DNA from: Halanaerobium sp. MA284_MarDTE_T2
GTDB taxonomy: Bacteria; Bacillota; Halanaerobiia; Halanaerobiales; Halanaerobiaceae
Direction of reading: 5' to 3'
Assembly (NCBI RefSeq): GCF_003337245.1
Contig: NZ_QPJE01000011.1
Location: forward strand, 1-64,000
DNA length: 64,000 bases
Both the position numbers and the translations under genes were made by a program. Shown one piece after another: positions 1 through 64,000 of the stretch (its first letter is position 1; each line of letters starts with the position of its first letter). A model generated the notes under the pieces. The model saw only the letters and a program-made list of their open reading frames with translations, was not told where the DNA came from and made no database searches.

Positions 1-121
1 AATACAAAAGGCAAGTTAGAGGATATACTGTTGGGCTAACAGGATTTTAAGCCTGTGGAGATGGTGGGTTACCACTTCTAAGAAGCAGGAATCCTCGTGG
101 GCTTGCCCCGAGGAGGGTCAA
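1..121 (+). mobile_element. Right end of an IS200/IS605-family (TnpB) element
   Basis: Reading from base 3, the translation TVGLTGF, stop (48-50), ACGDGG resembles the C-terminal end of TnpB proteins, which often carry a TVG-T-ACGD-like stretch. The in-frame stop therefore looks premature, or the similarity is only residual. The stretch GAAGCAGGAATCC (82-94) followed by a small hairpin (CCTCG/CGAGG, about 93-113) and ending GGTCAA is the usual layout of an IS605-type right end, which also forms the 3' part of the TnpB guide RNA (reRNA/omega RNA). The rest of the element lies outside the window. I place the end near base 121 from this motif only; the cleavage site is not proven. Confidence 0.6.
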
Positions 122-1131
122 AGATCAGTACAGTACAAAATTGGGTGATATCAAATCTATAGAAAAAAATGAAGATGGATATTTATTAATTTTTGAAAAA
201 GGTAGTGTTCCCGCACGAATAGAAATAAATGAAGCCAATATGATTAGCAGCCTATGGTTTGGAAATTATAGTCTTGTTAATGATAGTTTATCAGATATTG
301 TAGAAAAATTTAGAAATTTATCAGGTGATGTTTCAATTTCAGTAATAAAAAATAATTCTGAAAAAATAATTACTTATAATGATCAGCAGAAGATGGCAGT
401 TGGCTCTGCTTTTAAACTTCATATATTAAAAGTACTGTATCAAGAAATTGCTAATACTGAAAAAAACTGGCATGATATAATAGAGCTTAATGAAAAAAAC
501 AGATCATTGCCTTTTGGAATTATACAGAATTGGCCGGAAGGGACACCGGTTACATTAAAAACTCTTAGTATTTTAATGATTTCTCAGAATGATAATACAG
601 CGTCAGATCATCTGTTTGATTATCTGGGTCATAAAAAGTTAGAAGCTGAATTCTCTGAAGAAAACATTCCTTTTTTAAAAACAAGAGAATTATTTATTTT
701 AAAATTTTCTGACAAAAAAGAGATAAGAGAGCAGTATCTGAATTCATCAGTGGAGGAGAAAAGAAAAATTTTAAAAGAAATCTCTTCCGAAAAACTGAAA
801 AATGTTGAAATTGGAGATAAGCCTGTTTCAATTGATAAGCTGGAGTGGTTTTTAAGTACGGAAGAGCTTGCCAGAATTATTTTTGAATTAAAGGATGCAG
901 AAGAAATAAAGATTAATTCCGGGCTTGTACAGAAAAAAATTACTATCTGGCAGGCTATAAAAATGGATTGGAACCAGGTGTTTTAAATTTTACTTATATT
1001 TTACAAAAAACGCCGGAAAGTGAGATTTATACAATTTCTGTAACTGTAAACAATAAAAATAGAAATATCAATAAAGAAAAAGTGGTCCAGCTAGTAAGCC
1101 AACTTATTGATTCAGTCGTAAAAAATCAATA
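122..1131 (+). pseudogene. Serine beta-lactamase-like hydrolase, 5'-truncated and frameshifted
   Basis: A class A beta-lactamase-like protein, of the kind carrying a small NTF2-like domain before the hydrolase domain. Visible motifs are the SxxK tetrad (GSAFKL), an SDN-like stretch (SQNDNTAS) and, in another frame, a KTG-like box (YKNGLEPGVLNF). The open frame is entered from the transposon end with no start codon or ribosome site; TTG at 141 is only the first permissible codon. The signal peptide and upstream part are thus missing, probably through the insertion. At the 3' end the frame closes at 986, but adding one A to the A7 run at 932-938 restores a continuous reading to the TAG at 1129-1131. 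It is broken at both ends and most likely inactive. Confidence 0.75.
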
Positions 1132-1242
1132 GTTTTAATTTGGTCTAAAACTACTGGTAGAATTATTTGCAATAGCAAAATAATGCTTTATTTTTTAAAA
1201 AATAAAATTATATATAAATTTGGAAAAGGAGCTGGATTAATT

Positions 1243-2595
1243 ATGAAAAAAATCAACAAAAATTTATTTATTATTTTTACTTTTATTTTAATTTCTTTTA
1301 TAATAATATCGGCAGTTCAGGCTGAAAATGCTGATAGTGATCTATTTATTCCTGAAGTAGATTATAAATATTATAGTTTGGACAATGGATTAGAATTATT
1401 TGTATTTGAAGACCATAAAGTTCCGATTGTAAATTTTTCGATATATTATGATGTTGGTTCAATCGATGAGAAAAAAGGTTTAACCGGTATTTCACATCTG
1501 CTGGAACATCTTATGTTTTTAGGAACAGACACCTTAAACAAAGGCCAGATATCGGAAATGATAAAAGATGTTGGGGGTTCAGAAAATGCTTCAACTGCTC
1601 ACTGGAGAACAAAATATTATGAAACACTTCCTTCATCCAACCTCGAATTGGCTGTTGCTATTGAAGCTGATAGAATGAGAAATCTTAATATTTCTGAAAA
1701 AGAATTTCAGCGGGAAAAAGAAGTTGTAATTCAGGAGAGAAGGATGTATATAGAAAATGATGCTTTTAGTTCAGCAGTCGAAGAAATTAATGCTGCTGCA
1801 TTTAAAAATACTCCATTAGAACACGGAATAATCGGTTGGAAAGAAGATTTAGAACAGATTACACTGGATGATATATATAATTATTACGAAAATTATTATG
1901 TACCAAGCAATGCTGTTATATCTATAAGTGGTGATGTAACAGGAGAAAAAGCTTATCAGCTGGTAAAAAAATATTTTGGTGATTATGAGTCCAAAAAAGT
2001 TAAAAAAGCTAAATTTAAATTTCCAGAGCAAAAAGAGGAAAAAGTGGTTAAGATTAGGAAAGTAACAAGAGTACCCTATATAGTAATGTTTTATAAACTG
2101 CCGTCTGGCGATAATCCAGATATGGAAGCAGTAGATTTTCTGCATAATATATTGATCAACAATTCTACATCTAGAATAATAGAAGAACTTAAACAGAAGC
2201 AGAATATATTGCTTGACGCTAATGCTTATAGGACGTCATTATCTGTCCCGAATTTTTCTAGAATTGTTTTAATTCCTAATTCAGAAATAAATATAGAAAA
2301 GGTAGTACAGGGTTTTGAAAAAGAACTGCAGAAAATAATAGAAAATGGTGTTTCCGAAGAAGAGATAAAAATTATGAAAAAAGGAATGACTAAAAATCTT
2401 ATTTTAGCACAGAAGAATATAAGTAATTTTTCGGATATGATTATTGGAGATTACATTAAATACGGCAGACCAGAATTTTACAGAGAAAAAATAGAGAGAA
2501 TTAACAGTGTAACTGAAGCAGATATAATAGATGCCGCTAAAAAATATTTTAATAAAAGCAGTCGGACAATAGGTTATATTATGCCCAAAAAATAA
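1243..2595 (+). CDS. Secreted M16-family zinc metallopeptidase (catalytic)
   Basis: M16 (pitrilysin/processing-peptidase type) protein of 450 residues. An N-terminal signal peptide (MKKINKN then a hydrophobic run ending AVQAE) sends it to the cell surface. The inverted zinc motif HxxEH is intact (HLLEH at about 85-89), and a further Glu lies downstream in the AIEADRM helix, as expected for an active enzyme. ATG 1243 is preferred over an in-frame ATG 60 bases upstream because AAAGGAG at about 1226-1232 sits at proper distance from it. The next gene encodes a second M16 subunit without the zinc motif. Active/inactive M16 pairs are known as heterodimers, so the two probably work together. The substrate is unknown. 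Confidence 0.9.
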   Translation: MKKINKNLFIIFTFILISFIIISAVQAENADSDLFIPEVDYKYYSLDNGLELFVFEDHKVPIVNFSIYYDVGSIDEKKGLTGISHLLEHLMFLGTDTLNKGQISEMIKDVGGSENASTAHWRTKYYETLPSSNLELAVAIEADRMRNLNISEKEFQREKEVVIQERRMYIENDAFSSAVEEINAAAFKNTPLEHGIIGWKEDLEQITLDDIYNYYENYYVPSNAVISISGDVTGEKAYQLVKKYFGDYESKKVKKAKFKFPEQKEEKVVKIRKVTRVPYIVMFYKLPSGDNPDMEAVDFLHNILINNSTSRIIEELKQKQNILLDANAYRTSLSVPNFSRIVLIPNSEINIEKVVQGFEKELQKIIENGVSEEEIKIMKKGMTKNLILAQKNISNFSDMIIGDYIKYGRPEFYREKIERINSVTEADIIDAAKKYFNKSSRTIGYIMPKK

Positions 2596-2705
2596 AATCT
2601 GACAGCAGTTTAAGTTAAAAGTAAAAACTTGTATTTGAGATCAGCAGCTGATATTTATTCAAGATTATTTTTGTTAATAATTAAATTTTAATAAGGGTGA
2701 TAAAA

Positions 2706-4166
2706 ATGAGAAAAAAGCTGTTTGTAATTCTGATTATTACTTCTCTTTTAATAACTTTTACAATCCATACCTCTGCAGAAGTTGATTTTACACAGGAGCT
2801 TTACAGCAAATTATCGGAAAACACCAATCCTATTCCATATTTAGATATTCCTAATTATAATTCTGCTGTTTTCCATAATGGGCTTAAAATCTATCTTTTA
2901 GAAGACCACAGCCTGCCATATATTGATATCAAAGGTTATATAAAGGGTGGAAGAATTTTAGAGAATGAAGATAATGCAGGTATAACAGATTTTATGACTG
3001 CAGTAATGAATACAGGAACACAAAATTATGGAGAAAAAGAGCTGAACAGGTTTAAAGAATTAAATGCTGTTGATCTAAATTTGTCCAGTTCTGATCATTA
3101 TATATCATTTAGCGGAAATGCATTAACTTCAGAAAAAAATAAATTAATATTTCTTTTAAAGGAGATTTTATTAAGGCCCAATTTTGCAGCAGAATACCGC
3201 AGCCGACTCTTAGCTGAAAGAGAGCGTAATATACAGCAGTCCAAAACCAGACAAAATAGCCTTTTAGAAATGTATTTTTTTAAAAATATTTACTTAGGAC
3301 ATCCATATTCTTATGCACATGATTTGGATCTGCTGCTTGATAATTTAGATTATTATACCCCAGAGAACTTAAAAAAATATTATGATAAAACAGTTAGACC
3401 TAATAAGACAATTATGATTTTATATGGTGATTTTGACAGCAAAAAAATGCTGAAAAAACTACATAAAGAATTTAGCAGCTGGAAAAACAGCAGTGAATTC
3501 TGGAAACAGCCTACAGTAACTGCAGAAGAGAGTAATTATGGAAAAGTTATTTTGATAAACAAAGAAGATGCAACACAGGCTAAAATCAAAATGGGATATA
3601 ATCTTGATATTAGATATTTTAAAGACAGAATAGCTTTTACACTCGGAAATGAAATATTTGGAGGAGGAGATTTAACTTCCAGACTCTCCAAAAATTTGCG
3701 TGCGGAAAAAGGATTAGTTTACAATATTTATTCAAAATATGTAGATAAAAAAGCTGGCGGATATTATATTTTAAATACATCTGTAAAGCCAGAAAAAACC
3801 TATCTGGCCGTGGAATCCATAAATAAAGAAATAGAAAAGATTATTCAGGGAAAAGAGCAAATAACAGAAGATGATATTTTTGAGATAGTTAACAGAAGAA
3901 ATGTTTTTTTTCCCAAAAGCTACCGCAGAAAAGAAGATTTGCTTCAGTCAGTGATTTTTAATATTGAATTTAAAGAAAGAGATAAAAATTATATAAATAA
4001 ATTTATTCAGGCATATAATATTTTGTCTGCTGAAGACGTAAACAAATATTTTGAGAAATATATCTATCCAGGTAGATTTTTGACAGTTATTGTTGGGAAA
4101 AAGGAAGATATTCTGCCTCAATTTGAAGAAAATAGTATTTCTGTAGAGGTTATAGAAATTGATTAA
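2706..4166 (+). CDS. M16-family peptidase-like protein, zinc motif absent
   Basis: Second M16-fold protein, 486 residues from ATG 2706 (RBS AAGGGTGAT just upstream; a GTG at 2697 overlaps that site). A signal peptide (MRKKLFVILIITSLL, hydrophobic to TSAEVD) is present. At the place of the HxxEH motif it reads GITDFMTAVMNTG, with no His or Glu ligands. It should therefore be the non-catalytic partner that helps form the substrate chamber of the preceding enzyme. The C-terminal half has the conserved glycine-rich and Arg-Tyr elements (GGGDLTSRL, EKGLVYNIYS) seen in M16 C-terminal domains. A gap of about 110 bases separates it from the upstream gene; the two are probably co-transcribed. Confidence 0.88.
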   Translation: MRKKLFVILIITSLLITFTIHTSAEVDFTQELYSKLSENTNPIPYLDIPNYNSAVFHNGLKIYLLEDHSLPYIDIKGYIKGGRILENEDNAGITDFMTAVMNTGTQNYGEKELNRFKELNAVDLNLSSSDHYISFSGNALTSEKNKLIFLLKEILLRPNFAAEYRSRLLAERERNIQQSKTRQNSLLEMYFFKNIYLGHPYSYAHDLDLLLDNLDYYTPENLKKYYDKTVRPNKTIMILYGDFDSKKMLKKLHKEFSSWKNSSEFWKQPTVTAEESNYGKVILINKEDATQAKIKMGYNLDIRYFKDRIAFTLGNEIFGGGDLTSRLSKNLRAEKGLVYNIYSKYVDKKAGGYYILNTSVKPEKTYLAVESINKEIEKIIQGKEQITEDDIFEIVNRRNVFFPKSYRRKEDLLQSVIFNIEFKERDKNYINKFIQAYNILSAEDVNKYFEKYIYPGRFLTVIVGKKEDILPQFEENSISVEVIEID

Positions 4167-4225
4167 ATTAGAGGTCGCTCGGCCAGTGCTGTAGCAAAAA
4201 TTAGAAAGTAGGTGTTATTTTAGCT

Positions 4226-5308
4226 GTGGAGAAAGATTTTAGATTCAATATAGAAGAGGCAGCAGGAGCAGTAGGTGATTTTGGTACTTTAATCCCTATT
4301 ATTTTTGGTGTGGCAGCAGTTACTAAAATAAATATTGCGCCTGTACTGTTCTTTTTTGGTATAAGCTATATATTAACAGGCATATATTACAAGCTGCCGA
4401 TGCCGGTAGAACCAATGAAGGCAATTGGAGCAATTGCAATAAGTGGAGCCCTAACTGCAGGTGAAATTGCTGGTGCAGGTATAATGACAGGTATTATTTT
4501 TTTAATAGTTGCTCTGACTGATGGTATGAAATTTATAAAAAGATATGTTCCACACTGGTTAATTAGAGGTATACAGTTTGGTCTGGCGCTGACACTCTCT
4601 AAAACCGCACTAAATTTTATTGCTGATGATTTATTAATTGGTCTAATTTCAGCTTTTATCATAATATTGTTCTACTTTCTACCAATATCTGATATATCTT
4701 CACTGATAGTTTTTGTCCTTGGTCTTGGAGTGGGCATATATAATTATGGTTTTCCGGAAACCACAGCATTTAATCTTCCTGTTTTAACATTGCCTGCTGG
4801 AGTAGAACTGTGGTCAGGGTTTATTAAAGGAACATTAGCTCAACTGCCTTTAACTCTAGGTAATGCAGTACTGGCAACATCTCTTCTGATAAAAGATTTG
4901 CTGGATAGAAATGTGTCTGAGAGAAAAATAGTGGGAAGTATTGGTCTGATGTCCTTAATTTCATCTGCTTTTGGTGGATTTCCAATGTGTCATGGGGCAG
5001 GTGGACTGGCTGCACAGTACCGTTTTGGGGCCAGAACTGGAGGATCAAATATTATATCAGGTGTTATTATATTAACTGCTGCTTTTTTCTTTGCTTCTCA
5101 AGAATTAGTTAATATCATTCCTTTTGGAGTTTTGGGTGCTCTTTTAGTTTTTTCAGCTTTGCAGCTTTTAAACAGTGCGGTTAAAACAGAAAGCAAATTG
5201 TATACAGGTATTACAGGTATAATAGCTTTTTTTGCTGGGATGACGGCTGCTTTTCTGATAATGATGACATTCAGCCTAATAAAAAAGTTTTTGATCAGCA
5301 GAGGATAA
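4226..5308 (+). CDS. MOT1-type (SulP-related) molybdate/sulfate transporter family protein
   Basis: Membrane protein of 360 residues with about ten hydrophobic segments. The N-terminal EEAAGAVGDFGTLIP, the PMPVEPMKAIGAIAI stretch and the later MCHGAGGLAAQYRFGARTGGSN block are hallmarks of the MOT1 branch of SulP-like transporters (prokaryotic homologues of the plant molybdate transporter). It should import an oxyanion. Molybdate is the best-known substrate of the family, but sulfate or another anion cannot be excluded. No molybdenum genes are nearby. The GTG start at 4226 has a rather distant AGGTG upstream, so the exact start is uncertain. The coding sequence ends close to a repeat-end fragment and the T-box promoter. 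Confidence 0.8.
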   Translation: MEKDFRFNIEEAAGAVGDFGTLIPIIFGVAAVTKINIAPVLFFFGISYILTGIYYKLPMPVEPMKAIGAIAISGALTAGEIAGAGIMTGIIFLIVALTDGMKFIKRYVPHWLIRGIQFGLALTLSKTALNFIADDLLIGLISAFIIILFYFLPISDISSLIVFVLGLGVGIYNYGFPETTAFNLPVLTLPAGVELWSGFIKGTLAQLPLTLGNAVLATSLLIKDLLDRNVSERKIVGSIGLMSLISSAFGGFPMCHGAGGLAAQYRFGARTGGSNIISGVIILTAAFFFASQELVNIIPFGVLGALLVFSALQLLNSAVKTESKLYTGITGIIAFFAGMTAAFLIMMTFSLIKKFLISRG

Positions 5309-5340
5309 TAAATACTTTCCTCTTTTTTGCAATCTTAAGG

Positions 5341-5360
5341 ATAATTTTGGGGAAACTCCT
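5341..5360 (-). repeat. End fragment of the 264-bp MITE-like repeat
   Basis: These 20 bases match one terminus of the full copies at 9388, 12985 and 62071 (…ATTTTGGGGAAACTCCT). The preceding bases 5309-5340 contain CTTTCC and TTTTTTGCA, which loosely resemble the opposite terminus, so this may be a drastically shortened copy. No convincing target duplication is seen. It ends 13 bp before the -35 box of the T-box promoter. Confidence 0.5.
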
Positions 5361-5373
5361 CGAGAAAGATAAC

Positions 5374-5402
5374 TTGACAGATGTGGTAAAATTAAATATA
5401 AT
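5374..5402 (+). promoter_or_regulatory. Promoter of the tyrosine T-box transcript
   Basis: Perfect TTGACA (5374-5379) and TATAAT (5397-5402) with a 17-base spacer, about 25 bases before the start of the T-box leader. Confidence 0.85.
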
Positions 5403-5429
5403 AAATATAATGTAAATAAAATCTAACAA

Positions 5430-5675
5430 CTATGATGGGGAGAAGTAAGTCTTTAAGCATTTTAAGAGAGCCGGGTAAGCTGGGAACTGGTAATTGCTGC
5501 TGACTGAAATACACCCTTGAGTTTCTGAATTGAAAACAGTAGATTCAGACGTGTTCCGACGTTATTTGGTGAGGAAGTTAACTGCTTCCAAAAGAGTGAA
5601 TCTAATTTTATTAGGTTAATTCAGGTGGTACCGCGATATTATCGTCCTGTTAAAAGGGCGATTTTGTTTTTTTGG
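5430..5675 (+). promoter_or_regulatory. T-box leader, specifier UAC (tyrosine)
   Basis: The leader has the expected order of elements. Stem I begins GGGGAGAAGTAAG, followed by the AGAGAGCCGGG…AACTGG region. The specifier loop reads CTGAAA-TAC-ACCC with TAC at 5510-5512, a tyrosine codon. The conserved T-box AGGTGGTACCGCG lies at 5623-5635; its TGGT would pair with an acceptor ending ACCA, matching a discriminator A as in tRNA-Tyr. A terminator hairpin (ATCGTCCT…AGGGCGAT then T-run, 5641-5677) follows. Uncharged tRNA-Tyr should allow readthrough into the lyase gene 150 bases downstream. The T-box call is secure; the specifier assignment is by eye. Confidence 0.88.
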
Positions 5676-5824
5676 GGGTGATAAAAGTAGGAATCTGTTT
5701 GTAAATTCAGTTGCTTTGTTCCAAGTAGGCTAAAGTTTAATTTAATTAGAGCAAACAGCAGGATGGTAAAAAATAGTAATCAAGGAATATTTAATAAACT
5801 AAAAATATTAAAGGAGAGTGTAGT

Positions 5825-7291
5825 ATGGTAGCTAACGGAAGTCAAAATCAAATTAAATTTTATTCTGAAGAAGATGTTCCTTTAGAAATGCATAAAGTCA
5901 GGATTGTACAGAAATTAAATCTCCCGCCAATCGAAAAAAGGCTGGAGGCAATTATAGAAGCAGGAAATAATACTTTTTTATTAAATAATAGAGATGTTTT
6001 TTTGGATATGCTCACAGATAGTGGAGTTAATGCCATGAGTGACAGACAGCAGGCAGCAATGATGATGGCAGATGACAGTTATGCAGGATCTGAAACATTT
6101 ACCAGATTAGAAAAAACTTTAAATGGTATTTTTGGCAAAGAATTTTTTCTCCCCACACATCAGGGAAGAGCATGTGAAAATATTATATCTGTTACTATGG
6201 TAGAAGAAGGATCTGTTGTACCAATGAATTACCACTTTACTACCACTAAGGCACATATTGTAGCAAATGGTGGTAAGGTTGAAGAAGTTTACATAGATGA
6301 AGCGTTAAATATTGAAAGCAGCCATCCATTTAAAGGAAATATGGATCTGGAGAAATTAAAAAATTTGATTAAAGAGCATGGGTCGGAAAATATTCCTTTT
6401 GTACGTATAGAGGCAGGAACAAACCTTATCGGTGGTCAGCCAGTTTCTCTGTCAAACATGAGAGAGGTTAGAGAATTATGCAATCAGGAAAATATAAAAA
6501 TTGTTTTTGATGCAAGTCTGCTGGCAGATAACCTCTACTTTATAAAAACAAGAGAAGAAAAATGTAGAGATATGAGTATAGCGGAAATAACACAAGAAAT
6601 AGCAGATTTAATGGATATTATTTACTTTTCAGCTCGTAAGCTGGGCAATGCACGTGGTGGTGGAATATGTACCAGTGATAGGGATATCTTTCTTAAAATG
6701 AGAGAACTGCTGCCTCTTTATGAAGGCTTTTCAACCTATGGTGGCATGTCAGTAAGAGAGATGGAAGCAATTGCAGTTGGGTTGGAAGAGACAATGGATG
6801 AAAACATGGTTAATCAGGGACCACAATTTATAAAGTTTATGGCAGAAGAATTGAAAAAGAATGATGTGCCTGTAGTTACACCCCCTGGAGGACTGGGCTG
6901 TCATATAGATGCTATGCAGTTTGTTGACCATATACCTCAGACAGAATATCCGGCAGGAGCACTGGTAGCCGCTGTTTATCTCATTAGTGGGGTTAGAGGT
7001 ATGGAGAGGGGTACAATGTCAGAGCAGAGAGATGAAGATGGTAATGAAACTTTATCCAATATGGAGCTGCTCCGTCTGGCTCTGCCCAGAAGAGTATTTA
7101 CCCTCTCTCAGGTTAAATATGCTGCTGACAGAATAAGTTGGCTTTATAAAAACCGCAAATTGATAGGTGGATTAGAATTTACTGAAGAACCTGAAGTGCT
7201 GAGATTTTTCTTCGGCAAATTAAAGACCACTTCAAACTGGCAGCAAAAACTGGTGGGAAAATTTAGAGAAGATTTTGGAGATAGTCTTTAA
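5825..7291 (+). CDS. Tryptophanase / tyrosine phenol-lyase family PLP enzyme
   Basis: Beta-eliminating lyase family, 488 residues, close to the usual 455-475 of TnaA and Tpl. Such enzymes split tryptophan or tyrosine into indole or phenol plus pyruvate and ammonia. The N-terminal half aligns by eye (SDRQQAAMM-DDSYAGSETF, FLPTHQGRACEN, MNYHFTTTKAH). The PLP aspartate is probably in VFDASLLADN (about 229) and the Schiff-base lysine in FSARK (about 272). The residues after that lysine, LGNARGGGICT, differ from the KDAMVPMGG of TnaA and KDCLVNIGG of Tpl, so the exact substrate is open. A tyrosine T-box upstream favours a tyrosine-linked role. The start ATG has AAAGGAG in good position. A strong terminator follows. 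Confidence 0.85.
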   Translation: MVANGSQNQIKFYSEEDVPLEMHKVRIVQKLNLPPIEKRLEAIIEAGNNTFLLNNRDVFLDMLTDSGVNAMSDRQQAAMMMADDSYAGSETFTRLEKTLNGIFGKEFFLPTHQGRACENIISVTMVEEGSVVPMNYHFTTTKAHIVANGGKVEEVYIDEALNIESSHPFKGNMDLEKLKNLIKEHGSENIPFVRIEAGTNLIGGQPVSLSNMREVRELCNQENIKIVFDASLLADNLYFIKTREEKCRDMSIAEITQEIADLMDIIYFSARKLGNARGGGICTSDRDIFLKMRELLPLYEGFSTYGGMSVREMEAIAVGLEETMDENMVNQGPQFIKFMAEELKKNDVPVVTPPGGLGCHIDAMQFVDHIPQTEYPAGALVAAVYLISGVRGMERGTMSEQRDEDGNETLSNMELLRLALPRRVFTLSQVKYAADRISWLYKNRKLIGGLEFTEEPEVLRFFFGKLKTTSNWQQKLVGKFREDFGDSL

Positions 7292-7309
7292 AATTTAATA
7301 TATTTATAG

Positions 7310-7343
7310 AGAGGGCAGTTTTAGTTTTTTGCCCTCTTTTTTT
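7310..7343 (+). terminator. Terminator of the lyase gene
   Basis: Hairpin GAGGGCA…TGCCCTC followed by seven T's, 20 bases after the lyase stop codon. Confidence 0.9.
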
Positions 7344-7610
7344 ATCTGAATTTTATTTAAAATTAGGAAAATTTCTGCAACTCAAGAACAAACTCAAATA
7401 AAAAATAAATGTTATGATTTGAAATCAGAACGAAATCTGCCATTGGGAAATTTGAAATATTTCGGGAAACCAATTTTTTTGAAGCAGAAATCAAATTTAT
7501 TGATCTAATCCTAAAAATTTTCAATTTAACCTGTTAATGCAATTTAAGTGATGATATAATAATTTAAAATGGTCATTTTAAATTATGTATCGATAATTGG
7601 AGGATTATTA

Positions 7611-8870
7611 ATGCTTAAAAAGGAGAATGAAGCAGGGAAGAATTTTAACTGGAAAGTGCTGATAATTATTACACTGGCTACAATGACTGGTGGACTTTAT
7701 AGAAATGGTATCATGACTCTTTTTCCATTTATTCAGGCAGAATATGGTCTGGGTAAAGCTCAATTAGGATTATATTCTACTTTTATCTACATAAGTTCGG
7801 TGTCAGTTTCGATTTTTTCTGGCTGGATAGCTGACAAATGGGGAACTAAAAAATCTATGATAGCAGGGCTCAGCTGTATGGGAGTTTTTATATTTTTGCA
7901 TTCATATTCTATCAATTTTGTGATGATGCTCCTTCTGGCATCAGCAACAGGACTTGGATTGAGTATTATTCTGCCGACAGGAACAAAAGGTGTTGCAGAA
8001 TGGATTTCAAAAGAAAACAGATCTACTGCAGTTGGAATTATAACTTTGGGACTTTCTTTAGGAGGAGTTATTGCCGCAAGCATTTTACCCTGGACTGCAT
8101 CTGCAGCAGGATGGAAAGCAGCGGTTATTTTGCTGTCTTTTACTTATTTTGTTGTTTCACTAATCTTTTTCATTTTCTATAAAAATAAAAAATCAGCAGA
8201 TTCTGAAGGGAAAGATGGTGAAAAAAAAGATAAAAATAAAAAACCGGCTATTTCTGTACAGCTTAAGATACTTTTTAAAGATAAATATCTGCTGGCTCTT
8301 TGTTTTTTGGGAATTATGTTCGGAGTCGCATCAGGAATAACTGCTACTCATTTTACTCTTTATCTTTACTCAGATTTTGGTTTTTCTGAAGTTGCTGCTG
8401 GATTTGGTTTTATGGTTTTTCAGCTGGGAAGTATGGCAGGTAGACCTGGCTGGGGAATATTAAATGACAGGTTTTTGGGAGGTAATGATAAGACTGGATT
8501 TAATCTGCTTGCAGTTTTAATAATTTTAACAGCAGCTGTACTATCATTTCTCAGCAAATTAGATCCTCATATCTCTATATTATTATTTATTGCTTTTGTT
8601 CTCGGAAGTGTAGGAAGAGGTTGGAATGGTCTGTATTTTTCTGCTGTGTCCAAACAGCTGGGAGACGAAAATACAGGTATAGGTGTGGGACTTTCACTAC
8701 TTTTTGTACGTTTTGGAATAATAATTGGGCCACCGATTTTTGGTCTTATTGCAGATAAAACAGGTTCATACAGTTTAAGCTGGTTAATTATGGCTGTTTA
8801 TACTGTTATAGCACTTTTTACAAGTAATATACTTCTATCTAAATCCGAAAAGTCAGCTGTAAAATACTAA
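7611..8870 (+). CDS. MFS permease
   Basis: Twelve-segment major facilitator protein of 419 residues. The loop between helices 2 and 3 carries a typical MFS signature (GWIADKWGTKKS), and the second half repeats it weakly (GWGILNDRFLGG). A charged Lys/Asp/Glu-rich cytoplasmic loop near residues 190-215 separates the halves. ATG 7611 is chosen over the in-frame ATG at 7569 because GGAGG lies eight bases before it. The substrate cannot be read from the sequence. The position after the tyrosine-controlled lyase suggests a related amino acid or carboxylate, but a terminator lies between them, so shared expression is not shown. Confidence 0.85.
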   Translation: MLKKENEAGKNFNWKVLIIITLATMTGGLYRNGIMTLFPFIQAEYGLGKAQLGLYSTFIYISSVSVSIFSGWIADKWGTKKSMIAGLSCMGVFIFLHSYSINFVMMLLLASATGLGLSIILPTGTKGVAEWISKENRSTAVGIITLGLSLGGVIAASILPWTASAAGWKAAVILLSFTYFVVSLIFFIFYKNKKSADSEGKDGEKKDKNKKPAISVQLKILFKDKYLLALCFLGIMFGVASGITATHFTLYLYSDFGFSEVAAGFGFMVFQLGSMAGRPGWGILNDRFLGGNDKTGFNLLAVLIILTAAVLSFLSKLDPHISILLFIAFVLGSVGRGWNGLYFSAVSKQLGDENTGIGVGLSLLFVRFGIIIGPPIFGLIADKTGSYSLSWLIMAVYTVIALFTSNILLSKSEKSAVKY

Positions 8871-8987
8871 ACAGAAAATCATCAGTAATAATTAAATTAA
8901 TATCAGATCAGTTTTTGTAGAAATAATAATTTCAATATTTTATGGTTTGAGGTAGCAATTTATAAACAAAAAAAGAAAGGATTCAAA

Positions 8988-9056
8988 ATGTGGTCAGGGG
9001 GATTGGGAAGGACATTTTTGGACTTTTATAAATTTAAGCTCCCGGGAAATAAATAA
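8988..9056 (+). CDS. Possible 22-residue small protein
   Basis: Reads MWSGGLGRTFLDFYKFKLPGNK from ATG 8988, with AAAGGA (about 8975-8980) at good spacing. The coding end overlaps the 5' arm of the following hairpin. I do not recognise a family. It is aromatic and basic, and could be a small membrane-associated peptide or chance. Nothing else is seen between the MFS gene and the hairpin. Confidence 0.3.
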   Translation: MWSGGLGRTFLDFYKFKLPGNK

Positions 9057-9091
9057 TTAAGCTGTCAAACAAGATTTCCAGGGAGCTTTTT
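9036..9091. terminator. Hairpin between convergent genes
   Basis: AAGCTCCC-GGAAAT pairs with ATTTCC-A-GGGAGCTT and is followed by five T's. It lies between the MFS gene (+) and the tautomerase gene (-), and could stop transcripts from both sides. Confidence 0.6.
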
Positions 9092-9126
9092 AGTTAAAGT
9101 TTATTTTTTAACTTCCGAAATAATAT

Positions 9127-9312
9127 TTATTTTTTTTCAGATAAAAGTTCTCCTCCAACACCAATATTCTCCAGGTTATTTTCTTTGATCATTACAACAA
9201 ATGACTTTTTGGGAATATTTGTAACTTTGCTGGCAGTATCAGTGAAATTTTTTACAAGTTCTTTTTTCTGTTCTTTGCTGAGTTTAGGTCCGTCAAAAAC
9301 AATATGTGGCAT
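9127..9312 (-). CDS. 4-oxalocrotonate tautomerase family protein
   Basis: 61-residue protein of the small tautomerase family (4-OT/DmpI-like). The initiator Met is followed by Pro (MPHIVFDGPKLS), which becomes the catalytic N-terminal proline after Met removal. The pattern LSKEQKKELVKNFTDTASKVTNIP and a closing VGGELLSEK fit the family. Such proteins catalyse keto-enol tautomerisation; the physiological substrate is unknown here. The ribosome site AAGGAGG is on the minus strand seven bases before the start. The gene stands alone, convergent with the MFS gene. Confidence 0.85.
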   Translation of the reverse strand: MPHIVFDGPKLSKEQKKELVKNFTDTASKVTNIPKKSFVVMIKENNLENIGVGGELLSEKK

Positions 9313-9387
9313 AAATGATCCCTCCTTATAATTTTATCTAAACTTATTATATCTCATAAAATATAAAAAATCAAAACTGAATATCTA

Positions 9388-9650
9388 AGGAGTTTCCCCA
9401 AAATTTATTTTCAAGCTGCAAAAAGGGGGCTTTAGTCATCAACGAAATTTTTAGATTTATCTAAAACTCAATTCGGGTGTGAAATAGGGCACACTAATCA
9501 ATGAGTCCTCCTGACTCATGATTAGCTCACTCCATCCTGCAGTTCAACCCTATTTCTTCCTTCATTTCGTTAAGATTCATTGACTAAAAATTTCAATATT
9601 CCTGCATCTCCCCTTTTTGCAGCAGTATATAAAAAATGGGGAAAGTCTAT
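9388..9650 (+). mobile_element. MITE-like repeat, copy 1 (full length)
   Basis: 263-bp non-coding element. Its ends read AGGAGTTTCCCC and GGGGAAAGTCTAT. Further in, GCTGCAAAAAGGGG and its complement face each other, and internal inverted pairs GAAATAGGG/CCCTATTTC and ATGAGTC/GACTCAT would let most of the element fold on itself. It is flanked by the direct repeat TGAATATCTA at 9378-9387 and 9651-9660, a 9-10 bp target duplication. No coding frame of note is inside. Confidence 0.85.
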
Positions 9651-9768
9651 TGAATATCTATACTATCAGAAGATTATCAGCCTAAAATTAATAAAAAAAT
9701 TGAATACAGAAATAAATCACACCAGTTTATTGATTAATATTACTATTTAAAAGGAGTAGTTGAAATTG

Positions 9769-11889
9769 ATGAAATTCAGGAATCTATCTATAAAAAATAA
9801 AATTTTATTTGGTATAGGGCTCAGCTTTTTAGCAGCAATGATTTTTTTAATGGCAGCAGTATTCTATCAATTTGAAAATCTATCCAGCAGTAATGAGGCA
9901 GTATTGGAAGAAAAACTATTGGAACAGCTCTATAATAAATATCAAAATCTTGTAAGAACAAGGGCAATTGTTTTTGCTGAAATTTATAAGAATAATGATA
10001 ATTTAACAGATGAAGAAAAAGAGAATTTGATTGCAGATATAAACAGAAATGCCGATCTGGAAAACAATTATTTTTATATATACAGTCTGGAAGGAAAAAC
10101 GATTTCTCTACCTCCAACACCGGAACTCGAAGGTCAGAACAGGATGGGGTATAGTATAAAAAACAGATATCTGATAAAAGAGATGTTAGAAGTAGTAAAA
10201 AAGGGTGGAGGTCAGGTAACATATCCTTATATAAATCCACAGACAGGTAATATAGAAACAAAATATGGTTATGTAGAGCCGATAGCTGGCACAGACCTTT
10301 TTGTTGGTTCAGGTGGTTATGAAACAGAATTCAATGAAATTGTTGGGAGTTCAATAAAAAAAATAAACGAAGTCAGAAATAAGACACTTTATCTTTCACT
10401 GGTAATTTTTGCAGCTGTAACACTGATTATGTTTTTTATAATTTTGGATATTTCCAGTTATTTCAACAAACAAGTTAACCGACTTATTTCTGCATTTAAA
10501 GAAGTGGAAAAAGGCAGGTTGGATTTAAATTTAACCTATGAGAGCAGGGATGAATTTGGCAGACTTACCAGAGGTTTTAACACTATGCTGAATAAAATAA
10601 ATAATTTAACCTATAATGATCCTCTGACCGGACTGCCGAATATGAATTTTCTACAGATGAATCTACGTGATGCACTTGAAAACAATAAAAATTCCAGTAA
10701 AAACCTTTATTTATTCACTCTTATAACAGATAATTTAAATCTCATTAACAGCAATTATGGGTTTCAAAAAGGAAATAAGCTTTTAAAAGAAATATATCAG
10801 AGGCTTAATAAGGAACTGGACAATAAAACAATTATAGCCCGCAAAAATGATGAATTTATCTTTTATTTTACTTCTAGAAGCGGCAGAGAAAAAATGCTGT
10901 CTTTTGCTTCAGAAATTTTAAAAAATCTTTCTTTTCCATATGAAATAGATGAAGTACTTATATATATAAAACCTAAAATTGGAATAGCAAAAGCAGCTGT
11001 TCCAGATGAAAACTGCAGCAGCCTATTAAAAAAATCCAGAATTGCTGTCCATTTTGCCGAGGATAAAAGTAAGATAGCTTTTTATAATAGAAAAATGGAT
11101 GGGAAACTTTCCGGCAGAATGAATCTGGAAAATAAGCTTCGCTATGCAATCAAAGAAGAGCAGTTTGAACTTTACTATCAACCACAGGTTGACGGCAGAA
11201 AAAATAGAATTATTGGTGTAGAAGAACTTATTCGCTGGAAACATCCGGAAAGCGGACTCATCTCACCGGGGGATTTTATTCCATTAGCAGAAGATACAGG
11301 TATGATTTTGGAACTAGGAGATTGGATATTAAACGAATCTATCAAACAGCTTAAAATTTGGAATGAGAAAGGATATAATGATTTAAAGATGTCTGTAAAT
11401 ATTGCTCCTCAGCAGTTTCAGGAAGATGATTTTATAGAAAAAATAAAATCAATCTTAAATGATTATGATGTAAATCCAGCATTTCTGGAATTAGAAATTA
11501 CTGAGAGAACAGCTATTAGAGATGTGGAATATACAATAGATGTTTTAAACAGGCTTAAAAAATTGGGAGTATCAATAGCTATAGATGATTTTGGTACAGG
11601 ATATTCTTCACTGGAATATTTGAACCGCTTTGCAATAGATAAGTTAAAGATAGATAAATCTTTTCTGCATAAGAGAGATAACTTTAATATTGTAAAAACA
11701 ATAATAATGATGGGCCAGACACTTGATCTGGAAGTTGTGGCAGAGGGGGTAGAAACAGAAGAAGAACTTGACTTTTTGGCGGCAAACGGATGTTATCTAT
11801 ATCAGGGTTATTATTTTGCCAGACCTGCACCAGCTGAAATGATTGAAAATAATTTTTTGAAGAACAGGAGCTTAAATAATGAACTTTAA
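9769..11889 (+). CDS. Membrane c-di-GMP phosphodiesterase (sCache-HAMP-degenerate GGDEF-EAL)
   Basis: About 706 residues. Order: TM helix (about 12-32), extracellular sCache-type sensor (about 35-195; …GYVEPIAGTDLFVGSGGYETE), second TM (about 205-225), HAMP, GGDEF-like domain (about 280-440), EAL domain (about 450-695). The GGDEF signature is replaced by RKNDEF, so cyclase activity is unlikely. The EAL domain keeps its catalytic elements (EELIRW for EAL, ELEITER, IDDFGTGYSSL, KIDKSF, AEGVET), so it should hydrolyse c-di-GMP in response to an extracellular small ligand. ATG 9769 is used; TTG codons at 9760 and 9766 are alternatives nearer AAGGAG (9751). It overlaps the next gene by 11 bases. 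Confidence 0.88.
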   Translation: MKFRNLSIKNKILFGIGLSFLAAMIFLMAAVFYQFENLSSSNEAVLEEKLLEQLYNKYQNLVRTRAIVFAEIYKNNDNLTDEEKENLIADINRNADLENNYFYIYSLEGKTISLPPTPELEGQNRMGYSIKNRYLIKEMLEVVKKGGGQVTYPYINPQTGNIETKYGYVEPIAGTDLFVGSGGYETEFNEIVGSSIKKINEVRNKTLYLSLVIFAAVTLIMFFIILDISSYFNKQVNRLISAFKEVEKGRLDLNLTYESRDEFGRLTRGFNTMLNKINNLTYNDPLTGLPNMNFLQMNLRDALENNKNSSKNLYLFTLITDNLNLINSNYGFQKGNKLLKEIYQRLNKELDNKTIIARKNDEFIFYFTSRSGREKMLSFASEILKNLSFPYEIDEVLIYIKPKIGIAKAAVPDENCSSLLKKSRIAVHFAEDKSKIAFYNRKMDGKLSGRMNLENKLRYAIKEEQFELYYQPQVDGRKNRIIGVEELIRWKHPESGLISPGDFIPLAEDTGMILELGDWILNESIKQLKIWNEKGYNDLKMSVNIAPQQFQEDDFIEKIKSILNDYDVNPAFLELEITERTAIRDVEYTIDVLNRLKKLGVSIAIDDFGTGYSSLEYLNRFAIDKLKIDKSFLHKRDNFNIVKTIIMMGQTLDLEVVAEGVETEEELDFLAANGCYLYQGYYFARPAPAEMIENNFLKNRSLNNEL

Positions 11890-12322
11890 GATAAAACATT
11901 TTAATCAACTTAATACAGATATTTTATACAGAATCCTGAAAGCGAGAATAGATGTATTTGTAGTAGAACAAAACTGTCCTTATGCAGAATGTGATAACAA
12001 AGATCAGCAGTCCTATCACCTCTATTATGAAGAGAATGAGGAGATAGCTGCTTATTTAAGAATATTACCGGCCGGACTTTCTTACAGTGAACCTTCAATC
12101 GGCAGGGTGCTTGTGGCAGAAAAATTTAGAAGGAAGAGGTATGCGGAAAAGATGATGAAAACTGCTGCAGCTTTTATTAAAGAAAAATTTGCAGCAGATT
12201 CGATCCGTATTTCGGCCCAGAAATATTTAAATGATTTTTATCAGAGTCTGGGTTATAAAAATGTTTCTGAAGTTTATCTGGAAGACGGTATACCCCATAT
12301 TGAAATGCTGCTTGAATTTTAA
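11879..12322 (+). CDS. elaA: ElaA-type GNAT acetyltransferase
   Basis: 147-residue GNAT-fold protein matching the ElaA subgroup: N-terminal LYRILKARIDVFVVEQNCPYAECDNKD, and the acetyl-CoA loop region GRVLVAEKFRRKRYAEKMM, where the usual Q/R-x-x-G-x-G/A is somewhat altered. The C-terminal AQKYLNDFYQSLGYK is typical. The substrate of ElaA proteins is not established. Translation is probably coupled to the upstream EAL gene (11-base overlap; AGGAG before the ATG). Confidence 0.85.
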   Translation: MNFKIKHFNQLNTDILYRILKARIDVFVVEQNCPYAECDNKDQQSYHLYYEENEEIAAYLRILPAGLSYSEPSIGRVLVAEKFRRKRYAEKMMKTAAAFIKEKFAADSIRISAQKYLNDFYQSLGYKNVSEVYLEDGIPHIEMLLEF

Positions 12323-12366
12323 ATAATAATCTTAAAATAAAGAGGGAAGATTAGAAAGGAGAAAAA

Positions 12367-12876
12367 ATGGCTGTTAAAGAAGTTTTAAAACTGGGTAATC
12401 CAATATTAAGGGAAGAATCTGAACCGATAAAAAAATTTGATAAAGATCTGGAAGAAATTGTTGAAGACTTAAAAGATACATTAATTAATCTGCAGCAGGA
12501 GAAGAAAACCGGCAGAGCACTTGCCGCTCCACAGATAGCTTATTTAAAAAAAGTAGTTTATGCCAGTGTGCCTGATGAAGAGATAATAATGATCAATCCA
12601 GAGATAAACTGGAAAAGCAGCGAAATGTTTTATGTCTGGGACAGCTGTTTCAGTATGGATATAGCTTTTTTTGTAAAGATTTTGCGGCATAAAAAAATTA
12701 GAGTAAATTATATAACTCCAGAAGGAGAAAATATAGAGCGAGAATTTACAGATGATATGGCTGAACTTTTTCAGCATGAGATAGATCATTTATATGGAAT
12801 AATGGCAGCAGACCATCTTAAAGATAATAAAAATATCATAATGAGAAGTGAATACGAAAAAAAATACAGCAGTTAA
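12367..12876 (+). CDS. Peptide deformylase-like protein
   Basis: 169 residues with the three deformylase motifs in order: GRALAAPQ (GxGLAAPQ), WDSCFSM in place of EGCLS, and QHEIDHL (HExDH). The metal-binding Cys and both His and the catalytic Glu are present, but the EGC glutamate and glycine are changed. It resembles the second, divergent deformylase of many Firmicutes more than the essential housekeeping enzyme. It may remove N-formyl groups or act on other formyl peptides. AAAGGAG sits before the ATG. It lies 45 bases after elaA and may share its transcript. Confidence 0.8.
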   Translation: MAVKEVLKLGNPILREESEPIKKFDKDLEEIVEDLKDTLINLQQEKKTGRALAAPQIAYLKKVVYASVPDEEIIMINPEINWKSSEMFYVWDSCFSMDIAFFVKILRHKKIRVNYITPEGENIEREFTDDMAELFQHEIDHLYGIMAADHLKDNKNIIMRSEYEKKYSS

Positions 12877-12879
12877 TAA

Positions 12880-12984
12880 CTCTGCTGCATTTCCCCCAAA
12901 AGATACATGCCGGGGATTAATAAAAATGCCGCCAACTCCACGGGCAATGACATTGGCATAAGCAGCACCTGCAATACCATAAAT
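12880..12984 (-). pseudogene. Fragment of a MATE-family efflux gene
   Basis: On the minus strand about 33 codons read IYGIAGAAYANVIARGVGGIFI…, which matches the conserved GxxGAAxATVIAR segment of MATE transporters. No start, no remaining membrane helices and no continuation are present. Its upstream side runs into the repeat copy at 12985. It is a leftover fragment. Confidence 0.5.
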
Positions 12985-13247
12985 AGGAGTTCCCCAAAAA
13001 TTTATTTTCAAGCTGCAAAAAGGGGGCTTTAGTCATCAACGAAATTTTTAGATTTATCTAAAACTCAATTCGGGTGTGAAATAGGGCACACTAATCAATG
13101 AGTCCTCCTGACTCATGATTAGCTCACTCCATCCTGCAGTTCAACCCTATTTCTTCCTTCATTTCGTTAAGATTCATTGACTAAAAATTTCAATATTTCT
13201 GCATCTCCCCTTTTTGCAGCAGTATATAAAAAATGGGGAAAGTCTAT
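12985..13247 (+). mobile_element. MITE-like repeat, copy 2 (full length)
   Basis: Same orientation as copy 1 and nearly identical, with one T fewer in the first TTTCCCC. It is flanked by ATACCATAAAT at 12974-12984 and 13246-13256, of which at least nine bases lie outside the element on both sides. It ends 11 bp before the -35 box of the SAM-riboswitch promoter. Confidence 0.85.
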
Positions 13248-13258
13248 ACCATAAATTC

Positions 13259-13287
13259 TTGACATAGATCATTTAATATGGTAAAGT
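13259..13287 (+). promoter_or_regulatory. Promoter of the metF-metH operon
   Basis: TTGACA (13259-13264), 17 bases, then TAAAGT (13282-13287) as a weak -10. It precedes the SAM riboswitch by about 25 bases. Confidence 0.6.
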
Positions 13288-13309
13288 AATCAAAAATAGC
13301 ATAATAATA

Positions 13310-13412
13310 TCTTATCAAGAGAGGTGGAGGGAACTGGCCCTGAGAAACCCGGCAACCAGCAGTTTATTCTGCCCGGTGCTAAATCCAGCAGGATAAACCT
13401 GAAAGATAAGTT
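13310..13412 (+). promoter_or_regulatory. SAM-I (S-box) riboswitch
   Basis: Contains the conserved S-box order: CTTATCAAGAGAGGTGGAGGG, CTGGCCCTGAGAAACCCGGCAACC, GGTGCTAAATCCAGC, and the closing CCTGAAAGATAAG that pairs with the 5' CTTATC to form P1. SAM binding should switch off the metF operon. After the aptamer, CCTGAAA (13398-13404) could instead pair with TTTCAGG near 13430-13436, with a T-run at 13443-13448. I cannot resolve terminator and antiterminator with certainty. Confidence 0.95.
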
Positions 13413-13500
13413 ATCCTAGGCCATTTCTTTTTCAGGGAGTGGATTTTTTAATTAAACAACATTTATTGATGATAATATATTAAGGAGAGAAAAGGTTAAA

Positions 13501-14388
13501 ATGAAAATTAAAGATATTTTTGCAGAAAAAAAAGTGGTATTCTCACTGGAAATTTTTCCACCTAAATATGATATGCATATTGAAACAATATATAAGGTGC
13601 TGGATAAATTTAAAAAAATTGAGCCTGATTATATGAGTGTTACTTATGGTGCAGGTGGAGGGGTAAACAACAATAAAACCTGTGAGATTTCATCTTTATT
13701 AAAAGAAAAATATGGAGTAGAGCCCCTGGCACATTTAACCTGTATCAATTCTACCCAGGAAAATATAGATGATATTTTGGAGAGATTGAAGGCTAATAAG
13801 ATAGAAAATATTCTGGCCTTAAGAGGGGATAAACCACTTGACGGCAGTCAGACAGGAAATTATAATTATGCCTATCAGCTGATTGATTATATTAAGAAAA
13901 AAGGAGATTTTGGAGTGGCTGCTGCTTCCTATCCTGAAGGACATCTGGAAACAGAGAATCTGGCAGAAGATATTGAATATTTGAAACACAAGGTTGATTA
14001 TGGTGTCGATTATTTGATAACTCAAATGTTTTTTGATAACCAGATTTTTTATAATTTTATCAGTCAAATAAGAAAAAAGGGGATTGATATACCTATTGAA
14101 GCAGGTATTATGCCTGTTATTAACAAAAAACAGGTGGGAAGAATAATTGAATTATCAGATGCATATTTTCCCGAAAAATTTAAAAAGATACTTGTTAAAT
14201 ATCAGGATAACCCTGAAGCACTGCGTGATGCTGGGATAGCATATGCTGTAGAACAGATTGTAGATTTAATATCCAGTGATGTTGATGGGATTCATCTTTA
14301 TACGATGAATAATCCCTTTGTAGCGAGGAAAATCAAAGAAGCTATTGAATCATTATTAAAACATATAAATCATAAAAAGGTTGGATAA
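13501..14388 (+). CDS. metF: 5,10-methylenetetrahydrofolate reductase
   Basis: 295 residues, the normal bacterial MetF length, soluble TIM-barrel flavoprotein. It reduces methylene-THF to methyl-THF, the methyl donor for MetH encoded two genes later. Recognisable stretches are SLEIFPPK near the N-terminus (with the catalytic Glu), DYMSVTYGAGG, HLTCINSTQENI, ILALRGDKP and YLITQMFFDN. The start ATG follows GGAGAG. It is the first gene of an operon under the SAM riboswitch, so expression should fall when SAM is plentiful. Confidence 0.95.
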   Translation: MKIKDIFAEKKVVFSLEIFPPKYDMHIETIYKVLDKFKKIEPDYMSVTYGAGGGVNNNKTCEISSLLKEKYGVEPLAHLTCINSTQENIDDILERLKANKIENILALRGDKPLDGSQTGNYNYAYQLIDYIKKKGDFGVAAASYPEGHLETENLAEDIEYLKHKVDYGVDYLITQMFFDNQIFYNFISQIRKKGIDIPIEAGIMPVINKKQVGRIIELSDAYFPEKFKKILVKYQDNPEALRDAGIAYAVEQIVDLISSDVDGIHLYTMNNPFVARKIKEAIESLLKHINHKKVG

Positions 14389-14389
14389 A

Positions 14390-15094
14390 GTGATGGAATT
14401 TAAAATAGACAGATCTGAAGTATTGATGTATCTGCAGACATCTAAAGATTTAAAAGATAAAAATATTATACAGTTAATCAGTCAAGCATCGGCAGAGGTA
14501 AAAGATTTAATTGATTTTCGCTATTTATATAAAAAATTCCCGATAGAAATTTCTCAAAAAGGAATAAAATTATTAAATACAACCCTTACATTAAAAGGTA
14601 AAAGCATTAAAAAACATTTAAAAAAGTCACCAGAAATATATTTAATGGCAGTTACTCTGGGTGTACAAATTGATAAAAAAATATCGCTTTATGATAAAAC
14701 TTCTGTCACAAAAGCAGTAATCTTTGATGCTTGCGCAACAGCAGCAGTTGAAGAAGGCTGTGATAAAGTCGAAGCTGAAATAAAAAGAAAAGCATTTAAT
14801 GATGGATATAAAGACATTACCTTTCGCTATAGTCCGGGCTATGGTGACCTAAGTATAGAAGTTCAGAAAGAGCTTTTAAGAATACTTAATGCTCCCAAAA
14901 AAATTGGTTTAACAGTTTCTAAATATAATATGCTTCAGCCAAATAAATCAGTCACTGCTGTAATCGGCATGTTGACAGAAAAAACAGAAAGTGATGGAGA
15001 ATTTTCTTTTGAAAAAAGACACTGCAGACAGTGTAATTTATATAATGACTGTCAGTTGAGGAGAAAGGGGAACTACTGTGGAACTAAAAAATAG
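14390..15094 (+). CDS. Free-standing methionine synthase reactivation (SAM-binding) domain protein
   Basis: About 234 residues corresponding to the C-terminal activation domain of classical MetH, which binds SAM to re-methylate oxidised cob(II)alamin. Family marks are the central LMAVTLG, DACATAAVEEGCD, FRYSPGYGDLSIEVQ and MLQPNKSVTAVIGM. The C-terminus adds a Cys cluster (HCRQCNLYNDCQLRRKGNYC) seen in several stand-alone versions. The start could be GTG 14390 or ATG 14393; both directly follow the metF stop. It overlaps metH by 17 bases. Because the downstream MetH lacks this domain, the pair makes up one functional enzyme. Confidence 0.9.
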   Translation: MMEFKIDRSEVLMYLQTSKDLKDKNIIQLISQASAEVKDLIDFRYLYKKFPIEISQKGIKLLNTTLTLKGKSIKKHLKKSPEIYLMAVTLGVQIDKKISLYDKTSVTKAVIFDACATAAVEEGCDKVEAEIKRKAFNDGYKDITFRYSPGYGDLSIEVQKELLRILNAPKKIGLTVSKYNMLQPNKSVTAVIGMLTEKTESDGEFSFEKRHCRQCNLYNDCQLRRKGNYCGTKK

Positions 15095-17489
15095 GCTGGG
15101 GAAAGAAATAATAATTTTTGATGGAGCAATGGGGACTGTACTACAGATGAGAGGACTGAAAGCAGGAGAACTGCCCGAAATATTGAACATAGAAAAAAGT
15201 AAAGAAATCGTTGATATACATAAAAGCTATTTAGAGGCTGGGGCAGAGATTTTAACCACCAATACTTTTGGAGCAAATACCTTAAAAATGGATGAAACTG
15301 ATTATTCTGTGGAAGAAATTATTAGAGCAGCAGTCAGTAATGCCCGCAGAGCTGTAGATGAAAGTTCTGTAGATGCACTGGTTGCCCTGGATATTGGCCC
15401 TTTAGGAGAGCTTCTGGAGCCGATGGGAAGTTTAACTTTTGATGAAGCATATCAGCTTTTCAAACAACAGGTTAAAATAGGTGAAGAAGCAGGAGCAGAC
15501 CTCATACATATAGAAACTATTGCAGATCTATATGAAGCAAAAGCTGCGGTTCTGGCTGCTGAGGAAAATTCTGACCTGCCTGTCTTCTGTACAATGACCT
15601 TTGAGGAAAACGGCAGGACTTTTACCGGGGGCAGTATCCGTTCTATGATTTCTGTACTTGAAGGTCTGGGTGTAGATGCATTAGGTTTAAACTGTTCCCT
15701 GGGGCCGGAAAAACTAAAACCACTGGCAGAAGAAGTGCTGAAATATTCAGAAATTCCGGTAATTATGCAGGCAAATGCTGGGCTTCCTGTTGTAGAAGAT
15801 GGAGAAACGGTTTTTAAGATTTCACCAGAAGAATATTTTAAGCCTTTAGCAGAACTTTATCAAAAAGGGCTGGCTGTTGTTGGAGGCTGCTGTGGTACAG
15901 ATAAAAACTTTATTTCTATTATTGCAGAGAATCTAAAAAATAAAAAAGTTAAGAGCAGAAGAATAATAAAAGAGAGCACAGTCTGTTCACCCTCACAATA
16001 TGTTAATCTTGCCAGTATTAATGTGGTAGGAGAGAGAATTAATCCGACTGGAAAACCTGTTTTCAAAAATGCACTTAAAAATAGTGATTTAGATTATATA
16101 TTTAAAGTTGCTGTAGAAGAAGTGGAAGCAGGAGCAGATATACTGGATGTCAATTTAGGGCTGCCGGATATAGATGAGAAAGAGATGATGATCAGAACAA
16201 TTAAAGAACTGCAGGGGATTTTAGACATTCCTCTTCAGATTGATTCCAGTGATCCTGATGTTATAGCAGGTGCTTTGAGATATTATAATGGGACTGCAGT
16301 GGTTAATTCTGTTAATGGAGAGACTGCTGTACTTGATAAGATCTTACCTTCAGTAAAAAAATATGGGGCAGCTGTTATTGGCCTTACTATGGATGAAAGC
16401 GGTATACCTGACAGTTCAGAAGAAAGATTTAAAATTGCCGAAAAAATAGTTAATAAAGCGGATGAGTATGGAATAAAGAGAGGGAAAATTATAATTGACT
16501 GCCTTACTTTAACTGCTTCTGCCCAGCAGGAAGGTGTAAAAGAAACCCTTAAAGCAATAAAGAGAGTAAAGGAAGAATTGGGAGTTAATACTACTCTTGG
16601 GATTTCCAATGTTTCTTTTGGGCTGCCTGCACGTTCGGTTCTCAATAGAACTTTTTTGAGTATGGCTCTTTTCCAGGGCTTAAATCTGCCTATAATTGAT
16701 CCCAATGATAGAGAAATGATGGCTTCAATTAAAGCTGCAGCAGTTTTAAATAATATTGATCAAGGTGCTGTTCAATATATAGAATACATGGCGAAAAACA
16801 AAGATAATGTTGCTCCAGAAAAAAAAGAAATTCTGGAATCAGAAGAATTGGGTGATAAAGTCGATGATTTGAAAATGGTCATTATAAAAGGTTTAAAAAA
16901 TGCAGCCGGTCCTTTAACCGAAAAGATATTAAAAGAAAAAGAAGCGTTAGAAGTAGTAAATGAATATTTAATTCCTGCTCTGGATATTGTCGGTGATAGT
17001 TATGAACAGGGAGAAATTTTTCTACCTCAACTTGTACAGTCTGCAGAAACTGTAAAGGAAGCCTTTGCTGTTATTAAGCAGAAGATGGCACACAGTGGTG
17101 GCAGAAATATTGCAAAAGGGAAAATTGCCGTTGCGACTGTAAAAGGTGATGTACATGATATAGGGAAAAACATAGTAAAAATAGTACTGGAAAACTACGG
17201 CTATCAGATAATTGATCTGGGTCGAAATGTGCAGACTGAGGAGATTGTTAGAACAGTAAAAGAAAATGAAATTAAACTTATAGGTTTAAGTGCACTTATG
17301 ACTACTACAGTAAAAAATATGGAAAAAACCATAAAAGCTGTCAGAAAAGAAACTCCTGACTGTCGGATAATGGTTGGAGGAGCTGTACTTACATCAGATT
17401 ATGCAGATATGATAGAAGCTGATTTTTATGCAAAAGATGCTAAAGAAGCAGTTAAGATAGCGCAAAAAGTATTTGCTGAAATAAATTAA
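15078..17489 (+). CDS. metH: Cobalamin-dependent methionine synthase without activation domain
   Basis: 803 residues. Domain order: homocysteine S-methyltransferase (1-295; zinc cysteines in LNCSLGP and GGCCGT), pterin/methyl-THF-binding domain (about 310-570; NVVGERINPTGKP, DVNLGLPD), B12 cap (about 590-680) and B12-binding Rossmann domain with the DxHxxG motif DVHDIG. It transfers methyl from methyl-THF to homocysteine. Classical MetH is about 1,200 residues; the missing SAM-binding part is the preceding gene. The GTG start sits behind AAAGGGG. It depends on cobalamin, while cobO elsewhere in the window is a relic. Confidence 0.95.
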   Translation: MELKNRLGKEIIIFDGAMGTVLQMRGLKAGELPEILNIEKSKEIVDIHKSYLEAGAEILTTNTFGANTLKMDETDYSVEEIIRAAVSNARRAVDESSVDALVALDIGPLGELLEPMGSLTFDEAYQLFKQQVKIGEEAGADLIHIETIADLYEAKAAVLAAEENSDLPVFCTMTFEENGRTFTGGSIRSMISVLEGLGVDALGLNCSLGPEKLKPLAEEVLKYSEIPVIMQANAGLPVVEDGETVFKISPEEYFKPLAELYQKGLAVVGGCCGTDKNFISIIAENLKNKKVKSRRIIKESTVCSPSQYVNLASINVVGERINPTGKPVFKNALKNSDLDYIFKVAVEEVEAGADILDVNLGLPDIDEKEMMIRTIKELQGILDIPLQIDSSDPDVIAGALRYYNGTAVVNSVNGETAVLDKILPSVKKYGAAVIGLTMDESGIPDSSEERFKIAEKIVNKADEYGIKRGKIIIDCLTLTASAQQEGVKETLKAIKRVKEELGVNTTLGISNVSFGLPARSVLNRTFLSMALFQGLNLPIIDPNDREMMASIKAAAVLNNIDQGAVQYIEYMAKNKDNVAPEKKEILESEELGDKVDDLKMVIIKGLKNAAGPLTEKILKEKEALEVVNEYLIPALDIVGDSYEQGEIFLPQLVQSAETVKEAFAVIKQKMAHSGGRNIAKGKIAVATVKGDVHDIGKNIVKIVLENYGYQIIDLGRNVQTEEIVRTVKENEIKLIGLSALMTTTVKNMEKTIKAVRKETPDCRIMVGGAVLTSDYADMIEADFYAKDAKEAVKIAQKVFAEIN

Positions 17490-17641
17490 GGCTGCGAATA
17501 ATAAAATTTAAAAATAGTGTTAATTGAGAAAGGAAAGTCATCTAATAATATTTTAAAAACAGGAAAAGTTTTAATTATCTCGAATCTTAATATAAGGGAT
17601 AAGGGTCAAATAATTTAAATCTTTTCAGGAAAGGAGACAAG

Positions 17642-18631
17642 ATGAATAATACAAATGAAGCTCTGCTGAATGGATATATAATTACTGAAGAAAAGATAGA
17701 AAAGATAAAAGACCTTAACCTTAATAATATAACAGAAAGAGATAGTCTGGGTGAAAAGGGATTTCTCTGGTATCATTTAAATGTGGGAACTGAAGAGACT
17801 AGGACCTGGCTTAAAAACAAAAGTGGATTATCAGAAATTGTAATTCAGGAACTGATCTCTGAGGAAACTAGACCCCGAATTCTAAAAGATGATGACGGTA
17901 TTTTGATCAATTTGCGGGGACTAAATTTTAATGCTGATTCTGATGAAGAAGACATGGTTTCTCTTCATATGTGGATTGAGCCAGGTAGAATAATTACCAG
18001 CAGAAGTGAGCGAGTACTGACAATGGATGAGATAGATAAGAGCTATGACGCTGGTGCTGGCCCACTTTCTATAAATGATTTTTTGATACGAGTAATAGAT
18101 GGTATTACAAATAAGATTAGTGAGTACATATATGATATGGAAGAACAGATAGATGATATGGAAGAAGAGGTTTTGACAGGAGAAACCGATAGACTTCGTT
18201 CCCAACTATCTGAGAAGAGAAGAAAAACTATTATTATCAGGCGCTATATAGTACCTCAGAGAGAACTTATGGCCAGGCTTTATAGAGAAAAAATTCCCTG
18301 GCTGACAGAGGCAAATAAAGAATATATTTATGAATTTTCCGACCGAACTATCAGACTGCTGGAAGAACTTGATAATATTCGTGATAGGGCGGCACTTATA
18401 CATGAAGAGATTAACAATAGGATAAATGATCAGATGAATCGGACCATGTATATTTTGTCGATAGTAGGAAGTATCTTTCTTCCTCTTGGATTTTTAACAG
18501 GACTGTTTGGAATTAATATTGGCGGCATGCCGGGTGTAGATAATGATTCTGCTTTCTGGATATTTTCCTTTTCTATGGTTATACTAATAGTGATAGAATA
18601 TATTTTGTTTAAAAAAAATAACTGGCTTTAA
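17642..18631 (+). CDS. CorA-family divalent cation transporter (ZntB-like)
   Basis: 329 residues: large soluble N-terminal domain rich in acidic helices, then two C-terminal membrane helices (about 265-285 and 300-322). The loop after the first helix reads GLFGINIGGMPG, where classical CorA has GMN. The GIN-GGxPG form is usual in ZntB-like members, which carry zinc and other divalent metals. It forms homopentamers in the membrane. Substrate choice between magnesium and zinc is not readable. AAAGGAG precedes the ATG. It is monocistronic and followed directly by a repeat copy. Confidence 0.88.
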   Translation: MNNTNEALLNGYIITEEKIEKIKDLNLNNITERDSLGEKGFLWYHLNVGTEETRTWLKNKSGLSEIVIQELISEETRPRILKDDDGILINLRGLNFNADSDEEDMVSLHMWIEPGRIITSRSERVLTMDEIDKSYDAGAGPLSINDFLIRVIDGITNKISEYIYDMEEQIDDMEEEVLTGETDRLRSQLSEKRRKTIIIRRYIVPQRELMARLYREKIPWLTEANKEYIYEFSDRTIRLLEELDNIRDRAALIHEEINNRINDQMNRTMYILSIVGSIFLPLGFLTGLFGINIGGMPGVDNDSAFWIFSFSMVILIVIEYILFKKNNWL

Positions 18632-18639
18632 TTTAACCG

Positions 18640-18754
18640 CTGGACTTTCCCCATTTTTTATATACTGCTGCAAAAAGGGGAGATGCAGGAAAATTTCGTT
18701 GATGACTAAAGCCCCCTTTTTGCAGCTTGAAAATAAATTTTGGGGAAACTCCTG
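18640..18754 (-). mobile_element. MITE-like repeat, copy 3 (internally deleted)
   Basis: 115 bp: both termini of the repeat are kept (CTGGACTTTCCCC … GGGGAAACTCCTG) but the central 150 bp are missing. The fusion point is near GCAGGA/AAATTTCGTTGATGAC. It is flanked by TTTAACCG at 18632-18639 and 18755-18762. It ends 11 bp before the -35 of the potassium-operon promoter. Confidence 0.8.
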
Positions 18755-18765
18755 TTTAACCGAAG

Positions 18766-18794
18766 TTGACAAGATGATTAAAATATGTTTTAAT
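18766..18794 (+). promoter_or_regulatory. Promoter of the c-di-AMP riboswitch transcript
   Basis: TTGACA (18766-18771), 17 bases, TTTAAT (18789-18794), about 20 bases before the riboswitch. Confidence 0.7.
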
Positions 18795-18813
18795 ATAGAA
18801 AAAGAAAATATAT

Positions 18814-18937
18814 CTGTTGTCCAATCTCATTTTATGAGAGCGGAGGACCCACCTTTTTGGGGCGAATCTAATTTAATTAGAGGAAGACCTTTACTTCCAG
18901 CCCGACAGCTAACTCCGTAGACTTATTAAAGGACAGG
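18814..18937 (+). promoter_or_regulatory. ydaO/yuaA-type c-di-AMP riboswitch
   Basis: Carries the conserved blocks of the ydaO class: GCGGAGGACCCACCTTTTTGG, GGCGAATC, a variable hairpin, GGAAGACC…CTTCCAGCC and CCGACAGCTAACTCCGTAG. TGTCC (18818) and GGACA (18931) close the outer stem. This class binds c-di-AMP and represses potassium uptake and osmolyte genes, which fits the Ktr operon downstream. A terminator hairpin follows at 18966. Confidence 0.92.
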
Positions 18938-18965
18938 CTGCCAGTCAATGGTTATATTATATTTG

Positions 18966-18995
18966 ACACTACAGTCTATCTGTAGTGCTTTTTTA
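18966..18995 (+). terminator. Riboswitch-controlled terminator
   Basis: CACTACAG-TCTAT-CTGTAGTG followed by CTTTTTT. It lies 30 bases after the c-di-AMP riboswitch and is its probable expression platform. Confidence 0.85.
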
Positions 18996-19458
18996 TTTTG
19001 TATTTATATGGGAATATTTGTTCTTAAATTGAATTTATGGTTTCACTGCGAAAAGTATTAAATAATAATTTTCGACTTATATAATCCCTATCTTAAAAAG
19101 CTTCTCAAATTGGTATAATACTAAAAATCGACTTTTCGCACTGCAATCATTTATGATTATAAAAAAATGATTAATATGGTTCTCTCACAAAAAGGTTATT
19201 TGCGTCTCTAACTCATTAAGATTGCACCACAGGCACTACGTATTTAAATAATTCGTACAGGCACTGTTTAATGTAGATTAACGAAAAATGCCGAATGTTC
19301 CGCAAACACCCTTTTTGTGGACACATCTTTAATATATGTTCGGATTTTTATAAAGTGATCTGAAAAAATTCAAAATACAAAGCTCATAAAGCATTAAACA
19401 GTGTTGATAAAATTTTTACAGCATAACTGAGTAAATTCCAGAATAGGAGAGAAGTTGG
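18996..19458. other. 460-base leader region without a gene
   Basis: No coding frame is supported. An inverted repeat, CACTGCGAAAAGT (19044-19056) against ACTTTTCGCACTG (19131-19143; 12 of 13 pair), encloses 100 bp. ACAGGCACT occurs twice near 19230-19265. GTGGACACATCTT at 19317-19329 recurs at 43907-43919. These may be relics of small mobile elements lengthening the ktrB leader. Confidence 0.4.
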
Positions 19459-20781
19459 ATGATAATAAAGAAAAAAAATTTAACACCAGCTCAATATTTA
19501 GTCAGGGGATATTTTGTAGTAATTTTGCTGGGGTCAATACTTCTTATGCTTCCTATAGCTACAAATGATGGACAGGGACTAGGTATTATTGATGCTGTTT
19601 TTACAGCTACTTCTGCTACCTGTGTAACCGGGCTTATAGTTGTCAATACAAAAGAAGCTTTTACAATTTTTGGATCAACCGTAATTATGCTGATGATACA
19701 GATAGGTGGACTGGGTATTATGTCCATGTCAACACTGTTTGCCTTTATTATTGGCAAAAAAATCAGTTTAAAAGAGCGCCTTATTATACAGGAAGATCTA
19801 AATCAGTATCAGATTTCTGGAATGGTAAGACTTGTACAGTATCTTTTAGGATTTACATTTGTAATTGAAGGAACAGGTGCGGCAGTACTCTTTTTGCGTT
19901 TAAGTCAGGACTATACTTTTTGGAAAGCAGTTTATTTATCTGTGTTTCATGCTGTGTCTGCTTTTAATAATGCCGGGTTTGATCTTTTTGGAAACAGCCT
20001 GGAAAGTTTTACCGGTGATATTACCATTAATTTTGTAATTATGATACTTATTATTCTTGGTGGAATTGGATTTGGGGTAATGCTGGAGACATACAAAAGA
20101 GTTAAATTTAAGAAAGCCACCCTGCAGACAAAAATTGTTGTTGTAATTACCCTTGCTCTTTTAGTATTTGGATTTATAGTAATGTTTGCCCTTGAATATA
20201 ATAATACGATGAAGGGGCTGCCTTTACTGGACAAGGTTTTATCAGCCATGTTTTTATCGGTCACCCCAAGAACGGCCGGTTTTAATACAGTCCCTACAGG
20301 TGCATTAAGGCAGTCATCTCTATTTATAATAATTATTTTAATGTTTATTGGTGCTTCACCAGGTTCAACAGGTGGAGGAATTAAAACAACTACTTTTGGT
20401 GTAATGCTTGTAACTTTAAAGAGTATGATTACTGGGAAAGAAGATATGGAAGTTTACAACAGGCGTTTTGAACGACATATTGTATATAAAGCTTTTACTA
20501 TAACTATGCTTGCCGGCACACTGGTCTTATTAGTTACAACTCTGATTTTAATAATAGAAGATTTTCAGTTTATAGATGTATTATTTGAAACAGTATCTGC
20601 GTTTGGAACTGTAGGACTTTCTACTGGAATTACAGGTCAGCTCTCCAAGCTGAGCAGAGTTTTGATAACAATAACAATGTTTGCCGGAAGAGTTGGACCA
20701 CTCACACTTGCAGTAGCCTTTGGAGAAAAACAAATTAAGGGTATATATCATTATCCAACAGAAAAAATTATGGTCGGTTAA
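19459..20781 (+). CDS. ktrB: KtrB/TrkH-family potassium channel subunit
   Basis: 440 residues, the length of KtrB (TrkH is about 485). Four M1-P-M2 repeats each end in a selectivity-filter loop: SATCVTGL, SAFNNAGF, TPRTAGFNT and SAFGTVGLSTG, with the central glycines present. It forms the K+-translocating dimer in the membrane and is gated by the cytosolic RCK protein encoded next. GGAGAG precedes ATG 19459. A c-di-AMP riboswitch lies 520 bases upstream, so uptake should be cut when c-di-AMP is high. It is first in a run of eight closely packed genes. Confidence 0.93.
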   Translation: MIIKKKNLTPAQYLVRGYFVVILLGSILLMLPIATNDGQGLGIIDAVFTATSATCVTGLIVVNTKEAFTIFGSTVIMLMIQIGGLGIMSMSTLFAFIIGKKISLKERLIIQEDLNQYQISGMVRLVQYLLGFTFVIEGTGAAVLFLRLSQDYTFWKAVYLSVFHAVSAFNNAGFDLFGNSLESFTGDITINFVIMILIILGGIGFGVMLETYKRVKFKKATLQTKIVVVITLALLVFGFIVMFALEYNNTMKGLPLLDKVLSAMFLSVTPRTAGFNTVPTGALRQSSLFIIIILMFIGASPGSTGGGIKTTTFGVMLVTLKSMITGKEDMEVYNRRFERHIVYKAFTITMLAGTLVLLVTTLILIIEDFQFIDVLFETVSAFGTVGLSTGITGQLSKLSRVLITITMFAGRVGPLTLAVAFGEKQIKGIYHYPTEKIMVG

Positions 20782-20825
20782 ATTATAAATTTGATATTTA
20801 TACAAATTTCCTGGAGGTTGTGTAG

Positions 20826-21479
20826 ATGAAACAGTTTATTGTAATAGGACTCGGTCGTTTTGGTTCAAGTGTGGCGACAACATTATCTGAAAATGGTTAT
20901 GATGTACTTGCCATTGATAGTAATCAGGATAAAGTTCAGGCTATTACTGATAAGGTTACCCATGCTGTAAGAGCGGATGCAACAGATGAAAATACCTTAA
21001 AGGCACTGGGGGTTGGTAATTTTGATGTGGCAGTTGTCAGCATAGGTGATAATATTTCTGCCAATGTTTTGTGTACACTGATTTTAAAAGAATTACTTGT
21101 CCCATATGTAATTGTCAAATCCCCCCACAGTCTGCACGGTAAAGTTCTTACAAAAGTAGGTGCTGATAGAGTCGTTTATCCAGAAAGAGATATGGGTTCC
21201 CGAATTGCCCATAATCTTATATCTTCTAATGTGCTTGATTATATAGAATTTGCTCCAGAATACGGTGTACTGGAGATAGTTCCGATCGAAAATATGGTGG
21301 GAAAAACACTAAAAGAAATAGGTTTTAGATCTAAATTTAATGTCAATGTAATGGCAATAAAAAGAGGGGAGGATCTGCTGGTATCTCCTGGAGCAGAAGA
21401 TAAGATTAATGAAGGAGATAGGATTGTACTGATGGGAAAAAATAATAGTCTCGAAAAAATTAGAGATTATAATGGATAG
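20826..21479 (+). CDS. ktrA: KtrA/TrkA regulatory subunit (RCK)
   Basis: 217 residues: RCK_N Rossmann domain (1-130; GLGRFGSSV nucleotide loop, DATDENTLKALG) and RCK_C domain (about 140-217; GVLEIVPIENMVGKTLKEIG). In KtrAB an octameric ring of this protein binds ATP/ADP and gates KtrB; the RCK_C domain of related proteins binds c-di-AMP. The gene follows ktrB by 44 bases with GGAGG before the ATG. Protein-level c-di-AMP control on top of the riboswitch is plausible but not visible. Confidence 0.92.
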   Translation: MKQFIVIGLGRFGSSVATTLSENGYDVLAIDSNQDKVQAITDKVTHAVRADATDENTLKALGVGNFDVAVVSIGDNISANVLCTLILKELLVPYVIVKSPHSLHGKVLTKVGADRVVYPERDMGSRIAHNLISSNVLDYIEFAPEYGVLEIVPIENMVGKTLKEIGFRSKFNVNVMAIKRGEDLLVSPGAEDKINEGDRIVLMGKNNSLEKIRDYNG

Positions 21480-21507
21480 ATAATGACGTATATTCAGGAG
21501 GCTTATC

Positions 21508-23331
21508 ATGCAAATAAAAACACTGAAAGGGAAAATGCTGCTCGGTTTTGCAGTTATGATAATTATTATTGCCGGGGTAACCGGCTGGAGTATTTATAAT
21601 TTTAAAATTTTATCTAATGCCATCAATGATATTATGGTAGAAAATTATAGAAGCATTAAGGCCAGTGAGAGTATGGTTGAATCTATAGAGCGGCAGGATA
21701 GTGCTTTGCTTTTAATGCTCCGCTCTCCAGAAGAAAAGGGTCAGGAAATTTTCAGGAAAAATGAAAAGGAATTTTATACCTGGCTTGCAAGAGCCGAAGA
21801 TAATATTACAATTAATGGTGAGGGTGAAATTTTAAATAAGATTAGTGATAATTATTACAAATTTATTTCAAATTTTGATAGATTTTATAATGCAGAAGAA
21901 GATGAACGGTGGAATGTATACAATCAGAAACTTCTGCCAATATTTACACAAATAAAGGATGATATAAGAGGGTTGAGAGAATTGAACAGGCAGGCAATGT
22001 TGGATGCACAGCAGGAGGCCAACAGCAGAGCAAATCAGGCTATTATATATACTCTCATTTTAGCTTTATCTGTTATTATCTTTTCTCTAATTTTTGCACT
22101 TTATTTAACCAAACAGATATTGAGACCAATTAAAGAACTGGAAAAAGGTATCAAAAAGGTAGCAGATCGAAATTTCCAGCAGAAAGTTCAAGTTGCTTCT
22201 GAAAATGAAATTGGAGTACTTGCTGATGAGTTTAATGAGATGATTTCTAAACTTCAGGAATATGAAAAAATAAATATTAAAAAACTTTTAATAGAAAAAG
22301 AAAAATCTGAAGCTGTAGTTAATAACCTTTCTGGCCCACTGATTGTTACTGATAAAGACAGCAAAATAGTGTTAATTAATCAGGCGGCTAAAGATCTATT
22401 TTCAATAGAAAAAGATGTGATTGATGAACATTTTTTGGAGGCTATACAGTCAGAAAAGCTATTTGAATATATTAAAGAGCCGGGAGAAAAAGAAGAAAAT
22501 ACTATCTTAGTAAAGAAAGATGGTCAGGAAAAACATTATAAAGTCTCAACCAATCAGGTTATTGATGAAGAAGAAGGGTATCAGTTTACTGTAACCCTGC
22601 TGGAGGATATTACACGTTTAAAAGAAATTGATAATATGAAATCAGAATTTGTATCCACAGTATCACATGAATTTAGAACACCATTAACTTCTATGAATAT
22701 GGGGTTGAGTATGGTTATTAATGGCGACACAGGAGAATTAAACGAAGAACAGCAGGAACTTCTGGAGGCTGCTTATGAGGATGTAGAGCGGTTAACAGAA
22801 CTGGTTAATGATCTGCTGGACCTGTCTAAAATAGAGTCTGGAAGAATAGAAATGGAGTTTGATAAAACAGATATCAATAATCTAATAGAAAAGACACTGG
22901 AACCATTTTATCGACAGGCGGAAGAGAAAGATATTGAACTCATATTTAATAAAGACGAAGAAAACATTTTTGCCTGGGCTGATCCGGGTAAAATCAGCTG
23001 GGTTATTTCCAACCTGGTTGGTAATGCACTGAGATATGCAGACGAAGGTATTATACAGATTGATACAGAAGTTAAGGGAAGAAGGGTTTTAATCTCTGTA
23101 GAAGATAATGGCCCTGGAATTCCGGCAGAATATCAGAAAAAAATATTTGATAAGTTTGTCAGGGCCGGTAATGATAAAGACGAAAAAAGTGGTACAGGGC
23201 TGGGTCTGGCAATAGCAAAAGAAATAATAACAGCCCATAATGGAAGAATCTGGGTAGAAAGTGAAGAGGGAGAAGGTTCTAAATTCTACTTTTACATCCC
23301 AAGATTTGGTTATCAGGAGGAAGAAAAATGA
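21508..23331 (+). CDS. Membrane sensor histidine kinase (4HB-HAMP-PAS-HisKA-HATPase)
   Basis: 607 residues. TM1 (about 10-28), helical extracellular sensor (about 30-175), TM2 (about 177-200), HAMP (about 200-250), PAS (about 262-370), HisKA with the phospho-acceptor in SHEFRTPLTS, and ATPase with NLVGNALRYA (N box), DNGPGIP (G1) and GTGLGLAIAK (G2). Overall it resembles KinB/NtrY-like kinases. It sits inside a potassium-transport operon, between ktrA and two response regulators, and its stop overlaps the next start by four bases. It may sense turgor, ions or envelope state; the ligand is not evident. Confidence 0.9.
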   Translation: MQIKTLKGKMLLGFAVMIIIIAGVTGWSIYNFKILSNAINDIMVENYRSIKASESMVESIERQDSALLLMLRSPEEKGQEIFRKNEKEFYTWLARAEDNITINGEGEILNKISDNYYKFISNFDRFYNAEEDERWNVYNQKLLPIFTQIKDDIRGLRELNRQAMLDAQQEANSRANQAIIYTLILALSVIIFSLIFALYLTKQILRPIKELEKGIKKVADRNFQQKVQVASENEIGVLADEFNEMISKLQEYEKINIKKLLIEKEKSEAVVNNLSGPLIVTDKDSKIVLINQAAKDLFSIEKDVIDEHFLEAIQSEKLFEYIKEPGEKEENTILVKKDGQEKHYKVSTNQVIDEEEGYQFTVTLLEDITRLKEIDNMKSEFVSTVSHEFRTPLTSMNMGLSMVINGDTGELNEEQQELLEAAYEDVERLTELVNDLLDLSKIESGRIEMEFDKTDINNLIEKTLEPFYRQAEEKDIELIFNKDEENIFAWADPGKISWVISNLVGNALRYADEGIIQIDTEVKGRRVLISVEDNGPGIPAEYQKKIFDKFVRAGNDKDEKSGTGLGLAIAKEIITAHNGRIWVESEEGEGSKFYFYIPRFGYQEEEK

Positions 23332-23708
23332 AGAAAATACTGCTGGTAGATGATGAAAAAAATATAAGGCTTGTAGTTGGTAAAAGCCTTGAAAAAGCTG
23401 GATATGATGTAATATATGCAGTAGATGGAGTTGATGCAGTAGAAAAAGCAAATGAAGCAAATCCTGACCTGGTTCTGCTGGATCTGAGGCTTCCTAAAAT
23501 GAACGGATTTCTTGTTCTGGAAGCTTTAAAAAGTGATGCTGCAACCGAAGAGATTCCTGTTGTAATAGTTTCGGCACTTTCGGAAGAAGATGATATACAG
23601 AAAACCATCTCACTTGGTGCTGAAGATTTTCTGGTAAAACCAATAAATCAAAGTGATTTATTGAGTGCTGTGGAAAAGAATATAAGGGAGGAAAAAGAAA
23701 ATGAATAA
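23328..23708 (+). CDS. Single-domain response regulator (CheY-like)
   Basis: 126 residues, receiver domain only. Acidic pocket D8/D9 (LVDDE), phospho-acceptor D52 (LLDLRLPKMNG), switch Ser (VVIVSALS) and conserved Lys (LVKP) are all present. There is no DNA-binding output. ATG overlaps the kinase stop (ATGA), giving strong translational coupling. It overlaps the next gene by eight bases. It probably passes phosphate or binds a partner protein rather than acting on DNA. Confidence 0.9.
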   Translation: MKKILLVDDEKNIRLVVGKSLEKAGYDVIYAVDGVDAVEKANEANPDLVLLDLRLPKMNGFLVLEALKSDAATEEIPVVIVSALSEEDDIQKTISLGAEDFLVKPINQSDLLSAVEKNIREEKENE

Positions 23709-24396
23709 AAAGATTTTAATAGTTGATGATGAAAAAAATATAAGATTAACTTTGAAGACAGCTCTAAAAAATGCCGGTTATGAAGTTGAAACTGCAGTTA
23801 ATGGAGAAGATGGACTGGCACAGGTAAAGGAAGATGAATTCCCTGTAATTCTGCTGGATATGAAGATGCCCGGTATTGATGGTATTCAATTTTTGCAAGA
23901 ACTAAATAATAAAGAAATTGAAACAAAAGTTATAATGATAACAGGATATGGAAGTGTTGAAACTGCTGTTGAAACTCTTAAACTCGGAGCGATAGATTAT
24001 CTGCGCAAACCCTTTAAACCAGAAGAGATTATTGAGATAGTTGAAGATGTATTTAAGAGATATGAGCTTGAAAATATCGAAAAAGAAGTTGAAAGCTTTG
24101 AGGATTATATAATTTTAGCTAAAAATGCAATTAATAAAAGAAATTTTTCTAAGGCGAAGGAAATGCTGCAGAAGGCTACTTCAGAGAATTCAGAAAAACC
24201 GGAACCATTTAATCTGCTGGGTATCATATATGAGATGCAGCACAAACAGCCCGAAGCTATGAAAATGTATAGAGCAGCACTGGCCCTTGATCCATCATAT
24301 AAGCCTGCGAATGATAATATTGAAAGAGCGGGCGAAAATATGGGTACTGTAGATATAGACAGTATGAATCTTGGAGACGAGGAGAAGGAGGAATAA
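23701..24396 (+). CDS. Response regulator receiver fused to TPR repeats
   Basis: 231 residues. Receiver domain (1-120) with DD (9-10), D53 (LLDMKMPGIDG), T (VIMITGYGS) and K (LRKPFKP) intact. The C-terminal half carries about two TPR-like helix pairs (NFSKAKEMLQKATSENSEK; PFNLLGIIYEMQHKQPEAMKMY…). No DNA-binding, AAA+ or enzymatic domain is present, so the output should be protein-protein contact. It ends in an acidic tail. The GGAGG before the following gene lies in its last codons. Confidence 0.88.
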   Translation: MNKKILIVDDEKNIRLTLKTALKNAGYEVETAVNGEDGLAQVKEDEFPVILLDMKMPGIDGIQFLQELNNKEIETKVIMITGYGSVETAVETLKLGAIDYLRKPFKPEEIIEIVEDVFKRYELENIEKEVESFEDYIILAKNAINKRNFSKAKEMLQKATSENSEKPEPFNLLGIIYEMQHKQPEAMKMYRAALALDPSYKPANDNIERAGENMGTVDIDSMNLGDEEKEE

Positions 24397-24816
24397 ATGT
24401 TTATTGTTATAATTGGATCCGGACGGACAGGTTCTCTTCTTGCCGGAAATCTGTCCAGATCTGGCCATGAAATTGTAGTTGTTGAAAAAAGAACTGCTTC
24501 TTTTACGCTTCTGCCGGTGGATTTCTCCGGATTTCAGATTAAAGGAGACGCTATGGAAAATGATGTTTTAAAAGAGGCAGGAATAAAATCCGCTGATCTT
24601 GCTATAGTAACTACTGGAAATGATCAGGTGAACTATCTTGTAACTCAAATGGCAAAAGAAAATTTTGATGTTCCCAGAATACTGGTTAGGACAATTGATC
24701 CTGCGGTAGAGGATATGTATAAAAATGAAGATAGAGTGGAAATATTTTCTCAAATCTCTCTTTTAGCTGAAAATATTATAAGCAAAATTGATAGGGAAGG
24801 AATGAAATTAGAGTGA
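24397..24816 (+). CDS. RCK_N-only TrkA-like protein
   Basis: 139 residues covering only a TrkA N-terminal NAD(P)-binding domain: GSGRTGSLLAGNLS, GDAMENDVLKEAGI and the usual VNYLVTQMAKE helix. The RCK_C ligand domain is absent. The gene begins right after the previous stop and its stop overlaps the next start by four bases (GTGA). It probably forms a mixed ring with the full-length RCK protein that follows and so regulates the TrkH encoded two genes on. Confidence 0.85.
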   Translation: MFIVIIGSGRTGSLLAGNLSRSGHEIVVVEKRTASFTLLPVDFSGFQIKGDAMENDVLKEAGIKSADLAIVTTGNDQVNYLVTQMAKENFDVPRILVRTIDPAVEDMYKNEDRVEIFSQISLLAENIISKIDREGMKLE

Positions 24817-25472
24817 ATATCATCTTAGTTGGTGGTGGTAAATTAATTTACCATCTTGCCAAAAAATTAATCTCAAAAGGTCATTTCATTACAATTATAA
24901 ATAAAGATCAAGAACTTGCTGCTGATCTATCTAAAGATATAAATGGAACCATAGTTTTTGGCGATGCATCAGAAAAAATGGTTCTGGAAGATGCTGGCGC
25001 ATATAAAGCTGATGTTTTAGTTTCATTGACTCAAAAAGATCATAATAATTTATTTATCTGTAAAATGGCTAAAAAATATTTTGGAGTTAAAAGAACTACT
25101 GCTCTTGTAAATAATCCGGAAAACGAAAATTTATTTACTAAACTTGGCATCAACAGTATTTTTAATATAACCGATCTTATTAGTTCTCTAATAGAACAGA
25201 GTATTTCCTCTGATAATATTAACAATTTAACCATGATAGAAGATGGGAAGTTGAGCATATTTGAAGTAGAGGTTGAAGAAAATTCTGCAGCTGCCGGAAA
25301 AGAAATTAAAGAGATGGATCTGCCTCTTACCATTATTTTAGGAGGAATAATCAGAAATGGAGAAATACAGATACCAAGGGGTGGTTCTAAAATTGAAGTT
25401 GGAGATAAAATAGTTATTATCTCTCTGCCTGAAGAACAGGCTGAGGCAATTAAAGTTTTTGGTGGTGAATAA
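24813..25472 (+). CDS. trkA: TrkA-family potassium uptake regulator
   Basis: 219 residues: RCK_N (GGGKLIYHLAKKLI, GDASEKMVLEDAGA) and RCK_C (about 140-219; SIFEVEVEENSAAAGKEIKEMDLP). Start GTG 24813 overlaps the upstream stop. Together with the RCK_N-only neighbour and the TrkH downstream it makes a second potassium uptake complex in the same operon as KtrAB. It differs clearly from the KtrA above, so this is an ancient paralogue and not a recent duplication. Confidence 0.9.
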   Translation: MNIILVGGGKLIYHLAKKLISKGHFITIINKDQELAADLSKDINGTIVFGDASEKMVLEDAGAYKADVLVSLTQKDHNNLFICKMAKKYFGVKRTTALVNNPENENLFTKLGINSIFNITDLISSLIEQSISSDNINNLTMIEDGKLSIFEVEVEENSAAAGKEIKEMDLPLTIILGGIIRNGEIQIPRGGSKIEVGDKIVIISLPEEQAEAIKVFGGE

Positions 25473-25474
25473 AT

Positions 25475-26962
25475 GTGAACTACAAAGATCTGCTTGTTTC
25501 AAGATATTTTTTAATTTTTAAATATACAGGTATGATAATAATGTTTGCCGGTGCGGCAATTTTATCACCACTTTTTGTTCTGTTTGCCTATCCTGAAGAA
25601 GCAAATTATAGTTTTTATTTTATTTCAGCCGGTGGTCTTGCTGTTTTAACCGGTCTGTTACTTTATATTTATGGTATAAAAAATAAAAAAGAAGATGTGG
25701 AACTATCTTTAAATGAAGGTAGTATTATTGTAATATTTTCCTGGCTGGGTGCAATTGTTTTTTCAGCAGTCCCCTTTGTCAGTGGACTGAATATGAGCTG
25801 GAGTCATGCTGTTTTTGAAGTGGTAAGTGGATGGACAACAACCGGTCTTTCCCTTGTTGATGTTACAGAAGCTCCCCGAATATTTCTTCTCTGGAGAAGT
25901 ATTATGCAGTTTTTTGGTGGTGCTGGTCTGGCAGTAATAGCACTTTCCTATCTTTTGCCGGTTCATGGAATGGGATTATATATGGCGGAAGCCAGAAGTG
26001 ATAAACTTCTTCCCCATGTAAAGAGATCGACTTTAATGATTATGCGGATTTATACTTTTTATACTTTAGTAGGTGTTTTTTTATATTATATTTCTGGAAT
26101 GGGTTTATTTGATTCTATCAACCATTCGATGGCTGCTATTTCAACCGGTGGATTTTCTACTCAGGCTGACAGTATAGGTCATTATAACAGCCTTTCAATT
26201 GAGATTGTTACAATTATACTTATGTTTCTCGGCACAATAAATTTTGCCACACATTATACTCTTTTAAAAGGTAAAGTAAAAACTTTTTTTAAAAATGCAG
26301 AAATACGCTTTATGATAACTTCACTTCTGCTTTTAACTCCAGTAATAATGTTTTTTTCTTTAGATATAATCTATCCTTATCTGGGAGAAAATTTAAGGCA
26401 GTCATTTTTTCAGCTGGTAACTGCACTTTCGACAACTGGTTTTTCTACAATTTCATTTACTGGCTGGCCTGCTTTCGCTAATTTTATAATCATTCTGCTA
26501 ATGCTTGTTGGTGGTGGAACTGGTTCTACTGCTGGTGGTATTAAACAGTACAGAGTTTATTTGATAATTAAATCTATTTATTGGGAGATCAAAGAACAGT
26601 TTTTACCAAGAAGGCATGTAAGCAGTAATTATCTCTGGAGGGGAGAAAGTAAATTTTACGTAAAAAGTGAGCATGTACAGAGGGTAGCAAATTATATTAT
26701 ACTGTATCTTTTAACATTTTTTGTTGGAGTTGGTATTTTTACTGCCCATGGATATACTCTGCTCGAAAGCATGTTTGAATTTGGTTCTGCTCTTGGGACG
26801 GTCGGGCTGTCAATCGGAATTACAGGTTTAGATACTCCATTAATGGTAATATGGACTGAAATTATAGGAATGTTCCTGGGAAGGCTGGAATTTTTGATTA
26901 TTCTTTATGCAGCTATTAAATTGTTTAAAGATGGAATTTATATAAGCCGCCACAAAAATTAG
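25475..26962 (+). CDS. trkH: TrkH-family potassium transporter
   Basis: 495 residues, typical TrkH length with two extra N-terminal helices compared with KtrB. Filter loops: SGWTTTGLSL, AAISTGGFST, TALSTTGFST and SALGTVGLSIG. VGGGTGSTAGGIKQYR is the conserved gating loop. The GTG start at 25475 comes two bases after the trkA stop, with GGTGG as ribosome site. It is the last gene of the eight-gene operon. Four filter glycines suggest K+ selectivity, but some TrkH proteins in halophiles also move Na+, so ion choice is inferred. Confidence 0.9.
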   Translation: MNYKDLLVSRYFLIFKYTGMIIMFAGAAILSPLFVLFAYPEEANYSFYFISAGGLAVLTGLLLYIYGIKNKKEDVELSLNEGSIIVIFSWLGAIVFSAVPFVSGLNMSWSHAVFEVVSGWTTTGLSLVDVTEAPRIFLLWRSIMQFFGGAGLAVIALSYLLPVHGMGLYMAEARSDKLLPHVKRSTLMIMRIYTFYTLVGVFLYYISGMGLFDSINHSMAAISTGGFSTQADSIGHYNSLSIEIVTIILMFLGTINFATHYTLLKGKVKTFFKNAEIRFMITSLLLLTPVIMFFSLDIIYPYLGENLRQSFFQLVTALSTTGFSTISFTGWPAFANFIIILLMLVGGGTGSTAGGIKQYRVYLIIKSIYWEIKEQFLPRRHVSSNYLWRGESKFYVKSEHVQRVANYIILYLLTFFVGVGIFTAHGYTLLESMFEFGSALGTVGLSIGITGLDTPLMVIWTEIIGMFLGRLEFLIILYAAIKLFKDGIYISRHKN

Positions 26963-27054
26963 TTAATTAATTTTTGTTTAAGTAATTTTAAAACAGAATA
27001 TTTTAATTTGATTATTTCAGCAGGTATTTAAGAAAAAAATAGGGGTGGTGTTAA

Positions 27055-27144
27055 ATGGATATTGGTAATATTATTTTAGCATTGGTAACAATTTTTGTTT
27101 TTGGATATCTAACCTATGTATTATTTTTTCCCACAAAGTTCTAA
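27055..27144 (+). CDS. kdpF: KdpF small subunit
   Basis: 29-residue single-helix peptide, MDIGNIILALVTIFVFGYLTY…FPTKF, starting at ATG 27055 after AGGGGTGGTG. The length, the hydrophobic segment and the Y-L-x-x-x-L-x-x-P-x-x-F ending fit KdpF, which stabilises the KdpABC complex. It lies 15 bases before kdpA. Confidence 0.88.
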   Translation: MDIGNIILALVTIFVFGYLTYVLFFPTKF

Positions 27145-27159
27145 AAGGAAGGTGAAAAA

Positions 27160-28896
27160 ATGCTGAATATAATAGCTCTGCTTGTCTTTTTTTTACTATT
27201 ATTTACTTTAATTTATTTATTTGGAGAATATATAGCCTGGATTTATAAAGATGAAACGAAAAGCAAAAGTAATTTGCCGAATAAACTGAAATTTATTAAA
27301 AAATTGGATAGGCCATTTAAGTTTGTAGAAGATAGGATATTTTCATTTTTGAATATTGATCAGAATAAAGAGATGAACTGGAAACAGTATTTATTTTCTT
27401 TACTGATCTTTAATGGAGTTTTATTTATATTTTTATTTCTGGTCTTTAAATTTCAGAACATTCTGCCTCTAAATCCGCTTAATTTAGAGGGTATGAGCTG
27501 GGATCAGGCTTTTCATACAGCCAGTACTTTTATTAGTAATACAAATCAGCAGCATTATGGTGGGGAAATATTATCATATTTTTCTCAGCTTTTTGCTGTT
27601 GGGCTGGCAATGTTTTTATCAGCAGGAACAGGTCTGGCACTTGCACCGGCTTTTACACGAGGAATTCAGAATGAAGAAGAGAGTAAACTTGGTAATTTCT
27701 ATGTAAATTTAATAAAAGGTTTAATTAGATTTTTACTGCCGGTTTCTTTTGTAGTTGCTCTACTTTTAATTTCTCAGGGTTCACCCCAGTGGTTTGGTGG
27801 TGAGATTATAGTAAATACTATTGAGGGAGTAAAACAGGCGATCAGAGTTGGACCTGTAGCTGGAATAGAAGCAATTAAGACCCTGGGTACAAATGGTGGT
27901 GGTTTTTTTGCAGCAAATGCTGCTCATCCATTTGAAAATCCAACAATTCTATCAAATATAGTGCTCAATTTAATCATGCTGGCCAGCCCGATGGCAATAA
28001 TTTATGCCTTTGGTATCTGGATAGGAAAGAGGAGACATGGGGTAATTTTAATTGGAGCGTTATTTGTAATTTTTCTTGGCTTATTCTGGGTTACAGCAGC
28101 TGGAGAAATGCAGCCAAATAGAGCTGTAACAATGGTAAAAGGAGATGTACACATAGATCAGAGTCTGGGTAATATGGAGGGAAAAGAAACACGCTTTGGC
28201 AGTCTTTTAAGTTCACTCTGGGCTATTTCCACAACTTCAACTACTAATGGAGCAGTTAACAGTATGCATAATAGTTATAATCCCCAGGGAAGTGTTGGTC
28301 CATTTCTGGCAATGGCAATGAACTGCTTATATAATGGAGTTGGAGTTGGTCTGCTTAACTTAATGACCTATATATTTATATGTGTATTTATAGCCGGTTT
28401 GATGATTGGCCGGGCTCCTCAGTACTTAGGGAAGCAAATTGAATGGCGTGAAGTTAAAATTGCAGCATTAATTATTCTTTTGCTTCCTGTTCTGGTTTTA
28501 TTTCCAACTTCTATTGCAGTGATTACTAAAGTAGGAAAAGAAGCCATTCATAACCCGGGTTTTACTGGCTTCTCAGAAGTATTATATGAGATGTTTTCAG
28601 CTGCTGCCAATAATGGTAGTGGTTTTGAAGGCTTAATGGATAATTCGGTATTTTATAACTTACTTAATGGTGGTGCAATTTTAATGGGGAGATATCTTCC
28701 CATTTTTGGTCAGCTTTTAATAGCAGGATATTTATCACAGAAAAAAATCAGACCAGAAACTGAAGGAACACTTAAAGTAGAAAATTTATCATTTTTAGTT
28801 CTATTTGTTGGTGTAATGATTATTATAGGCGGCCTAATCTTTATGCCTGCATTAGCAGTGGGACCAATTGCAGAAATGCTAAGTGGGGGGATGTAA
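27160..28896 (+). CDS. kdpA: Potassium-transporting ATPase subunit A
   Basis: 578 residues, ten membrane helices, the K+-binding channel-like subunit of the Kdp P-type ATPase. Filter-type loops are visible, for example [47 protein letters not shown] and [12 protein letters not shown]. Kdp is the high-affinity uptake system used when external K+ is scarce. AAGGAAGG precedes ATG 27160. Stop and kdpB start are two bases apart. Confidence 0.96.
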
Positions 28897-28898
28897 AG

Positions 28899-30935
28899 AT
28901 GTTTGATATAGATTGGGAACAGCAGTGGACAGCAATTAAACAGTCGTTTATCAAACTCGATCCTGGATATTTAATCAAAAACCCGGTTATGTTTGTAGTA
29001 GAACTCTGTACTATACTGACAATAATTTTGACTATTTATCCACCTCTTTTTAATGGTCAGGAACCTACCTGGTATTATCTAACAATCACATTAATTTTAG
29101 TCTTTACGCTTTTGTTTGCTAATTATGCTGAATCTCTGGCAGAACTGCAGGGTGAAGCCCATGCTGATAGTCTAAAGGCCCTACAGGTAGAGAGTGAAGG
29201 AAAAAGACTAAAAAATAAGGATATTGAATTAGATGAGATAACTGAAGCTGATTATGAGGTAGTTGCCGGAGAAGAGATAGAAAAAGGAGATTATGTCTTT
29301 GCCGAAAAAGGTGATATTATTCCTCGTGATGGAGAAGTTGTAGAAGGTAGTGCCTCTATTGACGAATCAGCAATTACAGGAGAATCAGAGCCTGTAATTA
29401 GAGAAAGTGGTGGTGACAGAAACTCTGTTACAGAGGGAACTGAAGTTTTAAGTGATGTGCTTAAAATTGAGGTTACTGCTGCTGTAGGAGAGTCATTTTT
29501 AGACAGAATGATCGATCTGGTAGAAACAGCCTCCAGACAGAAAACTCCTAATGAAATTTCAATGACTCTGATTCTAGCCAGTTTTACTTTTGTTTATCTG
29601 ACAGCAGTTGTTACTATGCGTTTTTTTGGCATGTATGTGGATATGAATGTTGATGTTGCTAATTTAATTGCTCTTTTAATTGGTTTAATGCCGACAACTA
29701 TTGGAGCTTTACTGGCCTCGATCAGAATTGCCGGGATGACCAGGGTAACTAGAGAAAATATTATTGCTAAATCAGGCAAGGCAGTTGAGTCAGCTGGTGA
29801 TCTTGATGCCCTGATTTTAGATAAAACAGGAACAATTACAACTGGAGAAAGAATAGCAGAAAAATTTATAGCAGTCGGAAGTGAGAAAAATGAGTTATAT
29901 AAAGCCTGTCTGCAGTCCTCATATTTTGATGAAACTCCAGAAGGGCGTTCAGTAGTTAATCTGGCTCATGACCTGGATGTCGAGGTAGATGAAAGTGAAC
30001 TAAAAAAAGAAAAATTCGTTGAATTTTCTGCTAAAACCAGAATGAGTGGAATTGATCTACCAGATGGAACTGAAATCAGAAAAGGTTCTGTAGAAGCAGT
30101 TAAGGAATATGCTGATAAGATTCCTGATGGTTTAACAGATAAAGCCCATGAAATTGCAGATAGTGGAGGTACTCCTCTTGCCGTAGCAGTTGATAAAAAG
30201 ATTCTTGGTTTAATTGAGCTGCAGGATGAATTAAAAATTGGTATTAAAGCCAGAATTCAGGAACTGCAGGAAATGGGAGTTAAATGTATTATGGCTACCG
30301 GTGATAACGAGAGAACTGCTCGCTATGTAGCAGAACAGGCCGGAATAGAAGAATATTATTCTGAATTTAAGCCAGAAGAAAAAATTGCTCTGGTTGAAAA
30401 AATTCAGAAATCAGGAAAGTTAATTGGCATGACCGGTGATGGGACCAATGATGCTCCTGCTTTAGCAAAAGCCGATGTGGGACTGGCCATGCAGGCCGGT
30501 ACTAATGCTGCTAAAGAAGCTGGTAATATGGTTGACCTTGATTCTGATCCAACTAAATTAATTGAGGTAGTTGCGATTGGTAAACAGCTGTTAATGACCA
30601 GAGGTTCGCTAACAACTTTCAGTATTGCCAATGATATTTCCAGATATTTTGCTCTGATACCTGCAATTTTTAGTGCCGGGATACCTGCTTTACAGCAGAT
30701 TAACTTTATGAACCTGTATTCACCACAGAGTGTAGTAATTGCATCTTTAATTTATAACTCACTGATCATCCCTTTCTTAATTCCACTGGCAATGAAGGGT
30801 GTGGATTATAAAGCGGAGAGCTCATCCAAATTACTGCGCAAGAATCTGGTTATATATGGTGGAGCCGGTCTAATTGCACCATTTATTTCTATTAAACTAA
30901 TCGATATGCTATTAGTTATGCTGGGGGTGTTTTAA
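28899..30935 (+). CDS. kdpB: Potassium-transporting ATPase ATP-binding subunit B
   Basis: 678-residue P-type ATPase. Shows the actuator motif TGES, the phosphorylation motif DKTGT (Asp near 307), the KGS nucleotide-binding element and the hinge [11 protein letters not shown]. It hydrolyses ATP to drive K+ movement through KdpA. The length is normal for KdpB. Its stop is followed at once by kdpC. Confidence 0.96.
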
Positions 30936-31505
30936 ATGAGTGTTAAAAAGAATGTAGTAACTGCAGTCAAGTTAATAGTTCTCTCACTTTTGATTTTTTC
31001 AATTATTTATCCACTATTACTGGGTGGAGTTGGACAGTTATTTGCTGATAAAGCATCAGGCAGTATAATTTATCAAAATGGAAAAGCTGTAGGCTCCAGA
31101 TTAATTGGACAAAATTTTGTCAGTGACAGCTATTTTATCTCAAGACCATCTTCAATTAATTATGATGCTTCAACTTCTGGAAGTGATAATCTGGCTGCTT
31201 CAAATCCTAAATTACAGCAGAGAATTGCAGCTGACTCAATGAAAATTAAAGTTAAATATCAGCCTGGTAATAGGGATGTACCAGTAGATTTAATTACTGA
31301 ATCTGGTTCTGCTTTAGATCCACATATCTCGCCTGAGGCAGCTTATTTTCAGGTTAGTTATCTAGTAGAACAGACAGGAATTTCTGAGTCAACCCTGAAT
31401 TCATTGATAGAAGAACATACAGAATCAAAACTGCTGGGATTATTTGGGGAAAGCAGAGTTAATGTACTGGAATTAAATCTTGCTTTAGAGGAGGTATTAG
31501 ATTAA
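30936..31505 (+). CDS. kdpC: Potassium-transporting ATPase subunit C
   Basis: 189 residues with one N-terminal helix and an extracytoplasmic domain. Family marks are YPLLLGGVGQLF, GSRLIGQNFVSDSYFISRPS and the C-terminal SALDPHISPEAA block, followed by a VNVLELNLAL ending. It acts as a catalytic chaperone of KdpB. The stop codon shares its last base with the start of the following Usp gene. Confidence 0.95.
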   Translation: MSVKKNVVTAVKLIVLSLLIFSIIYPLLLGGVGQLFADKASGSIIYQNGKAVGSRLIGQNFVSDSYFISRPSSINYDASTSGSDNLAASNPKLQQRIAADSMKIKVKYQPGNRDVPVDLITESGSALDPHISPEAAYFQVSYLVEQTGISESTLNSLIEEHTESKLLGLFGESRVNVLELNLALEEVLD

Positions 31506-32329
31506 TGAATGATAAATTACAAGAAAGCTGGCCCGGATATAAGAAGATTCTACTTCCTTTAGGTCATAAAGCAGATATTAATAATTTAACAGATCTAGCT
31601 TCCTTTATTATTGAGCGAAAAAAAGGAGAGGTTAAATTTATCCATGTGATGCGTGAGGGAAGTTATATAGATCTACCTCGTGAATGGAGAGAGGGTGCTA
31701 AAAGGGTTACAGAAAGTCACCATAAGATGATGAAGTATGGGATTCACAGTAACCGTGAAATTGTAACTTCTAAAACTATAGAAAGGGGTATTTTAGAGAC
31801 TGCCTTTGATATGGATGCAGAAGCGATCATCCTGGGCTGGGGCCCTAAGCCGGGGACTAAAATTTCTAAAATGGCCTCACATATCATGGATAATTTTCAT
31901 GGTGATGTGATTATCTATAAAAATAGGATTGATATTGATCAGACAAAAAAGATAATGTATCCTGTAGCTAAAGCTCCTTCTAAAAGCCGATTGAATCTAA
32001 TTAAACATATTGTTCAGGAAACTGGCGCTACTTTAACTCTGACTCATTATGTTGATAAAAGAGACGGCAGCCGTCAAAAAGGCAAAAAAGTACTGGAACA
32101 GGCAAAAGAAAAAGCGCTTGAATTTGGTCTTGATGTCGAAACCATGATGCTGGAGGGCGATTCTCTGACAGCCAGCATTAAAGAAGCCACAGAGGATTTT
32201 GATCTGCTAGTTATTGGACCATCTGGAGACTGGTGGGTTTATCAGACTGTATTTGGTCGCAAAACAGATAAAATTGCAGAGGCAGCAAAATGTTCAGTCT
32301 TACTTCATAAGTATGGAGAAGAAGAATAG
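31505..32329 (+). CDS. Tandem universal-stress-protein (UspA) domains, kdp-linked
   Basis: 274 residues made of two UspA folds: 1-140 (KKILLPLGHKADINN…, AEAIILGWGPKPG) and 145-270 (KKIMYPVAKAPSK…, DLLVIGPSGDWWVYQTVFGRKTDKIAE…CSVLLHK). The second half keeps a G-x-x-G-like nucleotide loop; the first is weaker. It is coupled to kdpC by a one-base overlap. KdpD sensors contain a Usp domain, but here no histidine kinase or KdpE follows. It may be a stand-alone sensor of nucleotides or c-di-AMP controlling the Kdp complex; that is inference. Confidence 0.85.
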   Translation: MNDKLQESWPGYKKILLPLGHKADINNLTDLASFIIERKKGEVKFIHVMREGSYIDLPREWREGAKRVTESHHKMMKYGIHSNREIVTSKTIERGILETAFDMDAEAIILGWGPKPGTKISKMASHIMDNFHGDVIIYKNRIDIDQTKKIMYPVAKAPSKSRLNLIKHIVQETGATLTLTHYVDKRDGSRQKGKKVLEQAKEKALEFGLDVETMMLEGDSLTASIKEATEDFDLLVIGPSGDWWVYQTVFGRKTDKIAEAAKCSVLLHKYGEEE

Positions 32330-32461
32330 TATTTAAAATATCCTCATCTTATCAAAAATATTTAAAGAAAATTTTATTTAACATTTAAATCTATGATTTG
32401 ACGGGGAAATTAACTAGTAAAAAATAAAAGATTCTTCGCTATTTATCATTTGTAATAAGCT

Positions 32462-32490
32462 TTGAAAATTTATTAAATATGTTATATAAT
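32462..32490 (+). promoter_or_regulatory. Promoter of the cobalamin-riboswitch transcript
   Basis: TTGAAA (32462-32467), 17 bases, TATAAT (32485-32490), about 20 bases before the riboswitch. Confidence 0.8.
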
Positions 32491-32510
32491 GAATGCATAA
32501 TAAAAAATGA

Positions 32511-32662
32511 TTATTAAGGTGCCTATTTGGGAGAATAGGGAATCAAGTTTGAATCTTGAACGATCCCATCACTGTATTCAGCTTAAAAACTTTTTATAAA
32601 CCACCTATTTAATTAGGGAAGGGAAAAAGAACTTGCTGTAAGTCAGGAGACCTGCCTTAATA
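32511..32662 (+). promoter_or_regulatory. Cobalamin riboswitch
   Basis: Shows the B12 aptamer blocks in order: AAGGTGCC, GGGAATC, GAATCTTGAACGATCCCATCACTGT, GGGAAGGG, then the B12 box GCTGTAAGTCAGGAGACCTGCC. It precedes cobT. B12 should favour the terminator at 32686. Confidence 0.95.
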
Positions 32663-32685
32663 ATTAAATTATTTGTGGATGATGG

Positions 32686-32723
32686 AAAAGTTCACGATCT
32701 CTTTGGGGATCGTGAACTTTTTT
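32686..32723 (+). terminator. Terminator controlled by the cobalamin riboswitch
   Basis: AAAAGTTCACGAT…ATCGTGAACTTTTTT, a 13-bp perfect stem with a T-tail, lies 30 bases before the cobT start. It shows that translation cannot begin at the upstream in-frame ATG at 32673. Confidence 0.92.
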
Positions 32724-32753
32724 AATTTAAAAAATATAGAAGGGGGAATTAAA

Positions 32754-33809
32754 ATGCAAAAATTAGAAAAAACTATTAGCCAAATTGGAATACCTAATAT
32801 TAAAAAAATGACAGAAGCTCAAAACAGATTAGATCAATTAACAAAACCTAAAGGAAGTCTGGGGAAATTAGAAAAAATGGCGGTCAAATTGGCGGGGATT
32901 TGTTCAGAACTTTATCCCAGTTTTGACAAGAAAACTCATATTGTAATGGCAGGAGATCATGGAGTTGTAGAAGAAGGAGTTAGTGCTTTTCCTCAAAAAG
33001 TAACAACTCAAATGGTAAATAATTTTTTAAATAATGGGGCTGCTATAAATGTTTTAGCAGCTGAAGTTGGTGTAGACTTAAAAATTGTAGATATGGGAAT
33101 GATAGATAATATTAATAATCAAAAATTAATAATAAAAAAAGTAAAAAATGGTACTGATAATATGGCAAAAATGGAAGCAATGTCTAAAAAAGAGGCTGTG
33201 GACTCTTTAGCAGCTGGAATTGAGATTGCAGAAAAATCTATAAAATCAGGTTCTAAAGTAATTGGTATTGGGGAAATGGGGATTGGAAATACAACAGCTA
33301 GTTCTGCAATAATCGCAGTTATAACAAAGGCGCCACTGAAGGAGATAGTAGGTTTTGGAACCGGTTTAAATCCAAAAGGATTAAAAAATAAAATAAAAGT
33401 AATAAAAAGAGCCATAAAAATCAACAATCCTGATCCAGAAGATGCAATTGATATCCTTGCAAAAATTGGAGGTTTAGAAATAGCAGGTATGGCTGGTGTT
33501 ATAATTGGAGGAGCTGCAAATAATGTGCCCGTTATTATGGATGGCTTAATTACTGGTGCTGCAGCCCTAATTGCCCAAAAACTAAAACCTGAAGTAGTTA
33601 ATTATCTTATTCCTTCTCATAAATCAGTTGAGCCAGGGCATAAAAATGTTTATAAACAACTTGGACTTAGTCCTTTTCTTGACTTAAATATGCGTTTAGG
33701 AGAAGGTACAGGGGCTGTATTGGCTATGCCATTTTTAGATAGTTCTATTAATCTAATGAAAAGTATGGCTACCTTTTCTGAAGCTGCCGTCGATAATGCA
33801 TCTGCATAG
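32754..33809 (+). CDS. cobT: Nicotinate-nucleotide:dimethylbenzimidazole phosphoribosyltransferase
   Basis: 351 residues, normal CobT length. It makes alpha-ribazole phosphate for the lower ligand of cobalamin. Landmarks are TKPKGSLGKLE, MAGDHGVVEEGVSAFPQKVT, GIGEMGIGNTT and the C-terminal MRLGEGTGAVLAMP with the catalytic Glu. ATG 32754 follows AGGGGG and the regulatory terminator. It is the only complete B12-assembly gene in the window, and in isolation suggests remodelling of imported corrinoids rather than full synthesis; other genes may lie elsewhere. Confidence 0.95.
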   Translation: MQKLEKTISQIGIPNIKKMTEAQNRLDQLTKPKGSLGKLEKMAVKLAGICSELYPSFDKKTHIVMAGDHGVVEEGVSAFPQKVTTQMVNNFLNNGAAINVLAAEVGVDLKIVDMGMIDNINNQKLIIKKVKNGTDNMAKMEAMSKKEAVDSLAAGIEIAEKSIKSGSKVIGIGEMGIGNTTASSAIIAVITKAPLKEIVGFGTGLNPKGLKNKIKVIKRAIKINNPDPEDAIDILAKIGGLEIAGMAGVIIGGAANNVPVIMDGLITGAAALIAQKLKPEVVNYLIPSHKSVEPGHKNVYKQLGLSPFLDLNMRLGEGTGAVLAMPFLDSSINLMKSMATFSEAAVDNASA

Positions 33810-33822
33810 TTTTTTTAATATA

Positions 33823-33862
33823 GTACCGGGTACAAGTGAAATAAATCACTTGTGCCCGGTAC
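33823..33862. repeat. Palindromic repeat, copy 1
   Basis: GTACCGGGTACAAGTGA faces TCACTTGTGCCCGGTAC (one mismatch) across a six-base loop. An almost identical palindrome is at 39572-39611. It lies between cobT and the PucR gene and is not followed by a clear T-run. Confidence 0.7.
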
Positions 33863-33900
33863 CATCTTCATGATAATATACATTTTATAGGAGGTGCCTT

Positions 33901-35421
33901 ATGCTGCTAAATATTGAAGATATGCTCAAATTATTTAATGGGGATTTGAAAGTAATAGCTGGAAAGAATGGATTAAGTAGAGAAGTAAGTACAGTTACTG
34001 TAATTGATGCACCGGATTTTTATAAATGGATTAATGGAAAAGAATTTATAATTTCTACTGCTTATGTTATTAGAGATGATATTGATTATTTATTGGAACT
34101 GCTTGATATAATGAATCAGAAAAATGCAGCTGGTCTTGGAATTAAAATAGACAGATATATTAAAAAAATTCCAGAAGATATTAAAAATAAAGCTGATAGA
34201 TTGAATTTTCCTATAATCTACATTCCCGATGAATTTGCATTTGCAGATATAATTAATCCTGTTTTATCAGAGGTTGTCAATCGGCAGGCTAAGAAACTAA
34301 GATATTCTGAAAAAGTTCATGAGTCTTTTACAAAATTGGTTTTGGAAGATGAGGATTTTCCAGTAATTCTTGATAATTTAGAAAAATTGATAAAAACAAA
34401 AACTGTTTTTTATGATAAATTTTCGGAACAGCTTTTTAATTCCAGAGAACTGATAAATAATACAAAAGGTATAAGTGATTTGATAGAAGAAAACTTTACT
34501 TACAAATTGATATATAAAAATAAGACATATGGTTACATTATCTTAATTGATAAGGAAGCCGATTTTGTTTTAAAAGAATATGATAAAATTGCAGTTGAAC
34601 ATGCTGCTACTGTTTTGCGGTTAAAGATTCAGCGGGAAATTTCTAATTACCAGGTGGAATTAAGATTTAGAAATGAGTTCATCCAGGATCTGATTTTTAA
34701 TAACTTCAGTTCAAAAGATGAAATAAAAGAACAGCTAAATAAATATGACTGGAAATATAATAATGATATTTTTTGTTTAATAACTAAACTGGATAAACAC
34801 TGCAGTATAACTAAAGCCAGAGATCTTGAAAGAAAATTTAAAAAAGAGTTCGGTGGCTCTGTTTTCACTCAGATTGGAAATCGATTTATTTATTTAATTG
34901 AATCAGATGGAAGCAGCGAATATATGGACCGGACTGTTAAAGACAAAATAAAGAAAATATTTTCTGATGCTTCTAATGGAAGTTTTTTTTATACAGGTAT
35001 TGGAAATGCAAGAGATAATATAGCTGATATTAATTTAAGCTATGAAGAAGCAAAAAATGCTCTAAATTTAGGTATGAATATAAAATCTGAGGAAAAAATT
35101 TATTTTTTTAATGAACTCGGCATATACAGGCTGCTGGATATTGTAATAAAAGAAGACATAGCAGAGGAATTTCTGGAAGATAATCTGGGCAAACTGATAA
35201 GATATGATAACAGTGCAAATGATAATTTGCTTGAAACATTAGAAACAATAATAGAAAATGACTGGAATTTAAAAAAGAGTTCACAGGATTTATTTATTCA
35301 TTATAATACAGCAAAATACAGGTTCAGCAAGATATGTAAAATTTTAGATTTAGATCCCGATGACTGGAATCAAAAGTTAAATCTAGCCATTTCGGTAAAA
35401 TTATTAAAAATGAATATTTAA
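33901..35421 (+). CDS. PucR-family transcriptional regulator
   Basis: 506 residues. N-terminal PucR sensor domain (1-125; VIDAPDFYKWINGKEFIISTAY), central GGDEF-like CdaR region (about 290-410) and C-terminal helix-turn-helix (about 450-500; NLKKSSQDLFIHYNTAKYRFSKICKIL). Such regulators usually activate purine, amino-acid or carbon catabolic genes in response to a metabolite. It lies upstream of, and in line with, the amidohydrolase and membrane-protein genes, which are its probable targets. GGAGG is well placed before the ATG. Confidence 0.9.
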   Translation: MLLNIEDMLKLFNGDLKVIAGKNGLSREVSTVTVIDAPDFYKWINGKEFIISTAYVIRDDIDYLLELLDIMNQKNAAGLGIKIDRYIKKIPEDIKNKADRLNFPIIYIPDEFAFADIINPVLSEVVNRQAKKLRYSEKVHESFTKLVLEDEDFPVILDNLEKLIKTKTVFYDKFSEQLFNSRELINNTKGISDLIEENFTYKLIYKNKTYGYIILIDKEADFVLKEYDKIAVEHAATVLRLKIQREISNYQVELRFRNEFIQDLIFNNFSSKDEIKEQLNKYDWKYNNDIFCLITKLDKHCSITKARDLERKFKKEFGGSVFTQIGNRFIYLIESDGSSEYMDRTVKDKIKKIFSDASNGSFFYTGIGNARDNIADINLSYEEAKNALNLGMNIKSEEKIYFFNELGIYRLLDIVIKEDIAEEFLEDNLGKLIRYDNSANDNLLETLETIIENDWNLKKSSQDLFIHYNTAKYRFSKICKILDLDPDDWNQKLNLAISVKLLKMNI

Positions 35422-35431
35422 ATCTTATACG

Positions 35432-35467
35432 AACCGTACAATCTGAGGGAACTTTTATTGTACGGTT
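35432..35467. promoter_or_regulatory. Perfect inverted repeat AACCGTACAAT
   Basis: AACCGTACAAT (35432-35442) and ATTGTACGGTT (35457-35467) form an 11-bp perfect palindrome with a 14-base spacer, after pucR and 80 bases before the amidohydrolase gene. No T-run follows. It could be a PucR operator or a weak terminator. Confidence 0.5.
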
Positions 35468-35546
35468 AGAATATATTAAATATTCAGTAAATTTGATATA
35501 ATCAATATATGATTGAAATATGATTCAAAAAAGGAGGTGAGTTAAA

Positions 35547-36770
35547 CTGAATATCAATCTTAAAAGATTAAAAAATTCACTGGAAAAAATCAATTCATTT
35601 AACAGTACTCCAGAAAAAGGAATCAGCAGACTCAGCTTCAGCAGTGAATACGAACAGTCTCTAAAATATCTAATTAGTGAAATGGAAAAATTGGATATGG
35701 GGATTTATTTTGATGAAATCGGCAATTTATTTGGTAAATATTCTAAAAATACTGAAAAAGAAGAGTCTGTAATGGTTGGTTCCCATATTGACAGTGTAAA
35801 AAATGGGGGAAGATTTGATGGAGTTGTAGGAGTAATGGGAGCACTGGAAGTAATCAGGACTATTGATAAAAATAATATTGCTCTTAAACATCCTATTGAA
35901 CTTGTTGCTTTTGTAGAAGAAGAAGGTACAACTTTTGGTTCAACTCTTCTTGGAAGCAAATTTTTTATTGATGAAATTAAGGATTTCAGCAGGTATACTG
36001 ATGATGATGGTGTTTTTATTCTGGAAAAGGCTGAGGAATTTACTATAAAAAAAGATTACAAAAAAAGAGGAAATACTCCTATAAAAGCAGTTTTAGAGAT
36101 GCATGTTGAACAGGGTAATGTACTCTATTCAGAAAATATAACGATTGGAGTTGTTACCAATATTGCTGGTGTGAACTGGCTCAGTATTGTACTAAAAGGA
36201 CAATCCAATCATGCAGGATCAACACCCATGCATCTCAGAAAAGACCCTTTTCCAACTGCCGGTTTAATTATTAATGAAGTAGAAAAAATTGCAAAAAACT
36301 GTCCGTTTTCTGATACTTTAGTAGGAACAGCCGGTTCAATTAAAGTTACTCCAAATGTAACAAATGTAATCCCTTCAGAAGTAGAAATTAATGTTGATGT
36401 TAGAGATATTTCTCAGAAAGGTATGGATTATCTTGTTACTAATCTTAAGGAATTTGCAGAAAAATTAATAGAAGACAGTGAAATAGAATTATTTATTGAT
36501 GTAGAGGAAACTGCACCTCCAATTAAACTTTCTGATAAGATTATGAATATTATTTCTGAAAAAGCTGAGAAAAGAAGTTTTGATTTTAAACATATGCACA
36601 GTGGGGCAGTACACGATTCTTCTCTTCTGGCAAAAAAATATGATGTAGGAATGATTTTTGTTCCCAGTATTGATGGTATTAGTCATGCACCAGAAGAGGC
36701 GACTGAATATGAAGATATTGAAAAAGGTGCTAATGTACTGCTGGATACTGTTTTAGAATTAAGTACTTAA
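35547..36770 (+). CDS. M20 amidase (carbamoylase/allantoate amidohydrolase family), CTG start
   Basis: About 407 residues if begun at CTG 35547, which fits the family's usual length near 410; the first ATG (35682) would remove 45 conserved-looking residues. AAGGAGGTGA (35531-35540) lies seven bases before the CTG, and a TGA at 35538 excludes an earlier start. The family hydrolyses N-carbamoyl amino acids, allantoate or ureidoglycine. Zinc-site regions are VGSHIDSVKNGGRFDG, FVEEEGTTFGSTLLGSK, LEMHVEQG and the dimer domain GQSNHAGSTPM; the closing HxxxxHD-like HMHSGAVHD is kept. It lies directly before two membrane-protein genes, its likely transport partners. Confidence 0.85.
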   Translation: MNINLKRLKNSLEKINSFNSTPEKGISRLSFSSEYEQSLKYLISEMEKLDMGIYFDEIGNLFGKYSKNTEKEESVMVGSHIDSVKNGGRFDGVVGVMGALEVIRTIDKNNIALKHPIELVAFVEEEGTTFGSTLLGSKFFIDEIKDFSRYTDDDGVFILEKAEEFTIKKDYKKRGNTPIKAVLEMHVEQGNVLYSENITIGVVTNIAGVNWLSIVLKGQSNHAGSTPMHLRKDPFPTAGLIINEVEKIAKNCPFSDTLVGTAGSIKVTPNVTNVIPSEVEINVDVRDISQKGMDYLVTNLKEFAEKLIEDSEIELFIDVEETAPPIKLSDKIMNIISEKAEKRSFDFKHMHSGAVHDSSLLAKKYDVGMIFVPSIDGISHAPEEATEYEDIEKGANVLLDTVLELST

Positions 36771-36783
36771 AAGGAGGAAAATA

Positions 36784-37479
36784 ATGGATCAAGTATTAAA
36801 AGTAGCCAATGAATGGGGAGTTTGGCTTGCGGCAGCTCCAGTTGTTATTATTGCTTTAGTTCAGGCTTTATTATATTATCGTCAGTCTATGAAGGTTGGT
36901 CAGGAGATAGGTTTAACTAAGCCGGAACTTCATAAGGCTTTTAAAACAGGTGTGGTAACATCTATCGGTCCTGTAATCGCTGTATTTATTGTCATGGTGG
37001 GTTTAATGTCAGTAATTGGTGGTCCAATGGCATGGATGAGATTATCTGTTATCGGTGCAGCTCCAACTGAATTGACTGCTGCCAGACTGGGTGCAGATGC
37101 AGCAGGGGTTGAATTTGGTGGAGATGGATATAATTTAGAAGTAATGGCAGTATCGTGGTGGAATATGATTATTAACGGTGTCGGTTGGCTCTTATTTGTA
37201 GGACTTTTTGCACATAAATTAGAAGATGTTCGGGAAAAAGTTGCCAATGGAGATTCAAGATGGCTGGGTGTGCTAAGTGGTGCAGCTATGCTTGGTGTAT
37301 TTGGTTATTTGAATGCTGATTATGTACTTTCACTGGGTGGTCCACTTGTAGCAGTTGTTGTTGGTGCATTATCAATGGTTGCTCTTCTCAAAATATCGGA
37401 AAGCTTCAGGCCAATAAAGGAATATTCACTTGGTATTGCAATGCTGTTAGGTATGTTTTTTGCTACATTATTAGGGTAA
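36784..37479 (+). CDS. DUF5058-type membrane protein
   Basis: 231 residues with about six hydrophobic segments (about 15-32, 57-78, 120-140, 155-172, 178-195, 212-230). I recognise it only as a DUF5058-like protein of unknown function. It lies 13 bases after the M20 amidase gene with AAAGGAGG before its ATG, and is followed by another polytopic membrane protein and a second amidohydrolase. The arrangement suggests the two membrane proteins form a permease for the amidohydrolase substrate. Confidence 0.7.
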   Translation: MDQVLKVANEWGVWLAAAPVVIIALVQALLYYRQSMKVGQEIGLTKPELHKAFKTGVVTSIGPVIAVFIVMVGLMSVIGGPMAWMRLSVIGAAPTELTAARLGADAAGVEFGGDGYNLEVMAVSWWNMIINGVGWLLFVGLFAHKLEDVREKVANGDSRWLGVLSGAAMLGVFGYLNADYVLSLGGPLVAVVVGALSMVALLKISESFRPIKEYSLGIAMLLGMFFATLLG

Positions 37480-37611
37480 TTAGAATTAGTACAATTTAAT
37501 CAGAAAGATATAATATTCTACTCGATAAAAACAATAGGAAATTATTAAAATCAATGATATAGAATTATAAAAATATTAAATGGTTACAGCAAATAAAAGG
37601 GGGAAAAACAA

Positions 37612-38277
37612 TTGACTGACAAGCAGTGGCACGAAGACTGGTATTTACCTGTAAAGAAAGTTGGGATGACAACACTTTTACTGGCAGCTGTATTTTCATT
37701 TCTTCCACTTGTATATTTATATTTTGCTAAAGGAATTTTACCCAATTTTACAACCTCGATTAGAGCCTGGGGTCTGGTGGCAGCTTCTTTTGGAGCTTTT
37801 TATGTAGTTGAACCGGTTTCCTATTATGCGATACTTGGACTGGCAGGGACATATTTATCATTTCTGACCGGTAATATTTCCAATCTAAGACTTCCCTGTT
37901 CTGCGATGGCTCAGGAAGTGCTGGAAGTTAAAGAAGGAACTAAGGAAGCAGAAATCGTCGGAACTCTTGGTATTACTGGTTCTGTTGTAACAAATCTTTT
38001 AGGTGTAACACTGGCAGCATTTATAGGAATGTCTATTATTGAAGTACTGCCAGATGTGGTAATACATGCATTTAGAAATTATACTGCTCCAGCTATTTTT
38101 GGAGCTGTATTTGGGCAGTTTTCTATGAAATATCCACAGCTTGCTCCGGTTGGTATCGGACTTTCTATCATATTAATTGGATTTTTTGGAGCACCAGCCT
38201 GGATAAGTATTCTGGCAGCCGTTTTTGGATCGATTTTTGTAGGTAAAGTATTATTTGATAAAGGTATTATTGACTGA
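37612..38277 (+). CDS. Polytopic membrane protein, partner of the DUF5058-type protein
   Basis: 221 residues with five or six membrane segments and a conserved-looking LTGNISNLRLPCSAMAQE loop. I do not recognise a characterised family. TTG 37612 is the likely start (AAGGGGG twelve bases upstream). A gap of 130 bases separates it from the preceding membrane-protein gene. Proximity to two M20 enzymes supports a role in uptake of an N-acylated or carbamoylated amino compound, but nothing in the sequence proves this. Confidence 0.65.
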   Translation: MTDKQWHEDWYLPVKKVGMTTLLLAAVFSFLPLVYLYFAKGILPNFTTSIRAWGLVAASFGAFYVVEPVSYYAILGLAGTYLSFLTGNISNLRLPCSAMAQEVLEVKEGTKEAEIVGTLGITGSVVTNLLGVTLAAFIGMSIIEVLPDVVIHAFRNYTAPAIFGAVFGQFSMKYPQLAPVGIGLSIILIGFFGAPAWISILAAVFGSIFVGKVLFDKGIID

Positions 38278-38336
38278 TTATATAGTTTAAAAAGAGATAA
38301 ATATCAGACGATTTTTTGGAATAGGAGTGATAAATT

Positions 38337-39530
38337 ATGAATTTTAAAAAGATGGCTTTAGATATTGAAGATCAGATAATTAAGTGGAGAAGAGATCTGC
38401 ATCAGATTCCAGAAACACAGCTTGATCTTCCCAAAACAAATGAGTATATTAGAAATGAACTGGATAAAATGGGTATAGAATATAAATCAGGTCTGGCTAA
38501 AAGTGGTATAGTGGCTACAATCTGGGCCGGAGAAGGAGATTCTAAAACATTTGCTGTAAGAACTGATATGGATGCACTTGATATTAATGAAGAAACTGGA
38601 CTGGATTTTGCCTCAACACATGAAGGGAAAATGCATGCCTGTGGTCACGATTCTCACATGGCTATGGCCTTAGGTGTTGCAAAGCTTGCCAGTGAAAACA
38701 AAGATAAGCTGGCCGGAAATGTAAAAATAATTTTCCAGCCTGCAGAGGAAGGACCTGGTGGAGCAAAACCTATGATAGAAGAAGGTGCCTTAGAAGATCC
38801 AGCAGTAGATGCTATAGTAGGTCTGCATATAGGTACTATCTTTAAAGAAGTAAAACCGGGACAGATTGGTGTTTCTAAAGGTGCAACAATGGCATGTCTG
38901 GACAGTTTTCAGATAGAAGTTGAAGGAAAAGGCGGCCATGGTGCCATGCCAAATACCACTGTTGATCCGGTTGCTGTAAGTTCATCAATAGTACAGGAGC
39001 TGCAGACACTGATCAGTAGAGAGATAAATCCTGTTAGACCGGGAGTAATAAGTGTCTGTAAGATTCATGGAGGCAGTGCCTATAATGTAATACCTGGAAA
39101 AGTAAATATGGAAGGAACAGCCCGCTTTATCCATGAAGAACAGAGGCAGCAGATTTCCAAAAGAATGGAAGAAGTGGTTAAAAAAGTAGCTGATGCCAGA
39201 AGAGCAAAGGTTAAGTTTGATTACCACTATGGATATCCACCAGTATTTAATCCAGAAGAGTTTACTGATTACTTTAAAGGAGTAGCAGAAACAGTTATGG
39301 ATGACGAAAATATTATAGAAATAAAAGAACCAGTTATGGGTGGAGAAGATATGGCATATTTCTTAAAGGAAGTGCCGGGAACATTCTTCTTTTTAGGTGG
39401 AGGCAAAGAGATTGAAGGTGAAGTGCATTCCCATCACAACTCTAAATTTGATGTTGAAGAATCAGTATTCCATCTGGGGACAGCATTAATGGCAAAAACC
39501 GCCTTTGACTGGCTTGAGAAAAATAAGTAG
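38337..39530 (+). CDS. M20D amidohydrolase (N-acyl amino acid hydrolase family)
   Basis: 397 residues, family of IAA-amino acid, hippurate and N-acetyl-diaminopimelate hydrolases. Metal-site residues are present: DMDALDI, HACGHDSHMA, FQPAEEGPGGAKPMIEEG, GLHIG and a late GGEDMAYFL with HSHHNSKFD. The dimer domain carries GKGGHGAMPNTTVDP. It cleaves an acyl group from an amino acid; the acyl acceptor is unknown. It is the last gene of the pucR-linked group, with AGGAGTGAT before the ATG. A palindromic repeat follows. Confidence 0.9.
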   Translation: MNFKKMALDIEDQIIKWRRDLHQIPETQLDLPKTNEYIRNELDKMGIEYKSGLAKSGIVATIWAGEGDSKTFAVRTDMDALDINEETGLDFASTHEGKMHACGHDSHMAMALGVAKLASENKDKLAGNVKIIFQPAEEGPGGAKPMIEEGALEDPAVDAIVGLHIGTIFKEVKPGQIGVSKGATMACLDSFQIEVEGKGGHGAMPNTTVDPVAVSSSIVQELQTLISREINPVRPGVISVCKIHGGSAYNVIPGKVNMEGTARFIHEEQRQQISKRMEEVVKKVADARRAKVKFDYHYGYPPVFNPEEFTDYFKGVAETVMDDENIIEIKEPVMGGEDMAYFLKEVPGTFFFLGGGKEIEGEVHSHHNSKFDVEESVFHLGTALMAKTAFDWLEKNK

Positions 39531-39571
39531 AGACAGCAGATAGAAAAATAAAATAGCAATATTATTAAATA

Positions 39572-39611
39572 GTACTGGGTACAAATGAAATTTTTCACTT
39601 GTGCCCGGTAC
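39572..39611. repeat. Palindromic repeat, copy 2
   Basis: GTACTGGGTACAAATGA faces TCACTTGTGCCCGGTAC across six T's. It is the second copy of the palindrome at 33823-33862, located after the M20D gene. Both copies sit at the ends of genes, so they could act as transcription stops or REP-like repeats. Confidence 0.7.
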
Positions 39612-39761
39612 TATTTCCTTTTTATGTATTCGGTACATATCTTTTTTTATACTTTTTTTAGAGGAATCCAATAAATTTAGCTGAATAAATTAAATATGTT
39701 CTATTCTGCTGGGTATTTTAAAATTTTGTCAGGATTAATTATTAATTAAAGGGGGAAGAAG

Positions 39762-40105
39762 ATGGCTATAGTCACTTTAGATGATATAAAAAATGCAAAA
39801 CAAAATTTAGAAGGTATTGCAAAAAAACCGAGCTGGACTGGTCAAGAACATTCAGCAAAATGAGTGGGAATGAGGTCTTTTTAAAGCTGGAAAATCTGCA
39901 GAGAACTGGATCATTTAAAATTCGCGGTGCATATAATAAAATGTGTAACCTGACTGAAGAGGGAAAGAAAAATGGAGTGGTGGCTGCTTCTGCAGGAAAT
40001 CATGCTCAGGTTCAGGTCACATTAGAAACAAAAAATGAAGATCATGTGAAGGATATTCTTACCACTTTAGAGAATAATAACTATAGAGTAAAAAGGACAA
40101 GATAA
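39762..40105 (+). pseudogene. Threonine dehydratase relic (frameshift and large internal deletion)
   Basis: AGGGGGAAGAAG precedes ATG 39762. The frame [16 protein letters not shown]… runs into a TGA at 39858-39860. One extra A in the A7 run at 39821-39827 would restore [39 protein letters not shown], the start of a threonine ammonia-lyase with its PLP lysine. After ASAGNHAQ (about 40007) the sequence jumps to [23 protein letters not shown], an ACT-like C-terminus, so about 280 codons are missing. A repeated CAGGT at the junction suggests deletion between short repeats. No catalytic function can remain. Confidence 0.88.
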
Positions 40106-40194
40106 GGTTAGAATCATAATATCATTTTTACCCAATCTTATTTACATTTAAAAGAGAAATATTTTAAACAAAATCAATTAGGAGGAATTTTAAA

Positions 40195-40575
40195 ATGACA
40201 AAAGAAATTATTAAAACTGATAAGGCACCAGAAGCAGTGGGAGCATATTCACAGGCAGTAAAAGCAGGAGATACAGTTTATTTATCCGGACAGATTGCTA
40301 TTGATCCGGAAACTCAAGAAATTATTGATGGTGGAGTAGAAGAACAGGCAAAAAGAGTTTTAGAAAATCTTAAGGCTGTTTTAGCAGCAGCAGATTGTAC
40401 TTTTCAGGATGTTGTCAAAGCAGAAATTTTTCTTGATGATATAAATGATTTTGGCGCAGTAAATGATATTTATGCAGAGTATTTTAAAGAAAATCCTCCT
40501 GCAAGAGCCTGTATGGAAGTAAGCAATTTGCCCAAAGGTGTTTCAGTAGAAATAGCACTTACTGCAGTAAAGTAG
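40195..40575 (+). CDS. ridA: RidA family enamine/imine deaminase
   Basis: 126 residues, almost standard RidA. Conserved GAYSQAVKAGDTVYLSGQ, the EQAKRVLENLKAVL helix, the ARACMEV arginine that binds the substrate carboxylate and VEIALTAVK at the end. RidA hydrolyses reactive 2-aminoacrylate-type intermediates released by PLP dehydratases. It lies 90 bases after the broken threonine dehydratase, its natural metabolic partner. GGAGG precedes the ATG. Confidence 0.95.
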   Translation: MTKEIIKTDKAPEAVGAYSQAVKAGDTVYLSGQIAIDPETQEIIDGGVEEQAKRVLENLKAVLAAADCTFQDVVKAEIFLDDINDFGAVNDIYAEYFKENPPARACMEVSNLPKGVSVEIALTAVK

Positions 40576-40596
40576 ATTAGTTTTTTTATTTTTTAG

Positions 40597-40626
40597 ACCC
40601 CCTGTGGCTTTTTTGGCACAAGGGGT
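40597..40626. terminator. Hairpin after ridA
   Basis: ACCCC-TGTG and CACA-GGGGT arms enclose a T-rich loop. No T-tract follows on the plus strand, so it is only a possible terminator. Confidence 0.4.
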
Positions 40627-40961
40627 ATATTTATGGTTTTTTCTTGTCCATATAATGCTGCTCACTACAAAAGACAAAGATAGTGAAATATCTTAATGTA
40701 GCGGCCAGAGAAGAAACACTAGGAATTTATTTGATTGTAAATACTTATCTTTACTCTTTTTGAGGTGGCATATCAATTTAACCCTGGATATTTCCCTGTT
40801 TTCCCGGGATTTTTTTCTATTTATATTTAAAAAAGATAAATTTGTGATAGAATATAGTTAAGAAAATAGATTCTGAGTTTCAAAAATTTAGTTTCTCAAC
40901 TGCAAAATATATATGATTTTTGTCTGATTTGCTGCACTTTAAATTTCAGGAGGTAAAAACA
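40627..40961. other. Intergenic region without a gene
   Basis: About 335 bases. No ribosome-site-plus-frame combination of note and no recognisable RNA element were seen. A weak GC patch (CCCTGG…CCCGGG then a T-run, about 40783-40817) may stop transcription. Confidence 0.3.
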
Positions 40962-41591
40962 GTGAAAAAAGATGAACGGATATCTTTTTATTCTCACTTA
41001 GTTGGTTTTTTTCTGGCTTTGATTGGTATGATTATTTTATTGATAAAAGCTTTTGACAGTCTCGATAAACTCATAATAGCTGCTGTCTATGGTCTGTCTG
41101 TGGTTTTTCTTTTCCTGGCTAGTTCACTTTACCATGCTCACAAAAAAGTCGATGACGAAAATTCTATCTGGAGGAAACTGGATCATTTTGCTATTTTTGT
41201 TATGATTGCAGGTTCTTACACACCTGTAGCCTATTTATATCTTGAAGGATGGCTGAAGTGGACAATAATTGCAGTACAGTGGGGACTTGTCCTGGGCGGT
41301 TTTTTTCTGAAGTTTATGTATTTTAAAACTCCAAGAATTCTTTACACTGTAATTTATCTTTTAATGGGCTGGGTGGGTATTTTTGCTTTCCATCAGCTGT
41401 TTATGACAATGCCTACTTTAAATTTAATTCTTATGTTTGCCGGAGGTTTGTCTTTTACAGCCGGAGCAGTATTTTATATTATAAAAAAACCGGACATTAC
41501 ACCTAATTTTGGATTTCATGAGATTTTCCATTTTTTCATACTGGCAGGTGGAATACTTCATTATTTGATGGTTTTCATTGCATTAGGATAA
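40962..41591 (+). CDS. Hemolysin III / TrhA family membrane protein (PAQR-type)
   Basis: 209 residues with seven membrane helices. The three metal-ligand regions of the family are present: SSLYHA near the second helix, KLDHFAIFVMIAGSYTP, and FHEIFHFFILAGGILHYL at the end. GTG 40962 is the start (AGGAGG at 40949-40954). Bacterial members are named after a Bacillus cereus hemolysin, but many act in membrane lipid homeostasis, so toxin activity should not be assumed. It is monocistronic. Confidence 0.9.
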   Translation: MKKDERISFYSHLVGFFLALIGMIILLIKAFDSLDKLIIAAVYGLSVVFLFLASSLYHAHKKVDDENSIWRKLDHFAIFVMIAGSYTPVAYLYLEGWLKWTIIAVQWGLVLGGFFLKFMYFKTPRILYTVIYLLMGWVGIFAFHQLFMTMPTLNLILMFAGGLSFTAGAVFYIIKKPDITPNFGFHEIFHFFILAGGILHYLMVFIALG

Positions 41592-41641
41592 CCTGCTCTA
41601 CAGTTATATTACAGAATCAGATTAAATAGGGAGGCGGTATT

Positions 41642-42985
41642 ATGGATGCATTTAAAGCTTATGATATAAGAGGAGTTTACAATAGTGATTTTGATAAAGA
41701 AGATGTATATAAAATTGGATATTTTTTACCCAAACTGCTGGAAACTGACAGAGTACTGGTCGGCTATGATGATAGAGAATCGACACCAGAAATTTTTACA
41801 GCACTGGCGGATGGTATTACTGACAGAGGAGCAGATGTATATAAAATAGGTTATGCGACTACACCTATGGTTTATTATGGTACAGCCAAACACGGCTACA
41901 AAGCTTCGGTTATGATTACTGCTTCACATAATCCTCCTGAGTATAATGGGCTCAAAATTTCTCGCGAAAATGCACTTCCTGTTGGATATTACTCCGGCCT
42001 AAAAGAATTAGAAGAAATGATGGAAAATGAAGATGTAAAACCTGTAGGGAAGAATAAAAAGGGCCATATTTTAGAACACAACTTAAAGGATGAATATATA
42101 GAATTTCAAAAAATATATCTGCCTGATCTGTCAGACCTAAACTTATCCATAGATATTTCCAATGGGATGGTGGCTATTTTAACTGACGCAATTTTTGGTG
42201 ATTATCCTCATTATCTATACAATGAACTTGATGGGACTTTTCCCAACCATGAAGCTAATCCACTGCTGAAAGAGAACAGAGAAGACCTAAAAAAATTATT
42301 GCTGGAAAAAGGGTCTGATCTGGGGGTGATATTTGATGGTGATGGAGACAGGGTGATGTTTTTGGATGAAAAAGGAAATTTTATCTCTCCTGATTTAATT
42401 ATTGCCCTGCTGGCAGAGTATTATCTTGATCAGGGTAAAGGAAAAAATATTCTATATGATATCCGTACTTCCTGGTCTGTAAAAGAACATATAGAAAAAC
42501 TTGGTGGTCAAACTCATATGTGGAAAGTAGGTCATGCTTATGCCAAGCTAAAACTCAGAGAAATAGATGGTGTGTGTGGTGGTGAACTGGCCGGCCATTA
42601 TTATTATAAAGACTTTTTTTACTGTGATTCCGGTATGCTGACAGCTTTGGTGGTGCTAAATGTTGTTTCAAGGCTTAAAAAAGAAGGTAAAACTATTTCG
42701 GAATATATTTCTGAACTGGATAAATACGCTTCTTCTGGAGAAATAAATTTTAAAATTGAAAATAAAGCAAAAGTAATGGAGAAGGTAAAGGATTATTTTG
42801 TTAATAAAAAAGAACCTGTTAATTTCTATGATTTTGATGGTTACCGTCTGGAATATAAGGACTGGTGGTTTAATATAAGACCTTCTAATACAGAACCCTA
42901 TCTTAGATTGGTTGTTGAAGCTAAAAACAAAGAACTTTTAGGTGAAAAAGTAGAAGAGATAAAAAAAGTGATGAATGTTGAGTAG
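41642..42985 (+). CDS. Phosphomannomutase/phosphoglucomutase
   Basis: 447 residues, alpha-D-phosphohexomutase family with four domains. The catalytic phosphoserine loop is TASHNPPEYNGLK, the metal loop DGDGDR, the sugar-specificity loop GELAGHYYYKD (GEMSGH-like) and the phosphate-binding loop RPSNTEPYLRL. It interconverts hexose 6- and 1-phosphates for cell-envelope sugars. The GE-x-x-GH form with the short length is closest to ManB/AlgC-like dual-specificity enzymes. GGGAGG precedes the ATG. Confidence 0.93.
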   Translation: MDAFKAYDIRGVYNSDFDKEDVYKIGYFLPKLLETDRVLVGYDDRESTPEIFTALADGITDRGADVYKIGYATTPMVYYGTAKHGYKASVMITASHNPPEYNGLKISRENALPVGYYSGLKELEEMMENEDVKPVGKNKKGHILEHNLKDEYIEFQKIYLPDLSDLNLSIDISNGMVAILTDAIFGDYPHYLYNELDGTFPNHEANPLLKENREDLKKLLLEKGSDLGVIFDGDGDRVMFLDEKGNFISPDLIIALLAEYYLDQGKGKNILYDIRTSWSVKEHIEKLGGQTHMWKVGHAYAKLKLREIDGVCGGELAGHYYYKDFFYCDSGMLTALVVLNVVSRLKKEGKTISEYISELDKYASSGEINFKIENKAKVMEKVKDYFVNKKEPVNFYDFDGYRLEYKDWWFNIRPSNTEPYLRLVVEAKNKELLGEKVEEIKKVMNVE

Positions 42986-43021
42986 AAAAAGATAAAATTG
43001 AGAAGAAAAGGAGCTGATTTT

Positions 43022-43807
43022 ATGCAGATTCCTGTAAAACGTTGGTATGAAGCTGCTGAAAAACGATATTCTCGTAAAAAATATCAAAAAAAAGAAATCT
43101 CTAAGTTCACTTTAAGATCTTATGAAAAATTTCTTGAGGAATTAAATCAGATATTTCCTGAAGTTCGGATCAAGCTTTTTAAAGAAGACATCTCTAAACT
43201 GCTGCCGGCTCTTGAAGGCAAATATGGAAGTATTACAGGTGCACCTTATTTTATAGCTATTATTGTAGAAAAAGAAGGTGACTACTGCTGGGAAAAGGCG
43301 GGCTATGCAGGAGAAGCAGCACTTTTAGAGGCAACAGATCTGGGTCTGGCAACCTGCTGGACTGCCGGCCGTTATAAAGAGGAAAAATCAAAAGTAGATT
43401 TAGAATTAGAGCCTGATGAAAGGCTGGCCGCTGTTTCTCCACTTGGGTTTTCTTCTGAAAATTATCTTTTCAGCCAAAACTTTATATCCAAATTATTTCC
43501 CCGACATGACAGAAAATCACTTGATGATCTGTGTGAAGGTGGTTTTGATTCTGACTGGCCTGGGTGGATGAAAAATGCGCTTAAGATAGCAAGAATTGCT
43601 CCTTCCAGATTAAACAGACAGCCTTGGCGTTTTAAAGTTGAATCTGACAGGATTATAGTGGAATGTAAAGGAACACCAACTGCATATAGGAGGCTGGAAT
43701 GTGGGATTGCCCTCCTGCATTTAGAAATTGGAGCTAAAGATGGTGGTGTAAACGGCAAAGTAGAATTTGGCGGAGAAGGGATAGGAAGTTTTAAGAAGGA
43801 ACACTGA
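43022..43807 (+). CDS. Nitroreductase-family flavoprotein (TM1586-like)
   Basis: 261 residues from ATG 43022 (AAAGGAG at about 43008-43014; the in-frame TTG at 42998 lies upstream of that site). The N-terminal RWYEAAEKRYSRKKYQKKEIS and the duplicated half-domain with RIAPSRLNRQPWRFKVE are typical of the 'putative TM nitroreductase' group, which binds FMN. Substrate and physiological role are unknown. It lies 36 bases after the mutase gene and is likely co-transcribed with it. Confidence 0.82.
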   Translation: MQIPVKRWYEAAEKRYSRKKYQKKEISKFTLRSYEKFLEELNQIFPEVRIKLFKEDISKLLPALEGKYGSITGAPYFIAIIVEKEGDYCWEKAGYAGEAALLEATDLGLATCWTAGRYKEEKSKVDLELEPDERLAAVSPLGFSSENYLFSQNFISKLFPRHDRKSLDDLCEGGFDSDWPGWMKNALKIARIAPSRLNRQPWRFKVESDRIIVECKGTPTAYRRLECGIALLHLEIGAKDGGVNGKVEFGGEGIGSFKKEH

Positions 43808-43819
43808 TTATATATTTTA

Positions 43820-43858
43820 GGCCCTGGAGTTCAGTAATTTTTGGGCTTCCAGGGTTTT
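43820..43858 (+). terminator. Terminator after the nitroreductase gene
   Basis: CCCTGGA…TCCAGGG followed by TTTT. The sequence after it (43880-43925) includes GTGGACACATCTT, shared with 19317-19329. Confidence 0.7.
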
Positions 43859-44034
43859 GATTTATACTAATAGATCTTCTGAAAGATGTAGACATCTTCC
43901 TTTGTGGTGGACACATCTTCTATTAAGAGTATAACAATAATCTCAATATTTTGACAAGATTAGCAATAGATTCTGATATATTAGAAAAAGTTCATAATAA
44001 GATCTTATTTGAATAGTTTATATAACAATAGATG

Positions 44035-44043
44035 TGGTATAAT
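44035..44043 (+). promoter_or_regulatory. Extended -10 promoter of the lipid-kinase gene
   Basis: TGGTATAAT (TGn-TATAAT) lies 26 bases before the chosen GTG start, with no good -35. A second promoter-like pair, TTGACA (43951-43956) and TGATAT (43974-43979), lies upstream. Confidence 0.6.
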
Positions 44044-44068
44044 ACGTAAAGGGAGGTATTGTTTTATA

Positions 44069-44959
44069 GTGAAAAAAGTAAAATTAGTTTATAATCCATA
44101 TGCTGGGGATCGATCTTTTCCCAGATATTTAGATAGTTTTATAGAAAAATTTCAGAAAGCCGGTTATAAAGTAGATATATTCCGCAGTATGGAGCCAGGA
44201 GATTTTGGTAGAGGTCTTAAAAATATAGATGAAAACTTCAGCTTTATTGCTGTCGCAGGTGGTGATGGATCTGCTAATCAGATGTTAAATGTAATGAAAA
44301 AGAAAAAGATAGATCTTCCCCTTGCGATTATTCCTGCAGGTACAGTCAATGATTTTGCTTCTTATTTGGGAATGACACAGAACATCGAAAAAAGCTTTGA
44401 TAAAATATTAGAACACAATATAAAAGAAATAGATATTGGCTGTGTAAATAAACAGTATTTTTTAAATGTATGTGTGGGTGGAGTTATATCCAATATATCT
44501 CATGGGACAGATACTGAACTTAAAAACAGGCTCGGTAAAGTAGCATATTATCTGCATGGAGTCACCGAACTGCCGAAGGTAAAACCGATGCCTTTAAAAA
44601 TTACAACTTCTAAAAAAGTACTTGAGGGTGATTTTTTAGTATATTTTATTTTCAACAGTAAAGGAGCGGGTGGATTTAAAAATGTGGCTCAAAAAGCGGC
44701 CATAGATGATGGAGTATTTGATTTTATTGGAGTTAAAGTAGGCAACTTGATAAAATTAACATCTGCAGCAGCCCGGCTGTTTCAGGGAGAAAAAGTTGAG
44801 AGTGAAAATCTCATTTATCTTCAGGATAATTACTTTAAGATAGAATGTCTAAAAGAGGACTGTAATACAGAATTTTGTGATGTTGATGGAGAAAAAGGTC
44901 CTTCTATACCACTGGAAATAAATATTTTTCCTAAAAGTCTTAAGGTTTTTATAGGTTGA
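44069..44959 (+). CDS. Diacylglycerol/lipid kinase family protein (YegS/DgkB-like)
   Basis: 296 residues. The DAG-kinase catalytic domain has VKLVYNPYAG at the N-terminus, the ATP motif VAGGDGSANQ, the PAGTVNDFASYLG loop and the late acidic DVDGEKG. It phosphorylates a lipid such as diacylglycerol or a related alcohol in the membrane. GTG 44069 is preferred because the promoter -10 lies within any longer frame; GGGAGG precedes it at 13 bases. No neighbour gives more specificity. Confidence 0.87.
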   Translation: MKKVKLVYNPYAGDRSFPRYLDSFIEKFQKAGYKVDIFRSMEPGDFGRGLKNIDENFSFIAVAGGDGSANQMLNVMKKKKIDLPLAIIPAGTVNDFASYLGMTQNIEKSFDKILEHNIKEIDIGCVNKQYFLNVCVGGVISNISHGTDTELKNRLGKVAYYLHGVTELPKVKPMPLKITTSKKVLEGDFLVYFIFNSKGAGGFKNVAQKAAIDDGVFDFIGVKVGNLIKLTSAAARLFQGEKVESENLIYLQDNYFKIECLKEDCNTEFCDVDGEKGPSIPLEINIFPKSLKVFIG

Positions 44960-45087
44960 ATTTACGATATCAAAGCAAAAATCAGCGAAGTATTTTATAC
45001 AGTTGAAATAATCAGTTTACAAATCAAATTTTGATAATTATTATCAGTTAGATTTGAGGTAACGTAGAATTATTAGGTGGGAAATTT

Positions 45088-46347
45088 ATGAAAAAAATAT
45101 TATTTATTTTAATTATAATAATAACTGTTTTTTCTGCTGGCAAAACTTTATCTGCTGAAAAAACAGAAATAGAGTTCTGGACTATTAATTTAAGTCCTAG
45201 ATTTGATGAGTATTTTGAAAATTTAATTGAAAATTATGAAAGAGAAAATCCCGATATAAATATTATATGGGAAGATAATAGTTTTTCTGCTGTTAAACAG
45301 AAGCTGCTTTACAGAATGGCAGAAGATAGGAGTCCGGATGTTGTTAATCTTTCTCCTGAACTAATGACTTCACTGGTAAAAGAAGATCTGTTATATCCTG
45401 TGAGTAATTTTGATAAGGATTTTTATCAGGATTATTATCAGGGTCTTTGGGAGGTCGGAGTATTTAATGGGAAAAGTTATGCTTTTCCCTGGTATTTAAG
45501 TACACAGATAATGATGTATAATAAAGAAATTTTTATGTTTGCTGGAATTGAAGAAAATGACTATCCTAAAAATATTGACGAATTAAAATTAACTGCTGAA
45601 AAAATAAAAGAAAATACAGGAATATATGGATTTATGCCTCAGATAAAGATACATCATGAATTTATAAAGGCTGGTATAGAACTTTATACAGAAAAAAATG
45701 GCAGAATTATGCCTGCTTTTAATACTAAAAAAGCTGTTGAGATATTAAGGTGGTATCAGAATTTAATGCAGAAAGATTTAATTCCGGCAGATACTCTTAC
45801 GGGAGGATATAATCTGGCATTAGAAAGATATATTAATGGAGAGCTGGGAATACTGATTACGGGACCACAGTTTATAGATAAAATCAAAGAAGAATCCCCA
45901 TATATTTATGATGTTACAGCTGCTGCCCCACTGGTTCTTCGAGAAGGAGAAAAAATTAGTGCTGCACTTATGAATGTTGTAATTCCTAAAAAATCAAAAA
46001 ATCCTGAAAAAGCAGCTGAATTTGCGCATTATCTAACTGGAGCTGAAGCTCAGCAAGAATTTGCAGAAAAAGCAAATGTTCTTTCATCTGCAAAAAATGC
46101 AGGTGGAGAAGATTTAAAAAACAAGAATGGCGATTTACTTAAATCAGCAGTAAGAGAAATTTCTAAAAAGCAGCTCAAAAAAGCGGTTGATATGACATTG
46201 AAGCTGCCTCAGGCGGATGAACTCATTAGAGTAATGGATATAGAATTTGGCCGGGCAGTCAAGTCAAAAAATACTGCAGAAGAAGCGGTTAACAGGATGG
46301 AAAAAGGCTGGCTGGATATTTTAAATAAAGGGAATGAAACAGAATGA
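45088..46347 (+). CDS. ABC transporter substrate-binding protein, family 1 (sugar type)
   Basis: 419 residues with a signal peptide (MKKILFILIIIITVFSAGKTLSA) lacking a lipobox cysteine. The fold is that of maltose-binding-like proteins: EIEFWTINLSP, RMAEDRSPDVVNLSPE, FPWYLSTQIMMYNKEIF, GELGILITGPQF and IPKKSKNPEKAAEFAHYLTG. It should bind a sugar or oligosaccharide outside the cell. No permease genes are next to it; instead it overlaps by four bases with a glycosidase-like gene, suggesting a glycan-related pair. Confidence 0.88.
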   Translation: MKKILFILIIIITVFSAGKTLSAEKTEIEFWTINLSPRFDEYFENLIENYERENPDINIIWEDNSFSAVKQKLLYRMAEDRSPDVVNLSPELMTSLVKEDLLYPVSNFDKDFYQDYYQGLWEVGVFNGKSYAFPWYLSTQIMMYNKEIFMFAGIEENDYPKNIDELKLTAEKIKENTGIYGFMPQIKIHHEFIKAGIELYTEKNGRIMPAFNTKKAVEILRWYQNLMQKDLIPADTLTGGYNLALERYINGELGILITGPQFIDKIKEESPYIYDVTAAAPLVLREGEKISAALMNVVIPKKSKNPEKAAEFAHYLTGAEAQQEFAEKANVLSSAKNAGGEDLKNKNGDLLKSAVREISKKQLKKAVDMTLKLPQADELIRVMDIEFGRAVKSKNTAEEAVNRMEKGWLDILNKGNETE

Positions 46348-47963
46348 TGAAAAATAAAACTAAATTAATTATAATATTTACTATAATTTTTCTGGTAGTA
46401 AATAGCATTCCAACAGCAGCAGTCTTTAAGCCAGAGCAAATGAGACAGGTTTTGATGAAAATAAGGGAAGCCGAAAGGGAAATCAGCAGAGCAGAAAGAG
46501 AGATAAATAAAGCTGAATTAGAATTTAAACTCTATAATGAAGAACAGGCAGAATATTTTTTATCTGAATCAAAACAATATCTGCAGAAAGCAGTGGAATT
46601 GTACGAAAATAACAGAGATGCTGAAGTTGAAGCTGCTGCTGTAAGGGCAGTAGAAATGGCAGATAGGGCAAAATTGCAGACATTAGAATCCTATCCTGTG
46701 CAGTTTCGGGCTTTCTGGCTTGATAATGGTACTATAGCAGCTGCTGGAGGTAGAGAAGGGATTGCAGAACTTCTGAATATGGCAGAAATGGCAAATTTTA
46801 ATGCTGTCCTTCCGGAAGTGTTTTTTAAAGGAAAAACTATAATTCCTGATAATGAACTTTTTATACAGGATGAAAGATTTAAAAACTGGACTGAAGACCC
46901 TCTAAAAATAATAATTGAAGAAGCTAAAAAAAGGAATATGGAGGTTCATGCCTGGGTCTGGGTTTTCAACGAAAATACCCATGGTAAGCCGGGAATAATA
47001 CTACAAGAACATCCTAGCTGGGCTACCAGAGATAAAAGTGGAAATATAGTAACATATCACAACAGCAGCTGGTTAAGTCCTTCCAGAAAAGATGTAAGGA
47101 CATTTTTGATTAAGCGGTATGCCTACCTGGCAGAAAACTATGATCTGGCCGGTATAAATTTGGATTATATAAGATTTCCAGAAGAATACAGGGCCAGCTA
47201 TGGATTTGATGAGAATACAGCAGCTTTGTTTGAAGAAACAACCGGTATTAATCCTTTTGAAATAAAAAGTGGCAGCAGTCAGTCAGCAGAGTGGAATAAA
47301 TTTAGAGAAAGTTTAATTACACAGATGGTAAAAAAAACTTCAGCAGTGCTGAAAAATATCAAGCCCGGGCTTATAATTTCTGCTGATGTAATTCCGGGAA
47401 GAGAAGAAGCGAGGTATAGGGCGCTGCAGGACTGGTCACTCTGGCTTAAGGAAGGTTATCTGGATTTTGTTTTACCCATGACATATACTGAGAATTTATT
47501 TTCAGAACTAAGTCAATGGATTCAAGAAGATACAAAAGAACTTGATTACCCCATATATCCAGGGATTTCGGTATTTAAATTGTCACCATATCAGGTGATA
47601 GAACAGGTTGATGAAATTAATAATCTGAACAGAACAGGCTTATCACTATTTGCAGCTGCCCATCTTACGAAAGAACACTATTATATGTTAGGAGAAGGTC
47701 CTTTCAGGAAAAAAGCTCTGCTTCCATATAGGAATAGTTCTGAGGCAGAAAAAATGATTTTTGCCGTGATTAAAGAGCGTATAAAGCTTATACTAAAAGA
47801 AAGCGGAGCTGAAAATGAAAGTGATCTGCTGGATAATTTATCAGGTAATTTAGATACTGAAAAAGATTTTTTAAATTATCTTGAAAAATTAAATATATCT
47901 AAAGATATAGAAAAACTTAAAACTGATTACAGATATCTGCAGGAGCTGCGGCATGATAATTAA
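46344..47963 (+). CDS. Secreted GHL10/DUF187-type glycoside hydrolase-like protein
   Basis: 539 residues. Signal peptide, then a charged helical region (about 28-110; coiled-coil-like EAEREISRAEREINKAE), then a TIM-barrel domain of the YngK/DUF187 family (about 115-430; RAFWLDNG, MEVHAWVWVFNENT, LAGINLDYIRFP, DFVLPMTYTEN). Acid residues in NLDYIRFPEE may be catalytic. Family members are suspected to act on peptidoglycan or other glycans. The ATGA overlap with the binding-protein gene indicates translational coupling. Confidence 0.85.
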   Translation: MMKNKTKLIIIFTIIFLVVNSIPTAAVFKPEQMRQVLMKIREAEREISRAEREINKAELEFKLYNEEQAEYFLSESKQYLQKAVELYENNRDAEVEAAAVRAVEMADRAKLQTLESYPVQFRAFWLDNGTIAAAGGREGIAELLNMAEMANFNAVLPEVFFKGKTIIPDNELFIQDERFKNWTEDPLKIIIEEAKKRNMEVHAWVWVFNENTHGKPGIILQEHPSWATRDKSGNIVTYHNSSWLSPSRKDVRTFLIKRYAYLAENYDLAGINLDYIRFPEEYRASYGFDENTAALFEETTGINPFEIKSGSSQSAEWNKFRESLITQMVKKTSAVLKNIKPGLIISADVIPGREEARYRALQDWSLWLKEGYLDFVLPMTYTENLFSELSQWIQEDTKELDYPIYPGISVFKLSPYQVIEQVDEINNLNRTGLSLFAAAHLTKEHYYMLGEGPFRKKALLPYRNSSEAEKMIFAVIKERIKLILKESGAENESDLLDNLSGNLDTEKDFLNYLEKLNISKDIEKLKTDYRYLQELRHDN

Positions 47964-47984
47964 TAAATTAAGGAAATTTGGGTG

Positions 47985-48116
47985 ATGAAATTGAAAGACC
48001 GGAACTTAAAAACTACTATTCTCGCCGTAACACAGTTTGTTTTTAAAAAAATTACAGATAAAGTTGAGCTGGCAGGAGTTGTTGATATTATAAATTTTTT
48101 GGGGAGGGAAATATAG
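47985..48116 (+). CDS. Small hypothetical protein (43 residues)
   Basis: Begins MKLKDRNLKT and ends INFLGREI, from ATG 47985 with a GGGTG site just upstream (GTG 47982 is an in-frame alternative). Its TAG stop shares one base with the GTG start of the M50 protease gene (TAGTG), so translation is probably coupled. It lies 22 bases after the glycosidase gene. It is basic and amphipathic with no family I recognise. Confidence 0.5.
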   Translation: MKLKDRNLKTTILAVTQFVFKKITDKVELAGVVDIINFLGREI

Positions 48117-49231
48117 TGAAAAATTCCTTAACAATTGGAGAATTATTTGGTATACCTGTTAAAATTCATATTAGTCTGCTTATAATACTCCCGTTTTTTG
48201 CCTGGGCTTTTGGAAATAATATTATTTATCTCAGTGAAAATACAGAAATTGCTCGCAGTGCACTTGTTTTAAATCCATACCTGCTGGGATTAATTATGGC
48301 GGTAATATTGTTTATAAGTATTCTTTTTCATGAGCTTGCTCATTCGCTTGTGGCCAGAAGTAAGGATATTAAAATAAATGATATAACTTTAATGCTTTTT
48401 GGTGGAGTAGCTAATATTGATGATATTTCTAAAGATCCAAAAGTAGAGATACAGATAGCTGCAAGTGGTCCGCTGACCAGTTTAGTATTAGGTATTTTAC
48501 TGATTGGATTTTCACTGATTTTTCCCGGCTTTTTTATAGAAGATATCAGGCTTGTTACACTTTATTCCGGACAGCTAAATATTTTTCTGGCTCTTTTTAA
48601 TCTTTTACCTGCTTTTCCTTCTGATGGGGGACGTATCTTAAGGGCTTTTCTGGCCCAGAGGACTTCTTCTTTGAAAGCTACAGAACTTGCTTCAAAGATA
48701 GGGAAAGGATTTGCTTTCTTTTTCGGCCTGGTGGGTTTTATGACAGGCAATTTTTTGCTTGTCTTTATCGGTTTTTTTGTTTATATCGGAGCTTCACAGG
48801 AATATCAATTTAGCACTATAAAAAATGCATTATCCGATCTGAAAGTTGCGGATTTAATGACTACTGAGGTGAAAACTGTGCCTGCAAATATAAGTGTACA
48901 GCAGCTTATAGAAAATATGTTTAATTATAAACATTCCGGTTTCCCCGTTGTTAGAGATGGAAAGGTCGTAGGAATGGTTACAATGGAAGATGCACAAAAG
49001 ATACCTCAGGATGAGTACAGAAATACATCAGTTCAGAGTATAATGTCAAAAGAAATTCATTCTGTAAGTGCAGAAGATGAGCTTTATGAAGCATTTAAAC
49101 TGTTATTTCAAAAAGACATAGGTCGGCTTTTAATTTTAGAAGATGATGAGTTAAAAGGTATAATTACCCGTTCTGATATTTTAACCGGTATTAGAATCAG
49201 GCAGCTGGAAAATTATCACTCTTCGAATTAG
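48116..49231 (+). CDS. M50 site-2 protease with CBS domains
   Basis: 371 residues. About six membrane helices hold the zinc motif HELAH (about 72-76) and the third-ligand region NLLPAFPSDGGRILRA. Two cytosolic CBS domains follow (about 240-360; MTTEVKTVPANISVQQ, MSKEIHSVSAEDE). This architecture belongs to the SpoIVFB/MJ0392-type intramembrane proteases, in which CBS domains respond to adenine nucleotides. The target protein is unknown. GGGGAGGG lies close before the GTG start. Confidence 0.92.
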   Translation: MKNSLTIGELFGIPVKIHISLLIILPFFAWAFGNNIIYLSENTEIARSALVLNPYLLGLIMAVILFISILFHELAHSLVARSKDIKINDITLMLFGGVANIDDISKDPKVEIQIAASGPLTSLVLGILLIGFSLIFPGFFIEDIRLVTLYSGQLNIFLALFNLLPAFPSDGGRILRAFLAQRTSSLKATELASKIGKGFAFFFGLVGFMTGNFLLVFIGFFVYIGASQEYQFSTIKNALSDLKVADLMTTEVKTVPANISVQQLIENMFNYKHSGFPVVRDGKVVGMVTMEDAQKIPQDEYRNTSVQSIMSKEIHSVSAEDELYEAFKLLFQKDIGRLLILEDDELKGIITRSDILTGIRIRQLENYHSSN

Positions 49232-49413
49232 AATTTAACAAATTGAAAAAAGAAAAAAAGAAAAGAGTGCTGAAGCTGCTGAGAAGTATAAAATGAAAAA
49301 ATTAATGCAAAAAAAATTAAATTATTTTCTCAAATTCATAATTCCTTCAAATTTAACTCCTATAATGAATTCAGAAAGTAAAATAAAACTTTAAATTAAA
49401 GGGGTTGAAAATA

Positions 49414-50034
49414 ATGAGAAAAATTTTAGTAGGAATTTTAATTGTTAGTCTGGCACTGTTTGGAGTGGGTAGTTCTGTTATGGCATATGGTGGTTATGGT
49501 ATGAACAGGGGTACAGCTGCTCCACAGGTGGGTACTGGATATCAGTCTGTAGAATTAACTGAAAATCAAATCGACAGGATTTCTGAATTGAGAGAAGAGT
49601 ATTATAATGAAACAGATGAGTTGAGAGATCAGCTCAGAAATTTAAGATGGAATTTGAGAGATCTATATCTAAAAGGTGCAAGTAATGAAGAAATAGGAGC
49701 AATTGAGAACGAAATAGAAGTAATAGTTGAAAAGCTGGCGAAAATGCGTGGAAAACATCAGCAGGATATAGAAGCACTGCTGACAGAAGAACAGCTGCAA
49801 GAAATTGAGAACAATAGAAATAATTTTGGTCAGAGATTTGAGGCAAGAGATTACGGAAGATTTGATGCACACTATGGTCCCCACGGCAGTTATGGTCCTG
49901 GTATACGAGGCAGAAACTTTTTTGGACGGGGAAATTATAATAACTTTGGACATTGGATGGGAAGAGGATTTAACGATTTTAACAGATATCCTGGTTATGG
50001 ACATTATGGAATGGGTCCTGGATTCTGCTATTAA
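49414..50034 (+). CDS. Spy/CpxP-like secreted protein with Gly/Tyr/Phe-rich tail
   Basis: 206 residues from ATG 49414 (AAAGGGG upstream; TTG 49405 is less likely). Signal peptide MRKILVGILIVSLALFGVGSSVMA, then a helical LTxxQ-type domain (VELTENQIDRISELREEYYNE; VEKLAKMRGKHQQDIEALLTEEQL) like those of Spy, CpxP and zinc-resistance proteins. The last 60 residues are rich in Gly, Tyr, Phe, His and Arg. It may act as an extracytoplasmic chaperone or metal binder. A terminator follows. Confidence 0.75.
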   Translation: MRKILVGILIVSLALFGVGSSVMAYGGYGMNRGTAAPQVGTGYQSVELTENQIDRISELREEYYNETDELRDQLRNLRWNLRDLYLKGASNEEIGAIENEIEVIVEKLAKMRGKHQQDIEALLTEEQLQEIENNRNNFGQRFEARDYGRFDAHYGPHGSYGPGIRGRNFFGRGNYNNFGHWMGRGFNDFNRYPGYGHYGMGPGFCY

Positions 50035-50089
50035 TTTTGTTTAACCAGGCTGAAGTCAAACAGCAGGAATATTGTAAATAAAAGATTAG

Positions 50090-50124
50090 AATAATCCGGT
50101 ATATATACCGGGTTATTCTTTTTT
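50090..50124 (+). terminator. Terminator after the Spy-like gene
   Basis: AATAATCCGGT…ACCGGGTTATT followed by CTTTTTT. From here to 50319 no gene or RNA element is seen. Confidence 0.85.
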
Positions 50125-50319
50125 GTGTTTAACTGTAGTATTTTTTGATTACTAAAGATTAAAAATATGGTGATAATTTTGTATAAATTGATAATTTAAT
50201 TGAACAATGCAGTATATCAGGTTTTATCGATTACTGAGGCTGTTTAATATATTTTTATAGTGCTTATCATAAAGTATTTTGTTATTAATATCAGTATTTT
50301 ATTAAATATCAATAAGCTC

Positions 50320-50348
50320 TTTACAAGTACTTTTAACCCCTGTATAAT
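50320..50348 (+). promoter_or_regulatory. Promoter of the EamA transporter gene
   Basis: TTTACA (50320-50325), 17 bases, TATAAT (50343-50348), 55 bases before the start codon. Confidence 0.7.
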
Positions 50349-50403
50349 TGCTGATGATAAAACTCAGATAAGGAAATAATAAAAATAATTAGAGGTGTTA
50401 AAA

Positions 50404-51300
50404 GTGAATGATAATGAAAAGGGCATAGCTTATATGCTTTTGTCCTCACTGTTTTTTGCACTTATGGCAGGAACAGTAAAGTTTTTGGGTGAGATCCCGC
50501 TGGCAGAAAAGATATTTTTTAGAAATTTGATCGGAATGTTTATTGCGGCTTATATGATTCGGAAAAATGGAAGCAGCATAAAAGCAAATAATATTAAAAT
50601 GGTGCTGTTTAGAAGTTTATTCGGGGTATTAAGTATTGCAGCTTACTTTTATGGAATTTCTCAGCTTAAGATGGCTGATGCAGTTATTCTAAATAAGATT
50701 TCCCCGTTTTTTATAATTGTACTGGCAGCTGTTTTTCTTAAAGAAGAAATTGGAAAACCACAGATGGCTGCTCTGGCATTTGCAGTAGTTGGTGCAGTTT
50801 TTGTAATAAAGCCTAGATTTGATGCATCTATAGTACCCGCCCTTGTAACACTTAGTTCCGGGATTTTAGCTGGTACAGCCTATACAATTTTAAGATATTT
50901 GCGGAAAAGTGATTCGGCTGACACAATAGTATTTTATTTTTGTGGATTTTCTACTTTGGTGTCCATTCCTTTTATGATTTTGGGCAAATTTGTGGTTCCT
51001 ACCGCAAATGAAATGCTGGCTCTATTTGCTGTTGGTGTATTTGGAGTAATTGCTCAGTTTTTTGTTACTAATGCTTACAGACTTGTACCGGCAGGGGAAG
51101 TATCGATTTATGCTTATTCTAATATAATATTTTCTGCATTAATAGGTATTTTTCTTTTCAGTGAGATTCCAGATATATTGAGTATTTTTGGTGGATCTGT
51201 TATTATACTGGCTGGATTTATTAATTTTCAGGCCGGGAGGAAGAAAAAGAAAAAAGCTGGGCTGGAAAGGAAAAAAAGACTCAGTTCTCAGGCTTCATAG
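50404..51300 (+). CDS. DMT-superfamily (EamA) transporter
   Basis: 298 residues from GTG 50404, with AGAGGTG upstream. Ten membrane helices in two repeated EamA halves (LFRSLFGVLSIAAYFYGISQLKMADAVILNKISPFFIIVLAAVFLKEE is the first-half signature, A-x-x-x-x-L-x-x-x-P-x-x-x-x-L-x-x-x-x-x-L-x-E). A short basic tail ends it. The family exports amino acids, nucleosides or other metabolites; the substrate is not readable. It is monocistronic, with a terminator following. Confidence 0.87.
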   Translation: MNDNEKGIAYMLLSSLFFALMAGTVKFLGEIPLAEKIFFRNLIGMFIAAYMIRKNGSSIKANNIKMVLFRSLFGVLSIAAYFYGISQLKMADAVILNKISPFFIIVLAAVFLKEEIGKPQMAALAFAVVGAVFVIKPRFDASIVPALVTLSSGILAGTAYTILRYLRKSDSADTIVFYFCGFSTLVSIPFMILGKFVVPTANEMLALFAVGVFGVIAQFFVTNAYRLVPAGEVSIYAYSNIIFSALIGIFLFSEIPDILSIFGGSVIILAGFINFQAGRKKKKKAGLERKKRLSSQAS

Positions 51301-51360
51301 AATATGTTTTAATATTAAATATTTGCTTTAAGGTAAATTATATAATACAAGTACGATCAC

Positions 51361-51392
51361 GGTCAGCTGTTTAAAGCTGACCTTACTTTTTT
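51361..51392 (+). terminator. Terminator of the EamA gene
   Basis: GGTCAGCT-GTTTAA-AGCTGACC followed by TTACTTTTTT. Confidence 0.85.
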
Positions 51393-51527
51393 AAAAGCAG
51401 AGCGGCCATGCATATTCTTTGTAATAATAAAAAATATAAGGTTTAAGAAGGAAATTAAATGCTATTATAGAAATATATAATAATCATTATTAATAATAAT
51501 TTTAAATTCATAAGAAGGAGTGAAATT

Positions 51528-51947
51528 ATGATCTGGCGTGATGATTATAAAATAGGAGTAGAACTTGTTGATAAACAGCATGAGGAACTTTTTAAAAGGC
51601 TTGGTAATTTTATTAAAACTGTGAGGAGTGATAGTGAAAAAGATGTAAAAAAAGAAGAAGTAGAAAAAACACTCGATTTTATGGGAGAATATGTAGTTAC
51701 ACATTTTGATTCTGAAGAAGCTCTTCAGAAAAAATATAATTATCCAGGTTATGAAGAACATCATGAAATACATGAAAATTTCAAACAGGAAGTAATTGAT
51801 TTTCAAAAAGAATATAAAAATAATGACTATAATGAAGATTTTGTTATGGAATTCAGCGGGCGGCTGCTCACCTGGCTGATAAATCATGTAGCCTCAACCG
51901 ATCAAAAGATTGGTGATTATATAAATTCTATTGAGGAGGGAAAATAA
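51528..51947 (+). CDS. Bacteriohemerythrin
   Basis: 139 residues, single hemerythrin domain. The di-iron ligands are visible: His in VDKQHEELF, HFDSEE with His and Glu, the HHEIHENF pair and WLINHVASTD. It binds oxygen reversibly and in anaerobes may sense or scavenge it. The start ATG follows AAGGAG. It lies two bases before a CheX-like gene, suggesting a joint role in oxygen-linked signalling. Confidence 0.92.
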   Translation: MIWRDDYKIGVELVDKQHEELFKRLGNFIKTVRSDSEKDVKKEEVEKTLDFMGEYVVTHFDSEEALQKKYNYPGYEEHHEIHENFKQEVIDFQKEYKNNDYNEDFVMEFSGRLLTWLINHVASTDQKIGDYINSIEEGK

Positions 51948-51949
51948 TA

Positions 51950-52405
51950 ATGAATGCAGATTATTTAAATCCGATAATTGCAGCAACTGATTCTGTTTTT
52001 CAGACAATGCTTCAGCTTGAGCCAAGAAAAGGAAAAGTTTTTGTACAGGAAGGGCTTGTAAGCAGAAAAGAAGCAAATGTGATAATTGGAGTTACTGGAG
52101 ATATTAAAGGCTCCATTATATATAGTTTTTCTAAAGATATGGCACTTAAAGTTGTAGAAGCGATGTCAGGGATGGAAATGAAAGAGCTGGATAAATTTGT
52201 GACTTCTGCTATGGGAGAACTGGGCAATATAATTAGCGGAAAGGCAACAACTAGTCTGGCAGAAAAAAATTTCACCTGTGATATTGCACCACCACAGATT
52301 GTTACTGGAAAAGAGGTAAAGATAGTTACAGATGCAAAAAATGTACTTTCAGTTACATTTGATACTAATCTTGGTAGTTTTGATGTCAGTTTTTCTATAA
52401 ATTAA
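51950..52405 (+). CDS. CheX-like chemotaxis phosphatase domain protein
   Basis: 151 residues matching CheX/CheC-X-FliY family proteins. The helix SAMGELGNIISG carries the ExxN phosphatase motif used to dephosphorylate CheY-P. N-terminal half: NPIIAATDSVFQTMLQLEP, with a beta-sheet GSIIYSFSKDMALKVVEAMSG. The gene is tightly linked to the hemerythrin gene. It could reset a CheY-type regulator in response to oxygen, which is inference. A terminator follows. Confidence 0.88.
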   Translation: MNADYLNPIIAATDSVFQTMLQLEPRKGKVFVQEGLVSRKEANVIIGVTGDIKGSIIYSFSKDMALKVVEAMSGMEMKELDKFVTSAMGELGNIISGKATTSLAEKNFTCDIAPPQIVTGKEVKIVTDAKNVLSVTFDTNLGSFDVSFSIN

Positions 52406-52414
52406 TCAGCTATT

Positions 52415-52437
52415 GCCCCAATAGATGGGGCTTTTTT
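52415..52437 (+). terminator. Terminator after cheX
   Basis: GCCCCA-ATAGA-TGGGGC followed by six T's. Confidence 0.8.
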
Positions 52438-52508
52438 GTTGATAAATTTATTTAATAATGATATTGTTGTATTAATATATCAAACTAGTATATGAAGGAG
52501 CAATTATT

Positions 52509-53036
52509 ATGGAAGATATATATGAATACAGCAAAATTAAATTTTTAGAGAAAATGTATACTCCCGTAGGAATAATAATTGCAGGATTTTTAGTTGATTT
52601 TTTCTATCCAGTTACAGGGAGATATCAGCAAATCTTAATCTGGATTGTTTATTTTTCAGGAATAATTCTCTTTAGTTTTGAGTCATTACCATTGATAGTA
52701 AAAACTTTTGAAACCTGGAATGAAAAAATTATTCTTACAAACAGGAGTATTATAATTAAAGGAAATAAAGATTTTGAGATGAAAATAATAAATAGAAAAG
52801 ATATAAAAGAGGTTAAATTTACTGCTTTAAGAGTCGAAGGTTTTACTATTCCTCACAGAAGAAAATTAAAAAAAATAGATAAGAGTATTTATAAACTTCC
52901 TGGGAGAGAATTTATAATTGAATCTGAATCTGAAACTATAGGTGGACCGGTTGTTTTATATTTAGAACTTTTACCAGAACAATTTGTTGAAGATTTTATT
53001 AGGTGGTATCAGGCAGATGTGGCTTTAAAAAATTAA
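52509..53036 (+). CDS. Hypothetical membrane protein with PH-like domain
   Basis: 175 residues: two membrane helices near the N-terminus (about 17-35 and 44-65), then a region with alternating beta-strands (WNEKIILTNRSIIIKGNK…FEMKIINRKDIKEVKFT) as in bacterial PH/YdbT-like domains. I do not recognise a specific function. The last 30 residues are EQFVEDFIRWYQADVAL. GAAGGAG precedes the ATG. It may be transcribed together with the following S1-domain gene, 18 bases downstream. Confidence 0.65.
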   Translation: MEDIYEYSKIKFLEKMYTPVGIIIAGFLVDFFYPVTGRYQQILIWIVYFSGIILFSFESLPLIVKTFETWNEKIILTNRSIIIKGNKDFEMKIINRKDIKEVKFTALRVEGFTIPHRRKLKKIDKSIYKLPGREFIIESESETIGGPVVLYLELLPEQFVEDFIRWYQADVALKN

Positions 53037-53054
53037 AAAAGGATAGATGCAAAA

Positions 53055-53516
53055 ATGAGTAAAAATGAAATCGATTTTTCGCAGATAGAAGAGGCTCCAG
53101 AAAATGTAGAGTTTGAAGTTGGAGATGAAGTGGATATATTTATAGATCATTTTACTGATCTGGGAGTTAGAGTTGTTATTAACAATAAATATTTTGGTTT
53201 AGTTTATGAGGATGATATATACAAACACCTGGGTACAGGTATGAGAACAAAAGGGTATATAAAGAAAATAAGGGATGATAATAAGATAGATATAAGCTTA
53301 AGAAAAATTGGTTATGGTAAAGTTGAAGATGCAAAGCAAAAAATAATGGATAAGCTAAAGGCTAAAAATGGATATTTAACTCTAAATGATAATAGTTCTC
53401 CTGAAAAAATAAAAAAAGAACTGCAGATGAGCAAAAATACTTTCAAAAAGGCTATTGGTGGATTATATAAAGATAAAGTTATAGATATTACAGCTAAAGG
53501 AATAAAGGTAAAATAG
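53055..53516 (+). CDS. Short CvfB-like protein (S1 domain plus winged helix)
   Basis: 153 residues. An S1-type RNA-binding domain (about 20-85; VGDEVDIFIDHFTDLGVRVVINNKYFGLVYEDDI…GYIKKIRDDNKIDISLR) is followed by a winged helix (about 95-150; LTLNDNSSPEKIKKELQMSKNTFKKAIGGLYK). This is the C-terminal half of CvfB/YitL proteins, which are near 290 residues with three S1 domains. It may be a naturally short version. It probably binds RNA and affects translation or decay. The ribosome site AAAGGATAG is weak. Confidence 0.8.
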   Translation: MSKNEIDFSQIEEAPENVEFEVGDEVDIFIDHFTDLGVRVVINNKYFGLVYEDDIYKHLGTGMRTKGYIKKIRDDNKIDISLRKIGYGKVEDAKQKIMDKLKAKNGYLTLNDNSSPEKIKKELQMSKNTFKKAIGGLYKDKVIDITAKGIKVK

Positions 53517-53625
53517 ATTATTCTATAAGACTGGGAGTTTTTGAAGATTAATATGTTAAAAATAACTAAAAATATGCGGGAATATGGTAATAGTAGAATT
53601 ATTAAAAAATAAATTTAGATAATAG

Positions 53626-53654
53626 TTGACAGAAACATATAAGAATGCTATACT
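53626..53654 (+). promoter_or_regulatory. Promoter of the cold-shock gene
   Basis: TTGACA (53626-53631), 17 bases, TATACT (53649-53654). The 5' leader of about 55 bases contains GATGGA and TCCATC, which can form a hairpin just before AGGAGG, as often found in csp mRNAs. Confidence 0.82.
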
Positions 53655-53718
53655 GTTGGAGATGGAGAAAAAAAATAAGTAAGATTTCCATCGTTAAAAA
53701 ATAGGAGGAATTTATTTA

Positions 53719-53922
53719 ATGATTTACACAGGAACAGTAAAGTGGTTTGATGGGAAAAAAGGATTTGGATTTATTGAAAGAGAAGATGGAGACGACGTGT
53801 TCGCACACTTCTCAGCAATTGAAGAGGAAGGTTTCAAAAATCTTGACGAAGGTCAGGAAGTAGAATTTGAAATCGTGGAAGGCGATCGCGGCCCACAAGC
53901 TGCTAATATCGTTAAATTATAA
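53719..53922 (+). CDS. csp: Cold-shock protein (CspA family)
   Basis: 67 residues, a single cold-shock domain with both RNA-binding motifs, KGFGFIE and DVFAHFS. It is an RNA chaperone that melts structure in mRNA. Codon use differs a little from its neighbours (GACGACGTG, GGCGATCGCGGC), as is common in highly expressed csp genes. AGGAGG precedes the ATG. It has its own promoter and terminator. Confidence 0.96.
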
Positions 53923-53954
53923 AGCAAGTTAAAGTTTTATAATATAGAAACAGA

Positions 53955-53987
53955 AACCCTGATTGCGTAATGTAATCAGGGTTTTTT
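53955..53987 (+). terminator. Terminator of csp
   Basis: AACCCTGATT…AATCAGGGTT followed by a T-run. Confidence 0.9.
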
Positions 53988-54121
53988 GTTGATAGAAAAA
54001 GTTTTTTAGAAGATTAATATTCAAAATTCAGCAGTGTTAAACTGCCGGATCAGTTCAAAATTTCTTTGAGTTTAAAATTTAGAATAGATAAAAATTCGGC
54101 TTTATATAGAAAGGTTTTAAT

Positions 54122-55927
54122 ATGAATAAAAAAGAGATAATTAATTTAGCTGTAATTGCACATGTTGATGCAGGTAAATCAACTCTGGTGGATGCCTTTT
54201 TGAATCAGAGTGGAGTCTTTAGGGAAAATGAAGAAGTTGTTGACTGTGTAATGGATAGTAATGATTTAGAGAGAGAAAGAGGAATTACCATTTATTCTAA
54301 AAATTGTGCCATAGAATATAATGGTGTAAAAATAAATATAGTTGATACTCCAGGCCATGCTGATTTTTCTTCTGAAGTGGAACGAGTTATTAAAGCAGTT
54401 GATTCTGCTATTTTGATTGTGGATGCTTCTGAAGGGCCAATGCCTCAGACAAGATTTGTTCTAAAAAAATCCTTGGAAAAGGGTATTAAACCGATTGTAT
54501 TTATTAATAAAATAGATAAAAATAATGAGCGAGCAGAAGAAGTTAAAGATGAAATACTTGATCTGTTTATTGATTTAGCTGCAGATGATGAGCAGTTAGA
54601 ATTTCCAGTTATATATGGTATTGCAGTTGAAGGAAAAGCATTTTACAATCTTGAAAAAGAAAGTGAGGATCTGACTCCTCTTTTTGAAACTATTATTGAT
54701 AATATAAATATCTATCCGGATTATGATGATAAACCACTGCAGATGCAGGTTTATGATCTTGCTTATGATAATTATCTTGGCAGAATAGGAATTGGTAGGA
54801 TATATCAGGGCAGGATTGAAGATGGACAGCAGGTTGATATTTTTAAAAGAGACGGAACTATAAAAAGAGGTAAAATAACAAAGCTTTCTGTATATGAGGG
54901 ACTTAAACAGAATTCCGTTGAAACAGCATATAGTGGAGATATTGTATCAGTAGCAGGTATCCCGGATATATCGATAGGTGAGACGATCTGTGAGATTAAT
55001 AATGTTATTCCTATGCCGATGATAGAAATTGCAGAACCCACACTTGCTATGTATTTTCTGGTTAATGATTCTCCATTCGCCGGTCAGGAAGGGGAATATC
55101 TTACTACCCGTCATTTAAAGGCTAGACTAGAAAGAGAACTTGAAGTAAATGTTGGGCTCAGGGTTAAAAAAGCAGAAAGTGCAGAAGCTTTTAAAGTTTC
55201 TGGTAGAGGAGAACTTCACCTTTCGATACTGCTGGAAAACATGAGGAGAGAAGGGTATGAAGTTTCTGTCTCCAAACCTGAGGTTTTGATGAAAACAATA
55301 GATGGACGAAAAAATGAACCAATAGAGAAAGTTATTTTGGAGGTGCCTGAAAAATATTCAGGAACAGTAATTAATAAGCTTAACCAGAGAAAAGGCTTAA
55401 TGCAGTCAATGCTGCCGGAAAATGATTATATTCGTTTAGAATATATGGTGCCTACAAGAGGTTTAATTGGTTTTCGAAGTGAATTTATAAACGATACTCG
55501 AGGTGAAGGAACTTTAATTAGATCTTTTGCCAGATATGAACCTTACAAAGGGAAAGTACCACAACGTCAGAACGGTGTTTTAATTTCCAATCAAGCTGGG
55601 ACAGCAATGAGTTATGCCCTTTCCAATCTTGAAGAAAGAGGAGAAATTTTTGTTGAACCAGGTACTAAAGTTTATGAAGGTATGATTATAGGTCTTCACA
55701 ATAGAGATAATGATCTAACAGTAAATCCATGTAAAAACAAGAAACAAACCAATATGCGGGCTTCTGGTTCTGATGATAATATCAGCCTTGCACCGGCTAA
55801 AAAGTTTACACTGGAGACTGCTCTAGAATTTATTGATGATGATGAATTAGTTGAAATTACTCCGGAAGCAATAAGGCTGAGAAAAAAGATACTCAATGAA
55901 AAGATGCGTTTAAGAGATAACAAATAG
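54122..55927 (+). CDS. typA: Ribosome-associated GTPase TypA/BipA
   Basis: 601 residues, the standard TypA length. G1 [11 protein letters not shown]2 ERGITI, G3 DTPGHAD, G4 NKID, then EF-G-like domains and the TypA-specific C-terminus ([24 protein letters not shown]-like [14 protein letters not shown]). It binds the ribosome and assists assembly and translation under stress or cold. Its position after csp fits a cold-related pair, although csp has its own terminator. AAAGG lies before the ATG. Confidence 0.97.
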
Positions 55928-55985
55928 TTTTTAAAATAGGAGATAGAAAGAAAAATTATAATTAAATAAATTATTTGATAAAGAT

Positions 55986-56017
55986 AATACAGGTAGTTTA
56001 AAACTGCCTGTATTTTT
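55986..56017. terminator. Bidirectional terminator between typA and the FlhB-like gene
   Basis: AATACAGGTAGTTT…AAACTGCCTGTATTTTT. The stem overlaps the TAA stop (55998-56000) of the minus-strand gene. Confidence 0.8.
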
Positions 56018-56321
56018 CGTCCAGACTATAGACAAAAGAAAGAATTTCAGCTATTACGCGGTATAGATCTTCAGGAATTTCTTCACCAATATCAAGTTTG
56101 GCCAGTACTTCGACAATATCTGAGTCATTTTTGATAGGGATATTTTCTTCTCGTGCTTTTTTTAAAATTTTTTCTGCTATACTGCCTTTGCCACTTGCAA
56201 TTACTTTTGGAGCACTATCTTTATTTTTATTATATTTTAGGGCAACGGATTTTTTATCTTTTATGCTGTTTTTAGCTGTATCATTATCTTGATTTATATT
56301 TGAATTATTTGCAGAAGACAT
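55998..56321 (-). CDS. FlhB C-terminal domain-like protein (YlqH type)
   Basis: 107 residues corresponding to the cytoplasmic C-terminal part of FlhB/YscU. ALKYNKNKDSAPKVIASGKGSIAEKILKKAREENIPI is the typical region, but the autocleavage NPTH motif is absent (NKDSAP in its place). The last part LAKLDIGEEIPEDLYRVIAEILSFVY is standard. Stand-alone FlhB-like proteins of this kind occur in many Firmicutes; their role is unclear. It follows the FliK-like gene by 100 bases on the minus strand. Confidence 0.88.
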   Translation of the reverse strand: MSSANNSNINQDNDTAKNSIKDKKSVALKYNKNKDSAPKVIASGKGSIAEKILKKAREENIPIKNDSDIVEVLAKLDIGEEIPEDLYRVIAEILSFVYSLDEKYRQF

Positions 56322-56421
56322 ATTTTTAGCTCCTTTAATCTAAATAATAGATTTTTGCATAAATCAGAACAGGTGTTTCAATAAATATTTTTGCATTTTA
56401 AGAAATAAAAATTAGCTGAAG

Positions 56422-58002
56422 TCAGATTTTAACATCAATATGTGTATATTTATTTGCTTCAAATTGAATGTTATTTAATTCATTGAGTACAAGCTCATTA
56501 TAAAATTTATTTCCATCAATATTTTTATCCGCATCTTCTAAAACATCTATACTTAAACTTTCCAGGTGATAATTAATTTTATTTAAGCTGGTTTTTAAAA
56601 GCTCTATATTGGCATCTATTATTTCAGCGGCAGTTTCAGATTCTGCAAAAAATTCTCCACTTATTGTACTTCCTTCAATACTTATATTACTCTGAATAAA
56701 ACCCAAATTTTTCAGCTCTATAATAAAAGTTATTTTAAAAGCGCTTTTAGAATCCATTTCAGTTTTATTTCTGTTTGAATCTTCTATTTTTAAATAAAAA
56801 GGTTTAAGGTTTTTGTTATCTGCTATCTGTACAGGTATTTCTAAAGCTAGAAGAGCAGGATTGAGTTCCTGATTTTTTTCTAGATTAATTATTTTTTCTC
56901 CCAGTATTATTTCAGCTGCAGTTTTTTCTTCTCCATGTTCAGCAATTCTATTTAAAAGAGAAAAAATCTCTCCTTTTTTTTCCGATATAAGTTCCAGCTG
57001 TTCAGCTATTTGGGCTGGTGTATTATTTAATTTAATACTGAGATCATTTTTGCTGATTGGATTTTTTAGATTTTCATTTGAGGTACTCAGTATTTCATCT
57101 TTAATGTCTGTATTTTCTGCTAAAAAGTAAGTTTTATGCTGTGAAAATTTATCCATAATGATTTTTGTTAAATTTTCTGTAAGCGGGATATTATTTTTTT
57201 TCATAAATAAAAGTGATTTGATAGTAAGTAGTTTTTCATTACTGCTAAAATTATTATTATTTAAAAAGTCACTGAGAAAGTTAACTGTTCTGCTTTTAAA
57301 ATCACTACTTATCTTATCCCAGCTGGAAAGAACTATATTTTTTGTTTCTGTTTCCAGTCTGCTGATTGAATCTGCTAATTTGGGATTTGTGTTTTCCATA
57401 TTTTTGAGTAAGCTCTCTATCTGATCGGAATTATAATTTTTTTCTGAAAAAGTATTTCCATTTTGAATCGAATTCTGGCCCGAAATTTCTGTATTAACAT
57501 TTTCAAAAACAGATAAAAGTTTTTGTGAATCCAACTGAGAAAGTAGATTTTTTGTGTTTTCACTGTTTAATAAAGATGGTCTGTTTACAATGTTGTTCAA
57601 AAGGCTGCTCAAATTGTTCTGATGAGAAAAAATTGTCTTTAAGGCATTAATTATTTTATCTGAATATGGAAGAGTGCTCTTTTCTAAAAAAGCAAAAGCT
57701 TTAATAACAGAAAGTTTTTCTCCTTCACTATCTGCAGGATTTTGGGCGAGATAACTCAAGAGATTCTGCACAGTCTCTTCACCTAATGGCATTTCTAGTT
57801 TGGCCCAGCTGCTTAAAAGCATATTCTGACTTTCATCTTCCAGCGAAGCCAGCAGACGAAAGATTTCAGGCAGAAGTTGGGTTTCTGCAGTTTCTGTTTT
57901 ACCTTCATCTGTTGTAATGTTATCTGTGTTTAGTGCCTGTTTTAATATACCTATATCCACTTTTCTAATTGGCTGTAGAGACCCTAAATCCATAATTTTC
58001 AC
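56422..58002 (-). CDS. FliK-like hook-length control family protein (YlqG type)
   Basis: 526 residues of low complexity, rich in Asn, Ser, Leu and Lys. The N-terminal two thirds contain two similar helical blocks (about 45-130 and 205-290; compare SLEDESQNMLLSSWAKL with RLETETKNIVLSSWDKI), i.e. an internal duplication. The C-terminal 130 residues (FKITFIIELKNLGFIQSNISIEGSTISGEFFAE…) resemble the FliK C-terminal substrate-specificity domain. With the FlhB-like gene next to it, the pair matches the ylqG-ylqH arrangement known in Bacillus. The functional link with flagella is not proven. Confidence 0.8.
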   Translation of the reverse strand: MKIMDLGSLQPIRKVDIGILKQALNTDNITTDEGKTETAETQLLPEIFRLLASLEDESQNMLLSSWAKLEMPLGEETVQNLLSYLAQNPADSEGEKLSVIKAFAFLEKSTLPYSDKIINALKTIFSHQNNLSSLLNNIVNRPSLLNSENTKNLLSQLDSQKLLSVFENVNTEISGQNSIQNGNTFSEKNYNSDQIESLLKNMENTNPKLADSISRLETETKNIVLSSWDKISSDFKSRTVNFLSDFLNNNNFSSNEKLLTIKSLLFMKKNNIPLTENLTKIIMDKFSQHKTYFLAENTDIKDEILSTSNENLKNPISKNDLSIKLNNTPAQIAEQLELISEKKGEIFSLLNRIAEHGEEKTAAEIILGEKIINLEKNQELNPALLALEIPVQIADNKNLKPFYLKIEDSNRNKTEMDSKSAFKITFIIELKNLGFIQSNISIEGSTISGEFFAESETAAEIIDANIELLKTSLNKINYHLESLSIDVLEDADKNIDGNKFYNELVLNELNNIQFEANKYTHIDVKI

Positions 58003-58137
58003 CCTATAATAAAATATTATAAAAATAAACTTCTACTTTAAACTTTCGCGATATTTTGTTGAAATCCTTTTTCAATGTTGTATACTAATAGAGAAAGAAG
58101 ATAAATTAAGCAGGAGGTAATAATATTGCGGTGAATA

Positions 58138-58383
58138 GTGCATTTGTATACAGGTAGTGGTAAAGGAAAGACTACTCCAGCAATAGGTCTGGCATTTAGG
58201 ATAGAAAATATTGATATAGAACAGTATGGTCTTGACTGTTTTATTGTCAATGAACCTGAAGAAAAAGACAGTAAAGCTGCTCCTCGGGGCTTAAAAGAAG
58301 TTAGGCTAGCCGTATATTGAAAAGTGGAGATTAAACATTTTTATCAGCAGGGTATTAAAGCTTGTGAAGGTATAGAAAAGTAG
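58138..58383 (+). pseudogene. cobO/btuR (corrinoid adenosyltransferase) relic
   Basis: Begins HLYTGSGKGKTTPAIGLAFR, the P-loop start of CobO. It jumps directly to ENIDIEQYGLDCFIVNEPEEKDSKA…GLKEVRLAVY, a mid-protein segment, meets a TGA at 58318-58320, and continues in frame with EIKHFYQQGIKACEGIEK, the CobO C-terminus, to TAG 58381-58383. At least two internal deletions have removed more than half of the usual 170-190 residues. AGGAGG at 58112-58117 is the old ribosome site; no good start codon remains. It is non-functional. Confidence 0.85.
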
Positions 58384-58421
58384 TGGAGATAAATTTAATT
58401 TTAAAAAAGGGGGTAAAATAT

Positions 58422-58655
58422 ATGGGAAAGTGCTGTGGAAACTGTTCATGTGGACATAATGATAAACAAGTTGTGGATTATATGGTACAGTATAAATTAA
58501 ATTATTCAGAAACTAAACTCAGCAGAGATGAATTGGAAAAGAAATTACTTAGTATTGATGCTGTAGATCAATTTGAACTTGCTAAAGAACAGCTGGTTAT
58601 ATATTTTGATGATAAGCTCATTTCTCCAGAAGAAATTAAAAATATTTTGATTTAA
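58422..58655 (+). CDS. Small Cys-rich hypothetical protein
   Basis: 77 residues from ATG 58422, with AAGGGGG upstream. The N-terminus has a Cys cluster, MGKCCGNCSCGH, that could bind metal or an Fe-S cluster. The rest alternates helix and strand (LSRDELEKKLLSIDAVDQFELAKEQLVIYFDDKLISPEEIKNIL), reminiscent of a small HMA-like fold without its CxxC. I do not know the family. It follows the cobO relic by 38 bases and probably stands alone now. Confidence 0.65.
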   Translation: MGKCCGNCSCGHNDKQVVDYMVQYKLNYSETKLSRDELEKKLLSIDAVDQFELAKEQLVIYFDDKLISPEEIKNILI

Positions 58656-58684
58656 TTTATAAAATAATCCTTATTAGATAAATT

Positions 58685-58780
58685 TTGATATAGATAGAGA
58701 AATATGCTATATTATGTTATAGAAGTTAGGCACTAGAAATCCTGACGGAATTGCCCTCACGGATGAATAGTGCCTAATTT
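58685..58780 (+). ncRNA. Candidate small hairpin RNA with its own promoter
   Basis: TTGATA (58685-58690), 17 bases and TATATT (58708-58713) would start transcription near 58720. TTAGGCACTA (58726-58735) pairs perfectly with TAGTGCCTAA (58768-58777). Inside, ATCC/GGAT, TGA/TCA and GG/CC continue the stem, with a symmetric GAA/GAA internal loop, ending in AATTG. TTTT follows. I know no RNA family of this form. It may also be a plain terminator or a palindromic repeat. Confidence 0.4.
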
Positions 58781-58806
58781 TGAAGTAATTAAATATTACT
58801 TTAAAA

Positions 58807-58959
58807 TTATTCTTTTTCCTGGTTCTCATACTTATTAAGTACCATCTTCATACCTTCTTCCATTAAATCATTAGCATTGCAATCTTTTTTTAGAGCTAAT
58901 ATTCTAATTTTCTTATATAATTCTTCATTTAAAGTAGTGTTGACTGATTTTCTTGGCAT
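58807..58959 (-). CDS. Small ribbon-helix-helix protein (CopG/Arc-like)
   Basis: 50 residues, MPRKSVNTTLNEELYKKIRI… ending …NKYENQEKE. The pattern K-S-V-N-T-T-L (beta-strand), two helices (NEELYKKIRILALKK; NANDLMEEGMKMVLNKY) is that of RHH DNA-binding proteins. Many are antitoxins or autoregulators. AGGAGGTG lies six bases before the ATG on the minus strand. It is divergent from the HD-domain gene, the two promoters overlapping, so it may repress both. No toxin gene is adjacent on its own strand. Confidence 0.8.
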   Translation of the reverse strand: MPRKSVNTTLNEELYKKIRILALKKDCNANDLMEEGMKMVLNKYENQEKE

Positions 58960-58979
58960 ACTGAACACCTCCTACAATT

Positions 58980-59022
58980 ATTATACTATATAGTTGACAA
59001 TATATCAATACAATAGTATAAT
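58980..59022. promoter_or_regulatory. Overlapping divergent promoters with operator-like repeats
   Basis: Plus strand: TTGACA (58994-58999), 17 bases, TATAAT (59017-59022), towards the HD gene. Minus strand: TTGATA (59008-59003), 17 bases, TATAAT (58985-58980), towards the RHH gene. ACTATATAGT (58985-58994) is a perfect palindrome, and ATAGTT recurs near 59025. A protein bound here would affect both genes. Confidence 0.75.
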
Positions 59023-59119
59023 ATAGTTAACTTATTTACTTTTTAAATATATAACAGTAATTTTGGACTTTAAACTATTAGATTTGACGGAACTATAAAT
59101 ATAAAAGGAGGTACAGATT

Positions 59120-59794
59120 ATGCTGACATTAAAAGATGTTAAAGAAAATAAAGATTTTAAACATATGATAAAACAGGCTAACAGCTATCTTTCGGAAAAA
59201 GGTTATACTGAACATGGATTTCGTCATGTAAATTATGTTTCAAAATATACTGAATTTATTCTCAGAGAGCTGGATTATGATGATAGATTGGTAGAGCTGG
59301 GAGCAATTACTGGTTATTTACATGATATTGGTAATATGTTCAACAGAAAACACCACGGAATATCTGGAGCCAATATTGTTTATACAGAACTAAGAAATAT
59401 AGGGGTACCTTTAGAAGAAATAACTGCAGTTACTACTGCAATTGCGAATCATGATGTAGATATCGGGAAAGCAGTTAGCCCAATTACAGCAGCACTTATT
59501 CTGGCTGATAAAAGTGATGCACATAGAACTAGGGTAAATAAAAAAGACTCTACTTTTATTCATGATAGAGTTAATCTTGCTATTCAAAACTCAGAAATAG
59601 AAGTTGATTCTGAAGATAAAACAATAACTCTAAAAATTGATTATGATTCTTCCATAAGTCAGGTTATGGACTATTTTGAAATCTATCTTTACAGAATGGA
59701 GATGTGTAAGGAAGCTGCTTCATATTTAGGATGTCGTTTTAGACTGCTGATAAATGATTTAGAATTATTGGGTCATGTAAATTACCAGGAGTAG
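59120..59794 (+). CDS. HD-domain phosphohydrolase
   Basis: 224 residues. HD signature: H in GFRHVNYVSKY, HD in GYLHDIGNMFNRKHHGISGA, and the downstream ANHDVDIG, AALILADKSDAHRTRV with the last Asp. These are the metal ligands of HD hydrolases, which act on nucleotides or cyclic dinucleotides. The C-terminal 60 residues (VNLAIQNSEIEVDSEDKTITLKI…) are less typical. AGGAGG is before the ATG. The divergent RHH gene probably regulates it. The substrate is unknown. Confidence 0.88.
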   Translation: MLTLKDVKENKDFKHMIKQANSYLSEKGYTEHGFRHVNYVSKYTEFILRELDYDDRLVELGAITGYLHDIGNMFNRKHHGISGANIVYTELRNIGVPLEEITAVTTAIANHDVDIGKAVSPITAALILADKSDAHRTRVNKKDSTFIHDRVNLAIQNSEIEVDSEDKTITLKIDYDSSISQVMDYFEIYLYRMEMCKEAASYLGCRFRLLINDLELLGHVNYQE

Positions 59795-59892
59795 TTTTAG
59801 CAGCGGTTTTAAAGACTGGGAAAATATATTTTAAATTTACTGTATGTTTTTGGTAGAAAAATATTATGATGAGTTTTTGCAGAAATTTTTTA

Positions 59893-59921
59893 TTGACAAA
59901 TCAAATTATTTTTGTTATTGT
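59893..59921 (+). promoter_or_regulatory. Promoter of the leucine T-box transcript
   Basis: TTGACA (59893-59898), 17 bases, TATTGT (59916-59921). Confidence 0.75.
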
Positions 59922-59952
59922 TATTAAAAATATTAATAAACTGATAAATGTT

Positions 59953-60183
59953 GAACAGGAAAAGTAATTATGCAATTTTCTTTTACAGAGAAGCAGGTAA
60001 GCTGAGAGCTGCTGAAGAAAGTATAATGAAAACTCACCTGAGAGTTCCAAAGCTGAAGGCTGATAAAAGCTGCTAGGGTTTGGCGTTATTGCTGATCGTT
60101 AATTCGGCAGTCTGTCTCAGCAGAAGGCAGGCTTAAGCCATCAAAGATGGTATCCCTTTTTTCTTTGAAAAAGGGTTTTTTAT
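59953..60183 (+). promoter_or_regulatory. T-box leader, specifier probably CUC (leucine)
   Basis: Opens AACAGGAAAAGTAATTATG, followed by CAGAGAAGCAGGTAAGCTGAGAGCTGC (stem I bulge region). The specifier region is ATGAAAA-CTC-ACCTG with CTC at 60033-60035; read one base to the left it would be ACT (Thr). The T-box is the variant AGATGGTATCCC (60146-60156) with TGGT for tRNA acceptor pairing. The terminator CCCTTTTTTC…GAAAAAGGG plus T-run (60154-60183) overlaps it, as expected for mutually exclusive structures. It controls the peptide-binding protein gene, 305 bases downstream. Confidence 0.82.
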
Positions 60184-60323
60184 TTTATATAGTAAATTAT
60201 ACTTTTACAGGAATGTAGATAAAATTTCTGGATTCATAATTTCCGACATCAATAAAATTTAACTTTACTGTAATAAAGAAGTCAGAAGGTAATTTTGTTT
60301 TATTTAGGGGGTGATAAGCAGAA

Positions 60324-60407
60324 TTGGCAAATTTAATTAATAATTTATTTATTAAGAAAATGAGTAAAGTAGTATTTAGAAAATTAGAAAATAATTATTT
60401 AAAGTAA
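60324..60407 (+). CDS. Possible 27-residue leader peptide
   Basis: An extended ribosome site (TTAGGGGGTGATAA, 60304-60317) is followed by TTG GCA AAT TTA ATT AAT…, a frame of 27 codons to TAA 60405. It is rich in Lys, Asn and Leu, including several Leu codons (TTA). It lies between the leucine T-box terminator and the binding-protein gene. It may be a real leader peptide or the relic of a gene start. The rest of 60184-60487 shows nothing. Confidence 0.25.
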   Translation: MANLINNLFIKKMSKVVFRKLENNYLK

Positions 60408-60487
60408 AGAGTATGTCAAGAACAAAATTTGTCAGATTAAAAAAATTAAAATAATTTTATCAGAAGAAGAGAGAAGGAGAGAATAAA

Positions 60488-61996
60488 ATGTGTAATTTTA
60501 AGAAAATTTCTATCTTTATTATTTTTGTAATTATGATGGCTGCTTTTAGCAGTGGAGTGTTTGCAAAAACTGTTACTATTGCAACTTCCAATGATGCACT
60601 GACACTTGATGCATATATGCTTAGTGAAACACCGACAAACTCTGTAAATCATATGATATCTGAACCGCTTACATTTTTCGATAAAGAGATGAACGTTATA
60701 CCAGGACTGGCAGAATCATGGGAAGCTGTAGATGATACCACCTGGATATTTAATCTGCGTAAAGGTGTAAAGTTTCATAATGGAGAAGAATTTACAGCCG
60801 AAGACGTTAAGTTTTCTATTGAAAGGGCCCAAAATCATCCCAAGTCACAGATGAAATCTTATGTAGCAGATATAGAAGAAGTAAATATAATAGATGAATA
60901 TACAATAGAATTCAAAACACTTTATCCGACACCTATTCTGGCAAGAAAGCTGCAGTCAGTAGTTATGTATTCTAAAGATTATACAGAAGCAAACACTGAT
61001 TCCCACATGCAGAATAATCCAGTTGGGACAGGACCATATATGGTTGAATCCTGGGAAAAAGATGAAGAAATGGTGCTGACATTTTTTGAAGATTACTGGA
61101 GGGAAAAACCTGAAGTAGATAGGGTTATACTGCGTCCGATTACAAATCCAGCGACAAGAGTTGCAGCACTGCTGAGCGGAGAAGTAGATATATTGATTGA
61201 TTTACCAGTACAGGATGTTGAAAATATAAAGGAAAATGGAGGTGTTGAAGTAATTACACTTCCTGATCTGCGACTTATCTTCCTTGGTATGGAAACAACT
61301 GAAGGTCCTCTGGCTGATGTTAGAGTTAGAAAAGCAATTTATCATGCGATTAATGAAGATGCCATAGTTGAACATGTAATGAATGGGCACGCATATCCAG
61401 CATCACAGTTTTTTCCAGAGTTTGTTTTTGGATATAATCCTAATATAGAAAGGCTGGAATATGATCCAGAAAAAGCCAAGGAACTTCTGGCTGAAGCAGG
61501 ATATCCAGATGGTTTTACCATACAGCTTGATTCTTCCAATGACCGTTATATAAATGACGGACAGACAGCACAGGCAGTTGCTATTCAGCTGGCAAGAGTA
61601 GGGATAAATGTGGAGCTTAATGTACAGACAAAATCTGCCCATTTTGATAAAGTGCTTTCTCGAAACACAGAGTTTTATCTTTTGGGATGGTCAACAAATG
61701 GTGATGGAGCAAGTGCTCTAGAAGCCCTGCTGCACACACCCGAAGGCAAATATGGACGGTTTAATCTTGGAGACTATAGCAATAAGGAGTTTGACAGATT
61801 AACAGAAGAAGCTGCTCAGACACTGGATCCAGAAAAAAGACTTAAACTTATGCAGCAGGCTGTTAAGATTGCAATGGATGATGTTGCACAGATTCCTCTG
61901 CATTTTCAGCAGCAGATATATGCTGTACAGAATTATATAGACTGGACACCAAGACCAAATAAATATTTGAAACCGTATGAAATAGGATTTAAGTAA
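60488..61996 (+). CDS. ABC transporter substrate-binding protein, family 5 (oligopeptide type)
   Basis: 502 residues, DppA/OppA-like. Signal peptide MCNFKKISIFIIFVIMMAAFSSGVFA; the only early Cys is at position 2, so there is no lipobox. SBP_bac_5 signatures: VPGLAESW-like VIPGLAESWEAVDDTTWIF, LRKGVKFHNGEEFTAEDVKFS, NPVGTGPYMVESW and the VRKAIYHAINED block. It should bind peptides, possibly rich in the regulating amino acid. GGAGAG is before the ATG. A leucine T-box lies upstream; a close paralogue under an isoleucine T-box follows at 62812. No permease genes are within the window. Confidence 0.92.
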   Translation: MCNFKKISIFIIFVIMMAAFSSGVFAKTVTIATSNDALTLDAYMLSETPTNSVNHMISEPLTFFDKEMNVIPGLAESWEAVDDTTWIFNLRKGVKFHNGEEFTAEDVKFSIERAQNHPKSQMKSYVADIEEVNIIDEYTIEFKTLYPTPILARKLQSVVMYSKDYTEANTDSHMQNNPVGTGPYMVESWEKDEEMVLTFFEDYWREKPEVDRVILRPITNPATRVAALLSGEVDILIDLPVQDVENIKENGGVEVITLPDLRLIFLGMETTEGPLADVRVRKAIYHAINEDAIVEHVMNGHAYPASQFFPEFVFGYNPNIERLEYDPEKAKELLAEAGYPDGFTIQLDSSNDRYINDGQTAQAVAIQLARVGINVELNVQTKSAHFDKVLSRNTEFYLLGWSTNGDGASALEALLHTPEGKYGRFNLGDYSNKEFDRLTEEAAQTLDPEKRLKLMQQAVKIAMDDVAQIPLHFQQQIYAVQNYIDWTPRPNKYLKPYEIGFK

Positions 61997-62033
61997 TATT
62001 TATTTTAAAAATTAATGTAATACAATTGTTTTT

Positions 62034-62062
62034 CCAGGGGTTTAAAAAACCCCTGGTTTTTT
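62034..62062 (+). terminator. Terminator of the first binding-protein gene
   Basis: CCAGGGG-TTTAAAAAA-CCCCTGG followed by six T's. Repeat copy 4 is inserted eight bases after it. Confidence 0.9.
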
Positions 62063-62070
62063 GATTTTAA

Positions 62071-62334
62071 CTGGACTTTCCCCATTTTTTATATACTGCT
62101 GCAAAAAGGGGAGATGCAGGAATATTGAAATTTTTAGTCAATGAATCTTAACGAAATGAAGGAAGAAATAGGGTTGAACTGCAGGATGGAGTGAGCTAAT
62201 CATGAGTCAGGAGGACTCATTGATTAGTGTGCCCTATTTCACACCCGAATTGAGTTTTAGATAAATCTAAAAATTTCGTTGATGACTAAAGCCCCCTTTT
62301 TGCAGCTTGAAAATAAATTTTGGGGAAACTCCTG
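62071..62334 (-). mobile_element. MITE-like repeat, copy 4 (full length)
   Basis: 264 bp, inverted relative to copies 1 and 2, ends CTGGACTTTCCCC and GGGGAAACTCCTG. Exact 10-bp flanking repeat TTGATTTTAA at 62061-62070 and 62335-62344. It is the best-preserved copy, inserted between the terminator of the upstream gene and the -35 box of the isoleucine T-box promoter (13 bp beyond its end). Confidence 0.9.
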
Positions 62335-62347
62335 TTGATTTTAATTC

Positions 62348-62376
62348 TTGACTTTATATAATATCTTTGTTATTAT
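62348..62376 (+). promoter_or_regulatory. Promoter of the isoleucine T-box transcript
   Basis: TTGACT (62348-62353), 17 bases, TATTAT (62371-62376), starting three bases after the target duplication of repeat copy 4. Confidence 0.8.
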
Positions 62377-62407
62377 ATATAAAATCAAATATTATTTAAA
62401 GCGTTGA

Positions 62408-62655
62408 ATCAGGAAGAGTAATTATAAGTTTACTTTTATAAGAGAGCCGGATCAGCTGAAAACCGGTAAAGTAATTTATAATGAAAATCACCTGACAGCC
62501 GTAGAACTGAAATCATATGTACAAATATAATTTTAGTAAGTTCTAACGAATTTGCTGCGCGTTAAAGCAGCTGGCTCTCTGATTTATCAGGCAGCAAAAA
62601 TCTGTAACACAAGGATGGTATCCCTTTTTCCTTAATGGAAAGGGATTTTTTATTT
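62408..62655 (+). promoter_or_regulatory. T-box leader, specifier AUC (isoleucine)
   Basis: Opens ATCAGGAAGAGTAATTATAAG, with AGAGAGCCGGATCAGCTGAAAACCGG. The specifier is ATGAAA-ATC-ACCTG with ATC at 62487-62489. The T-box variant AGGATGGTATCCC (TGGT 62616-62619) runs into the terminator ATCCCTTTTTCC…GGAAAGGGATTTTTT. Opening, specifier surroundings and T-box closely resemble those of the leader at 59953, so the two leaders are copies of one ancestor with different specifier codons. Confidence 0.88.
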
Positions 62656-62811
62656 TACAGAGTTTTTAACCGTAATGGGAGCAGATAAGCAGATACAAGA
62701 AAGGAGGACAGAAATTACTATATAGTTTTAAAATTGAGATAAGATTTTGAAATTTATTGTTTGAAATGTAGTTTAAAATAATTAGAGTATAGAGAAGGAG
62801 AGAATATAATT

Positions 62812-64000
62812 ATGAATTATAAACTGTTTTTGGTTCTTTTATTGACATTTCTACTGATTTTTAGTGCTTTATCAGTTTCTGCCAGAACACTTACTGTAGC
62901 TACTTCTAATGACGCTCTGACCCTTGATCCGTATATGTTGAGTGAAACTCCAACAAACTCTGTAAACTTTAATATATTTGAAGGACTTGTATTTTTTGAC
63001 TCAGATTTAAATATTCTGCCTGGACTTGCAAAATTATGGGAAACAGAAGATGATACCACCTGGGTATTTCACCTCAGAGAAGGAGTTAAGTTTCATAATG
63101 GTGAAGAAATGACTGCAGAGGATGTAAAGTTTTCTTTTGAAAGAGCAAAAAATCATCCTAAATCTCAGCAGAAAAGTTCAGCCGCTGATGTGGAATCTGT
63201 ATCTGTCCGGGACAAATATACTGTGGAATTAAAAACCACCTATCCTGCACCTGTATTAACAAGAAAGATACAATCTGTCGTTATTTATAATAAAGATTAT
63301 GTTGAGTCAAACAGTGATCAGCATCTGCAGAATAATCCTGTTGGCACAGGACCATATATGGTCGAATCCTGGAATAAAGATGAAGAAATGGTATTAACCT
63401 TTTTTGAAGATTACTGGAGAGAAAAACCGGAAGTAGATAGAGCGGTTTTAAGGCCTATTTCCAATCCGGCTACGAGAGTGGCTGTACTTCTGAGTGGAGA
63501 AGTTGATGTTTTAATTGATCTACCTGTACAGGATATGGAAAAAGTAGAAAAGGCAGAAGGAGTCAATGTTATAAGCATACCTGATACAAGATTAATCTTT
63601 TTGGGCATGAATTATCAGGAAGGACCATTTGCAGACAAGAGAGTCAGACAGGCTGTTTATCATGCTATCAACGAAGATGCCATAGTTGAACATGTAATGA
63701 ATGGCCATGCATATCCAGCTTCACAGCTTTCGCCAGATTTTGTTTTTGGTCATGATTCGAATTTAGAAAGATTAAAATATGATCCAGAAAAATCTAAGCA
63801 ACTTCTGGCTGAAGCCGGATATCCAGATGGGTTTACAGTTCAGTTTGATTCTTCCAATGATCGCTACGTTAATGATGGTCAGATTGCACAGGCCGTTGCC
63901 ATACAGCTGGCTCGTGTCGGTATAAATGTTGAACTAAATGTACAGACTAAATCTGCTCATTTTGATAAAATACTGGCCAGAAATACTGATTTTTATCTGC
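62812..64000 (+). CDS. ABC transporter substrate-binding protein, family 5, second copy (cut by window end)
   Basis: Open from ATG 62812 (AAGGAGAG upstream) to the last base, 396 residues so far and incomplete. Signal peptide MNYKLFLVLLLTFLLIFSALSVSA without lipobox. Closely similar to the protein at 60488 along its whole length, e.g. shared SNDALTLD, LSETPTNSVN, NPVGTGPYMVESW, EDYWREKPEVDR, INEDAIVEHVMNGHAYPASQ. Differences cluster in the N-terminal lobe (SQQKSSAADVESVSVRD for SQMKSYVADIEEVNIID). It is a tandem duplicate under an isoleucine T-box and probably serves peptide uptake with a shifted preference or a shifted trigger. Confidence 0.92.
   Translation, partial: MNYKLFLVLLLTFLLIFSALSVSARTLTVATSNDALTLDPYMLSETPTNSVNFNIFEGLVFFDSDLNILPGLAKLWETEDDTTWVFHLREGVKFHNGEEMTAEDVKFSFERAKNHPKSQQKSSAADVESVSVRDKYTVELKTTYPAPVLTRKIQSVVIYNKDYVESNSDQHLQNNPVGTGPYMVESWNKDEEMVLTFFEDYWREKPEVDRAVLRPISNPATRVAVLLSGEVDVLIDLPVQDMEKVEKAEGVNVISIPDTRLIFLGMNYQEGPFADKRVRQAVYHAINEDAIVEHVMNGHAYPASQLSPDFVFGHDSNLERLKYDPEKSKQLLAEAGYPDGFTVQFDSSNDRYVNDGQIAQAVAIQLARVGINVELNVQTKSAHFDKILARNTDFYL

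Follow-up and report, generated by a model that had tools for sequence, protein, structure and literature searches.

A DUF5058 membrane protein and its nameless partner, a pair linked to amide hydrolases, as a candidate carrier for amide-linked amino acids

A membrane protein of family DUF5058 and a nameless second membrane protein, encoded side by side in the 64,000-nucleotide stretch of Halanaerobium sp. MA284_MarDTE_T2 that was analysed here (the window), are one evolutionary unit and are tied to amide hydrolases across genomes. The pair is probably (about 0.6) a single carrier that takes up N-acylated or peptide-linked amino acids for cleavage by an M20D enzyme, with glycine as the probable product in several other branches. 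Unnamed transporter families represent a large gap in genome annotation, and for this pair a testable substrate class, amide-linked amino acids, can now be named. The term "DUF5058" was absent from the literature searched, and nothing on this pair was found there.

Gene content of the block

Table 1. Features of the block, with positions in the window
Feature	Position	Strand	Assignment or remark
PucR-family transcriptional regulator, 506 aa	33901..35421	+	PF07905 + HTH_30 + GGDEF_2
Palindrome AACCGTACAAT-14-ATTGTACGGTT	35432-35467	none	11-bp arms, 14-nt spacer
M20 hydantoinase/carbamoylase-family amidase	35547..36770	+	TIGR01879, NF006771; CTG start; accessory gene
DUF5058 membrane protein, 231 aa	36784..37479	+	PF16481; first half of the pair
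Partner membrane protein, nameless, 221 aa	37612..38277	+	TTG start; second half of the pair
M20D amidohydrolase, 397 aa	38337..39530	+	TIGR01891

The genes and families given for this block in the preliminary description were borne out, with a correction of the amidase start (Table 1). In Pfam, the regulator carries both the N-terminal PucR domain (PF07905, 109 bits versus a cut-off of 33.5) and the C-terminal HTH_30 (57.1 versus 27) by which PucR regulators are recognized, together with GGDEF_2 (37 bits), and it reached no NCBIfam equivalog above its cut-off. The amidase scored above the NCBIfam subfamily cut-off of TIGR01879 (386.9 versus 204 bits) and above that of NF006771 (421.8 versus 399), and its motifs GSHIDS, RFDG, VEEEG, HVEQG, and GISHAPEE are all present. 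It likely starts at the CTG at 35547, which is preceded by a ribosome-binding site; the NF006771 match from this start covers residues 2-406, and the first ATG (35682) lies within the domain. The substrate-specific equivalog cut-offs of AllC (293.2 versus 597.75) and ErtE (353 versus 520) were missed, and the closest solved relative is the N-carbamoyl-L-amino acid hydrolase 3n5f.

The DUF5058 protein covers the complete PF16481 model (1-222 of 222; 237.2 bits versus a gathering cut-off of 28.2), and Pfam and NCBIfam gave no family for its partner. The M20D protein, one of eight above the cut-off in the 2.47-Mb genome, reached 360.1 bits with TIGR01891 (subfamily cut-off 153.75) and stayed below the CpsA carboxypeptidase equivalog NF040868 (399.6 versus 500); its nearest solved relatives are 1xmb (an IAA-amino acid hydrolase homolog), 4ewt, 1ysj (YxeP), and 6slf (N-alpha-acyl-glutamine aminoacylase). 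Inspection by eye revealed no signal peptide on this protein or at the M20D starts of six loci, so the substrate has to get into the cell.

The palindrome behind pucR is real. Its 11-base arm exceeds the longest arm (9) among 20 simple shuffles, the RNA fold of the region beats 200 of 200 shuffles (z -5.0), and the pattern occurs at one place in the whole genome. Either the 3' end of the pucR mRNA forms a hairpin here, or the palindrome is an operator. No T run follows it. The proposed role as a PucR operator was not supported, given that an intrinsic terminator (Natroniella, L036) or a hairpin (Clostridium cadaveris, L035) is located just 3' of pucR in relatives and that exact copies outside the window were absent from the loci compared, L001 and L108 being the window itself. 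Since the upstream inverted repeats of other PucR-bearing loci are also unlike it, a shared or conserved operator was dropped. A TATAAT seen by eye at 35497-35502 and resembling a -10 element was set aside, as it did not appear in the output of the promoter scan; the total of that scan fell below the mean for shuffled sequence.

The membrane pair and its link to amide hydrolases

The comparison drew on several samples. A single pattern scan with the DUF5058 of the window supplied 48 named loci, which are biased to its relatives and include some near copies (L047/L048 and L058/L059). An even draw yielded 30 genomes above the DUF5058 cut-off, and the neighborhood tally covered the window and, of the remaining 29, all but G291, which has a short contig (28 genomes); 10 of 12 plasmid records were examined, with two Paracoccus records left out.

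DUF5058 and its partner co-occur in all 30 genomes scoring above the Pfam cut-off. According to the automatic call, the partner lies on the same strand at most 300 bp downstream of DUF5058 in 70 of 72 loci, and it also adjoins DUF5058 in the remaining two, which contain a stop inside DUF5058 (L082) or overlapping frames (L103). Between-relative distances over 56 loci correlate with r 0.974 within the pair and 0.93-0.94 with M20D. Conserved positions comprise the polar residues R86 and E96 of DUF5058 (75/75 aligned relatives), G18, G76, Y81, G87, and P95 of the partner (70/70), and the partner's polar N91 (68/70) and E67 (67/70). In gut Bacillota and Synergistota the pair is common, and it is also present in haloarchaea; DUF5058 had no match in phages.

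The linkage between pair and amidohydrolases, on which the preliminary description had staked its reading, is conserved. Among 68 loci whose downstream sequence extends for 2.2 kb or more, 56 have a gene with the M20D profile as its best match on the same strand and no more than 2.6 kb downstream of DUF5058, which is more than chance would give with eight M20D genes in a genome of 2.47 Mb. Of the 12 loci that remain, 8 still have an amide or peptide hydrolase adjoining the pair on the same strand, in four cases from outside the M20 and M42 families: an M20-family enzyme upstream (L073, L085, and L067), an M42 enzyme (L097), a creatininase (L077), a C45 enzyme (L081), or a member of the amidohydrolase superfamily (L093 and L101). 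A hydrolase beside the pair is absent in two loci (L098 and L105), the nearest one is about 5 kb off in L075, where the partner gene is split, and the surroundings of the decayed plasmid copies L156 and L160 yielded none. The strongest argument for the pair as a carrier of substrate or product is that it stays constant while the amide hydrolase is exchangeable.

PucR and the carbamoylase had been described as fixed parts of the pathway, but among 51 long-flank loci they were found within 6 kb in 17 and 3 loci, respectively, versus 44 for M20D, and both are accessory. The carbamoylase was present in 7 of 77 loci overall. In the window and L031-L034 it immediately precedes the pair, and in L107 the pair follows a gene that is carbamoylase-like by the best of five profiles. 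Because most cassettes lack this enzyme, N-carbamoyl compounds are not supported as the general substrate.

Structure and profile searches gave little guidance. AlphaFold gave only weak models of the two proteins (pLDDT 67.4 and 73.1; pTM 0.37 and 0.54); Foldseek matched them to no solved structure at an E value of ≤0.001, and the best VIA-align Z scores were 4.2 over 67 residues and 6.5 over 74 residues. By sequence, no solved relative of DUF5058 was found at an E value of ≤1, and the single solved-structure match to the partner (E value of 0.71) is chance-like. In Pfam at an E value of ≤0.001, the DUF5058 protein reached DUF5058 alone and the partner no family; weak Pfam and NCBIfam matches of single partner members (DUF554 at 0.0021, NMN transporter at 0.066, and others) were not common to the members and were rejected. 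The Gate domain PF07670 matched neither protein of the window, nor was Gate among the families listed at an E value of ≤5 for 43 partner members. The idea that the two proteins are themselves homologous was likewise rejected (hhalign probability of 0.6%, about 2% with deeper alignments).

Glycine genes and riboswitches in relatives

Relatives of the pair sit with glycine genes and glycine riboswitches. Riboswitch RF00504 is located directly upstream of DUF5058 at three loci (L068, L071, and L074, above the gathering score), upstream of an AGCS-like symporter followed by the cassette in L056, before genes for a GcvT-SHMT fusion, GcvH, GcvPA, and GcvPB in L063, and ahead of GrdX-E-B in L062 and L054; no riboswitch was found at L061 and L069, which are close to L068. 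With GrdB-GrdE near the cassette in L101, glycine-cleavage, glycine-reductase-family, or Na:Ala/Gly symporter genes flank it in five loci besides the first three, and the haloarchaeal plasmid loci contain gcv genes in 3/6 and Gly_transporter-family genes in 4/6 cases. The overall count of seven riboswitches in 1.01 Mb (P of 9e-5 to 0.12 if densities from 1 to 4 per Mb are assumed) is only weak evidence; for the three lying ≤300 bp upstream among 73 loci, P is 2e-7 to 1.4e-5 under the same assumed densities. This clue from other genomes, which was not visible to the preliminary description, hints at glycine as the product in relatives.

A glycine link applies to 14 of the 81 rows in the tree, all of which lie outside the clade of six rows that contains the window. 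Rfam detected no glycine riboswitch at 33500-40200, model R1 none in the whole window, and no gcv or grd gene was found there. The window has PucR where some relatives have a glycine riboswitch, and no glycine gene is nearby.

Proposed mechanism and alternatives

In the preferred reading, DUF5058 and its partner would together form one membrane carrier that brings N-acylated or peptide-linked amino acids inward, and a cytosolic M20D enzyme would then split the amide bond to yield the free amino acid, a reaction to which the M20 carbamoylase-type amidase would also contribute in the window's lineage. Glycine is the probable product in several other branches, where glycine riboswitches would run or accompany the cassette; in the window the PucR regulator would stand in their place. 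Transport by the pair, its inward direction, the two-protein complex, and the substrate are all four what we infer. The earlier idea of an uptake-and-cleavage module with a carrier of undescribed type thus persists in its core, drawn from the conserved hydrolase linkage, and has lost PucR, palindrome, and carbamoylase as fixed parts. More tentatively, at slightly below even odds, the pair may represent an undescribed two-protein carrier family for amide-linked amino acids, with gut-bacterial and haloarchaeal branches that serve glycine conjugates only (N-acylglycines or glycyl peptides), certain of these branches being turned off by the riboswitch when glycine is plentiful, and with the window's halophile branch, in which the carrier is joined by PucR and a pair of M20 enzymes. 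If this holds, the two proteins, now annotated as unknown, would become an importer for amino acids in N-acyl or peptide linkage, and one would expect some gut bacteria to obtain glycine from its conjugates; a direct and cheap test of part of the idea is offered by the glycine riboswitch.

The pair might instead work outward or as an exchanger, exporting either the amino acid released by cleavage or the acid half, while the amide compound enters by another carrier. Such a direction would suit the haloarchaeal cassettes that adjoin glycine cleavage genes and the observation that glycine riboswitches also turn on the glycine-disposal genes gcv and grd (available text of PMC11477304). The folding of one of the three leaders, that of L068, however, favors an OFF switch, which is the sense reported for the riboswitch of a glycine importer in the same text, and a search of open reading frames and Pfam matches revealed no further importer in the window's block; we regard export or exchange as unlikely. 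An N-carbamoyl amino acid pathway under PucR control through the palindrome, as originally proposed, would agree with the joint presence of PucR and an amidase with intact motifs and with the upstream position of this gene or its like in the window, L031-L034, and L107. It is nevertheless improbable in view of the rarity of the carbamoylase among the loci, an amidase that reaches no substrate equivalog model, and a palindrome that is not shared, with a terminator or hairpin at its place in relatives, and it may apply to the window's lineage only. That the pair is a membrane anchor, sensor, or auxiliary of the hydrolase, and no carrier, would be in keeping with its high co-inheritance with M20D and with its matching no transporter family or fold, but both proteins consist largely of hydrophobic helices, and a dedicated anchor is ill-suited to a hydrolase that is swapped for other families while the pair persists, which makes this role very improbable.

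Comparison with known systems

The combination of importer and M20D hydrolase has a counterpart in AbgT with AbgA/AbgB, which accomplishes uptake and cleavage of p-aminobenzoyl-glutamate, but in the Pfam searches described above neither protein of the pair reached a family other than DUF5058. Two small membrane proteins also adjoin one amide hydrolase in the yjiH-yjiG-iadA genes of Escherichia coli, the last of which encodes isoaspartyl dipeptidase. Unlike the pair, YjiH and YjiG are Gate-domain proteins, and a relation was rejected, since the partner showed just a faint stretch of similarity to YjiH and hhalign scored no better than with reversed alignments. In Clostridioides difficile, YfcC and an M20D amidohydrolase lie in an apparent operon behind a lysine riboswitch (available text of PMC11477304). 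As far as described there, this system likewise unites a putative amino acid carrier and an M20D amidohydrolase under an amino acid riboswitch, but YfcC is a single protein of a named family, whereas the pair consists of two proteins outside any named carrier family, and its riboswitch, present in relatives only, senses glycine instead of lysine. AGCS glycine/alanine symporters, a single-protein family unrelated in sequence to the pair and not known to be tied to a hydrolase, lie under glycine riboswitches according to the same text. They share with the pair the glycine riboswitch ahead of the carrier, and in L056 the AGCS-like gene stands between the riboswitch and the cassette.

Gene content of the block

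The arrangement noted in the preliminary description, a regulator followed by two M20 enzymes and a membrane pair, holds on reanalysis, and all five genes lie on the plus strand. No ATG marks the true start of the carbamoylase-type amidase; the first ATG of the gene is at 35682, where initiation would sacrifice a conserved N-terminal part, and the CTG at 35547, preceded by AAGGAGG, fits as the start. Both enzymes carry motifs typical of active M20 enzymes (the amidase aligned to 3n5f).

Features of the block and its surroundings in the window
Feature	Position	Strand	Remark
Kdp potassium-ATPase genes	27160-31502		upstream of block; KdpA, E1-E2 ATPase, KdpC
Flanking hairpin	33823-33862		CACTTGTGCCCGGTAC and complement
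PucR	33901-35421	+
Palindrome	35432-35467		inverted repeat
M20 hydantoinase/carbamoylase-family amidase	35547-36770	+
DUF5058 membrane protein	36784-37479	+	PF16481
Gap within the pair	37480-37611		132 bp
Second membrane protein (partner)	37612-38277	+	no family
M20D amidohydrolase	38337-39530	+
Flanking hairpin	39572-39611		near-identical to the first
Threonine dehydratase (ilvA/tdcB) remnant	39763-40105		gene start, frame change, PLP-domain fragment
RidA	40195-40575		intact

DUF5058 and its partner as one evolutionary unit

DUF5058 and its partner are one evolutionary unit. Among 398 genomes of the phylum, DUF5058 exceeded the Pfam cut-off in 30, all of which encode the partner; the same sample contained one further genome (G218) that has a fragment of the partner but lacks DUF5058, and two whose DUF5058 matches were sub-threshold and which lack the partner. 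For 70 of the 72 loci, automatic detection found the partner downstream of DUF5058, on its strand and no more than 300 bp away; it also adjoins in the other two, L082 (a stop within DUF5058) and L103 (overlapping frames). Relatives were found on twelve plasmid records, with the partner in all 10 plasmid loci examined, in some in a decayed form. The two proteins' pairwise distances are closely correlated (r 0.974, 56 loci), although all three proteins of the cassette (the pair plus its hydrolase) have a common history, M20D reaching r 0.93-0.94. The gap within the pair, in which nothing was recognised, is longer in the window than in most relatives (about 10-60 bp in those inspected).

The distribution is patchy: DUF5058 occurs in 3 of 61 genomes around the window's and, within its own family, only in the window's genome. 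Near copies of the operon are present on contigs binned as Spirochaetaceae (L031), Flavobacteriales (L033) and Aenigmatarchaeota (L034); misbinning is possible for L033 and L034, whose contigs are short. On a Vibrio (L156) and a Paenarthrobacter plasmid (L160) the pair is decayed and no hydrolase was found nearby; the Vibrio DUF5058 is a broken gene with insertion sequences around it.

A putative carrier tied to amide hydrolases

The core of the earlier proposal, uptake and cleavage of an N-acylated or N-carbamoylated compound with the pair as transporter, is retained in part: what is well supported, at the level of genomic context rather than of function, is a putative carrier whose type is undescribed and which is linked to amide hydrolases. 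Downstream sequence reached 2.2 kb or more in 68 loci; in 56 of them a gene whose best match was the M20D profile follows DUF5058 on its strand, at most 2.6 kb away. By comparison, the count of M20D genes in the window's entire genome (2.47 Mb) is 8. The remaining 12 are diverse. Directly upstream of the pair are an M20D gene in L073 and a PRK08262-like M20 family gene in L085, and upstream also a PepD-like M20 dipeptidase in L067 (TIGR01893, 396.8 bits, cut-off 343.75) and a creatininase-family protein in L077 (PF02633; scoring below all named NCBIfam equivalog cut-offs). The enzyme is an M42 peptidase in L097, a C45 Ntn-type hydrolase/acyltransferase in L081 and a member of the amidohydrolase superfamily in L093 and in L101; L091 has a PGA_cap protein whose activity is uncertain; in L075 the partner is split and M20D follows about 5 kb further on, and in L098 and L105 no hydrolase adjoins the pair. 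Overall, an amide or peptide hydrolase is directly adjacent in 64/68 loci. A constant membrane pair with a swappable amide hydrolase is the expected look of a carrier for the substrate or the product. By eye, no signal peptide is seen at the M20D N-termini of six loci, so the substrate must enter the cell.

The AlphaFold2 models of the pair were weak and all-helical (pLDDT 67.4 and 73.1, from 40 and 43 sequences), and gave no useful PDB match. Polar residues are conserved in DUF5058 (R86 and E96, 75/75) and in the partner (E67, 67/70; N91, 68/70), an arginine-glutamate set that might suit a carboxylate substrate.

A carrier combined with an M20D hydrolase is itself an already known plan, exemplified by AbgT/AbgAB and by YfcC with M20D. 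A comparable layout, without detectable homology, is found in E. coli yjiH-yjiG-iadA. YfcC of C. difficile stands with an M20D amidohydrolase downstream of a lysine riboswitch (PMC11477304). Neither "DUF5058" nor "PF16481" occurred in any paper of the literature searched, whose scope excluded subscription papers and preprints.

In a related group (L086, L087, L099), a calcineurin-like metallophosphoesterase follows M20D (PF00149 tested for L086 and L099; L087 by length only), in place of which L091 and L100 have PGA_cap proteins.

Links to glycine in other branches

An Rfam scan of 73 loci (1,011,280 bases) found seven glycine riboswitches. The aptamers of L068, L071 and L074 end some 80-140 bp upstream of DUF5058, with a terminator-like hairpin between; the L068 contig ends within the partner, leaving the hydrolase outside the sequence. 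In the unconstrained L068 fold (-38.3 kcal/mol), CCAGAGU pairs with the 5' strand of P1 and the terminator is broken, and forcing P1 restores it (-36.0), so that the modelled leader would be arranged like a glycine OFF switch. A review describes glycine riboswitches as ON for glycine cleavage (gcv) genes, probably ON for glycine-reductase-family (grd) genes and, where tested, OFF for AGCS symporters (PMC11477304). L056 shows the order riboswitch, 496-aa gene, cassette; by its sequence the gene is a predicted AGCS-type symporter (one A3 member matched PF01235). The riboswitch separates M20D from a GcvT-SHMT fusion, GcvH, GcvPA and GcvPB in L063, and from GrdX-GrdE-GrdB in L062 and L054; GrdB and GrdE lie behind the amidohydrolase of L101. 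The Grd proteins of these last three loci could alternatively be of the sarcosine or betaine reductase type. Run against 88 sources including the window, R1, a model built from the seven riboswitches, yielded no additional site that was convincing (eighth match, E 0.63).

All six haloarchaeal loci, which are on plasmids, contain an M20 amidohydrolase. In three there are gcv genes (L159, L163 and, at the edge, L157), two (L158 and L164) have lpdA and lipA, both unspecific to glycine cleavage, and four (L158, L159, L164 and L165) a neighbour named TRIC/Gly_transporter (PF03458 tested for L158). The order in Paracoccus (L161), M20D, pair, 3-keto-5-aminohexanoate cleavage protein and aminotransferase, hints at a different product there.

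GrdB-family proteins were found in 20/30 genomes with DUF5058 versus 101/368 without (Fisher P 2e-5, uncorrected for relatedness); the window's genome has two matches, but same-family genomes without DUF5058 also have such matches. A quick tree was made of 81 DUF5058 proteins. Its 14 glycine-linked rows comprise 7 of a 13-row gut clade (98% SH-aLRT), all 6 haloarchaea and L101, requiring six changes versus a shuffled mean of 13.2 (0/500 shuffles as low). Several other clades have no such rows, among them the window's own six (96%); the glycine link is therefore shown for surrounding branches, not for the window.

Close upstream of the cassette, L044 (3032-7698) and L049 carry a tRNA for selenocysteine together with two genes (475 and 635 aa) that are probably selA and selB (one A3 member matched SelA); in L044 these are followed by an aminotransferase class V gene. 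They may be another link to selenoprotein glycine reductase.

Accessory parts and surroundings

The regulator, operator and carbamoyl details of the original pathway proved lineage-specific or unsupported. Of the 51 loci with long flanks, 44 have M20D, 17 PucR and 3 carbamoylase at a distance of at most 6 kb. Carbamoylase was seen in 7/77 loci (window, L031-L034, L037 and L046), and L107, from the window's order, also has a carbamoylase-like gene upstream of the pair. PucR is absent from the available stretch of all seven riboswitch loci; L064, the neighbour of L071 on the tree, lacks a riboswitch and has PucR, a pattern that would suit two regulators standing in for each other.

The palindrome is real, occurs once in the genome and is not common to the relatives' loci. 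Directly 3' of pucR, Natroniella (L036) has an intrinsic terminator and Clostridium cadaveris (L035) a 16-bp hairpin. The window's own hairpin has no T run, so it may be either a 3' hairpin or an operator; we lean towards a 3' hairpin behind pucR.

In the dehydratase remnant, PF00291 matches residues 3-50 of an 81-aa frame. The 16-base pattern of the hairpins on both sides of the block has 14 genome matches allowing up to 2 mismatches, which identifies them as a dispersed intergenic repeat.
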